Shown here: positions 1 through 40,152 of the stretch, one piece after another
How the letters are laid out: each line of letters opens with the position of its first letter
Numbering within the stretch: the first letter of the stretch is position 1
Virus record (IMG/VR): IMGVR_UViG_3300008450_000115
Span: 1-40,152 of that record
DNA from: a virus
Length of the DNA: 40,152 bases
Strand: one strand, 5' to 3'
The notes under the pieces: model-generated
What the model was told of the DNA's origin: nothing
Databases searched by the model: none
Seen by the model: only the letters and a program-made list of their open reading frames with translations
Made by a program: the position numbers and the translations under genes

Positions 1-15
1 TAAAACTATAACATC

Positions 16-234
16 ATGAAAGAGTTTTTCGAAGCACAGTTTAAAATGTTGGACAGAGGTATTGTAGCAACTCCTAGCTCTAGAGAAGATCTAGAATCGT
101 TTGCTAAAGCCAATGGAGGGTCAATGGATATGATTCTAATGCAAATGGCTATCAATTATGGATATAAAATAGCATTAGAGAATGTTCAAGAGGAATTAGA
201 AAAGGAGAATCTAAAATGGCAGAAAGAGATATAA
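16..234 (+). CDS. Small hypothetical protein
   Basis: A 72-residue protein I do not recognise. It is acidic at the C-terminus and predicted to be mostly helical (the final 20 residues are a charged Glu/Lys helix). The ATG at 16 follows an in-frame region opening with TAA at position 1, which may be the stop of an upstream gene outside the window. There is no Shine-Dalgarno sequence, as for most genes here. The 3' end overlaps the next gene by 19 bases, so the two are probably translated from one message. No function is proposed. Confidence 0.6.
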   Translation: MKEFFEAQFKMLDRGIVATPSSREDLESFAKANGGSMDMILMQMAINYGYKIALENVQEELEKENLKWQKEI

Positions 235-443
235 GAGGAACATGGAAAGGAAAAGCGAGAGGAATGGCTAAAAGTTCCTCTCCTTTAATAGGAATGGTTT
301 ATGAAGGTCAAGATAAGTTCTTTGGCAAGGAAGTAGTAGGAGTTCTAATCGAGATGTTTGACCAGAATGATGAAGCCATACTAAGAACAAAAGAAGGTAA
401 ATTAACCTCAGTAGATAAAAATAGTTTAAAATTAGTTGCTTAA
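216..443 (+). CDS. Small hypothetical protein
   Basis: A 75-residue protein of unknown function. The first 25 residues are basic and Gly/Ser rich; the rest alternates hydrophobic and charged residues as in a small beta-barrel (GMVYEGQ, GVLIEMFDQNDEAIL). A small SH3- or OB-like fold is possible but I cannot assign a family. It overlaps the preceding gene by 19 bases and ends just before a Bacteroidota-type promoter. Confidence 0.6.
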   Translation: MAERDIRGTWKGKARGMAKSSSPLIGMVYEGQDKFFGKEVVGVLIEMFDQNDEAILRTKEGKLTSVDKNSLKLVA

Positions 444-468
444 TTAAGTAATAGTTCTTATATTTAGG
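436..468 (+). promoter_or_regulatory. Bacteroidota-type promoter P1 (TTG-N20-TATATTTAGG)
   Basis: TTG at 436-438, a 20-base spacer, then TATATTTAGG at 459-468, 27 bases before the ATG at 495. Spacing and hexamer are the same at 26145-26177, and a 16-base block (455-470) is identical to 26164-26179. The pattern resembles the Bacteroidota housekeeping promoter (-33 TTTG, -7 TAnnTTTG). The -33 part overlaps the 3' end of the upstream gene. Likely read by the host RNA polymerase. Confidence 0.6.
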
Positions 469-494
469 TATCAATAATTAAAAAGATATCTAAT

Positions 495-761
495 ATGACA
501 AAAGAACAATTTTTATCAGGCACTCCATTCTACATTGGAGAAAAATCTTACAAAGGAGATTCAACTTTCTATTACGGTGAGGGAGTTATCTCTAAACAAG
601 TAAGATCTTCAATTGATGAGAAAGTAATTCTAGATGACTACCATTGTAATATATCTAAAGTAGGTAGAGTAGGTTTTGAGGGGTTTGCTTTTATAATGAA
701 AAAGAAAGTAGTAGTTAAATATAAATTTGAAGATTTGGTAGAATTTAAAGAGGAGGCTTAG
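495..761 (+). CDS. Hypothetical protein, early-type transcript
   Basis: An 88-residue protein of unknown function, rich in aromatic and beta-forming residues (FYIGEKSYKGDSTFYYGEG) with a Lys-rich hydrophobic C-terminal third. It stands alone between promoter P1 and a strong intrinsic terminator that starts inside its last codons, so it is a single-gene transcription unit. That arrangement is typical of phage early genes acting on the host, but nothing in the sequence gives a specific role. Confidence 0.6.
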   Translation: MTKEQFLSGTPFYIGEKSYKGDSTFYYGEGVISKQVRSSIDEKVILDDYHCNISKVGRVGFEGFAFIMKKKVVVKYKFEDLVEFKEEA

Positions 762-775
762 GCCTCTTTTTTTTT
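748..775 (+). terminator. Rho-independent terminator
   Basis: AAAGAGG pairs with CCTCTTT around AGGCTTAGG (a shorter GAGGC/GCCTC stem with loop TTAG is an alternative), followed by an uninterrupted run of nine or more T. It overlaps the stop codon of the 88-residue gene and ends that single-gene unit. Confidence 0.85.
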
Positions 776-1360
776 CTTGAGGTCAAGGTGACAGCAAGGT
801 GAGGTCAAGGTGAGAGAAAGTTGATAGTATGATTCCCTCAAACGGGTAGCACCTCGGGTTCACGCGCCACATATAGATTTAATTCTCTGATGAAAAATTG
901 AGGTATGGGGGTATATATTTATATACTATTAAAAAATACGATGTAGTTATGCCTATCCCTGAAGAATAAAATTCTCTAGAAATAGCCAAAGTGTTCTCGT
1001 ATTATGCGGTTTCGTTAAAGGAGCACCTAGACTACTACACTTACTATATGTAAGCAGGTTTCCTCAATCACCTTCAGGTATCCACCACGTCTTTAAAAGT
1101 TGCTTCTCTCCAAGCAGGGTACCACCTATACACCCCATCCCAATTTATTTCCAGTATGTCAAATAACTAATATATATTGAGTCGAAGACCGAGCATGAGA
1201 AATGCTCTGCTTTTCTGTTTGCGATACTTCCTATTGCTTATATCAATATAGAAAAAAGGTTTTCATTTTCCAACTCTACTTTTTAGGTATTTTTCCAGAA
1301 ATCCATAGGAAAAAATTTTGGAAATTTTTTGTATATAGAAAGTATATATATTTATATGAA
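776..1360. other. Non-coding stretch with reversed strand composition
   Basis: About 580 bases without a convincing gene. The part from roughly 830 to 1160 is C-rich on the + strand, unlike the purine-rich + strand elsewhere; 1081-1140 has 23 C and 7 G by hand count. It contains an inverted repeat GTATATA-TT-TATATAC at 911-926, a hairpin CTTAC-TATAT-GTAAG near 1040, and a GAGCAT/ATGCTC hairpin at 1191-1207 followed by a T-rich tract. A reading frame open from 1202 into the next gene is AT-rich and shows no protein-like upstream part, so it is not used. I looked for tRNAs on both strands and found no credible cloverleaf. It could hold a structured RNA or a decayed minus-strand gene. Confidence 0.5.
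779..813 (+). repeat. Short direct repeats (GAGGTCAAGGTGA)
   Basis: GAGGTCAAGGTGA occurs at 779-791 and again at 801-813, a 22-base period, with a partial copy CAAGGTGA at 795-802 between them. The repeats lie directly after the terminator at the start of a gene-free stretch. They could be binding sites for a protein; no family is proposed. Confidence 0.6.
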
Positions 1361-1804
1361 ATGGCATTAATGAAAAAAATAGACAAAGCCACCCTTTTTA
1401 GCATTTTTGAAGTAGGTGATGAGGAAGTATACAAGGAGAATGGAGTAGAGGATATTCTACATGATTCCTATGTACTCTTTGGTATGGTTGTAAGAGGGGT
1501 GGAGAATTACTACATCATGGAACAGATGTATGTAAACAAGTACGGAGAAACCTTTACCTCCGTAAGAGAATCTATCAAGTTAAAGTACTTTATAGGTCTT
1601 ATGAGATACCTTGAGAGAATTGATATTTCACAGGGAGAGACGCTTTATGAACTTAAGGATGTTTTTGGTGAACAAGCTATTGAATATGCAATGAAGGAAA
1701 TGGTAGATTTCTTTGAAAATTTAGAAATGTACGAACATTGCGCCCTTCTTATGAAGTATTATAGGCTATTTTTTCCTAAAAGTAGTTGGAAAATCCAAGA
1801 ATAG
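1361..1804 (+). CDS. Hypothetical protein
   Basis: A 147-residue protein of unknown function. An upstream start at 1202 is possible in frame, but the extra 53 residues are low-complexity translations of AT-rich leader (runs of Phe, Tyr, Lys), so I place the start at the ATG at 1361; an ATG at 1370 is an alternative. The protein is helical and acidic with many aromatic residues (VENYYIMEQMYVNKYGE, MVDFFENLEMYEHCALLMKY). It ends just before promoter P2. No family is recognised. Confidence 0.6.
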   Translation: MALMKKIDKATLFSIFEVGDEEVYKENGVEDILHDSYVLFGMVVRGVENYYIMEQMYVNKYGETFTSVRESIKLKYFIGLMRYLERIDISQGETLYELKDVFGEQAIEYAMKEMVDFFENLEMYEHCALLMKYYRLFFPKSSWKIQE

Positions 1805-1816
1805 TTCCTATATTAC
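1786..1816 (+). promoter_or_regulatory. Bacteroidota-type promoter P2 (TTG-N20-TATATTAC)
   Basis: TTG at 1786-1788, exactly 20 bases, then TATATTAC at 1809-1816, 21 bases before the ATG at 1838. Same architecture as P1. The -33 part lies within the 3' end of the preceding gene. Confidence 0.5.
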
Positions 1817-1837
1817 TTAAATATAAATCAATTAGTT

Positions 1838-2035
1838 ATGACCTTACAATTATTACTCCATTACAGTACATGGTACCTTATTATTGGGTTCATCTCAGCT
1901 TGGATCATTAACCAGTTTATTAAACTAGCCAATCAAGAACCTTATACGGGGCCGGAGATTTTTTTCGCAATTCTCCTCTGGCCATTAAATGTAGCTGTTT
2001 TTATAGGCGGGATTATTTACTCTTTTTTTGAATAG
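1838..2035 (+). CDS. Small two-helix membrane protein
   Basis: A 65-residue protein with two clear hydrophobic segments, about residues 12-29 (WYLIIGFISAWIINQF) and 42-63 (FFAILLWPLNVAVFIGGIIY), joined by a short polar loop containing Asn, Glu and Pro. It should sit in the host inner membrane as a hairpin. It follows promoter P2 and is two bases from the next start. Holin-like and host-takeover roles are both possible for a protein of this shape; neither is shown. Confidence 0.65.
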   Translation: MTLQLLLHYSTWYLIIGFISAWIINQFIKLANQEPYTGPEIFFAILLWPLNVAVFIGGIIYSFFE

Positions 2036-2037
2036 TT

Positions 2038-2664
2038 ATGAATTATAAGAAAATCAACTATAAACAAGCCCTTGAGCTTGAAAATAAAGGAGATATAACC
2101 CTTGTGGATGTATCTCTCAATCAATTACCACCCATTGATAATGAATATGGGCAATCTTGGAAAAATAATTTTGATCGATTATTAACCAAAGCCCCTCATA
2201 TATCTCCGGATAAAATACTGGATTTCTTTTCGGCAAAATACATGACCGAACTCATTACTAATACCTCAGATAATGAAGTTACCTGGAGATTATTATACGG
2301 AATTGAAAATAAGCAGATTCATGAAAGAACAAAAGATAATATTGAGTATGTGTATATTCTTGTAAATGCCGGGTATCCAAATCTGGTTAAGATTGGAATG
2401 ACCATAACAGATGTCCCAAGGAGAGTTACCGGGATAAACAATGCAGGTACAGTACATGAATGGTCTGCTAGATTTGCCATTCCGGTTGAGAGAGGAAGTG
2501 CTATAAAAATAGAAAAACAAGTTCATAGGGCTTTAGCCTCTTTAAGGGTTTCTTCGGATAAAGGAAAGGTAAGGGAGTTTTTTAATATGGATCCTCTTTC
2601 GGCTTTTGATAAAGTAAGAGAGGTAGGGTCATCATTCATGGTAGGAAATCCGATTATTTTTTAG
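2038..2664 (+). CDS. T5orf172-type GIY-YIG superfamily protein
   Basis: A 208-residue protein whose C-terminal half matches the T5orf172/MUG113 branch of the GIY-YIG nuclease superfamily. YVYIL at 104-108 replaces GIY, KIGMT at 118-122 replaces YIG, Arg128/129 provides the conserved arginine, and EKQVHRAL (159-166) plus REFF (179-182) is the characteristic later motif. The first 100 residues are an unrecognised, probably helical domain. Members are DNA-binding or DNA-cleaving proteins in phages and host genomes. It lies in the accessory left arm two bases after a membrane protein, which fits a mobile or host-directed role. The family assignment is firm; cleavage activity is inferred. Confidence 0.8.
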   Translation: MNYKKINYKQALELENKGDITLVDVSLNQLPPIDNEYGQSWKNNFDRLLTKAPHISPDKILDFFSAKYMTELITNTSDNEVTWRLLYGIENKQIHERTKDNIEYVYILVNAGYPNLVKIGMTITDVPRRVTGINNAGTVHEWSARFAIPVERGSAIKIEKQVHRALASLRVSSDKGKVREFFNMDPLSAFDKVREVGSSFMVGNPIIF

Positions 2665-2860
2665 TACCTTAGTAAATTGTATGGGGATAGTTAAAGAAAT
2701 AGGGTGGGGTATATATAGGAATGCGCGGCGATTCTTCCAACCTTTTTACACCCCTCTCAACAGGAGTTGTTTCCCAAAAATAAATTTCATAACTTCTTCA
2801 TATAATAAAACAATATTTAAAATAATTAATAATAAAAATTTAATAAATCAAATAAATAAA
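2665..2860. other. Leader region without a gene
   Basis: A gap of about 195 bases before the coiled-coil gene. It contains TGGGGTATATAT near 2705, similar to TGGGGGTATATAT near 907 in the other non-coding stretch, then a C-rich part (TACACCCC near 2746) and a long A/T tract up to the ATG at 2861. It may hold a promoter and a leader RNA; I see no TTG-N20-TATATT match. Confidence 0.4.
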
Positions 2861-3034
2861 ATGAGAAACAAAGACGTAGTTCAAATTAAATTAGAACGAT
2901 TAGAAGCAGAAGTTAAAAATATAGGTTATAATATTCATAAGGGAGATAGAGATACTGCTTATGAAAAAGTATCAACTGTCTTAGATGCTATTGGAGATAT
3001 TCGTACATTACTTAATACCGAACACCAAGACTAA
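2861..3034 (+). CDS. Small coiled-coil protein
   Basis: A 57-residue helical protein with a heptad-like pattern (VQIKLERLEAEVKNIGYNI), likely a short coiled coil. A longer in-frame start exists at 2681, but the added residues translate a non-coding leader, so the ATG at 2861 is preferred. Its stop overlaps the ATG of the HD-domain gene in a TAATG junction, indicating coupled translation. Function unknown. Confidence 0.6.
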   Translation: MRNKDVVQIKLERLEAEVKNIGYNIHKGDRDTAYEKVSTVLDAIGDIRTLLNTEHQD

Positions 3035-3771
3035 TGAATCTTTCGGCAGAACAAATTCAAGCAAATTGGGAAAAGCATCTTAAAATAGTAGATACTTTTA
3101 TAACCGGTGATAGAAAAAATAGATTAAAAGATCTATATATTGTCCTGGCAGAAGAAATGATCATGGCTCCTGCTTCGGGTAAACCTTCCTACCACAATGC
3201 TTTTCCTGGAGGGTATATTGATCATGTCAATCGCGTGGTTCATTGTGCTTTAAAGACTAAAGCTCTTTGGGAGGAAATGGGAACAACTATTGATTTTACT
3301 GATGAAGAATTAGTTTTCTCTGCTCTTAATCATGACTTAGGTAAAATAGGGTTCAAAGGACAACCTAATTATTTACCTCAGACCGATCAATGGAGAAAAG
3401 ATAAATTAGGAGAAATTTATACTCACAACTCAGAATTACCTTTTATGTTAATTCAAGATAGATCTCTATTTATTCTTCAGAAGAATAGAATTGAAATGTC
3501 TGAGAATGAATTTCTTGCTATTAAGTTACATGATGGATTATACGATGATGTAAATAAACCATACTATATCACCTTTAATCCAGATTCAAAATTAAGAACT
3601 AACTTACCGTATATCCTACATCAAGCAGATTTCTTAGCTTCTAAGATAGAATACGATAGATGGAAAAATACACAACCTGCTCCTGCTCAAACCCCAGTTA
3701 AAACAAGAACTACTACAGGAAAACCAGCGGTAAGTTCTCCAGGATTAGCAGCAGTATTAAAAAATATTTAG
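3034..3771 (+). CDS. HD-domain phosphohydrolase
   Basis: A 245-residue protein with the metal-binding residues of the HD superfamily in order: His64 (GGYIDHV), His100-Asp101 (NHDLGK), His131, His176 (LHDG) and Asp209 (HQADF). Members hydrolyse phosphoester bonds in nucleotides or cyclic nucleotides using two metals. Residues about 45-215 form the domain; the last 30 residues are a Pro/Thr/Lys-rich tail, probably flexible. It is translationally coupled to the coiled-coil gene before it and lies just upstream of the late sigma factor operon. The substrate cannot be read from the sequence; dNTP turnover or destruction of a cyclic-nucleotide defence signal are candidates. Confidence 0.8.
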   Translation: MNLSAEQIQANWEKHLKIVDTFITGDRKNRLKDLYIVLAEEMIMAPASGKPSYHNAFPGGYIDHVNRVVHCALKTKALWEEMGTTIDFTDEELVFSALNHDLGKIGFKGQPNYLPQTDQWRKDKLGEIYTHNSELPFMLIQDRSLFILQKNRIEMSENEFLAIKLHDGLYDDVNKPYYITFNPDSKLRTNLPYILHQADFLASKIEYDRWKNTQPAPAQTPVKTRTTTGKPAVSSPGLAAVLKNI

Positions 3772-3772
3772 T

Positions 3773-4063
3773 ATGGTATATGCACTTTTAATTTTAGTAA
3801 TCTTAGTTTGTGGTTACGTAATTTGGAATTTGAATAACAAACTAACAAAAGCAGAAGATATTATCGAGGAACAAATCGACTATCTAAGAAAGGTTTCGCT
3901 AACAATACAAGAATCAAATTTATATGTTAATCAATTAGACGAGAAAGGACACTTTAGAGCCGACGACGAAATTGGAACCTTTTTTAATTTCATGAAAGAA
4001 ATCCAAGACTTAATAAACTCTTTCCGTCTTCCACAAGGATATGGAAAAGAAACCAGCAAATAG
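3773..4063 (+). CDS. Membrane-anchored coiled-coil protein
   Basis: A 96-residue protein with one N-terminal hydrophobic helix (residues 3-20, ALLILVILVCGYVIW) followed by a long charged coiled-coil helix (24-60) and a conserved-looking DEKGHFRADDEIGTFF segment. The anchor suggests the inner membrane with the helical part in the cytoplasm or periplasm. The gene starts one base after the HD-domain gene and overlaps the sigma factor gene by 23 bases, so the three are one operon. Function unknown. Confidence 0.65.
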   Translation: MVYALLILVILVCGYVIWNLNNKLTKAEDIIEEQIDYLRKVSLTIQESNLYVNQLDEKGHFRADDEIGTFFNFMKEIQDLINSFRLPQGYGKETSK

Positions 4064-4751
4064 TAACTACTATTTTACACAAGAAACAGAGGATGCAATA
4101 ATACTTTATAATGCGTCCTCTGATCCTGTTTTCCGAAGCAGGCTATTCTCTAAAGAATTATACTACCCTTTTTATAAGATGATTGAGAATATCATTCATA
4201 CTTTTAAATTCTATTACATGGATGTAGAAAGTGTTGAAGATCTCAAGCATGAAGTAATGGCAGTTATAGTTGAAGAGAAACTAGGAGGATTTAACCCTGA
4301 GAATGGAGCAAAAGCATTCTCTTACTTCCAGACTATTATTAAGAGATGGTTAATCCAATATAACAATAATAACTACAAGAAATTAAAACAAGTAGGATCT
4401 TTTGATGAAATCCACGATTCATATGAAAGCAGTATAGAAGATCTTAACACAAAGAAGATTCCTATCTCAACTCTTGTAGATACTTTTGTAGAGGATTGTT
4501 ATGCAGATTTTGATGAGTTATTTCCTAAAGAACAAGATAAACCGGTTGCAGATGCAGTACTTACCTTATTCAGAACAAGACATGATGTAGAAATCTTTAA
4601 AAAGAAAGCACTTTACATTTATATTAGGGAGATGACTGAATGCGAAACTCCAACTTTAACTAGAGTTATCAATAAATTGAGAGATCAATTTATAGCTATG
4701 AATAAAAATTACATAGATAAAGGTATTATAGTAGAATATAATCCTGCGTAA
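4041..4751 (+). CDS. 55: Late transcription sigma factor, T4 gp55-like
   Basis: A 236-residue protein resembling T4 gp55, the phage sigma subunit that directs host RNA polymerase to late promoters together with gp33 and the sliding clamp. The core (about residues 35-125) carries the gp55/sigma region 2-like pattern: FYKMIENIIHTFKFYY, then LKHEVMAVIVEEKLGGF, then AFSYFQTIIKRWLIQYN. It is longer than T4 gp55 (185 residues), with an unfamiliar C-terminal half ending in a positively charged helix. It overlaps the membrane protein gene by 23 bases and sits immediately upstream of the baseplate genes, the first of which has a candidate late promoter. It is the obvious candidate to recognise the CTATTTAT motif in this genome. 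Confidence 0.85.
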   Translation: MEKKPANSNYYFTQETEDAIILYNASSDPVFRSRLFSKELYYPFYKMIENIIHTFKFYYMDVESVEDLKHEVMAVIVEEKLGGFNPENGAKAFSYFQTIIKRWLIQYNNNNYKKLKQVGSFDEIHDSYESSIEDLNTKKIPISTLVDTFVEDCYADFDELFPKEQDKPVADAVLTLFRTRHDVEIFKKKALYIYIREMTECETPTLTRVINKLRDQFIAMNKNYIDKGIIVEYNPA

Positions 4752-4760
4752 TATTTATAA
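4751..4760 (+). promoter_or_regulatory. Candidate late promoter, ATATTTATAA
   Basis: One of the recurring (C/A)TATTTAT(A/T) sites. It begins 22 bases before the ATG at 4773, in the short gap after the sigma factor gene, and would drive the baseplate operon. Confidence 0.5.
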
Positions 4761-4772
4761 AATAAATAGAGT

Positions 4773-5120
4773 ATGGGATTAGAAACAGTAATATTCGGAA
4801 AAAAGACAGTATCTGATGTATTAAAGGAAGTTTATGATAACTCCAAAAGAAAGGAATTACAGATTAATGCCCTTATAGGTGAATTAAAACCCTTAGTTAG
4901 TGATGTAGGAGATGCAACATTAGTTGTACCTATGATTAAGGAATATCTAGAAGTAGGGGTTAAGAATGATGAGCACCTAATCAAAATGCTTGCTATAGTA
5001 CAGAGAATGGAAGGAGGAGGAAAAGCTACTGAAACAGATTTCTTTAATCCTGAAGAACTAGCTAGACTAATGGAACAAAGTGAGGAGTTAGGTAAAAAAT
5101 TAGATGACGAAAAAGAGTAA
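4773..5120 (+). CDS. Hypothetical protein, first gene of baseplate operon
   Basis: A 115-residue, mainly helical, acidic protein (DEHLIKMLAIVQRMEGGG; C-terminus LARLMEQSEELGKKLDDEKE). I recognise no domain. It begins the late operon, directly after a candidate late promoter, and its stop overlaps the start of the gp5-like spike gene (TAATG), so a role in baseplate hub assembly or as a small virion component is reasonable. That is an inference from position. Confidence 0.6.
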   Translation: MGLETVIFGKKTVSDVLKEVYDNSKRKELQINALIGELKPLVSDVGDATLVVPMIKEYLEVGVKNDEHLIKMLAIVQRMEGGGKATETDFFNPEELARLMEQSEELGKKLDDEKE

Positions 5121-6274
5121 TGGCATACAGTAGTCACATAAAAGCCAGTGGAGTAAAATCTAGATCTGGTGGAAGAGGATCTTCAAAAAGTCCTGCAAGT
5201 GTAAATACATATGGAAGAGTTATTCATGTTGTATTATCCCTTGATGATCCATACTGTAAAAGTCCAAGTATGATTAACGGAGTTTACTTTAGAACACCTA
5301 AAGTAGCTGCAAATGAATCAGACATAGCTAAATTCCCTTTCGCCTACCAGGGAAGTGCTCAAAATAGGACAATACCCCTTGTTGGGGAAATGGTTACCCT
5401 ATCGACAGGAGCAGATACAAACAGCCTAACTAATCCTGGAGCTACTAAATTCTACTGGAAAGAAGTTGTTAACTTATGGAATCACCCGCATCATAATGCT
5501 GCACCTGATACACTGCAGCCAGATTGGGAAGAAAATTTGTTAAAAGGATTTCCAACACAAGAAAATATAAATCCACTTATTGCAAATCCAGGAGATACTT
5601 TAATTGAAGGTAGATTAGGACAATCTATTAGATTCGGAGGAAGTAAAGGAGCTTCTACACTAATAGATGGTAGTAATGACGGGAAACCCCTTGTAATAAT
5701 CAGCAACGGGCAAGTAAAAACAGATAACGGAAGTGATTTAATTGAGGAAAATATAAATGAAGATTTTAATTCACTTTACTTCCTTTCTGATCATAAAATA
5801 ACATTAACTCCTGCAAACACTAAAAGAGATTCTTACAACGAAGTACCAACTACCTCAGATCAATTTAAAGGAAATCAAGTAGTTATTAACGGGGGAAGAT
5901 TATATTTTAATGCAAAAGAAGAAAGTGCATTTATATCAGCAAAACAGTCTATAGGATTAAACGCAAATAACATAAATCTGGACGCAACAGAGTATTTTTG
6001 TGTAGATGCTAAGAAAATATACATAGGAGTTAAAGCAAGAACAGCTTCTGCTAGTGTACAGCAACCAGCAGTATTAGGAAAGCAGTTAGAAAACTGGCTA
6101 AGCGCATTATTAGATGCTTTAGATTCAGTCGCAACAGCAATGAGTAGCGCTTCTGCTGTAGGAGCAGGACCAGTTACACAGTTAAATACAACAGGACCTA
6201 TTTTAAAATCAACCGTACAATCATTGAAAACACAGTTTAGAGTGTTTCAATCTAGAAAAGTATTCGTAGAATAA
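5120..6274 (+). CDS. 5: Baseplate spike/hub protein, gp5-like OB fold
   Basis: A 384-residue tail spike protein. After a 30-residue Ser/Gly-rich start, residues about 32-110 form an OB-fold like that of T4 gp5 and VgrG (GRVIHVVLSLDDPYC, then IPLVGEMVTLST). A second conserved block near 170-200 (GQSIRFGGSKG, GKPLVIISNGQ) and a beta-rich region (250-320, VINGGRLYFNAKEE, INLDATEYFCVDAKKIYIG) resemble the beta-prism part of such spikes. The last 60 residues are helical and Ala/Ser rich. No lysozyme domain is present, unlike T4 gp5. It would form the trimeric membrane-puncturing tip and nucleate the baseplate. Couplings on both sides (TAATG) place it in the gp25-gp6 operon. Confidence 0.75.
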   Translation: MAYSSHIKASGVKSRSGGRGSSKSPASVNTYGRVIHVVLSLDDPYCKSPSMINGVYFRTPKVAANESDIAKFPFAYQGSAQNRTIPLVGEMVTLSTGADTNSLTNPGATKFYWKEVVNLWNHPHHNAAPDTLQPDWEENLLKGFPTQENINPLIANPGDTLIEGRLGQSIRFGGSKGASTLIDGSNDGKPLVIISNGQVKTDNGSDLIEENINEDFNSLYFLSDHKITLTPANTKRDSYNEVPTTSDQFKGNQVVINGGRLYFNAKEESAFISAKQSIGLNANNINLDATEYFCVDAKKIYIGVKARTASASVQQPAVLGKQLENWLSALLDALDSVATAMSSASAVGAGPVTQLNTTGPILKSTVQSLKTQFRVFQSRKVFVE

Positions 6275-7068
6275 TGGCACTTCCACAATTATCAGGTATT
6301 ATAGCAAGGCAAGTAGGATCTATACAGGGAAAACTTGTGAGTCAAGTACAAGGGCAGGTACTTAGTGTGCTTTCTAAGTTCACAAGCCAATGCCCTAATG
6401 TAAAAGAATTAGAAAAGATTATAAAAATAAAGAACAACTTACTAAAGAATATAAATGCTTTAGAAAGGAGAATACAGAAACTAAGAAGTGTTGCAAATAA
6501 GTTAGATGCTAGTATAAGAACCGCTAGAGTAGCTATAGAAATTATAAAAAGAATACCAATACCAACAGTTCTTACATTTATACCAGGACAATCAGGAGGT
6601 CTCGTTAAAGGGGTGCCGTACTCAACATTAACTAAACTAAGTGATAGATTAATAAAATTAAATAAACTATTAGATGCTTTAGAAGCAGATAAACAAGGGA
6701 TAATAGGGGTAATAAATACTGTTTCATTAACATTAGGTAATTTAAAAAGAAGACTTGAAGTAATTGATATAGCGATCCAAGGATGTAGTAAAGATTCTAC
6801 AGCATCAGGACTATCTGAAATAGTAGCATCAGCACAACCGCCACAAAATACAGGATCAGAAGGAACTCCAAATGATGATTACTTATATAAAGGGTATACA
6901 TTAGAGATTGTACAAGATCCAAATTCACCAAAAATTGCACCAAGAAGATATGCAATTGCAAAAGATAAAGCAGGAATAATAGTACTTTACGGACCATCAT
7001 CATTCAGTTCAGATACGCAAGTATTACTAGATGAAATTAAATTTAGAATAGATAATCAATTACCATAA
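6274..7068 (+). CDS. Baseplate-associated structural protein
   Basis: A 264-residue protein with a long basic coiled coil (about residues 40-90 and 120-165) and a separate C-terminal domain from about 204 (YKGYTLEIVQDPNSPKIAPRR, SSFSSDTQVLLDEIKFRIDN). I recall that this C-terminal module is common in environmental T4-like phages next to the spike gene, but it has no T4 name I can assign. Coupled to the gp5-like gene by TAATG and followed by a candidate late promoter. Probably a baseplate hub component or tail assembly factor. Confidence 0.6.
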   Translation: MALPQLSGIIARQVGSIQGKLVSQVQGQVLSVLSKFTSQCPNVKELEKIIKIKNNLLKNINALERRIQKLRSVANKLDASIRTARVAIEIIKRIPIPTVLTFIPGQSGGLVKGVPYSTLTKLSDRLIKLNKLLDALEADKQGIIGVINTVSLTLGNLKRRLEVIDIAIQGCSKDSTASGLSEIVASAQPPQNTGSEGTPNDDYLYKGYTLEIVQDPNSPKIAPRRYAIAKDKAGIIVLYGPSSFSSDTQVLLDEIKFRIDNQLP

Positions 7069-7073
7069 CATAA

Positions 7074-7083
7074 CTATTTATTA
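7074..7083 (+). promoter_or_regulatory. Candidate late promoter, CTATTTATTA
   Basis: Member of the CTATTTAT(A/T) set. It begins only 12 bases before the ATG at 7086, closer than the 22-28 bases of the other copies, so the leader would be very short or the motif may act differently here. Confidence 0.4.
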
Positions 7084-7085
7084 GT

Positions 7086-7496
7086 ATGAAGGCAGACGCA
7101 TTTAAGAGATTAATAAAAGAAGCAGTAAGAGAAGTACTTAGAGAAGAGTTAGCAGGAACGTTAACTGAAGCACCTATAAAACAAACTCCAAAAGTAACCA
7201 AATATGCACCATATGTACCTCCTGTAACTAAACCTAGAGTTTCAACAGGAGATCCAATTATGGATTTACTTGAAGAAACGAAAGCAGGTATGATTGTAGA
7301 TCCGAATGCAGGATACTATCCGGACATGTCACAACATGTACAAGCACCAGGACTAGGTATGAATCCAGTAATGATGGAGGAAAGTTTTGCAAGACCAGAA
7401 CCGGGATTGGATATTTCAAATTTTGATTTTGTAAAAAAAGCAGCAGCAGTTTATAATGCATCGGTAGAAAAAGATAAACAGAGATTCGGAGGATAA
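7086..7496 (+). CDS. Putative capsid-targeted or virion protein, CTS-like N-terminus
   Basis: A 136-residue protein that starts with an amphipathic helix, MKADAFKRLIKEAVREVLRE, containing IKE-A at residues 10-13. This matches the (L/I)xE cleavage site at the end of T4-type capsid-targeting sequences and is shared with other genes in this window. The remainder is Pro/Met rich and probably extended (KVTKYAPYVPPVTKPR, then a segment with QAPGLGMNPVMMEES). It is coupled by TAATG to gp25. The placement inside the baseplate operon is unusual for a head cargo protein; it might instead be a chaperone-like tail component. Confidence 0.55.
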   Translation: MKADAFKRLIKEAVREVLREELAGTLTEAPIKQTPKVTKYAPYVPPVTKPRVSTGDPIMDLLEETKAGMIVDPNAGYYPDMSQHVQAPGLGMNPVMMEESFARPEPGLDISNFDFVKKAAAVYNASVEKDKQRFGG

Positions 7497-7906
7497 TGGC
7501 ATTTGAAGTACAGCAAATAAACCCGTTAGATTTACAACCAAGTGTTGGAGTTGGAGTTGGATTACCATTTAGCTCTAACCAGGTATTTAATACTACCTAT
7601 ACAACACAAGAAGCATTAAAGACAAATTTAATAAATTACTTCTTAACCGGAACTTTCGAAAGATATTATAGCCCTAATTTAGGAGCAGGACTACGAGAGA
7701 TACTCTTCGAACAAATGACAGAAGATAGGACAGTTGAAATAGAATCTAGAGTGAGATCAGGTATTGCAACTTGGTTTCCAAACGTAGAAATACTGCAAAT
7801 ACTTATACAAGAACAGCAAGATATTAATACAATTACTATCTACATAAAGTACAAAGTAAGTATGACAAATATACAAGACCAATTAGTAATTAACTTTCAA
7901 CAATAA
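7496..7906 (+). CDS. 25: Baseplate wedge protein gp25
   Basis: A 136-residue member of the GPW/gp25 family, the sheath initiator of contractile tails that joins the wedge to the first sheath ring. Typical features are the FLTGTFERYYSPNLGAGLRE segment (residues about 48-67), then ILFEQMTE and RVRSGIATWFPNVEI. Length is close to T4 gp25 (132 residues). It sits directly before gp6 with a TAATG overlap, the same order as in T4. Confidence 0.9.
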   Translation: MAFEVQQINPLDLQPSVGVGVGLPFSSNQVFNTTYTTQEALKTNLINYFLTGTFERYYSPNLGAGLREILFEQMTEDRTVEIESRVRSGIATWFPNVEILQILIQEQQDINTITIYIKYKVSMTNIQDQLVINFQQ

Positions 7907-9720
7907 TGGCTCAAGATAGAGAAATTAAGTATATAAATAAGGATTTTACAGATTTTAGATCTCAGTTAATTGAATTTACTAAGAACTATTTTCCGAATAC
8001 CTATAACGACTTCACTCCTACATCACCTGGTATGATGTTTATGGAGATGGCTGCTTATGTAGGAGATGTATTATCTTTTTACCAAGATATGCAACTACAA
8101 GAAACATACCTGCAGTATGCTAAAAATCCTGCAAATTTATATAACTTAGCTTATATGATGGGGTATAGGCCAAAAACTACAACAGTAGCAGAGGTTGATA
8201 TAGAAGTATCTCACATAGTTAATGCATCAGGTTCTAACGCTCAACCAAACTGGTCACAAGCATTACAAATAGCAGCAGGAACCCAACTTAGTTCTAATTC
8301 AACAGGACAGGTTAAGTTCTACATAGATAAACCTATTAATTTTTCATTTTCAAGTTCCTACGATCCAACAACAGTAGTAGTAGAGAGTTTAGACGGAAAC
8401 GGTCAACCAAACCAGTTTAGATTAATTAAAACTGCTAAAGCATTTTCAGGAGAGGTAAGAACAGCTACTGAAACTATTACATCAGTAGAAAAGTTTAAGA
8501 CAATAACAATTAATGATTCAAATATCATAGGGGTACTATCAATCAGAGATAACAATGGATTAGGAAATACATGGTATGAAGTACCTTTTCTAGGACAGGA
8601 TACAGTCTTTACAGACACAGTAAACGGAGGTTCAGATAATGGGTTAGTACCTTATAACCTATCACTTCAAAAAGTCCCAAGAAGATTTGTAACAAGATTC
8701 AATTCAACAGGTCAACTATTAATACAATTTGGAGCAGGTATAACTGGTCAAGACGATACAATTATTACCCCAGATCCAACCAACGTAGGATTTGGATCAA
8801 ATCAAGGTATCTCAAGAATTGATTACGCATACGATCCATCAAACTTTCTAAACACTAAAGCATACGGACAAGCACCATTAGGCACTCTACAAATCAGATA
8901 TTTAGTAGGAGGAGGAGTCTCAGCTAACGTACCAGCAAATAGTATTACAACAGTAGTTAGCGTTAATGCATCAGGAACAGGAACAGGTTTAGCATTTACA
9001 AATTTAGCAGCAGCTACAGGAGGAAGAGATGGAGATACGGTTGAGGAAGTAAGACAGAATTCATTAAGATCTTTTAACGAGCAAGGAAGAGCTGTAACAT
9101 TACAGGATTATACAGTTAGAGCATTATCACTACCATCTAAATATGGGTCAGTAGGGAAGGTTTTTATAACTCAAGATCAACTATCTAATCCAAATTCAAC
9201 AACAGATAGTATAATCGATAGTAATCCACTATCATTATCCCTATATACTTTAGCTTATAACGGTAATAAAAACCTAACAACAGCAACTGTAAATCTAAAA
9301 AATAACCTAAAGACATACCTATCACAGTACATGCTACTCACAGATGCTATTAATATTAAAGATGCGTTTGTAGTTAACATAGGTGTAAATTTTGACATAA
9401 TTGTACGTCCAAATTACTTAGGTAGTGATACATTACTACAATGTACAACAGCACTGCAGAATTATTTTGACATAACTAAGTGGAATATAAACCAGCCTAT
9501 AGATGTTTCGAATATCTATACAGTACTGGATCAAGTAAAAGGAGTACAAACAGTACAGAAAGTAGAAATAGTGAATAATGCTGGCGGTGATTATTCAGAG
9601 TATGCTTACGATATAAATGGAGCAACAAGAAACAACGTAGTATACCCTTCTTATGATCCTATGATCTTTGAAGTAAAGTTCCCAACAGTAGATATTAAAG
9701 GAAGAATAACAACATTATAA
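7906..9720 (+). CDS. 6: Baseplate wedge protein gp6
   Basis: A 604-residue homologue of T4 gp6 (660 residues; baseplate J-like family), which dimerises around the baseplate to tie wedges together. The N-terminus is diagnostic: INKDFTDFRSQLIEFTKNYF, TPTSPGMMFMEMAAYVGDVL, LAYMMGYRPK. The middle contains the GGRDGDTVEEVRQNSLRSF and QDYTVRALSLP segments found in J-like proteins. It is coupled to gp25 and followed one base later by the next structural gene. Confidence 0.9.
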   Translation: MAQDREIKYINKDFTDFRSQLIEFTKNYFPNTYNDFTPTSPGMMFMEMAAYVGDVLSFYQDMQLQETYLQYAKNPANLYNLAYMMGYRPKTTTVAEVDIEVSHIVNASGSNAQPNWSQALQIAAGTQLSSNSTGQVKFYIDKPINFSFSSSYDPTTVVVESLDGNGQPNQFRLIKTAKAFSGEVRTATETITSVEKFKTITINDSNIIGVLSIRDNNGLGNTWYEVPFLGQDTVFTDTVNGGSDNGLVPYNLSLQKVPRRFVTRFNSTGQLLIQFGAGITGQDDTIITPDPTNVGFGSNQGISRIDYAYDPSNFLNTKAYGQAPLGTLQIRYLVGGGVSANVPANSITTVVSVNASGTGTGLAFTNLAAATGGRDGDTVEEVRQNSLRSFNEQGRAVTLQDYTVRALSLPSKYGSVGKVFITQDQLSNPNSTTDSIIDSNPLSLSLYTLAYNGNKNLTTATVNLKNNLKTYLSQYMLLTDAINIKDAFVVNIGVNFDIIVRPNYLGSDTLLQCTTALQNYFDITKWNINQPIDVSNIYTVLDQVKGVQTVQKVEIVNNAGGDYSEYAYDINGATRNNVVYPSYDPMIFEVKFPTVDIKGRITTL

Positions 9721-9721
9721 T

Positions 9722-10843
9722 ATGGCAGTATATAGAATATTCCCGCAACAAGATGCATTTATCTTTAGTGAAACTCCTACCGCAAATGCAGGATTAGATG
9801 AAATCCTAGAAGTAGGAGGATATGCAGATATCTCAGGAGAAGGGGAAACAAGTAGAATATTAGTTCAATTTGATTCAACAGAAATTGCAGATGTTGTTAC
9901 AAACAAGATAGGAAGTAATAACTACAGTGCTTCCTTAGGAATGTACCTTGCAGATGCATACCAAATACCTGTTAATACAGTAATATATACATACCCTATT
10001 TACTCTCCAGCAGGATGGGATAACGGTACAGGAAAATACGGAGACGTACCTACAAATACATCAGGAGTTTCTTGGCAATATCAAAAAGCAGGTGAAACAA
10101 ATGTATGGCCAACATCACTCCCAGCCGGAGTTACCTATTCAACAACAGGATCAAAACCAGGAGGAGGAGCATGGTATACAGTTTCTGGATCAGTAAATTT
10201 AGAATTCACACAATCAAACACAATCAAGTCAACTTACGATATCGATATAAATGTAACCGATGCTGTGAAACTATGGAATAATGGATCAATAGGTAATAAC
10301 GGGTTTATACTAAAACTAAGCAGTAGTTTAGAGTTTAATACAACTTCCTCTATTAGACTAAAATACTTTGGGGCAGATACAAATACTATCTACCCGCCAT
10401 ATTTAGAGTTTAGATGGAATGATACAGTATATAGTACAGGAAGTCTTTCGACATTAAATAATAGTCTTGCTACAATAAAAATCAGCAATAATAAAGGAGA
10501 GTACGTAGATACAGGAAAGCAGAGATTTAGAATAGCTGCACAACCAAAATATCCAACTAGAATTTTTAGCACTTCCTCTATATACCTAACCAATTATGCT
10601 TTACCTACAGCATCATATTGGGGAATAAAAGATGAAAACACAGAAGAGATGATTGTTGATTTCGATAATACTTTCACAAAAATAAGCTGTGATTCAACAG
10701 GACCTTACTTCGATGTGTATATGGATGGGTTGCAACCGGAGAGATATTATCGTATATTAATTAAGTCAACTATAGACGGAAGTACTGTGGTAGTAAACGA
10801 CAGTAACAACAATATATTTAAGGTAGTAAGAAATGGACAGTAG
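9722..10843 (+). CDS. Beta-rich virion structural protein
   Basis: A 373-residue protein made almost wholly of beta-strand-forming sequence. The first part (VYRIFPQQDAFIFSETPTAN, ILVQFDST) resembles DNRLRE-type carbohydrate-binding modules found in extracellular and virion proteins. Near the C-terminus, YFDVYMDGLQPERYYRILIK resembles a fibronectin-like strand pattern. It lies between gp6 and the large gp7-position protein, so it is likely a baseplate wedge or peripheral baseplate component. No T4 counterpart can be named from the sequence. Confidence 0.65.
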   Translation: MAVYRIFPQQDAFIFSETPTANAGLDEILEVGGYADISGEGETSRILVQFDSTEIADVVTNKIGSNNYSASLGMYLADAYQIPVNTVIYTYPIYSPAGWDNGTGKYGDVPTNTSGVSWQYQKAGETNVWPTSLPAGVTYSTTGSKPGGGAWYTVSGSVNLEFTQSNTIKSTYDIDINVTDAVKLWNNGSIGNNGFILKLSSSLEFNTTSSIRLKYFGADTNTIYPPYLEFRWNDTVYSTGSLSTLNNSLATIKISNNKGEYVDTGKQRFRIAAQPKYPTRIFSTSSIYLTNYALPTASYWGIKDENTEEMIVDFDNTFTKISCDSTGPYFDVYMDGLQPERYYRILIKSTIDGSTVVVNDSNNNIFKVVRNGQ

Positions 10844-11171
10844 TATTGAAATAGTAAAGACAGTATTTAGTACTGATAAATTCAATAAAGTAGTAGATAC
10901 TTCTTTCAAGACATTTACACAACCAGTTCCTGAAGAAGATCCAGATACTCCCGAGGAATTATTTAGATTATACGAGAAACTATACTTTAGTATAGATATA
11001 ACAGGAGAAACTAATTCACATGAATACTTAATTAAAAAAAGTTCTGAATTAGTAAATTTTGATAGAGTTACAGAAGATATACAACCTCTTTTAGATGAGA
11101 TTGCTCAATTAAGAGAACAAAATTTAGCACTAAATCAACAGTTAATAGACTTAGAAACAGCTAGCACATAA
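10833..11171 (+). CDS. Small baseplate-operon protein with C-terminal coiled coil
   Basis: A 112-residue protein that overlaps the previous gene by 11 bases and the next by one base (TAATG). The C-terminal 30 residues (LLDEIAQLREQNLALNQQLI) are a strong coiled coil. The middle is acidic (EEDPDTPEELFRLYEKLYF). It is probably an assembly partner of one of its neighbours in the wedge. Function not known. Confidence 0.6.
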   Translation: MDSSIEIVKTVFSTDKFNKVVDTSFKTFTQPVPEEDPDTPEELFRLYEKLYFSIDITGETNSHEYLIKKSSELVNFDRVTEDIQPLLDEIAQLREQNLALNQQLIDLETAST

Positions 11172-14100
11172 TGGCAGATATTACATATACAGTCAACCAA
11201 GACGATCCAAATAGTATACAAGGTTTTGAACAATTCTCAGAAGCTGATAAGAATCTTATTGGTACTTTTGAAGTAAATAACTTATTCGATAGTTTTAAGA
11301 ATTTAGCAGAACTACATATATTATCTTTATCAGATACATTACTAGAAAGTCATTATAACTATACTAACTATAAACAACTAGGTAATGCTCAATCAGCTGG
11401 AAAAAGCGGAGCATCTGTAATAACTATAGACCCTGTTGAAGATTCAAAACTATACGGATATCAATATGGTGGAATAAAATTACTATATCACTTTTTAAAT
11501 GATCCATATACAACTAAGAAAGAAAGAATACCTTTCTATGTTGAGTCGATATCACCAGATAGAACAGAGGTAAGATTACAGTCATTAGATTTATCAAATG
11601 ATGATATTAAATCATATACTCAAGCTATAAAAGATAAGTTAGCAAGTCAATCTTATTTTAATGAATTTAGATTGAATTTTGAAAATAACGACTTATTTAT
11701 CGGGATAAATATTGATGTAATAGAAAGTAACGGTGATAGTTATGTAGCGGTAAAACTATATGAACCATTACCATCAACTTATGACTTAAAATCAATTACA
11801 TATATTAATGAAGTTATATCTGACTCTGTAGCATTTGAAGTAGATAGTTTAACTACACTTGAAACTACTACAGCACCTACACTGAGATCTCCTAACTTTA
11901 ACCTAGAAGTATCAGATCAAAGCGTAATCCCAACAGGATATTACTCATATAACGACCTATTTAGCTATCCAGTAAATAATACAAATAGTCAAATATTCTC
12001 ACTGTATAGTGAAAAAGGAGCAGAGATTAGTATAGACCATACAGACTATAGTGATTTTATTCACTTTTCGTCTGCATATGAGAGGTTAGTCAACTTTAAA
12101 TACAAATTACAGTTGATAGAAGGGTATTCTTCTAGCTTATCTCAAATAAATACTGCAGCATCTCAATCAGCCGGAACAACAGGAAGTAACACATATTACG
12201 ATAATCAAATACAAGGAATTTTAGATAATTTCGATCATTACGAAAGATTCTTATACTATGAATCAAGTAGTTATGCTTGGCCAAAATCAAACAGTACTAA
12301 ACCCTACCTGAACGTAAGTAGCTCAAATAGTAGTGCTATAAGTTGGTATGCAAATCAACTAGCAACAGCTAATGGATATGATTTATCGAATGGGAATATA
12401 CTAATAAATTCAATTCCAACTTTTTTAAGAGATGATCCAAGTAATGAAAATTACTTAACATTTATCTATATGATTGGACAGCATTTTGATAACTTATGGC
12501 TGTATTCAAAAGCAGTAACTGATAAATATGATGCTGATAATAGAACAGATTTTGGTATTTCAAAAGACTTAGTAGCAGAAGCTTTAAAGAATTTTGGAGT
12601 AAAAGTATATACATCAAATAAGTCAATTGGAGACTTATTCGATTCTTTTATAGGGCAAGGATATCAATCAGGAAGTGAAGTAATAAATTACTATATAACA
12701 GGATCTATCACAGGATCAAATATTCCTGTAGCTAAAGTATCGTACGATGATTATAATAAGGAGGTACAGAAAAGAATATATCATAACTTATCTCACCTCC
12801 TAAAAACAAAAGGAACTGAAAGAGGATTAAGAGCATTAATTAACTGTTTTGGGATCTCTTCTGATATATTGAAGATAAAACAATACGGTGGAAGAAATAC
12901 AAACGAAAGACCTTTCTTCGGAGATTACGAACCATATACAAGTTCATTAGATAAAATCAGATTAGATAATACAGGTAGTATAATCTCAGGAAGTACTCTT
13001 TCTAGCTATACCTCTATTGTAAAAAGAGATAGTAGTTATACAGATGACTTACATACAATTGAAGTAGGATTTTCACCGATAGATAATATTGATAATTACA
13101 TCATATCAAATATAACAGCATCTTTTGATATTGATGATTATATAGGAGATCCGGGAGACTTAACATCAGGAAGCTATTCAGGACTTAGTCAAATTGCTAA
13201 TAGAGTATTGAGCGGTTCTCTAGGAACTGACAGTCACTATAATTTACAAGACTATGTACGTTTAATTAAGTTCTATGATAATACAATCTTTAAAATGATT
13301 AAAGATTTTATTCCTGCTAGAGTTGTTGCGGATACAGGAGTTATTATAAAACCAAACCTACTAAATAGATCGAAAGCTAAATCAGTAACACTATCTGGTT
13401 CAAGACCAGAACTTTCAAGTTCAATCGATACTGCATTTATAGAAGGAAACAACGCAGGAACATTTCAAATATCAACAGGACAATCTACCACAGCATATTC
13501 AGAGTCAATTCAAACACCAGATGGATTGGCAATCGCTGACTTCCTTCATGGACAAGAACAACCAAGATATAATGGAGAATTCTCAGGAAGTGGAATTACT
13601 GTAACAGACGGTAATCTAACTGCAAATAATCCATATACAGTATTAATTAACGGAGCTTATAACTTTACAAATATAAACTACGTTAGTGAATCAATAGTAA
13701 CATGTCTATTAGCACCAATACAACCTCAAATAGTATATATAACATCATCAACTCAACAATTTAACTCTGATGATTTCTTTAACATAGGTACAATATCAAG
13801 CGGACAGTTTATTTTTAGTGCATCAGACGATACAACATCACCGGTATATACTCAAATAACATTCCCACATGCTTTTTCAGGATATCCGCAGTATACTAGT
13901 TTCTACCTATGGGCACAAAACCCTGCTATAACATCGGTGGAATGTACACAATCTATTCAATTAATATTTGGAACATGCAGTATTAACGTTAAACCTACAG
14001 CTCCAAATACAGTTAGTAGTGTAAATGCTCAAAACCTAGCATCATGGTTTACTATACATCCAGATCAAATAGGATCAGTACAGTATACAGCATCTTGGAA

Positions 14101-15355
14101 TAACGGAGATGATGTAGTAGGAATTCCAAGTTCACAAACAGGAAGTTATATATTTACTCAAGGAGATGGAGTATCTGTATCAATAATAGTAAGAGATCCT
14201 AATCTAGGAGATATATGTAAAGCAGTAAAAACAGTTGCTGTAGGAACATTAGAATTAGGGACAGTACAACCACCTGTAAATGGATTTGAATTTAGATATT
14301 CTAGTAAGAGATCAGTAACAACAGGAGGAACTGCAGGAGGTGGAATTGGTGGAGGAAGTGGTGCAACAGTCTGCGAACCACAGTATGCATACCCGCCTAC
14401 TCCAGAACTACCACCACCGCCTATAGTAGGATATGTATGTCCTACAGATAACAGTTACCGGTTCCTAGGGCAACCAACAAACCTTACTAATGTAGAAAAT
14501 GATCCAAATGTTAATTTAGGAATACCTGGGTTTTTTACAAATGCAAATCAAAACACATTCCCAGCAGCAGGAATGCCAGGAGGTGGTAATGCATCTCAAA
14601 TTAGATATAGAGTATTTGAAGTATTTGGTAGTCCAGTACAACCTGGTTCAGTCGGAATACCATATCAAGTTAGGTACGCAAAAACAACACCATTTAGGCC
14701 AGCTTTATATGAAGAAAGTATCACATTAACTCCAGTTGAACCTATACGAGATTACACAGGTATGAGTCCGTATGCAGGTATACAACCACCACGTCAATGG
14801 TTTACTTTTGATGAAGCTAATTCACAATCTGCTAACTTCCTTGGTAATTCAAATCTTGACATGATACGATACGTAACACGTAATCAAAAAATACCTCCGT
14901 ATAATGGACAACAGGACGTAAGTACAGTAACGGATTACATAAGAACACTTACGAATACAGATCTAGACTCTGGAATTTGGCCACTTACGATGTATAATGC
15001 TCCAAGACAGACTAGTGTAATAAATCTTACAGATGGCTCTCAGGTAATAACGGATATCCCGCAAGAACAAAGAGTAAGAGCATACATAATTCAAGCATAT
15101 AACCCAGGTATTGAAGCCAATCCACAGTATGATGGAATTATGAGACAGGTAGTAGTTTATGGAGAAAAAGCACAACTAAGCCAAGTAGAAGGAACTGGTA
15201 ATAATGTAAATTTTGTAGATGAATACCTTAAAGTTGATTTTAATTACTCCAGTGGAATTCCAATAGTACAAGCAGGTAGCGTGACAAATCAACCATCATC
15301 TATAACACCAGGAGAGACTTGGGTAAAATTCCCTAGAAGATACTTTACACTATAA
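11171..15355 (+). CDS. Large baseplate wedge protein, gp7 position
   Basis: A 1394-residue protein, the largest here. The N-terminal ~700 residues are helical with a recognisable block YNKEVQKRIYHNLSHLLKTK followed by GTERGLRALINCFGI (about residues 530-565), which I recall from environmental T4-like wedge proteins in the gp7 position. A beta-rich, Ig-like stretch follows (about 880-1030), then a Gly-rich and Pro-rich hinge (GGGIGGG; PELPPPP, about 1055-1080) and a C-terminal domain containing Cys and aromatic residues. T4 gp7 is 1032 residues; identity with gp7 is inferred from position and size, not from clear similarity. Confidence 0.6.
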   Translation: MADITYTVNQDDPNSIQGFEQFSEADKNLIGTFEVNNLFDSFKNLAELHILSLSDTLLESHYNYTNYKQLGNAQSAGKSGASVITIDPVEDSKLYGYQYGGIKLLYHFLNDPYTTKKERIPFYVESISPDRTEVRLQSLDLSNDDIKSYTQAIKDKLASQSYFNEFRLNFENNDLFIGINIDVIESNGDSYVAVKLYEPLPSTYDLKSITYINEVISDSVAFEVDSLTTLETTTAPTLRSPNFNLEVSDQSVIPTGYYSYNDLFSYPVNNTNSQIFSLYSEKGAEISIDHTDYSDFIHFSSAYERLVNFKYKLQLIEGYSSSLSQINTAASQSAGTTGSNTYYDNQIQGILDNFDHYERFLYYESSSYAWPKSNSTKPYLNVSSSNSSAISWYANQLATANGYDLSNGNILINSIPTFLRDDPSNENYLTFIYMIGQHFDNLWLYSKAVTDKYDADNRTDFGISKDLVAEALKNFGVKVYTSNKSIGDLFDSFIGQGYQSGSEVINYYITGSITGSNIPVAKVSYDDYNKEVQKRIYHNLSHLLKTKGTERGLRALINCFGISSDILKIKQYGGRNTNERPFFGDYEPYTSSLDKIRLDNTGSIISGSTLSSYTSIVKRDSSYTDDLHTIEVGFSPIDNIDNYIISNITASFDIDDYIGDPGDLTSGSYSGLSQIANRVLSGSLGTDSHYNLQDYVRLIKFYDNTIFKMIKDFIPARVVADTGVIIKPNLLNRSKAKSVTLSGSRPELSSSIDTAFIEGNNAGTFQISTGQSTTAYSESIQTPDGLAIADFLHGQEQPRYNGEFSGSGITVTDGNLTANNPYTVLINGAYNFTNINYVSESIVTCLLAPIQPQIVYITSSTQQFNSDDFFNIGTISSGQFIFSASDDTTSPVYTQITFPHAFSGYPQYTSFYLWAQNPAITSVECTQSIQLIFGTCSINVKPTAPNTVSSVNAQNLASWFTIHPDQIGSVQYTASWNNGDDVVGIPSSQTGSYIFTQGDGVSVSIIVRDPNLGDICKAVKTVAVGTLELGTVQPPVNGFEFRYSSKRSVTTGGTAGGGIGGGSGATVCEPQYAYPPTPELPPPPIVGYVCPTDNSYRFLGQPTNLTNVENDPNVNLGIPGFFTNANQNTFPAAGMPGGGNASQIRYRVFEVFGSPVQPGSVGIPYQVRYAKTTPFRPALYEESITLTPVEPIRDYTGMSPYAGIQPPRQWFTFDEANSQSANFLGNSNLDMIRYVTRNQKIPPYNGQQDVSTVTDYIRTLTNTDLDSGIWPLTMYNAPRQTSVINLTDGSQVITDIPQEQRVRAYIIQAYNPGIEANPQYDGIMRQVVVYGEKAQLSQVEGTGNNVNFVDEYLKVDFNYSSGIPIVQAGSVTNQPSSITPGETWVKFPRRYFTL

Positions 15356-15360
15356 TATAC

Positions 15361-16569
15361 ATGACACAAGCAGAATTCATAGCATATGTACAACTACCGG
15401 TAAACGTAGTAAACGTTAATATCTGGTATACACAGACTGCACCGTATACAATATTAGGAATTACAATACCTACTTTAGATGCAAATCAAGTAAATATTAC
15501 TCCATTCCTGGACCAAGTACAAGAACTTACTATACCTATTGAGATAGCAGGAACTCAACAAGATATTACGCTAGTGATTAGTACAAGGGAATTACATTCT
15601 ACACCAAATGGAAATTTTTACTTCTTCCTAGTAGAACCATATGTAGTAACCAGTATAACATTACCATCCTTTATAGGAATTGACGCATCAGTATCATTTA
15701 CTCCAGCAATCGATGGTACTATATTTAACGAAAGTCCATACAATATACTACAAGGACTAGCTGAAAATATAAGAAAGTCAAACTATATAATGTTCTCAGA
15801 TAGGTACAAAGTAGGGACATTAGCATTACCAGCTTACACAGGACCTACCAATATAGATGCACTACTATCAGGATCTGCAGAAAAAGCAGATGTTCAAGAT
15901 AGTTTATATTCAGATACTGGATGGATTAATGCAAGATATGAAGGAACAAAAACAAGTGATGTAGATTACCAAGTAAATCCTGCAGTATCAGGTAAAATCT
16001 TTTCAGCAGCAGAATACCCGTTACTGTATGACACAGCTCAAATAGCTTACCAGGTATCACAAAGTCTAGTAATATATTCAAATTATTTCTATACAGGACT
16101 AGGAGATTCTCCAGGATTTAATTCGGATTACATAGATTTTCTAGCAATCTCAGGAAGTAATTATAATCAAGATTCAGATATATTTTATATAAAACATACA
16201 ACAGGAGGTAATCCTGGGCCGTTACTGCCAGCAGTTGGAGAAACTATCGCATTTCAAAGTACACTAGGTACTACATTAGGAACTGATTTTGAAGTAGTAC
16301 AAGTAACTGGAGCATTCCTATTTGCTATTTCACCAATAATAGTATACGGACTTGAAGTAACTAGAAGATATGGAGGAACCCCTGATAGTGCAATTACAAC
16401 ACCAATATCCCCTCAAAATAATTGCTCACTATTTACAATACAACCAACACAGTTATACGAATTAACAGGTAATAAGGTAGTGGGATTGAAAAAGGGATTA
16501 TTATTAGTAGAGGACACAGGTAAATTACTAACAATAGATAGCTACGGATATGTAGTAGCATCTACATAG
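15361..16569 (+). CDS. Virion structural protein, unknown type
   Basis: A 402-residue protein starting five bases after the gp7-position gene. It is beta-rich and Thr/Ile/Tyr rich with no membrane segments. A conserved-looking centre (YNILQGLAENIRKSNYIMF, VQDSLYSDTGWINARYEGT) and a C-terminal beta repeat (KVVGLKKGLLLVEDTGKLL) suggest an adaptor or fibre-base protein. I do not recognise the family. Its place between wedge and fibre genes suggests a fibre attachment role. Confidence 0.6.
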   Translation: MTQAEFIAYVQLPVNVVNVNIWYTQTAPYTILGITIPTLDANQVNITPFLDQVQELTIPIEIAGTQQDITLVISTRELHSTPNGNFYFFLVEPYVVTSITLPSFIGIDASVSFTPAIDGTIFNESPYNILQGLAENIRKSNYIMFSDRYKVGTLALPAYTGPTNIDALLSGSAEKADVQDSLYSDTGWINARYEGTKTSDVDYQVNPAVSGKIFSAAEYPLLYDTAQIAYQVSQSLVIYSNYFYTGLGDSPGFNSDYIDFLAISGSNYNQDSDIFYIKHTTGGNPGPLLPAVGETIAFQSTLGTTLGTDFEVVQVTGAFLFAISPIIVYGLEVTRRYGGTPDSAITTPISPQNNCSLFTIQPTQLYELTGNKVVGLKKGLLLVEDTGKLLTIDSYGYVVAST

Positions 16570-16574
16570 TTAAG

Positions 16575-16608
16575 TTTGTAATTAAAATTAAAACACATAT
16601 ATTTATAA
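16575..16608 (+). promoter_or_regulatory. Composite promoter region before fibre operon
   Basis: TTTG at 16575-16578, 19 bases, then TATATTTA at 16598-16605; the TATTTATAA at 16600-16608 also matches the candidate late motif, 17-25 bases before the ATG at 16625. One sequence may serve both host-type and gp55-type polymerase. Confidence 0.5.
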
Positions 16609-16624
16609 TTAAACGATATTAAAA

Positions 16625-17284
16625 ATGGGATATTTAAGTAATCAAGTAGTAACAGTTGATGCTATCTTAACAAAAAAAGGAAGAGAATTACTTGCAAGAG
16701 GAGATGGTTCTTTTAAAATCACACAATTTGCTTTAGCGGATGATGAAATAGATTATTCATTGTATAACCCAGATCACCCAGAAGGATCTGCATATTATGG
16801 AGAAGCAATTGAAGCAATGCCACTACTAGAGGCATTTCCTGATGAAACTCAAATCATGAAATATAAACTTACAACTCTACCAAGAGGTACTGCTAAGTTA
16901 CCAATTCTTGACTTAGGGTATGCTGCTATTAGATTAAAACAAGGAGCATCATTAGCTATTACTCCACAAACATTAAATTATTTAGGAGCTTCACAAGCAT
17001 TTGAATCCTCAGGGTATACAGCAACTATTGCAGATGCTAGAGTACTAAACTCCTTTAATGGAGTTGGAGTTAATACACCAGAAGCAACAGCTTTAAACTC
17101 AACAACTACCTTAGGAACAAATGTTTCTAAAACAGTAATCGGAACTTCAATTAACTTAACTGCAACAACAGTTAATACATTATTTGGAACAAATACAACA
17201 TTACAAACAACCATTACAGTAATTGGTAGAGATTCAGGAGCAAGGTTAACAATCCCTGTAACAATCATACAAGTAAATCAATAA
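16625..17284 (+). CDS. Conserved virion structural protein
   Basis: A 219-residue protein. The N-terminal half (VDAILTKKGRELLARGDGSF, ITQFALADDEIDYSLYNPDH, EAMPLLEAFPDETQIMKYKL) is a module I recall from many environmental T4-like phages where it belongs to a conserved structural set near tail fibres. The C-terminal half is a Thr-rich beta domain (TATTVNTLFGTNTTLQTTIT), likely Ig-like. It opens the fibre operon after a promoter and a 55-base gap. Specific role unknown; tail fibre connector is a reasonable guess. Confidence 0.6.
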   Translation: MGYLSNQVVTVDAILTKKGRELLARGDGSFKITQFALADDEIDYSLYNPDHPEGSAYYGEAIEAMPLLEAFPDETQIMKYKLTTLPRGTAKLPILDLGYAAIRLKQGASLAITPQTLNYLGASQAFESSGYTATIADARVLNSFNGVGVNTPEATALNSTTTLGTNVSKTVIGTSINLTATTVNTLFGTNTTLQTTITVIGRDSGARLTIPVTIIQVNQ

Positions 17285-17290
17285 TAAGAT

Positions 17291-18310
17291 ATGTCATTTA
17301 AAAGATTAGATCCAGAAGATATTTCAATTAGTGCGGAATCAATTGTAGCACCAGCATGGTCAGGACAGTTAACAACTCTAACAGGTTCAAACAACTTCTA
17401 TACTTCTTCACAACAAGTAGGTGTAGGAGCCGGTAACTACTACTATAACATCTACCAATCAGACCCTGCAACAACAGGAGCAGACGTACAGTTTTCAATT
17501 GCATACGGAAATATTCAAGGAAGTGGATCACAACAAATTAATCCACAGGTAGTTGGATTAACTCCATCCTCAGTAATATATGGACAGTATAGAACTTTAG
17601 TAAACGGTGACGAAAATACAAACTTTATATTTGGAAACACAACACCAAACTCAGTCTTTATAATTTCAGTAAACAGATCTAAATACAAAGAAAAACTACT
17701 ACCAGGTAGTTTTAACTTAACATTAGCAAGTGGAAGTACTGTATTAAAGTTAACCGATAACTCTAAAAGCGTTACTACAATATCTTATGTAGATTCAGGA
17801 AGAGTTTACGATATTGTATCAGGCTCAGACGGACTACCGTATTCCGGAACAGGATTTACACCAAACTCAGGTTCTTATGGTAAATTCTTACCAGATGTAG
17901 GTACTATTGTACTAAACGGAGATGCATTAAGAGCGACAGCTGCAGGTGGAGGTATAGGATTAACATACACAGAAGCTTCAGGAGTTTCTTCGCAAATAAA
18001 TCTTAACTTATTCTACAATGTTTTAAAAGCAAGTGGTAGTTTTAAACTACAATCTGAGGAAACAATCACATCAGATTATGTATTTGTTAGAGTAAGAAAC
18101 AGTGAATTTAATTATTCAACAAACCCTTCAATCATATCAGGTTCAGGACAATTAAGATATGATGTACTTGTAAATTCACCACAAGCATATATTACAACAG
18201 TAGGTTTATATAATGATAATAACGACCTACTAGGAGTTGCTAAATTATCAAAACCATTATTAAAAGATTTTACAAAAGAAGCGTTAGTAAGAATCAAGCT
18301 TGATTATTAA
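17291..18310 (+). CDS. Virion structural protein with shared C-terminal domain
   Basis: A 339-residue beta-rich protein. Its last ~75 residues (FVRVRNSEFNYS, AYITTVGLYNDNNDLLGVAKL, DFTKEALVRIKLDY) form a domain that recurs at the end of the next gene, including a 32-base identical DNA segment at 18186-18217. The first 200 residues are Ser/Gly/Thr rich and probably a surface beta structure. It is likely a fibre-base or adaptor protein. It starts six bases after the previous gene and ends just before the paralogue. Confidence 0.6.
   Translation: MSFKRLDPEDISISAESIVAPAWSGQLTTLTGSNNFYTSSQQVGVGAGNYYYNIYQSDPATTGADVQFSIAYGNIQGSGSQQINPQVVGLTPSSVIYGQYRTLVNGDENTNFIFGNTTPNSVFIISVNRSKYKEKLLPGSFNLTLASGSTVLKLTDNSKSVTTISYVDSGRVYDIVSGSDGLPYSGTGFTPNSGSYGKFLPDVGTIVLNGDALRATAAGGGIGLTYTEASGVSSQINLNLFYNVLKASGSFKLQSEETITSDYVFVRVRNSEFNYSTNPSIISGSGQLRYDVLVNSPQAYITTVGLYNDNNDLLGVAKLSKPLLKDFTKEALVRIKLDY
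18186..18217 (+). repeat. 32-base direct repeat, copy 1
   Basis: Identical to 19179-19210. Encodes the (P/A)YITTVGLYND segment in the C-terminal domain of the 339-residue structural protein. At this length, identity including synonymous positions points to recent duplication or conversion. Confidence 0.85.
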
Positions 18311-18313
18311 TGA

Positions 18314-19303
18314 ATGGGTGCTTACAAAAAACTAAACAAACAAGATGCTTATATAACTACCTATACTGCCCACAAGAATTGGGTAGTATCAGGTAGTCAA
18401 TTTGGTAGTTATAATATTCAAATACTATCAGGATCTTCCACAGATAATTTATCAAGTAGTTTAGCTCAATTATATTATCCATTAAAAGAATCGGGAAGTA
18501 TAGTTTCACATTCATACGATTACTATACAGACACTACATTAACAAACCCGAATCTTAGAAACTTCAACCCTTCTCCTTTTGTTATCTCTATTCCTAGATC
18601 AATGACAGGGGTAGAACTGAAACCTGGAGCACAGTTAAGCTTCTACTTAACTAATGTACAGCAATCAAGATACGTAACAACAAATTACTGGGCTAGCGGA
18701 TATACAAATGATCCATCGATAATAAATAATGTTGATATATTAGGATTAGTTGATGACGGTGAAGGAGGTTTATACCAGAGTGGAAGTAACCCAGTAAGAT
18801 ATGTAGGAGATATCATTTACCCGCACGGTATAATTATTATCACAGATCCAGATTATGTTGAGCAATTACAAATTATGTGGAATCCGATAATAGATTTACC
18901 AGGGTCTGAAGAAGTGATCTTATCTGGTAGGCCGGAACCACTTCCAAATCAATATAATAGTAACAACTTAGTATTATCTTGGCAATCAAGTCACCCAATA
19001 TTTACACATAACTACCACTGTAAAGTAAGAGAATCTGAATTTAACTATACCTACAATCAAACTGCATTAAGCGGGTCTTTAGGTACAGTATATGACAGCA
19101 ACCAGGAAATTTATTCAACCTCAGGAAGTATAAACAAAGGAGATAGAAATGATAACATAACAGGAAGTGCATTTCAACCATATATTACAACAGTAGGTTT
19201 ATATAATGATGCAAATGAATTAATTGCAGTAGGAAAAATGTCACAACCGGTACCAAAATCTGCAAATACAGAAATGACAATAATCGTAAAAATAGATATA
19301 TAA
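18314..19303 (+). CDS. Virion structural protein, paralogue of preceding C-terminus
   Basis: A 329-residue protein. The ATG at 18314 is used because the overlapping ATG at 18310 is in another frame. The N-terminal ~220 residues (YKKLNKQDAYITTYTAHKNW, SPFVISIPRSMTGVELKPGA) are unlike the previous protein, but the C-terminal domain (CKVRESEFNYTYN, QPYITTVGLYNDANELIAVG) is clearly related. The shared end may be a common docking domain for the same partner. It is coupled to the fibre gene by TAATG. Confidence 0.6.
   Translation: MGAYKKLNKQDAYITTYTAHKNWVVSGSQFGSYNIQILSGSSTDNLSSSLAQLYYPLKESGSIVSHSYDYYTDTTLTNPNLRNFNPSPFVISIPRSMTGVELKPGAQLSFYLTNVQQSRYVTTNYWASGYTNDPSIINNVDILGLVDDGEGGLYQSGSNPVRYVGDIIYPHGIIIITDPDYVEQLQIMWNPIIDLPGSEEVILSGRPEPLPNQYNSNNLVLSWQSSHPIFTHNYHCKVRESEFNYTYNQTALSGSLGTVYDSNQEIYSTSGSINKGDRNDNITGSAFQPYITTVGLYNDANELIAVGKMSQPVPKSANTEMTIIVKIDI
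19179..19210 (+). repeat. 32-base direct repeat, copy 2
   Basis: Identical to 18186-18217, in the paralogous C-terminal domain of the 329-residue structural protein. Confidence 0.85.
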
Positions 19304-21396
19304 TGGCAATTACATTAAGAACCGACTCAGGTTCAGCATTAACATTCACACAGGTAGATACGAATTTTACTTCGTTTTTTTACTCAGCTTCCCAATCAGG
19401 AAACACAGTGACTTTCTTTAGAACAGGGAGTACAGGGTTAGGTATAGCAAGAACAAGCTCTTCATTTAACCTGGTAGCAGATACATTTTGGACTGCATCA
19501 AGTAACGGGATAACTAGATTTAGTACAGTAACAGTAACAGGCTCATTAATACAAGGATCACCAGGAAACTCAGCTACCGGATTATACTCTCATGCAGAAG
19601 GAGTTACTACATCAGCAACAAAAACAGGTTCACATGCTGAAGGATTAAGTACTCAAGCATTCGGTAATTATTCTCACGCAGAAGGTTACTTAGCAGCAGC
19701 AACAGGATTATATTCACATGCAGAGGGTATAAGTAATACTGCAGCTGGAACAGGCTCACATGCCGAAGGAAATACAACAACAGCAAACGGCGATGCTTCA
19801 CATGCAGAAGGTCTAGGAACAACAGCAACAGGAGAAGCATCACACGCAGAAGGATCAGGTACTATAGCAAATGGAGACTATTCCCACGCCGAAGGCCAAG
19901 GTACAAGTACATCAGGATCTTATTCTCATGCAGAAGGTACCAGTACATACACAGAAGGACTTTATTCACATGCTGAAGGAAATCAAACTCAAGCAATAGG
20001 AGAAATTTCACATGCTGAAGGAGATAATACTCAGGCAATAGGTTTTGGTTCTCACGCAGAAGGGCAAGGTGGGCAAGCAATAGGTACCTACTCACATACA
20101 GAAGGAGAAAGTACCATAGCAAGAGGGTTTGCCTCTCACGCAGAAGGATTCGGTACACAAGCATCTGGATCACATTCACACGCTGAAGGATCTAACACAG
20201 TAGCTTTTGGATTATTTTCACATGCTGAAGGAAGTAACACAATAGCAAGAGGTATTATATCACACGCAGAAGGATCAGGATCTCTTGCATTAGGTACAGG
20301 TTCACATGCTGAAGGACTATTTACATCAGCATCAGGAGATTTCTCACATACTGCAGGATTTCAAACAGTAGCATCAGGGTACGGAGCTAATGCTGAAGGA
20401 TACGGTACAGTAGCGTCAGGTACAACATCTCATGCAGAAGGAACATTTACATCAGCATCAGGATATGCAGCACATTCAGAAGGATCCCAGACAGTAGCTC
20501 AAGGAAACTATTCACATGCAGAAGGTCAATTCGCAAGATCACAAGGAAACTGGTCTCATGCAGAAGGATTAAGGACAGTAGCATCAGGAAGTCACTCACA
20601 TGCTGAAGGAAACGCAACATCAGCTTCCGGTGTATATTCTCACGCTGAAGGATTTGAAACGCAAGCGATAGGACAGTATTCACATGCTGAAGGTCAACAA
20701 ACTCAAGCAATAGGAGATTATTCACATGCAGAAGGATTAAGGACAGTAGCATCTGGTTCACATCAACATGTTCAAGGTCAGCACAATATTTCATCCTCAG
20801 CTCAATCTGCTTTTATAATAGGTAATGGTATATCAAATGCTTCAAGAAGTAACTTAGTATTCGCTTCAGGAAGTACTTTCCAAGTAACAGGTTCACATAA
20901 TGTATCAGGATCAGTATATATAACAAATGATCTATATATGCAAGGAAACAAGATGTATAACTACGGAGCATTCTATCATACAGGATCTGACACCTTAACA
21001 TCAGGTACACCGTTTACACAATCATTTTCATCAACGTTTGAAGCATCTGGAGTAAGTGTTGCTGGAGCATCTAATACACGAATCACAGTAGCAAACTCAG
21101 GAACGTATAACGTAGGATTTTCAATACAAGTACAACAAACAACAGCAGATAGAGAGTTAGATATATGGTTTAAGAAAAATGGTACAGCAATACCAAATTC
21201 AAATACAAAAGGATCAACAAGAAATGGAGATTATCAAGTGTTTGCATGGAATTTTGTTACAACACTAGCTGCAGGAGATTACGTAGAATTGCTATACCAA
21301 AGCAATGGTTCAAACACAACAGTACCGTACATAGCAGGATCAGGACAAGTACCGGCAACACCATCAGCAATAATAACAGTAGCACAAGTAAGATAG
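19303..21396 (+). CDS. Tail fibre with SHAEG (YadA-head-like) repeats and C1q/TNF-like tip
   Basis: A 697-residue fibre protein in three parts. Residues 1-95 are a beta-rich attachment region. Residues 96-487 are 28 consecutive units of exactly 14 residues, most starting SHAEG and following S-H-A-E-G-x-x-T-x-A-x-G-x-x; this is the spacing of YadA-head left-handed beta-roll repeats, which form trimers. Residues about 545-697 (FTQSFSSTFEASG, NTRITVANSGTYNVGFSIQV, DYVELLYQSNGS) look like a C1q/TNF-type jelly roll, a common trimeric receptor-binding tip. The protein should therefore be a trimeric receptor-binding fibre. It is coupled to the preceding structural gene. Units 24 and 28 are identical in protein sequence, so repeat number may vary by recombination. 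Confidence 0.8.
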   Translation: MAITLRTDSGSALTFTQVDTNFTSFFYSASQSGNTVTFFRTGSTGLGIARTSSSFNLVADTFWTASSNGITRFSTVTVTGSLIQGSPGNSATGLYSHAEGVTTSATKTGSHAEGLSTQAFGNYSHAEGYLAAATGLYSHAEGISNTAAGTGSHAEGNTTTANGDASHAEGLGTTATGEASHAEGSGTIANGDYSHAEGQGTSTSGSYSHAEGTSTYTEGLYSHAEGNQTQAIGEISHAEGDNTQAIGFGSHAEGQGGQAIGTYSHTEGESTIARGFASHAEGFGTQASGSHSHAEGSNTVAFGLFSHAEGSNTIARGIISHAEGSGSLALGTGSHAEGLFTSASGDFSHTAGFQTVASGYGANAEGYGTVASGTTSHAEGTFTSASGYAAHSEGSQTVAQGNYSHAEGQFARSQGNWSHAEGLRTVASGSHSHAEGNATSASGVYSHAEGFETQAIGQYSHAEGQQTQAIGDYSHAEGLRTVASGSHQHVQGQHNISSSAQSAFIIGNGISNASRSNLVFASGSTFQVTGSHNVSGSVYITNDLYMQGNKMYNYGAFYHTGSDTLTSGTPFTQSFSSTFEASGVSVAGASNTRITVANSGTYNVGFSIQVQQTTADRELDIWFKKNGTAIPNSNTKGSTRNGDYQVFAWNFVTTLAAGDYVELLYQSNGSNTTVPYIAGSGQVPATPSAIITVAQVR
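19588..20763 (+). repeat. 28 tandem 42-base coding repeats
   Basis: Every unit is exactly 42 bases (14 codons) with no insertion or deletion, beginning with codons for Ser-His-Ala-Glu-Gly in most units (variants SHTEG, SHTAG, ANAEG, AHSEG). A degenerate 29th unit (QHVQG) follows. The DNA differs at synonymous positions, so the repeat is selected at protein level. Confidence 0.9.
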
Positions 21397-21403
21397 CAAA
21401 CAT

Positions 21404-21844
21404 ATGTGGTTATATAAAGGAAGCGAAATAAACCAACTTACAGATATGCCCGAACCTCAACCGTTCGGGTTTATCTATGAGGTAACACATATACCAACCG
21501 GTAGAAAGTACTTAGGTAAAAAGCAGTTAATATCTATTCAAAATAAACCGCTAGGCAAAAAAGAACTAGCTTTATTAACAGATAAAAGAGCAAGTAAAAA
21601 GAAACAGGTAATAAAAGAATCAGATTGGAAAACATATTACGGATCCAATCCAGAAATAAAACAGTTAATAAAAGAAGGAAAGCAGTCGGAATTCTCAAGA
21701 GAAATTCTTATCTTTGTACCTACAAAGAAACTGCTAACTTATTACGAGAATAAATTCCTATTTATTAACGAAGTAATTGAACCGCATACAAACTATATAA
21801 ATGACAATATAGAGGGTAGGTACTTTAAAAAAGATTTCTTATGA
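21404..21844 (+). CDS. Divergent GIY-YIG-type nuclease
   Basis: A 146-residue protein with FGFIYEVTHIPTGRKYLGKK at residues 21-40, which fits the GIY-YIG pattern (FIY at 23-25, YLG at 36-38) with an inserted Lys-rich helix and the later motif WKTYYGSNPEIKQLIKEG. A conserved Glu in LLTYYENKFLF (near residue 114) could be the metal ligand. Such proteins in T4-like phages are homing-type or structure-specific nucleases. It starts eight bases after the fibre gene and overlaps the next gene by four bases. The family is fairly sure; activity is inferred. Confidence 0.7.
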   Translation: MWLYKGSEINQLTDMPEPQPFGFIYEVTHIPTGRKYLGKKQLISIQNKPLGKKELALLTDKRASKKKQVIKESDWKTYYGSNPEIKQLIKEGKQSEFSREILIFVPTKKLLTYYENKFLFINEVIEPHTNYINDNIEGRYFKKDFL

Positions 21845-22401
21845 TAAAATTACAAGAGATAGTTGGACTACCAACGCTACAATACCACTTAGAAAACAAA
21901 CTGACGTTATCTGAGTGTATCTACAGGTATTCCTCAGACTCGTTTGTGCAATTGTTTGCTGAAGCAAGACAAGCTCTTAGAGACGGTAAAATTGAACTAA
22001 ACGAACAAGACGAAAAGCTACTAAGAGAAACCGATATAGGTGAGTACGGAATATTTGAAGGAAAAAAAGTTCCATTAGATCTTCCAATGGTTGATGAGGA
22101 ATTAGACGAAGCAGAATATAAAGGAAAGGATGTTGCTCTAAACAAACCAAAAAGAGGAGGTCCTAAAAAGTTCTTTGTATATGTCAAAAACCCAAAGACA
22201 GGTAATGTAAAAAAAGTAAACTTTGGAGACTCAGGAAACCTAACAGTAAAGATAAAGGAACCAGGAGCAAGAGCTGCGTTTGCTGCTCGTCACCAATGTG
22301 CTAAAAAGAAAGATAAAACAAGTCCAGGATACTGGTCATGTAATATAGGAAGATATTGGAAATCATTAGGAGGAAGTAAAAACTTCTCAGGATATTGGTA
22401 A
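21841..22401 (+). CDS. Conserved phage protein with Cys/Trp-rich C-terminal domain
   Basis: A 186-residue protein. Its C-terminal 75 residues (KKFFVYVKNPKTGNVKKVNF, then ARAAFAARHQCAKKKDK and SPGYWSCNIGRYWKSLGG) match a small basic domain that I recall as widespread in environmental and jumbo phages, often fused to other modules. Two Cys and several His/Trp could bind zinc or nucleic acid. The acidic N-terminal half (about residues 30-95) is unfamiliar. It overlaps the GIY-YIG gene by four bases (ATGA). Function unknown; a packaged DNA-binding protein is possible. Confidence 0.6.
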   Translation: MIKLQEIVGLPTLQYHLENKLTLSECIYRYSSDSFVQLFAEARQALRDGKIELNEQDEKLLRETDIGEYGIFEGKKVPLDLPMVDEELDEAEYKGKDVALNKPKRGGPKKFFVYVKNPKTGNVKKVNFGDSGNLTVKIKEPGARAAFAARHQCAKKKDKTSPGYWSCNIGRYWKSLGGSKNFSGYW

Positions 22402-22417
22402 AATAAACAAATATAAA

Positions 22418-22930
22418 ATGGATATAACACAACAAATTTTAAAACCACAAACTCTATCAGGAGAAGTAATTGCTTTATTGACTGAGAGAATAGGAGATGA
22501 GTATACAGCTCACTACTTCTATAGAAATGCATCAAACTGGTGTGAGGAAAAAGCATACTTAAAAGCAGCAGCATTCTTTGCAAAAGAAGCAGCTAATGAA
22601 TTAGAACATGCTGAAAAAGTACAAAAGTATTTAGTAGATTGGAATGTACTTCCAACCATCCCTGCAGTTAATATGCAATTTACTTTTAATTCATTAATTG
22701 ATATTGTAAATAAAGCATACCAATTAGAGTATAATTTATTCTTACAATACAATGCAAACTCAGCAGAGATATTCCCAGGAGATATTGCTACTTTTGATTT
22801 CTTACAAGAATTAAGAATTGGACAAACACAATCTGTAGCAGAATATGCAACTCTATTAAATGGAGCAGAATTGGTTAATATTGATAATAAATTAGACGTT
22901 CTTTATTACGAAAATCAATACTTTGGGTAG
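22418..22930 (+). CDS. Ferritin-like protein
   Basis: A 170-residue non-haem ferritin. Aligning by eye with bacterial FtnA gives the ferroxidase residues Glu28 (GDEYTAHY), Glu61 and His64 (NELEHAEK), Glu104 (YQLEYNL) and Gln136 (LRIGQTQS). The positions matching the third-site glutamates of FtnA appear to be Gly135 and Ser139, so only the di-iron site looks intact. Length matches the family. Ferritins oxidise Fe(II) and store it in a 24-mer cage; Dps or rubrerythrin-like roles are less likely because of the length and EIxxH spacing. It shares a one-base overlap with a GTG-started cupin-like gene. Phage ferritins are uncommon; iron capture or oxidative protection during infection is inferred. 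Confidence 0.8.
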   Translation: MDITQQILKPQTLSGEVIALLTERIGDEYTAHYFYRNASNWCEEKAYLKAAAFFAKEAANELEHAEKVQKYLVDWNVLPTIPAVNMQFTFNSLIDIVNKAYQLEYNLFLQYNANSAEIFPGDIATFDFLQELRIGQTQSVAEYATLLNGAELVNIDNKLDVLYYENQYFG

Positions 22931-23199
22931 TGACTGAACAAGTTAACCCTTATGTTCAAAGAAGGGAAAACAACTTAATTGTAAGAACATTCTCACAAGA
23001 TATTGATGAGGATGAATTGGTTTGGCATAGAGATGAGAAGGATAGGGAAGTAACAGTTCTTCAAGAAACAGATTGGCAATTTCAGTTTGATAATGAACTA
23101 CCGCAGTTACTAAAAGATGTAATATTTATACCAAAGAATACCTATCATAGGGTAATAAAAGGAACAGGGGAGTTAAATTTACAAATACTAGAATTCTAA
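22930..23199 (+). CDS. Small cupin-like protein
   Basis: An 89-residue protein started by GTG at 22930, which overlaps the ferritin stop. The pattern ELVWHRDEKDREVTVLQ, WQFQFDNELP, then DVIFIPKNTYHRVIKG is that of a single minimal cupin barrel, with candidate metal ligands His34 (VWHRD) and His in NTYHR. I recall similar proteins in environmental T4-like phages. Coupling to ferritin suggests a metal-related partner, but the ligand and reaction cannot be read from the sequence. Confidence 0.65.
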   Translation: MTEQVNPYVQRRENNLIVRTFSQDIDEDELVWHRDEKDREVTVLQETDWQFQFDNELPQLLKDVIFIPKNTYHRVIKGTGELNLQILEF

Positions 23200-23291
23200 T
23201 GGACGGAGGGCCAATAGCAAATTATTTAATACCAAGTATCTTGATATTTGGCACAATAATATTTATAATAGAATTAAAAAAGAAACAATGA
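23199..23291 (+). CDS. 30-residue single-pass membrane peptide
   Basis: A short ORF, ATG at 23199 sharing its A with the preceding stop (TAATG) and its TGA overlapping the next ATG at 23288. It encodes a 30-residue peptide with one hydrophobic helix (NYLIPSILIFGTIIFIIE) and a Lys-rich C-terminus, the topology of small membrane proteins with a cytoplasmic tail. The tight overlaps on both sides support it as a real gene; function unknown. Confidence 0.6.
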   Translation: MDGGPIANYLIPSILIFGTIIFIIELKKKQ

Positions 23292-23824
23292 AAAGATCAC
23301 AATTAGTACAAATTATCAAAGAAGAAATAAGAGGATACTCAAAATATGCTCCAGGAGGAGTAACTAAAGGAGGTACATCTAAGGAGTTTATGGATATCCT
23401 AACTACAATTGCAAAAGAACGTCCTGAGGAAGATGAAAAGTATCAAGGAGATCCAGAAAGAGGAAATAAAATTCTAGACAAAGCTAATCCACAAAATGTA
23501 GCTAGAATTACAAAAGGTGATAAACCTATATACGAAGAAGAGGAAAGACAGTATGCTAAGCAAGATGTTATTTGGTACTTAGATAGATTAGACCCTGACA
23601 CACAAGTAACAATTCCAAATATAAACCCGGGTGGATTCTCACGAGATGTAGGATGGAGAACTACAGCTGCAAAAGCTAAAGATGCATTAAGTACAGTAAA
23701 GTTTGATGGAAAATTTAAGCTATTTCAAGATTATCCTACTTATAAACACTTTACTTTAATACAATCCCCAGAAGAATTAGAGAGAAGAAGTAAATTCATG
23801 CGAGACTTTGGAGGACTAGATTAA
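23288..23824 (+). CDS. Unknown protein with capsid-targeting-like N-terminus
   Basis: A 178-residue protein opening with MKRSQLVQIIKEE, a basic amphipathic segment ending in IKE at residues 10-12. It closely matches the start of the gene at 34822 ([13 protein letters not shown]), although the two proteins are otherwise unrelated, and has the shape of a T4-type capsid-targeting sequence cut after (L/I)xE. The rest is charged with a Tyr/Trp-rich centre (YAKQDVIWYLDRLDPD). I do not recognise the domain. It is likely packaged in the head. Confidence 0.6.
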   Translation: MKRSQLVQIIKEEIRGYSKYAPGGVTKGGTSKEFMDILTTIAKERPEEDEKYQGDPERGNKILDKANPQNVARITKGDKPIYEEEERQYAKQDVIWYLDRLDPDTQVTIPNINPGGFSRDVGWRTTAAKAKDALSTVKFDGKFKLFQDYPTYKHFTLIQSPEELERRSKFMRDFGGLD

Positions 23825-24261
23825 TGAAAATACTACCAATAATAAAAGAAATACTCTCACCATCTCAAGAATATCATAATGCAGTTGAATCGATAAAGCA
23901 GCAAGGAGGTAAATTCTTAGGATCAGGTGATTATGGAGCAGCTTTTTTATTAGGAGATAAAGTAGTAAAAGTTACAACTGACGGAGAAGAGATTGAAGAT
24001 GCAAAGCAAATCAAACAAGTGAGAACAAAATACTTTGTCTATATTTATGATGTACAAGAAATCAATCCAAAACTGGCAATAATAACAATGGAGAATTTAG
24101 AACCATATACTGCTTCTCCCGACACTGTACCGATTGATGATATTTATGATGAAGCAGAAACATTAGGAATATATCCAGACTTAGAAGGACCAGGAGGTTC
24201 AGTTAAAATGGACAATGTAATGCAAGATAGAGCAGGTAAAGTAAAAATAATAGACGTATAA
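23824..24261 (+). CDS. Truncated protein-kinase-like protein with CTS-like start
   Basis: A 145-residue protein. After MKILPIIKE (IKE at 7-9, CTS-like) it shows the N-lobe of a protein kinase fold: glycine-rich loop FLGSGDYGAAF (31-41), VVKVT with Lys49 as the ATP-binding lysine, and a hinge-like IITMENLEPY. VKMDNVMQDRAGKVKIIDV (127-145) matches the catalytic-loop Asn131 and the metal-binding Asp144 of the DFG position. The usual catalytic Asp appears to be Ser126, and the protein stops just after IID, so the activation segment and most of the C-lobe are missing. It may be a pseudokinase or a minimal ATP-binding effector. Start and stop share TAATG overlaps with its neighbours. Confidence 0.65.
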   Translation: MKILPIIKEILSPSQEYHNAVESIKQQGGKFLGSGDYGAAFLLGDKVVKVTTDGEEIEDAKQIKQVRTKYFVYIYDVQEINPKLAIITMENLEPYTASPDTVPIDDIYDEAETLGIYPDLEGPGGSVKMDNVMQDRAGKVKIIDV

Positions 24262-24377
24262 TGGCAAAAGGTAAACATAGTTCTCCACAGAGAACAGATC
24301 ATAAGAAGAGGAGAAAATCAACACTAAAAATATTAAAGTTACTTAAACAGAATGATTTAGTGCTAAAGAATTTATAG
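24261..24377 (+). CDS. 38-residue basic peptide
   Basis: A short ORF starting at the TAATG overlap with the kinase-like gene and ending right before a terminator. It encodes MAKGKHSSPQRTDHKKRRKS followed by a leucine-rich amphipathic tail (LKILKLLKQNDLVLKNL). Charge and size suggest nucleic-acid binding. The position between coupled start and terminator supports it. Function unknown. Confidence 0.6.
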   Translation: MAKGKHSSPQRTDHKKRRKSTLKILKLLKQNDLVLKNL

Positions 24378-24404
24378 AAGGCTTGTTTTTACAAGCCTTT
24401 TTTC
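24378..24404 (+). terminator. Rho-independent terminator
   Basis: AAGGCTTGT pairs with ACAAGCCTT around a short T loop, followed by a T run to about 24403. It closes the operon that ends with the 38-residue peptide gene, eight bases before the primase start. Confidence 0.9.
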
Positions 24405-24411
24405 ATATATT

Positions 24412-25338
24412 ATGAGTATGGAAAGTCCTATACTACTTGGTTATTTAGAAAATATCTTAGGTAAATCCCACAAAAAAGCTAGGGAGAATTACGCATTTAC
24501 CTGTCCTAAATGTAATCATAAAAAGCCAAAACTAGAGGTAAATTTACATACAAATGAGAGAGGAGAAAATACCTTTGCTTGTTGGGTATGTGGATTTAAA
24601 GGTAAGACAATCAAATCTTTACTAAAACAATTACAAGTTCCTGCTGAACAAGCTTATGAAATTCTACGCTATGTTAGAAAAGGAGATGAGATAGGATACA
24701 AGGTAGATAATGTAGTTGAATTACCTAAAGAATTCAAACCAATCTACTCAGCATCACATACATCGGTTATAGCAAATAAAGTTAGAAGCTATTTATATCA
24801 AAGAGGGTTTACAGATAGGGATTTCCTAAAATATAACATAGGGTATTGTACTTCTGGGGATTATGAAGGGAGAATAATAGTACCTTCTTATAACGAATCC
24901 GGCCAATTAAACTTCTTTGTAGGAAGAACATATGAGAATGCTTTCAATAAGTACAGAAATCCTGAATCATCAAAAGACATTATAGGCTTCGAGAATCTAA
25001 TCAATTGGGACAGACCAATTGTATTAGTAGAAGGTGTGTTTGATGCTATAGCAGTAAAAAGGAATGCAGTTCCAATATTAGGAAAATCACTATCAAAGTC
25101 ATTACTAAAGAAAATAGTCGATAGTAGGGTGGAAGATATTTATATAGCACTTGATAAAGATGCTTTTAAAAGAGCGTTAGAGTACACAGAAAGGTTTTTG
25201 AACATGGGTAAAAGGGTCTACCTAGTAGATATGGAAGACAAAGATCCAAGTGAGATGGGATTTAAAAATTTCACTCATTATGTACAACAGGCTGAAGAAA
25301 TGGACTTAGGAAAACTTCTTCGCTATAAACTATCATAA
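24412..25338 (+). CDS. 61: DNA primase, gp61-like
   Basis: A 308-residue primase. The N-terminal zinc ribbon has Cys31, Cys34, Cys57 and Cys60 (CPKC, CWVC). A TOPRIM catalytic domain follows with VLVEGVFDAIAV (Glu207) and ALDKDAF (Asp248, Asp250). These are the residues that bind the metals for RNA primer synthesis. Length is close to T4 gp61 (342 residues). It would act with a replicative helicase that is not in this window. It begins eight bases after a terminator and is followed, one base later, by a nuclease gene. Confidence 0.9.
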   Translation: MSMESPILLGYLENILGKSHKKARENYAFTCPKCNHKKPKLEVNLHTNERGENTFACWVCGFKGKTIKSLLKQLQVPAEQAYEILRYVRKGDEIGYKVDNVVELPKEFKPIYSASHTSVIANKVRSYLYQRGFTDRDFLKYNIGYCTSGDYEGRIIVPSYNESGQLNFFVGRTYENAFNKYRNPESSKDIIGFENLINWDRPIVLVEGVFDAIAVKRNAVPILGKSLSKSLLKKIVDSRVEDIYIALDKDAFKRALEYTERFLNMGKRVYLVDMEDKDPSEMGFKNFTHYVQQAEEMDLGKLLRYKLS

Positions 25339-25339
25339 T

Positions 25340-26122
25340 ATGATACAAAAAGGAGCAAACATCCTAACAGAGCATGCAAAAAAAAGACTGGATTTTAAAC
25401 CAGAATTAAAACAAATCAACTTCTTAGATAGAAGAGTTTACCAAAGATCAGAAGGAGTATACTATCCTTCAGTTACATCAATATTACAATTCGTACCAAA
25501 GAACAGATTCTTTGAATCTTGGTTAAAAGACGTAGGACATAATGCCGATATCATTATGAGAAGAGCCGGAGACGAAGGTACACAAGTTCATAATGCAATT
25601 GAAGATCTTCTAGAAGGAAAAGAGGTTAATTGGATGGATGATTACGGCAATGCAAGATATAACGAACTTGTATGGGGAATGATTATTAAATTCCAGCAAT
25701 TCTGGTTACAGGCAAAACCCGAACTAATATTTGCAGAAGAATTTACTTATTCAGATGAACATAAATATGCTGGAACAGCAGACTGTGTTTGTAAAATAAA
25801 TGGAGAAACTTGGTTAATTGATTTTAAAACATCAAATTCATTACATAAATCCTATGAACTACAATTAGCAGCTTATGCTAAATCAATTGAAGAAGCAAAA
25901 GGAATTAAAATAGATAGAACAGGTATCCTTTGGTTGAAAGCATCTACAAGAGGGGAAGATAAAGCAGGTAAGAAATTCCAAGGAAAAGGATGGGAATTAA
26001 AAGTCGTAGATAAGATAGAAGAGAATTTTGAATTATTCAAATTGATCTATAGATTATACGAAATGGAAAACCCAACAACAGAACCAATCTTCAGCTCATA
26101 CCCAACTACTATTAAACTTTAA
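25340..26122 (+). CDS. PD-(D/E)XK exonuclease-like protein
   Basis: A 260-residue protein with the RecB/Cas4-type nuclease signature: GTQVHNAIED (motif I), AGTADCV (Asp148), WLIDFKTS (Asp161, Lys163) and LQLAAYA (QxxxY). It lacks the Fe-S cysteines of Cas4. Members degrade DNA ends or process recombination intermediates. Adjacent to primase, so a replication or recombination role is likely. The N-terminus has ILTE at 8-11, which loosely fits the capsid-targeting pattern but also occurs by chance. Confidence 0.8.
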   Translation: MIQKGANILTEHAKKRLDFKPELKQINFLDRRVYQRSEGVYYPSVTSILQFVPKNRFFESWLKDVGHNADIIMRRAGDEGTQVHNAIEDLLEGKEVNWMDDYGNARYNELVWGMIIKFQQFWLQAKPELIFAEEFTYSDEHKYAGTADCVCKINGETWLIDFKTSNSLHKSYELQLAAYAKSIEEAKGIKIDRTGILWLKASTRGEDKAGKKFQGKGWELKVVDKIEENFELFKLIYRLYEMENPTTEPIFSSYPTTIKL

Positions 26123-26124
26123 TA

Positions 26125-26177
26125 CTATTTATTTAATATAATTGTTGGATATTTAGAATAATATTCTTATATTTAGG
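26125..26177 (+). promoter_or_regulatory. Dual promoter region (late motif plus P3)
   Basis: CTATTTATT at 26125-26133 matches the late motif. TTG at 26145-26147, a 20-base spacer and TATATTTAGG at 26168-26177 form Bacteroidota-type promoter P3, 13 bases before the ATG at 26191. The region would allow both early and late expression of the nucleotidyltransferase operon. Confidence 0.55.
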
Positions 26178-26190
26178 TAAATAAAAAAGT

Positions 26191-27102
26191 ATGGGAGGAA
26201 ATGTATTTGGAAATACGGCATCAATAAAGAAAGAGGATATAAAATCTACTCTAAAGGAATTTATAAGGCAATTTAAAACTCTATTTCCTAAAGCAGAACC
26301 ACATTTTTCAACAATGAAAACATTAGGATCTGTAGGGAAAAAAGATGTATCAGGAGATATAGATCTTGCTTTAGCAGGATCTTCTTTTGACGATGTTGAT
26401 GACTGGGGATTAGATAGAGATCATATCATGAAGTTGTTTCAAGGATTCAAGAAAAGAGCTAGAACTTCAACCGATGATCAGTTAATGAAAAGAGCAGTGG
26501 TAGTTGCTGTTGCACAAAAAATTAACGATGCAAATACAGAGATAATAGCTGATATAAAAGGATCAGGAGCAGGTACTCTATTCCTTTTATTTCCTCAATA
26601 TACTCCATCTAGAGAAACAGTAGGAGATAATGTACAAATTGATATAAACATCGGTGATGTAGATTGGCTAGAATTTGCTTACTACTCAGCAACTTACCAA
26701 GGAAATGTAAAAGGACTACATAGAACACAACTACTTGTATCACTATTCTCACATAAAGGGTATACATTCTCTCATAACTATGGAGTAAAGAGTAAAGAAA
26801 CTCAAGAGATAGTAGCAAATACACCGGATCAAGCAATTGCTCTGTTGAATAAACTATACGGAACTAATCTAGATAGAGACACATTATCAGATTACTTTAA
26901 GTTGATTGATGCATTAAAAAATGAATTATCTGAACAAGACCTTCATGCAGTATATGATACTTATTTGAAGATATTAGATTCAACCAGAGCAGATATCCCG
27001 GAAGATCTACAACAATATTGGATAGATAATCAAGATAGATTGCAACTAAAAGGTAAATTCCTTCCAGACGAATCTAAATTAATACCATATAAAATAGCAT
27101 AA
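26191..27102 (+). CDS. Nucleotidyltransferase (Pol beta superfamily)
   Basis: A 303-residue protein with the Pol beta nucleotidyltransferase signature: Gly46-Ser47 (TLGSVGK), Asp56 and Asp58 (SGDIDLAL) and a third Asp151 (VQIDINIG). These bind the two metals and the incoming nucleotide. The C-terminal half is helical and unfamiliar. It is clearly related to the first domain of the gene at 27760 (shared IxKxDVxxT start, GSV and DxDL spacing). A homing endonuclease gene separates the two. The target of nucleotide transfer (RNA, protein or small molecule) is not apparent. Confidence 0.75.
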   Translation: MGGNVFGNTASIKKEDIKSTLKEFIRQFKTLFPKAEPHFSTMKTLGSVGKKDVSGDIDLALAGSSFDDVDDWGLDRDHIMKLFQGFKKRARTSTDDQLMKRAVVVAVAQKINDANTEIIADIKGSGAGTLFLLFPQYTPSRETVGDNVQIDINIGDVDWLEFAYYSATYQGNVKGLHRTQLLVSLFSHKGYTFSHNYGVKSKETQEIVANTPDQAIALLNKLYGTNLDRDTLSDYFKLIDALKNELSEQDLHAVYDTYLKILDSTRADIPEDLQQYWIDNQDRLQLKGKFLPDESKLIPYKIA

Positions 27103-27103
27103 T

Positions 27104-27763
27104 ATGACTGGAATCTATAAAATAACAAATCCAAAAGGAAGAGTATATATAGGTCAAGCTGTAGATATCGAAAAGAGATTGAGAGATTATCAAAAAGCGA
27201 AATGCAGTAGCCAGAGAAGGTTATATAACTCTTTTGTAAAGTATGGCACAGATAACCATATTTTTGAGATAGTTGAACAGTGTAATATTGAGTTACTCAA
27301 TGAACGTGAAAGATATTGGCAGGAGTACTACGATGTACTATCTAGGCAAGGTTTAAATTGTAAACTAACAACCACAGCTGATAAATCAGGAGTACATTGT
27401 GAAGAAACAAAAAAAAGACAATCCAAGGCAAATATAGGAAAAATAATCTCAGAAGAAATAAGGTTAAAAATAAAAAATACACTAAAAGGAAGAATACCGG
27501 TAAATAAGGGAACTAAAGGACTATACACACAAACAGAAGAGTCAAATACTAAAAGATCCATATCAGGAAAGCAAAGTAGCACGGTTTCAAAAAAAATAAT
27601 ACAGTATACAAAGAAAGGGCATCCAATCAAAGAATGGAGTAGTGCAAGAGAAGCAGGATTATACTTCAGCAAATACTCAGGATCTGCAATTATAGAGTGT
27701 TGTAAAGGAAAAAGGAAAAGTATTTATGGGTTTATTTTTAAATATAAAACAGAAGTAGAATGA
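27104..27763 (+). CDS. GIY-YIG homing endonuclease with NUMOD domains
   Basis: A 219-residue free-standing homing endonuclease. Residues 3-17 hold GIYKITNPKGRVYIG with Arg25 following; catalytic Glu is in the NERERYW segment. Residues about 95-135 contain two NUMOD3-like DNA-binding repeats (EETKKRQSKANIGK, SEEIRLKIKNTLKGR), and the C-terminus is a NUMOD1 helix-turn-helix (KKIIQYTKKGHPIKEWSSAR, then AGLYFSKYSGSAIIECCKGK). Such enzymes cut phage DNA at a site near their own gene and spread by repair. It lies one base after one nucleotidyltransferase gene and overlaps the start of its paralogue by four bases. Confidence 0.9.
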   Translation: MTGIYKITNPKGRVYIGQAVDIEKRLRDYQKAKCSSQRRLYNSFVKYGTDNHIFEIVEQCNIELLNERERYWQEYYDVLSRQGLNCKLTTTADKSGVHCEETKKRQSKANIGKIISEEIRLKIKNTLKGRIPVNKGTKGLYTQTEESNTKRSISGKQSSTVSKKIIQYTKKGHPIKEWSSAREAGLYFSKYSGSAIIECCKGKRKSIYGFIFKYKTEVE

Positions 27764-29814
27764 GTGGTGTTGCAGGGGGTACCCGTATACAAAAAGCAGA
27801 TGTACAAGCTACATTCAATAAGTACGTAGACCAGGTACTAAAAACGATTCCTGGATTTAAAAAAGCTTCTCTTTCCGGATCTGTAAAAGCAGGTTCAAAA
27901 GCAGATTATGGTGATTTAGATTTAGTAATATGGTTTGAAGGAGATGATAAAAGGGAGGTAAAGCAGAGAATTATTGATGCAATAAGTAAACTACCTTCCG
28001 ATGTTATTGTCCCTTTTAAATCAGAAAAATATACCGGAAAAAAGTACTATAACTCAGGAGAACTTATTTCTGTACTTTTTCCTATAGAAGGGAAACAAGA
28101 TGAATATATTCAAGTAGATAATATTATTGCTCTTACTGAAGAAGAACACACCTTTAAAGAATCATTCCTAGATCTTCCAGCTGAAAAACAGGGATTGTTA
28201 ATTGGATTAGCAAAGGTAATATTAATAGAGCAAAATCCTGAGGAAGTATTCCGAAGAATGGGCATTACAAATGTACCTGAATTAGCAAAAGATGAAGAAT
28301 TTGAGTTTAATCTATCATCAGTAAAACTTACTTTAAGAAAAGTTAAATTAGATAATTTTAAAGAAGTAGCTAGAGAAGATATCTGGAGTTCAGCAAATTG
28401 GGGTCAAATAAAGATACTATTTAAAGGATTTAACATAGATGGCTCTTTTGAGGATCTATTAGATGATATTGCAAGAAAATTAACTAATCCAAGATCAAAA
28501 AATAGAATAGCAGGTACCTTTAAAAGTATGATCTCTGTTAAATCAGGAGAGGTAGGAACACCGAAAGGAAAAGATAAAGAAGCTGCACTTGAAAAAGTAG
28601 CACAAACTCTATCTGAAGCATTAGATGAGCAATCAAATACAGTGGCGTTATATGCTGGAGGATTTAAACCACCCCATAAAGCACATTACGAAAACGCTAA
28701 ACTATTATCTCAAAATACAGATAAATTAGTTATCTTTATAGGACCAAAAGTAAGAGAAGGGGTAGAAATTACTGCACAGCAATCTAAAGCCATTTGGGAA
28801 ATTTATGCAAAATACCTAGCAACTCCAGTGGAAATACAGATAAGCCAGGTAACTCCTATTAAGGATACATACGATTGGGTTGATCAAAATCAAGATAAAG
28901 TAGATAAGATCATTACAGGAACAGTAGCTGATGAGAGAGGTAAATTTAACTATTTTACAAAAAACAAAGACAAATATCCTAAAGTAGACTTAATTGACCT
29001 ACCTGTTATTGTAGCAAAAGAAGATGGTAAATTTTCAGCAACTGAGATAAGAAGGTCGGAAGAATACCTATTATCAGGAAAATGGATACCATCTGTTATA
29101 TCAAAAGAAGATAAACAAACAATAATAAATATAGTGACTCCAAAATCAATAGAAGATAAAATGTCGGATAGTATAGAAGAATTATTTAATAACTTCTTCC
29201 CAAAAAAAGTAGTAAAAGAAGGATCTTCAGGAACTCCAATAGCAGCATCATCTGCAATTCCTTCTGCCGATAGAGCAGAATTAAACAAGCTATATGATGA
29301 CCTAAAACAGTATGTACCTGATGAAAGATTTAAAATAGACTTCCAGCAAGATAGAATTGTAATTACTAATAGGATAGAGAATCCGATAAGTTTTGACTAT
29401 ACACCATTTCAAGGGAAATTAACAGAGAATGAAGAAAGTGACTTTGATTTTACGCCATATATAGGTTCAATATTAGAATATATGCTTGATCAAAAGATGA
29501 AGATAACACCTCTTCCTGATATCAAAATCAAGAAAGATCCACAACAAGCAGGTACGTTCTTTGGAAGGACAGCATACTACAGTCCAGACAGTAGAGAAAT
29601 TGTTTTGTACACTTTAGGTAGACATCCAAAAGATGTAGGTAGATCATTTACACATGAGATGATACATCACATGCAAAATCTAGAAGGTAGATTGGGTAAC
29701 ATACAAACAACAAATACTAACGAAGATTCACATCTACAAGAAATAGAAGACGAGGCATACTTGCAAGGGAACAGAATATTTAGAAATTGGGAAGATAAGC
29801 AAAAGAATGGATAA
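27760..29814 (+). CDS. Three-domain fusion: nucleotidyltransferase, NMNAT-like, zincin
   Basis: A 684-residue protein. Domain 1 (1-240) is a Pol beta nucleotidyltransferase with Gly40-Ser41, Asp52, Asp54 and Asp120. A linker at 279-290 contains LSE and LDE (TLSEALDEQS), which look like prohead-protease sites. Domain 2 (295-465) is an HxGH-type nucleotidyltransferase: GGFKPPHKAH at 300-309 and SATEIRR at 426-432, as in NMN adenylyl- or cytidylyltransferases. Domain 3 (about 500-684) ends with HEMIHHMQ (His632, Glu633, His636) and EIEDEAYLQ, a zincin metallopeptidase pattern. The combination is unusual. The 5' end overlaps the homing endonuclease and the 3' end overlaps another HExxH gene by eight bases. 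Individual domains are well supported; joint function is unknown. Confidence 0.75.
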   Translation: MSGVAGGTRIQKADVQATFNKYVDQVLKTIPGFKKASLSGSVKAGSKADYGDLDLVIWFEGDDKREVKQRIIDAISKLPSDVIVPFKSEKYTGKKYYNSGELISVLFPIEGKQDEYIQVDNIIALTEEEHTFKESFLDLPAEKQGLLIGLAKVILIEQNPEEVFRRMGITNVPELAKDEEFEFNLSSVKLTLRKVKLDNFKEVAREDIWSSANWGQIKILFKGFNIDGSFEDLLDDIARKLTNPRSKNRIAGTFKSMISVKSGEVGTPKGKDKEAALEKVAQTLSEALDEQSNTVALYAGGFKPPHKAHYENAKLLSQNTDKLVIFIGPKVREGVEITAQQSKAIWEIYAKYLATPVEIQISQVTPIKDTYDWVDQNQDKVDKIITGTVADERGKFNYFTKNKDKYPKVDLIDLPVIVAKEDGKFSATEIRRSEEYLLSGKWIPSVISKEDKQTIINIVTPKSIEDKMSDSIEELFNNFFPKKVVKEGSSGTPIAASSAIPSADRAELNKLYDDLKQYVPDERFKIDFQQDRIVITNRIENPISFDYTPFQGKLTENEESDFDFTPYIGSILEYMLDQKMKITPLPDIKIKKDPQQAGTFFGRTAYYSPDSREIVLYTLGRHPKDVGRSFTHEMIHHMQNLEGRLGNIQTTNTNEDSHLQEIEDEAYLQGNRIFRNWEDKQKNG

Positions 29815-30181
29815 ACAGGTTATAGAAAGTTTAGCAGAAGTATACATAAATAAGATACAGGAACATTATGGCATGAGTAAACATCATGCCACCTTCCCCT
29901 ATATATACGTCGAAAATAGTCCGTATAGTGACGCAGAACATAAGACCTTAAAGGGAGAATTCTGCCATATGGAAAATGATATTACAATCTATTGGAAGAA
30001 TATAAAAACAGAAGAAGACCTGATAAGAACATTAGTTCATGAATATCAACATTACCTACAATCTCCAGCTTGGATGACAAGATTCTACAGACAAGGACAT
30101 AGTTATGAAAGTCATCCTTACGAAATACAAGCAAGAGAAGAAGAAGAAAACTGGAATAAATTTAAAATAAACAGGTTATGA
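29807..30181 (+). CDS. Small zinc metallopeptidase-like protein
   Basis: A 124-residue protein with HEYQH at 78-82 (LVHEYQHYLQSP) and a downstream HPYEIQAREEE where Glu106 may be the third zinc ligand, the arrangement of minimal zincins. Only about 45 residues precede the conserved core. It overlaps the upstream gene, whose last domain has a similar HExxH and E-x-A pattern, and the next gene by four bases. The N-terminus (VIESLAE) also fits a capsid-targeting shape weakly. It may cleave a host or virion protein; the target is unknown. Confidence 0.7.
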   Translation: MDKQVIESLAEVYINKIQEHYGMSKHHATFPYIYVENSPYSDAEHKTLKGEFCHMENDITIYWKNIKTEEDLIRTLVHEYQHYLQSPAWMTRFYRQGHSYESHPYEIQAREEEENWNKFKINRL

Positions 30182-30765
30182 TAAAATCATTAAAAGAGTT
30201 ATTACTCACAGAAGAAGATTACTATCCAAAATATCAAATCTATTGTGATATGGATGGGGTATTAACAAATTTTGAAAAGAGATTTGTTGATGAACTAAGA
30301 AGAGAAGGTCCTAAATACTACTCAAAAGAAGTAATAAGTCAAGTAACAAGGCCAAAGCATTTTGAAAAACTAGAAGGAGAAACAGAATTTTGGCGTTTTA
30401 TAGATGAATTAGGTCCTGATTTCTGGGCAGGAATGGAATGGATGCAAAATGGAAGAGCATTATGGTCTTTTATAGAACCATACAATCCAATAATACTTAC
30501 TTCTCCTTCAAAACACAATGCTTCAAGATTAGGAAAAAGACTTTGGGTAAAAGAACACCTAGTTCCTGCACCGCCTGTAGAATTTAGATTTGGAGAAGCT
30601 AAGTCGGATTTTGCAAATGAAAATGCTATATTAATAGATGATAAGCCTTCCAACCTATCTGCATTTGCAGGTAAGGGAGGAATTGCATTAGAGGTAAAAG
30701 ACGGAGAAATCCAATCAGTTATAAACAAACTAAAAGAGTTAGGTTATGGGCGAGAGCTTACTTAA
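30178..30765 (+). CDS. HAD-family phosphatase with CTS-like N-terminus
   Basis: A 195-residue HAD-fold hydrolase. Motif I is CDMDGVLTNF (Asp24, Asp26), motif II is ILTSPS, the conserved Lys is in GEAKSDFA, and motif IV is ILIDDKPSN. This resembles 5'(3')-deoxynucleotidases. The first 13 residues, MIKSLKELLLTEE, are an amphipathic extension ending LTE before the domain, as in capsid-targeting sequences. It overlaps both neighbours (ATGA upstream, 20 bases downstream). It may dephosphorylate nucleotides; if packaged, it would act at the start of infection. Confidence 0.8.
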   Translation: MIKSLKELLLTEEDYYPKYQIYCDMDGVLTNFEKRFVDELRREGPKYYSKEVISQVTRPKHFEKLEGETEFWRFIDELGPDFWAGMEWMQNGRALWSFIEPYNPIILTSPSKHNASRLGKRLWVKEHLVPAPPVEFRFGEAKSDFANENAILIDDKPSNLSAFAGKGGIALEVKDGEIQSVINKLKELGYGRELT

Positions 30766-31324
30766 GAAAGAATTCAAATCAAAAGACGTAGAAAGAGTTA
30801 GGAATCTAGTAAAGAAAGATTTCTCAGCAAAAACAACAACCGGAGTAGGATACGAAAAGCAATATGAAATCCATAACGAAGGAGATATATGGGAGGAAAG
30901 CGGACGTACCTGGACAATCAAAGATGGAATCAAGCAAAATATAACAAAACTGGATGCAGCTAAAAAAGCCATGCAAATGCCTTTGAAATGCCCTAAATGC
31001 GGAGGTCCTATGAAGCATTGGCTTGCTCAAAAAATGTATAAGGTACATGGATTTTGTTTTGATCCTTGTACTGTAGAATATGAAGCTACTTTACGAAAAG
31101 CAGGTCTTTATGAACAATACGAAAAGTCTATGATTAGAGGTGGAGTAAAGGCGTTCTTACAGGATATAGAAGAATACTATTTGGAGCAAATAAATCAAAC
31201 AGATACTTTTGTAACTGAACAAGGAGATGTAGAAGATTGGTCTAATAATAACACAAAAGTTAAAGAAGAAGTACTGAAGAATTTGCAAGACTTTCTTACA
31301 CATGCTAAAAAGCATTTAGAATAA
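30746..31324 (+). CDS. Conserved unknown protein with zinc-finger
   Basis: A 192-residue protein. Its centre has TWTIKDGIKQNITKLDAAKK and then a likely zinc site Cys82-x2-Cys85 (KCPKCGGPMK) with His101, Cys104 and Cys108 (HGFCFDPC). The N-terminus is basic and the C-terminus helical and acidic. I recall this protein from environmental T4-like phages, always without a known function. It overlaps the HAD gene by 20 bases. Confidence 0.65.
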   Translation: MGESLLKKEFKSKDVERVRNLVKKDFSAKTTTGVGYEKQYEIHNEGDIWEESGRTWTIKDGIKQNITKLDAAKKAMQMPLKCPKCGGPMKHWLAQKMYKVHGFCFDPCTVEYEATLRKAGLYEQYEKSMIRGGVKAFLQDIEEYYLEQINQTDTFVTEQGDVEDWSNNNTKVKEEVLKNLQDFLTHAKKHLE

Positions 31325-31329
31325 TAAGC

Positions 31330-31339
31330 CTATTTATTG
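31330..31339 (+). promoter_or_regulatory. Candidate late promoter, CTATTTATTG
   Basis: Copy of the CTATTTAT motif beginning 22 bases before the ATG at 31352, in the gap after the zinc-finger gene. Confidence 0.5.
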
Positions 31340-31351
31340 TAAAAAGTAAAA

Positions 31352-31498
31352 ATGGCAAAAGTAAAATCTTCTTCATCAGCGACTACAAAGGTAGAAAAAC
31401 CAAAAGTAAAAAGACCAGGAGTTCACTCAAAAGCAAAAACCTCTAGTTTAAAAAGTTCAAAAAATTATAAGAAGCTGTACCGTGGCCAAGGTAAGTAA
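31352..31498 (+). CDS. 48-residue basic peptide
   Basis: A short ORF from ATG at 31352, after a candidate late promoter, to TAA at 31496-31498. The Lys/Ser-rich sequence ends KNYKKLYRGQGK, an ending I recall from tiny proteins in many environmental phages. It is strongly basic and may bind DNA or another virion component. It overlaps the next gene's GTG start by 17 bases. Function unknown. Confidence 0.65.
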   Translation: MAKVKSSSSATTKVEKPKVKRPGVHSKAKTSSLKSSKNYKKLYRGQGK

Positions 31499-31889
31499 AA
31501 CATATTTAACTGAACTGATCAGAGAAGTACTATCTGAAAAAAAAGCAGATAGATGCCTTCGTATTGCTAGGCAGAGATATGATAAACCCTCCGCATACAG
31601 GTCAGGAGCTATTGTTAGATGCCGTCAAGGAGAGATCTGGAAAGATCTAAAAGAAATAATCCAAGAAGTATTACAAGAAGACGAATCACTTCACAAATGG
31701 TTTTCAAGAAAAGGAGCAGAAGGTAAATCTAAAGGATGGGTTGATTGTAATGCACCTGACGGAAAAGGAGGATATAAATCCTGCGGAAGACAAGAAGGAG
31801 AAAAGAGATCAAAATACCCAGCATGCAGACCAACACCGGGACAATGTAAAACAAAGGGAAAAGGTAAGACTTGGGGTAAAACAAAATAA
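31482..31889 (+). CDS. Basic Cys-rich phage protein with CTS-like N-terminus
   Basis: A 135-residue protein from a GTG start at 31482. The N-terminus (KTYLTELIREVLSEKKADRC) is amphipathic with LTE at 9-11 and LSE nearby. The C-terminal 65 residues (LHKWFSRKGAEGKSKGWVDC, YKSCGRQ, YPACRPTPGQC) form a Gly/Lys/Cys-rich module like that in DUF5872-type phage proteins; the family name is from memory. Four Cys suggest metal binding. It overlaps the 48-residue peptide gene and is one base from the next start. Confidence 0.55.
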   Translation: MAKVSKTYLTELIREVLSEKKADRCLRIARQRYDKPSAYRSGAIVRCRQGEIWKDLKEIIQEVLQEDESLHKWFSRKGAEGKSKGWVDCNAPDGKGGYKSCGRQEGEKRSKYPACRPTPGQCKTKGKGKTWGKTK

Positions 31890-31890
31890 T

Positions 31891-32205
31891 ATGAAACTAC
31901 TACAATTATTAAGAGAAGCAAAAGAAGCTTTAGAAGATTTTGCTAAAACAAGAGGAGAAGGTGCTGCAAAAATAGCATCAAATGCTAAAGAAAAAGGAGG
32001 CCTTGCTTTATTGACCTGGCATCACTTTAAGGTAAAAGCTCCCTACTATAAAAAAGCTTCTGAAGGAAAGCTTGACATGGAACAAGCAAAGAAAGAATAC
32101 GAAGAAACTTATAACAAAATATCTCTTTATATGTCTCAGATCGAATTCCAAAGAGAGGTAGGAAGATTGGAGGTACTTGGAGAATTATTAATAAAGAATA
32201 AATAA
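31891..32205 (+). CDS. Helical protein with CTS-like N-terminus
   Basis: A 104-residue protein. An in-frame start at 31741 exists but the added residues are a shadow of the preceding gene, so ATG at 31891 is used. The N-terminus MKLLQLLREAKEAL has LRE-A at residues 7-10, a good fit to a capsid-targeting and cleavage site. The rest is helical and Lys/Ala rich (GAAKIASNAKEKGG, then LTWHHFKVKAPYYKKA). It is probably packaged. Coupled to the next gene by TAATG. Confidence 0.65.
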   Translation: MKLLQLLREAKEALEDFAKTRGEGAAKIASNAKEKGGLALLTWHHFKVKAPYYKKASEGKLDMEQAKKEYEETYNKISLYMSQIEFQREVGRLEVLGELLIKNK

Positions 32206-32861
32206 TGTCAACACTAAATACATCAATACCTCATTTCTATGCTAAGATGAGAACAGAACATCTCTATCAGCATGACGGGAGAGAAGGTATGCAAGATATA
32301 ATAGTGTTTGGAGTACAATCTGTAGGAGGTAGGGCACTTACTTTTCATACAATGACAGATGAAGGAGCTGTTAGATCAAGAGTTCCAATTCATATGCTTG
32401 CTTGGAAAGATGATGCACCTAAAATGGCTTTAGATCATTTACAATTATGGGATTGTTTTGGATATGATGTATCATGTACAGTATATGATTACTTATTGCA
32501 ATCAAGAGTAAAAGTTATATTTAAAGATGGTAGTAATGAATGGGGTAACTATTTAATGACTTTTGATTGGTACAACAATCCATATTCAAACGAACCTACC
32601 CAATATAAAGCAGCTCATTTAATTAAATTAGATAACGGTAACTTCTCACTACAGCCCAATAATAGGTTAATGTGGAGAGATATGTCGTTTGTTACTCAAC
32701 CCTTCCCTGAAAAACCAGATTGGATGGTTGATGATAAGGAATGGTTTTGCGAGGCAGTATCAGATAGGTGGACTATTGAAAAAGGTAATGAGAATATTTA
32801 CTATTATAATTTAGAAAATGAATCAACCCCAGCTAAGAAAGATAATAAGAGAGGTACTTGA
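32205..32861 (+). CDS. Conserved hypothetical protein
   Basis: A 218-residue protein of unknown function that I recall from environmental T4-like phages. Recognisable stretches are PHFYAKMRTEHLY, VFGVQSVGGRALTFHTM and LHAW-like IHMLAWKDD. It is rich in Trp and Tyr (WDCFGYDV, TFDWYNNPYS) and predicted to be beta-rich in the middle. It contains no capsid-targeting segment. The 3' end overlaps the next gene by 44 bases, an unusually long overlap. Confidence 0.6.
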   Translation: MSTLNTSIPHFYAKMRTEHLYQHDGREGMQDIIVFGVQSVGGRALTFHTMTDEGAVRSRVPIHMLAWKDDAPKMALDHLQLWDCFGYDVSCTVYDYLLQSRVKVIFKDGSNEWGNYLMTFDWYNNPYSNEPTQYKAAHLIKLDNGNFSLQPNNRLMWRDMSFVTQPFPEKPDWMVDDKEWFCEAVSDRWTIEKGNENIYYYNLENESTPAKKDNKRGT

Positions 32862-33018
32862 AGAAAGTAAGCATGATCCGGTTAAGCCAGGAATATTGAA
32901 AGATAGGCTTGGTAAATTATCATGTTCAAAAGTGAGAGCTGAAAAAGCAAAGTTAAAAGATAAGGGTACTCATTATGCAAAAGCATTACAGAGGTACTTA
33001 AACTACCATTGTCAATAA
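32818..33018 (+). CDS. Small basic protein with CTS-like N-terminus
   Basis: A 66-residue protein beginning MNQPQLRKIIREVLEESK, with IRE at residues 10-12 in an amphipathic helix, as in other putative capsid-targeted proteins here. The remaining 48 residues are Lys-rich (CSKVRAEKAKLKDKGTHYAK). It overlaps the previous gene by 44 bases. Probably a small DNA-binding head cargo protein. Confidence 0.6.
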   Translation: MNQPQLRKIIREVLEESKHDPVKPGILKDRLGKLSCSKVRAEKAKLKDKGTHYAKALQRYLNYHCQ

Positions 33019-33024
33019 AAAAAA

Positions 33025-33049
33025 TCTCTATTTATTTGTATAATAGAGA
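33025..33049 (+). repeat. Inverted repeat over promoter P4
   Basis: TCTCTAT at 33025-33031 is complementary to ATAGAGA at 33043-33049 with an 11-base loop. It spans the late motif CTATTTATT (33028-33036) and the -33 TTTG of P4 (33035-33038). It lacks a T run, so it is more likely a regulatory hairpin or operator than a terminator. Confidence 0.45.
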
Positions 33050-33068
33050 AATAATTACTATATTTTAG
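33028..33068 (+). promoter_or_regulatory. Dual promoter region (late motif plus P4)
   Basis: CTATTTATT at 33028-33036 matches the late motif. TTTG at 33035-33038, a 20-base spacer and TATATTTTAG at 33059-33068 match the Bacteroidota-type promoter set. The -7 element is only eight bases before the ATG at 33077, giving a nearly leaderless message. Confidence 0.5.
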
Positions 33069-33076
33069 ACTAAACA

Positions 33077-34822
33077 ATGAAGAAATTAATGCAATTACTA
33101 GAATCGGGAGAAAAAACAGCTTTTATAAATAGTAAAGCTGTACAATATACAGACGAGAAAGAATTACAAGACCTAAAAGATAACCCAGATGTTAAGACAA
33201 TATCAACAGCTCAAGGTAAAAGAATAAAGGAAGAAGCTGGAAGAAAATATACTGCAGAAGAATCCCAAGCAGTTGGTAAAACTGTAGGTAAATCTTTACT
33301 TAAAGTATTAAGAGGACAAGGAGATGAAGTAGTTGATATAAGACTTACAGGAGTAGGACTTAATAAATTCGGAATCAAAGTAAAATACGGTAATGACAAA
33401 GGTAAAGATACTTTTAGATTTACTTTAAATCCAGATACAGAAGATATTACTTTAGATCTAGGAAGAGGTAATCATGAACAACTTGTTGACTTTGTGATAA
33501 CACAAGGAAACACCGTATCTCTCCCTACTCCGGAATTAGAAGATAAACTAAGTGATGCTATGAAGAAATATACGTCAGAACCAACAGATGCTGAGTATGA
33601 TCAAATGGCTGCAATGGAACCTGAATTAGATCCATCACAGATAAACAAATATATTTCAGAAGGAGTATTAGAAGAAAGAACTTTTACTATAAATGGATTA
33701 GGTAACTTTGAATTTGCAGGAATGAAAGATGACTTAGTCATGGGATCTCAAAACAATGGACCTGTTAGAAGTTTTAAAAGAGAAAGAGTTTTACAAGACA
33801 ATCCAAATTTCTTTGATAGACAACCAAGAGAGAGAAAACCACAAGGAGTTCGTCCTTATACAGAAGCACAATATTGGAAAATATTACAAGGAGCAATCGA
33901 TGATGCTGGTAGTACAGAATTTGCATATGATATAGCAGAATCCATGATATTAGATCCTCAGATTTTAGCTAGACTTGCAAAAGAGTATCCTGGAGAATCA
34001 GCTAGAAAATTACAGCAAAGACTTCAATGGGATTTAGAGGCATGTGATGCTCCTGATGATGACTATGAAGATGAAGTAGATGAAACAACAAAACACGTAG
34101 GAGGTAAATACGTAAATTATCCAGAAAAAGGAGGGAAAAGATTAGGTACTTTTAATACTAAATCAGCAGCCCAAAAACAATTAACAGCTATTGAAATCAG
34201 TAAACATAAAAACGAAGCTCTTGACCCAGTTGGAAAAGAAGATGACGATATTAACAACGACGGAAAAGTGGATTCAACAGATAAATACTTAACAAAAAGA
34301 AGAGAAACTATCTCACAAAATATAGATGAAGTAACAAACCCAGAACTTACAAAATATGTAAATAGATTTGTAGGTGGATTAGCAAAAATGTATGATTATT
34401 CAACCCAGGATGCAGTATATGCAATAATGGGAGTATTGAGATCACAAGGATGGAAAGGGTTAAACGAGGATCTAGACTTAGGTCATGAAGATGATGAGCC
34501 AGGAATGTTATTAGGAGATATCTACGGTATAATGCAATCAGCAAAAAGTCTATACGAATTAGTAGCACAGTTTGAAGGACAACAAGAAGTAGATTTTCCA
34601 CATTGGTGGCAAGCAAAAATTGTCAATGCAAAAGCAAACTTATCTGCAGCAAGACAGTATTTAGATTATGAAGTAAACAAACCACAAACACAGGTAGTAG
34701 TTGCACACTTAGGAGAGGCAAAAGGTACTTGTTGTCATAAATGCGGACACGTTCATGTAAAAGGAACTGCACACCCAACACCGTATCTAACAGGTCAAAA
34801 AAATTGTAAATTTAGAGACTAA
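33077..34822 (+). CDS. Mosaic protein with CTS-like start, EF-hand loop and zinc knuckle
   Basis: A 581-residue modular protein. It starts [11 protein letters not shown], with LLE at 7-9. Modules in order are an N-terminal beta region (about 60-150), a helical block with [20 protein letters not shown] (about 258-325), a [20 protein letters not shown] segment, a perfect EF-hand/dockerin-type calcium loop (Asp391 to Asp402, [12 protein letters not shown]), a helical [20 protein letters not shown] module with PHWWQAKI, and a C-terminal Cys cluster (CCHKCGHVH). I recall several of these modules as separate proteins in environmental phages. It is probably a processed head cargo or scaffold protein. 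It is coupled by TAATG to the next gene. Confidence 0.6.
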
Positions 34823-35388
34823 TGAAAAGATCAGAACTAAAAGATATAATAGTAGAAGCGTATGTGGAACTATTAAGAGAAACACCAGAAGTACCTGCAC
34901 TAAAAACATCTACTCAGATAATACTAGGTAAATTTCCTACATTGAAGAAATCCTTAGTTAGATTAATGACTCATGAATTTGACGAATTTATAGAGGATGT
35001 AAAATGGGTAGCTCCTAAACCAACTACCTTTACCGTAGTATTAAAGAATGGACAGACATTCAATATGAAATGGCAAGGAAAAGATTTTGATGCAAATATT
35101 GAAGGAAAGAATTATTACCTAGGAACAGTATCAACATACCAACAAGCGATAGATTCACTAAATAGAATTCTAATTAACGGACCAATCTCTCAAGGAGAAG
35201 AACCAGGAGCAGATCAATTCGGAGGAGAAGCACCTGGAGCTGAACCAGCAGCTGGAGACGGTGGTGGAGGAGAATCTCCAGGAGCAGAAACAGCACCGGA
35301 AGAAAATCCAGCAGCAGGAGCTGAATTTGGAGGTGGAGAAGAAGAAGCAGGAGGAGGACCTGAAGAAGAAACCCCAACATCATTATAA
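34822..35388 (+). CDS. Protein with CTS-like start and acidic Gly-rich tail
   Basis: A 188-residue protein starting [20 protein letters not shown], with IVE-A at residues 10-13, nearly the same opening as the gene at 23288. Residues about 30-115 form a small beta domain ([34 protein letters not shown]). Residues from about 125 are a low-complexity Gly/Glu/Ala/Pro tail, likely disordered and acidic. An acidic cargo or DNA-mimic role is possible; neither is shown. Confidence 0.6.
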
Positions 35389-35410
35389 AAATAGTAAATA
35401 GAAATAGGTT

Positions 35411-36235
35411 ATGGAACAGCAAAGTACACGAGATGTGCAAAAATTAGTGAATGCTTTTAATGAGGTAAAAGAGGAATACTGTAGATACTTAACAGTATTT
35501 AATTACTTTGATCCAAACTCCCTAGGTACTATATCAGAGGTACTACTAGCAAAGTTATTAAACAATGTAGAGGGGATAAAAGCAACACATACAGGAGGAA
35601 GCCAGGGATTAACAGACTTAGTTGTAGATGGGCATAGTATAAGTCTAAAAACAACAGACGGTAAAATACATATAGGATTAGGTAGCGATAAGAACCTAAT
35701 AGATACTGCAGAACTGCAAAAAGTACTACAGTATATAAAACACAATCAAGAAATCTTTAAAAGTAATACAATAAAGGAGCTTGAGGATGTAATAGCAGAT
35801 AGTATTAAGCTTATAATAGCAGCAAGAATTGAAGCTACCATAAAAAAACTAGTGGGAGAGAGTGGAGAAGAGTTTTTTGTATGGATAGAAAAAATCTACG
35901 ATAATAAAAAAATACTAAGTGATATAGTTATACATATTGTAAAATTTAATAGGGAACAACTACAACAGGTATTTAATAATGCAAAGATTCACGCAACTCC
36001 AAAAGCATGGGGGATTGTAGGAGCAAATAGTGAAATGGTAGTTAAATCAGATATATCGGGAAAGATCTTAAACGTAACAGGTACATTTATTAAACAATAT
36101 TCACAGGATACTAATATTAAGATAACATTAGAGAAGTCAGAGGACCTTGAACATGGAGAATTACAGGAAAGTATAACAAGAGAGTTATTTATCTCCTTAG
36201 ATAATATCTACAGACAATGTATTAGTGGAGAATGA
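35411..36235 (+). CDS. Putative PD-(D/E)XK restriction-like endonuclease
   Basis: A 274-residue protein. Residues 39-80 match a restriction-endonuclease-like core: Glu43 (ISEVLLAKLL), Asp69 (GLTDLVVDG) and SLK at 78-80 (HSISLKTT) in place of ExK, spaced as in PD-(D/E)XK enzymes. Several type II restriction enzymes and phage nucleases have this shape. The C-terminal 190 residues are helical then beta and unfamiliar. It lies alone between cargo-like genes and the terminase. It could be a homing nuclease, a DNA-degrading protein or a packaging nuclease; the assignment rests on a short motif. Confidence 0.5.
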   Translation: MEQQSTRDVQKLVNAFNEVKEEYCRYLTVFNYFDPNSLGTISEVLLAKLLNNVEGIKATHTGGSQGLTDLVVDGHSISLKTTDGKIHIGLGSDKNLIDTAELQKVLQYIKHNQEIFKSNTIKELEDVIADSIKLIIAARIEATIKKLVGESGEEFFVWIEKIYDNKKILSDIVIHIVKFNREQLQQVFNNAKIHATPKAWGIVGANSEMVVKSDISGKILNVTGTFIKQYSQDTNIKITLEKSEDLEHGELQESITRELFISLDNIYRQCISGE

Positions 36236-36245
36236 AAATACAATA

Positions 36246-36255
36246 CTATTTATAA
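36246..36255 (+). promoter_or_regulatory. Candidate late promoter, CTATTTATAA
   Basis: Good match to the recurring motif, 28 bases before the ATG at 36274, in a 38-base gap. Confidence 0.55.
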
Positions 36256-36273
36256 ACAAAAATATAAAACACA

Positions 36274-37425
36274 ATGGCAGATAATTTTAACTTAAGAGAA
36301 TTCTTAACAGAGAATAAACTTACTAAAAACGCACAACTATTAAAAGAAAACTGGCAAGTAACATTAGACAGTAGACCAGTAGATGTAAGATCAATCGAGG
36401 TAGACGGAATAGATCCAGCAGACAGACCAGATTTCTCAGATGCATATATTACTTATGCAGAATTTGAAGATGGAACTCCACTATCGGAAGATGAATTAAT
36501 GAGATTAGAAGACGAAAATTACGGGATAGTAAATGACCTAATTCACGATAGACAACTGGATATGGATGAAGCTAAAAAAGAAACTATGGAAGAAGTTGAA
36601 GAAGCTTATCAACCAAAATCAAAACTAGAACAAGTAATTCAAGCAGCTTGGGCAGAAAAAGATATAAATAAAGCCAAGCAACTAGTAATAGATTTAATAG
36701 AACCATCTAGAATAAATTCTAAGCAACAGATATTAGATACAATTAAGGGGATAAACAATAAAGGTAGATTAGATCAATACTTAGCAAACTCTCTACTAAA
36801 ATTTGAAAAACTAGGGTTAAGTGAATCAGAAGAAGTGGAAGAAGGAATGGAACCAAAAGAAACAGTAAAAGAAAATACAATGACTGAAAGAGACAAGTAC
36901 TTAACTAGGTTAGTAGAAAATGCTTTAGGATTTGAAGTAACAGAAGATTACCAAGAAGAAGGATATGGTGATGATTCTGTAATCTCGAAACTAGAAAAAA
37001 GAGGAGAAGAAATTCCAGAAAGACCTACTTACTCAGAAGGAGATGAAATGGTAGAAGAAAAGCCACTTCCAAAATATGAGAACATCGAAAAACTTATGCA
37101 AGAAATTGATAAGAATACAGATGAAGCAGCTCACAAATACAAAATGGAAGAAATGAAAAGAGTTGCTGATATGTTAGAAAAAAAATGTACAGCACTTGAA
37201 GAAGGAGATGATGCAGATCATATCGATCAAAAGAAACTAAAACAAATGAAAAAAGATATCATGAGTTTAAGAAAAGGTATCGAAAAGATGGAAAAAGTAG
37301 CAGAGAAAAAATTCACTAAAAAAGAAACAAAAGCAGATTTAAAAGAAGGATTTGACTTAAGAAACTTTTTAGTAGAAAACAAACTAACTACTAGTTCTAG
37401 AATTACAGAAGAATCAGCTGAGTAA
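36274..37425 (+). CDS. Acidic helical protein with the same motif at both ends
   Basis: A 383-residue, highly charged protein. The N-terminus NFNLREFLTENKLT (4-17) recurs as GFDLRNFLVENKLT at 359-372. The first copy fits a capsid-targeting sequence (LTE at 11-13), and VEE and VAE sites occur inside. Between them are long acidic and coiled-coil helices (EMKRVADMLEKKCTALEEGD, KQMKKDIMSLRKGIEKMEKV). It has its own candidate late promoter and a terminator after it, just before the terminase gene. Similar helical, charged proteins are scaffold (prohead core) or head cargo in T4-like phages; which one is not decided here. Confidence 0.6.
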   Translation: MADNFNLREFLTENKLTKNAQLLKENWQVTLDSRPVDVRSIEVDGIDPADRPDFSDAYITYAEFEDGTPLSEDELMRLEDENYGIVNDLIHDRQLDMDEAKKETMEEVEEAYQPKSKLEQVIQAAWAEKDINKAKQLVIDLIEPSRINSKQQILDTIKGINNKGRLDQYLANSLLKFEKLGLSESEEVEEGMEPKETVKENTMTERDKYLTRLVENALGFEVTEDYQEEGYGDDSVISKLEKRGEEIPERPTYSEGDEMVEEKPLPKYENIEKLMQEIDKNTDEAAHKYKMEEMKRVADMLEKKCTALEEGDDADHIDQKKLKQMKKDIMSLRKGIEKMEKVAEKKFTKKETKADLKEGFDLRNFLVENKLTTSSRITEESAE

Positions 37426-37446
37426 TTAAATTACAGATGAAACAAG

Positions 37447-37473
37447 CCCACCCCAAAAAAGGTGGGTTTTTTT
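37447..37473 (+). terminator. Rho-independent terminator
   Basis: CCCACC pairs with GGTGGG across an eight-base loop (CCAAAAAA), followed by seven T. It separates the 383-residue gene from the terminase gene. Confidence 0.9.
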
Positions 37474-37481
37474 ATATGTTG

Positions 37482-37490
37482 ATATTTATT
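37482..37490 (+). promoter_or_regulatory. Candidate late promoter, ATATTTATT
   Basis: Weaker copy of the motif (A instead of the first C), beginning 26 bases before the terminase ATG at 37508 and right after the terminator. Confidence 0.4.
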
Positions 37491-37507
37491 ATATATAATT
37501 ATATAAT

Positions 37508-39085
37508 ATGTCACAACAAGATTTAAAACAAATAGTAGCCCAAGAATATATTAAGTGTGCAAAAGATCCTGCATACTTTATGAGAAAATATTGCTACATA
37601 CAGCATCCAAAAAGAGGTAGAATTTTATTCAACCTATATCCATTCCAAGAAGGTGTTTTGCATTTATTTAGAGATGAAAATTATATCATCACTCTAAAAT
37701 CAAGGCAGTTAGGTATCTCAACTCTAGCAGCAGGATATTCACTTTGGTTAATGCTTTTCCATAAAGATAAAAACGTACTTGCATTAGCTATTACTCAAGC
37801 AACAGCTAGAAACCTTGTAACTAAAACGATTTTCATGTATGAGAATCTACCAAAATGGTTGCAACTACCTTATTCGGAAAAAAATAAATTATCATTAAGA
37901 TTAAGAAACGGTTCTAAAATAACAGCTAAATCATCTAATACAGATGCTGCTCGTTCTGAAGCGGTATCATTACTTCTAATAGATGAGGCTGCTTTCATTG
38001 ATAATATTGAAGAAACATATACAGCAGCACAGCAAACCCTAGCAACAGGGGGGCAATGTATGGCATTATCAACTCCAAATGGTATTGCAAACTGGTTCCA
38101 TAAAACATGGGTAGATGCTGAAGCAGGAGATAATGGATTTATTCCAGTTAAATTACCTTGGACAGTACATCCGGAAAGAGATCAAACCTGGAGAGATGAA
38201 CAAGATAGAAAACTAGGAGTAAGAGCAGCAGCACAGGAATGTGATTGTGACTTTTTAACTTCTGGAGATACAGTAATTGAACCGGAATTATTATCATTCT
38301 ACGAAGAAACATTTGTACAGGATCCAATAGAGAAAAGAGGAGTAGATGGAAATCTATGGATATGGGAAGGAGTAGATTATCAGAAATCTTATATGATTAT
38401 TGCCGATGTATCTAGAGGAGATTCTACCGATTACTCTACATTCCATATATTTGACATAGAATCATGCACACAGGTTGGAGAATATAAAGGTAAGTTATCA
38501 CCTAAAGAATTTGGAAATGTATTGGTTGGAGTAGCAACAGAATTTAATGATGCACTTCTAGTAATAGAGAATGCAAATATAGGATGGTCAACAATAGAGC
38601 AGGTACTAGCTAGAGAATATAAAAACCTTTATTATTCATCAAGATCAGAAACTGAAACAGTAGAATCTTATATGGCTAAATTTGAAAGAGATAAACTAGT
38701 TCCAGGATTTACAATGTCATTAAAAACAAGGCCATTAGTAATAGCTAAGTTAACTGAATATATTAGGGAGAAATCTGTTACAATTAAATCTAAAAGAACA
38801 ATGGCCGAGTTGAGGGTATTTGTTTGGAAGAATGGAAAACCACAAGCACAGATTGGATATAATGATGACCTTGTAATGCCACTAGCTGTTGCATTATATG
38901 TTAGAGATACAGCCGTTAGAATGAGACAACAAGGAATGGATTTAACAAGAGCACAAATGAATTCACTTGTAAGCTTAAACCAAAGAGAAGAGAAACCAGT
39001 TTTCAACGTTGCTCCTATGAGAAATAATCCGTATCTTATGAGAACACAGCACGGAGATGAAGATCTTAGTTGGCTATTAGGATAA
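37508..39085 (+). CDS. 17: Terminase large subunit, gp17
   Basis: A 525-residue packaging motor ATPase/nuclease of the T4 gp17 type. The Walker A-like loop is SRQLGIST at 65-72 and Walker B is LLLIDEAAF with Asp159-Glu160. The RNase H-like nuclease domain has Asp300 in IIADVSRGDSTDY, Glu in VIENANIGW and Asp in NDDLVM. T4 gp17 is 610 residues; this one lacks some N-terminal sequence. It cuts concatemers and pumps DNA into the head through the portal, encoded next. A good late motif (CTATTTATAA) separates it from the portal gene. Confidence 0.9.
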   Translation: MSQQDLKQIVAQEYIKCAKDPAYFMRKYCYIQHPKRGRILFNLYPFQEGVLHLFRDENYIITLKSRQLGISTLAAGYSLWLMLFHKDKNVLALAITQATARNLVTKTIFMYENLPKWLQLPYSEKNKLSLRLRNGSKITAKSSNTDAARSEAVSLLLIDEAAFIDNIEETYTAAQQTLATGGQCMALSTPNGIANWFHKTWVDAEAGDNGFIPVKLPWTVHPERDQTWRDEQDRKLGVRAAAQECDCDFLTSGDTVIEPELLSFYEETFVQDPIEKRGVDGNLWIWEGVDYQKSYMIIADVSRGDSTDYSTFHIFDIESCTQVGEYKGKLSPKEFGNVLVGVATEFNDALLVIENANIGWSTIEQVLAREYKNLYYSSRSETETVESYMAKFERDKLVPGFTMSLKTRPLVIAKLTEYIREKSVTIKSKRTMAELRVFVWKNGKPQAQIGYNDDLVMPLAVALYVRDTAVRMRQQGMDLTRAQMNSLVSLNQREEKPVFNVAPMRNNPYLMRTQHGDEDLSWLLG

Positions 39086-39089
39086 CTTC

Positions 39090-39102
39090 CTATTTATAAA
39101 TA
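39090..39102 (+). promoter_or_regulatory. Candidate late promoter, CTATTTATAAATA
   Basis: Contains the motif and also TATAAATA, the T4 late consensus, inside a 12-base palindrome (TATTTATAAATA, 39091-39102). It begins 25 bases before the portal ATG at 39115. Confidence 0.6.
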
Positions 39103-39114
39103 AAATATTTAACA

Positions 39115-40152
39115 ATGGCAGAAAGAAATCTATTCTCCAATCTACAGAGATTATTCTCAACAGACATCTTAGTTAGAAACATAGGAGGAGATGAATTAAA
39201 AATAGCAGATATTAACCAGATACAAACTACTGGAAAATATCAAACAAATGCACTATTAGATAGATTCTCACGTCTATACATATACAACAATAAGAATATA
39301 TTTAATCCGAATCTTAATTATCAAACATTAAGAATTCAGCTATATTCTGATTACGAAGCAATGGATTCAGATCCTTTTATTGCTTCATGTTTGGATATAT
39401 TAGCAGATGAAGCTACCCTAAGAAACGAGTATAACGAGGTACTATCAATTAAATCCTCAGATGAAAATATACAGAGAGTTCTTTATAACTTATATTACGA
39501 TGTATTAAATATAGAATTTAACCTATGGTCATGGGTTAGAAATATGTGTAAATATGGAGACTTCTTCTTAAAATTAGAAATCTCAGAAAAATTTGGAGTT
39601 TATAATGTACTTCCCTACACAGTTTACCATATGGTTAGGCATGAAGGAGTAGATAAAAACGACCCAACTAAAGTAACCTTTACAATTGACCCTGATGGAC
39701 TTGCTTCATCAATGGATCCAAACTACATTCCAAACTCAAATAAATCAGTTATCAACTTAGATAACTACGAAGTAGCACATTTTAGATTAATTGCAGACAC
39801 AAACTACCTTCCTTATGGTAGATCTTATATAGAACCAGCTAGAAAAATATACAAACAAATGACTTTAATGGAGGATGCGATGTTAATTCACCGTATTATG
39901 AGAGCTCCTGAGAAGAGAATGTTTTATATTAATGTAGGAGCTATTCCACCAAATGAGGTAGAGCAGTTCATGCAAAAGACAATTAATAGTATTAAAAAAA
40001 CTCCTTATGTTGATCCTCAAACAGGTGAATATAACCTGAAATTCAATATGATGAATATGATGGAGGATTTTTATCTTCCAGTAAGAGGAGGAGATACTTC
40101 TACAAAAATTGAAACTACAAAAGGATTAGAGTATGACGGAATAAAAGACGTT
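39115..40152 (+). CDS. 20: Portal protein gp20 (partial, runs off right end)
   Basis: The first 346 codons of a portal protein, open to the window edge. Recognisable stretches are SDYEAMDSDPFIASCLDILA, ADEATLRNE, VRNMCKYGDFFLKLEI, VAHFRLIADTNYLPYGRS and YIEPARKIYKQMTLMEDAML with HRIMRAPEKRMFYINVG, all typical of T4 gp20. The protein forms the 12-mer ring at the head vertex through which DNA enters. Start chosen as the first ATG after the late motif. In T4, genes 18 and 19 lie between 17 and 20; here 20 follows 17 directly. Confidence 0.9.
   Translation, partial: MAERNLFSNLQRLFSTDILVRNIGGDELKIADINQIQTTGKYQTNALLDRFSRLYIYNNKNIFNPNLNYQTLRIQLYSDYEAMDSDPFIASCLDILADEATLRNEYNEVLSIKSSDENIQRVLYNLYYDVLNIEFNLWSWVRNMCKYGDFFLKLEISEKFGVYNVLPYTVYHMVRHEGVDKNDPTKVTFTIDPDGLASSMDPNYIPNSNKSVINLDNYEVAHFRLIADTNYLPYGRSYIEPARKIYKQMTLMEDAMLIHRIMRAPEKRMFYINVGAIPPNEVEQFMQKTINSIKKTPYVDPQTGEYNLKFNMMNMMEDFYLPVRGGDTSTKIETTKGLEYDGIKDV

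Follow-up and report, generated by a model that had tools for sequence, protein, structure and literature searches.

The locus described here raises the question why a virus should carry several biochemically disparate enzyme domains in a single polypeptide, and in which form these domains would act. It is located in a window of 40,152 bases, the whole stretch of DNA that was analysed, which is an IMG/VR fragment of a T4-like phage related to Flavobacterium phage immuto and whose 3' limit lies directly past the large terminase gene; the hosts of these viruses are Flavobacterium-type bacteria. An open frame with an ATG start (27760..29814, + strand) encodes a protein of 684 aa, in which a preliminary description had recognized a Pol beta nucleotidyltransferase, an HxGH nucleotidyltransferase and a zincin, and indeed all of the residues quoted for these domains were found at their positions. 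The isolated phage immuto encodes the same protein (70% identity), extended there to 907 aa by a second, downstream HExxH module (HEIEHLT), and the full-length fusion is present in dozens of IMG/VR contigs. The concern that an assembly or frame error had joined separate genes is therefore ruled out by the immuto isolates and these independent contigs.

Named-phage homologs of the fusion, of the adjacent gene NTase2 (see below) and of a leader-bearing HxGH protein were found in immuto isolates only. A cellular origin was rejected, with no relative of the Pol-beta domain in the genome contigs searched at the sensitivity used, and PADLOC returned no match, so that assignment to an anti-phage defence family is not supported. 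In profile searches the window protein alone stayed under every curated cut-off. AlphaFold2, run on 88 aligned proteins taken from the window and the loci, predicted confident globular domains (mean pLDDT 87.4) at a pTM of 0.51, which is the expectation for flexibly joined domains; residues 465-467, 480-496 and 540-558 fell under a pLDDT of 50.

The first domain (residues 1-262; 27760..28545, +) is a Pol-beta nucleotidyltransferase. Its motif positions (GS 40-41, D52, D54, D120) were confirmed, the three aspartates and G40 being invariant among the relatives and S41 varying, and the GS...DxD...D signature together with the palm fold places the domain in the Pol-beta nucleotidyltransferase superfamily. 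The Pfam model DNA_pol_B_palm is passed by the relative L056 (26 bits, cut-off 25), and Foldseek against the PDB retrieved family-X polymerases (E 1.8e-6, TMt about 0.5). The preliminary description had overlooked a second nucleotidyltransferase next to the fusion, NTase2 (303 aa; 26191..27102, +), which begins with M↓GGNVF (here and below, ↓ marks a boundary after Met or Glu) and in which GS46-47, D56/D58 and D151 are invariant (alignment A5). Its AlphaFold2 model reached a pLDDT of 93.0 and a pTM of 0.86, and Foldseek matched it to Pol lambda (E 6.7e-5, low TM). The palm and the catalytic triad are common to the fused domain, NTase2 and family X (Pol beta/lambda), but at about 12% identity and a TM of 0.5 or lower, so that a DNA polymerase cannot be deduced from the match. 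In the window, the two nucleotidyltransferase genes are separated by an ORF for a GIY-YIG homing endonuclease (27104-27763), which is absent in immuto.

The second domain (residues 294-460; 28639..29139, +) adopts the HxGH adenylyltransferase fold. The motifs GGFKPPHKAH at 300 and SATEIRR at 426 were confirmed, and the GxFKPP(H/T)xxH core as well as R431 are invariant among the relatives. Pfam CTP_transf_like (PF01467) scores the window protein at 14.5-17.5 bits, under the cut-off of 21 bits that the relative L077 clears with 31 bits, and from this relative and the retained (H/T)xGH and SATxxR motifs we conclude that the domain belongs to the HxGH superfamily. It shares the fold and the GxFxPxHxxH and SATxxR motifs with the NMNAT, PPAT and HxGH proteins of PF01467, but it reaches no curated subfamily cut-off. 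The top Foldseek matches in the PDB were PPAT structures (E 2.3e-5, TMt 0.63). Since the catalytic residues are conserved, the Pol-beta and HxGH domains are both likely to be active enzymes, as far as can be judged from sequence.

The third domain (residues 488-684; 29221..29811, +) is a zincin-like metallopeptidase module, in which HEMIHH 632-637, E663 and E665 are invariant among the relatives (alignment A3). It has the HExxH helix and the conserved downstream Glu in common with M91, DUF6782 and IrrE-N-like zincins, but the sequence matches are only sub-threshold: the Pfam zincin families M91/DUF6782/PipA gave weak matches without reaching a cut-off, and a sequence search of the PDB with this module yielded no match. 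The structure matched viral-library models of IrrE-N-like zincins only (TMt 0.71 over 119 columns). Of the two folds on which the preliminary description had staked its reading, the HxGH fold was thus recovered by AlphaFold2 and Foldseek (PPAT), and the zincin fold more weakly by viral-model matches; a zincin-like fold is supported by the models, not proved. A small zincin-like ORF (HEYQHYLQ, 124 aa; 29807..30181, +), conserved among relatives and with no named-phage homolog found, overlaps the end of the fusion.

Four viral scans and a module search yielded 142 non-redundant related ORFs in 26 architectures. The modules were seen alone, paired, duplicated or with further modules between them, and in some relatives (L053, L022 and L051) they are split into adjacent ORFs. 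One fused ORF (L232:4339-6852) combines a different HxGH module (GRFQPFGKHH), which has relatives in Microcystis phage Mel-JY01, with NTase2 and Pol-beta, and xNE↓ marks both of its boundaries.

The preliminary description had suggested that the prohead protease cuts the protein at LSE/LDE sites. These candidate sites, LSE286↓A and LDE290↓Q, are located in an inter-domain helix (about residues 268-290; 28561..28629, +), which according to the model and the linker comparison lies between the Pol-beta and HxGH domains and resembles an internal capsid-targeting leader. The description had missed a further candidate site ahead of the zincin, VKE487↓GSSGTP in the second linker (residues 464-487; 29149..29220, +), a region of low pLDDT that corresponds to junction J2. 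We scored a strict motif, [LIVM]xE[AGSN], at three junction types in comparison with domain cores and found a density of 3.2-4.9 per 100 residues in linkers vs 0.31 inside domains. The strict motif was present in 37/46, 37/38 (junction J2) and 29/31 distinct linkers, compared to maxima of 19, 20 and 9 in shuffled sequences, counts which are not independent as the sequences are related. LxE↓(A/G/S/N), the T4 prohead-protease motif, is thus present at nearly every module junction. In the fusions L230 and L232, INE↓GGNVF and LNE↓SGSAGG stand at module starts, the latter matching the M↓SGxAGG start of 69 leaderless Pol-beta ORFs. A third candidate in a zincin loop, LTE556↓N, was dismissed because it is not generally conserved (12/33). 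Cutting by the prohead protease, a secondary idea of the preliminary description, is the best supported of its ideas: the sites lie in the linker between the domains, nearly all relatives have them at this junction, and they match the leaders of stand-alone homologs. Cleavage itself would be the step predicted from them.

The stand-alone versions of the modules often carry T4-like capsid-targeting leaders ending in LxE. Among the leaders of stand-alone HxGH ORFs are MNLGEYLVNLLLE↓E, MNSLVKALIQPILE↓A and MKTFKEYFEQ, and the fusions contain closely similar peptides internally, directly ahead of the HxGH domain (NLGRYLASLLLE↓QDQ, FIVDLIRPILE↓AEIGK). The strict motif in these stand-alone HxGH leaders is not significantly enriched (9/45 vs 5 expected), and the loose form occurs in 42/45 vs 31. 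For NTase2 the correspondence is exact: in all homologs with a leader, E immediately precedes GGN(V/I)F, and 46 homologs that lack a leader begin M↓GGN(V/I)F. The leaderless start in the window and in immuto is genuine, as shown by in-frame stop codons immediately upstream. A general equivalence of M and E at start sites across gene families was not found, since an unbiased scan that covered every start-site difference in the loci revealed no general excess of E (134/1335); the equivalence is exact at the starts of NTase2 and of the fused Pol-beta module. Downstream of the fusion, a 5'-deoxyribonucleotidase assigned by Pfam NT5C (30178..30765, +) begins with the CTS-like leader MIKSLKELLLTE↓EDYYPK, and the NT5C leaders of its relatives contain the loose LxE in 74/76 distinct sequences and the strict motif in 54/76, with a shuffled maximum of 24. 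Further along the window, a 581-aa protein (33077-34822) has a leader, as well as a calcium-loop-like segment that it shares with immuto gp079, and the neighbours at 34822 and 36274 are among several with LxE leaders.

As the window stops short of the protease and major capsid genes, this part of the evidence comes from immuto, whose genome contains both a gp21-type prohead protease (gp070, by annotation) and a gp23-type capsid protein (gp066), the latter with VSE59↓A at a T4-like position. In the complete immuto genome, N-terminal leaders with LxE were found in 16/30 genes of the cargo and head regions vs 30/179 elsewhere (Fisher p 4e-5, a descriptive value, since gene calling followed a simple ORF rule and the choice of regions was made after viewing the leaders). 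The T4 protease cleaves after Glu, and about 10 CTS residues are enough to bring even foreign enzymes into the T4 head (PMC9026906); related giant-phage proteases likewise cleave after Glu (PMC5694885).

Because it accounts for the joints, the leaders and the mosaic at once, the simplest explanation, and the one that we regard as probably correct on present sequence evidence, is that the fusion would be a head cargo polyprotein of T4-like flavophages, which is cut by the prohead protease and ejected with the DNA. During head assembly, the gp21-type protease would cut after E286/E290 and after E487, yielding a Pol-beta nucleotidyltransferase of about 32 kDa, an HxGH enzyme of about 23 kDa and a zincin of about 23 kDa. 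The three fragments would remain in the head, leave it together with the DNA and act on the host as infection begins: the HxGH enzyme would most likely use ATP to adenylylate either NMN, which gives NAD, or a pantetheine-like substrate, the Pol-beta domains could transfer a nucleotide to host RNA, a DNA end or a protein, and the zincin might cleave a host protein. Cleavage, packaging, ejection and each of these substrates are what we infer from the joints and leaders. It counts against this explanation that none of the Pol-beta-led fusions has an N-terminal leader and that 34/76 HxGH-led ORFs have almost none, as do the stand-alone HxGH leaders, in which the strict motif is not significantly enriched, the start-site scan with no general excess of E, and the relatedness of the sequences. 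To our knowledge, targeting in T4 involves N-terminal peptides only, and an internal CTS is therefore unproven; a precedent for it was not found in the literature.

The missing N-terminal leader would fit an ordinary intracellular multi-enzyme protein, whose domains stay fused and work in the infected cell, perhaps beside NT5C in the metabolism of nucleotides or NAD, with the LxE sites as remnants of fused genes that had leaders. The annotation of the fusion as NMNAT in the isolates, the match of the HxGH profile to NMNAT and a NadV gene in one related record would also suit such a role. We nevertheless consider it unlikely, since divergent relatives retain the sites at each of the three junction types and outside the domains, neighbouring genes including NT5C have leaders of their own, and NadV is absent in 5/6 large related records. 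Still less probable, in our judgement, is a polyvalent protein whose own zincin domains, and not the prohead protease, carry out the cutting. Zincins have been proposed as the processing enzymes of polyvalent proteins (PMC5512222), and one to three zincin modules lie within or beside the ORF, but such self-processing does not explain the sites, because similar sites occur in leaders and in ORFs and fusions lacking a zincin (L232, NTase2, NT5C) and fit the T4 protease rule.

The HxGH domain leads to a more specific proposal, which extends the remaking of NAD considered in the preliminary description, namely that it is an NMNAT, delivered by the virion or made early, which repairs NAD against an NAD-depleting defence. 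NARP2, an NAD-rebuilding pair, consists of NadV (PF04095) and NMNAT. That phages rebuild NAD is shown by NARP1 (PMC13232231), the best match of the A1 profile in the PDB is the archaeal NMNAT MJ0541 (2.7e-9), and SATEIRR resembles the SGTEIRR motif of this enzyme. However, PPAT matches the profile about equally well (8.9e-9) and provides the top structural matches, none of the curated NMNAT models was reached (TIGR01527 gives 17.3 bits vs a cut-off of 181.2), the HxGH motif is variable at its third position (G/A/D/S) and is replaced by TxGH in some relatives. An NMNAT/NadR annotation finds no support past the superfamily level. For the remaking of NAD, the leading idea of the preliminary description, the profile matches to NMNAT and PPAT are balanced, and a NadV-type gene was found in 1/6 large related records and is absent from immuto. 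We regard NAD repair as rather doubtful; it concerns the activity of one domain only and is compatible with the cargo-polyprotein explanation. The NAPRTase/NadV-type gene is a 504-aa frame (L318) in the related 157-kb record G005. In immuto, gp100 (L002:9706-10143) is annotated as NAD synthetase, a doubtful annotation given that the protein has only 145 aa and looks by eye more like a GIY-YIG type.

Under the cargo-polyprotein explanation, the head-assembly protease would process a single precursor into several enzymes inside the virion, which would unite CTS cargo with polyvalent proteins, both of them known themes. An LxE joint combined with a leader would then provide a sequence rule by which injected proteins could be predicted across large groups of phages that are uncultured. 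Going one step further, with somewhat less than an even chance of being right, T4-like flavophages may use internal targeting and cleavage segments as a polyprotein platform, in which the sites serve as exchange joints for module shuffling. One gene would then deliver several virion enzymes, and new sets of injected proteins could be built at the sites.

The nearest known concepts are the polyvalent proteins and the internal head proteins of T4. Polyvalent proteins, described in phages and conjugative elements, combine many unrelated enzyme domains, commonly including a zincin, in one polypeptide, and DNA-coupled injection with proteolytic release of the domains, mainly ascribed to the embedded zincins, has been proposed for them (Iyer et al. 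2017, PMC5512222). The fusion agrees with this kind in holding at least two biochemically disparate domains in a mobile-element polypeptide and in the variable architecture of its relatives. The earlier statement that no established system contains this trio thus holds with respect to PMC5512222, but the general kind is already known. Because PMC5512222 restricts the Pol-beta domain to conjugative elements and contains neither an HxGH domain nor a nicotinamide term in its main text, we place the fusion as a variant of the known polyvalent and T4-cargo kinds. In contrast to the polyvalent proteins described so far, it belongs to a T4-like phage and has prohead-protease-type sites and CTS-like leaders at its module boundaries. 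T4 IPI-IPIII and Alt carry a short N-terminal leader ending at the Glu cut by the protease and are ejected as cargo (PMC9026906), a pattern that many of the stand-alone relatives and neighbours follow, their N-terminal leaders running for about 10-20 aa up to a protease site, but that the fusion does not. Whereas T4 thus encodes one cargo protein per gene, each with an N-terminal CTS, the enzymes are fused here and the leader-like segments are internal.
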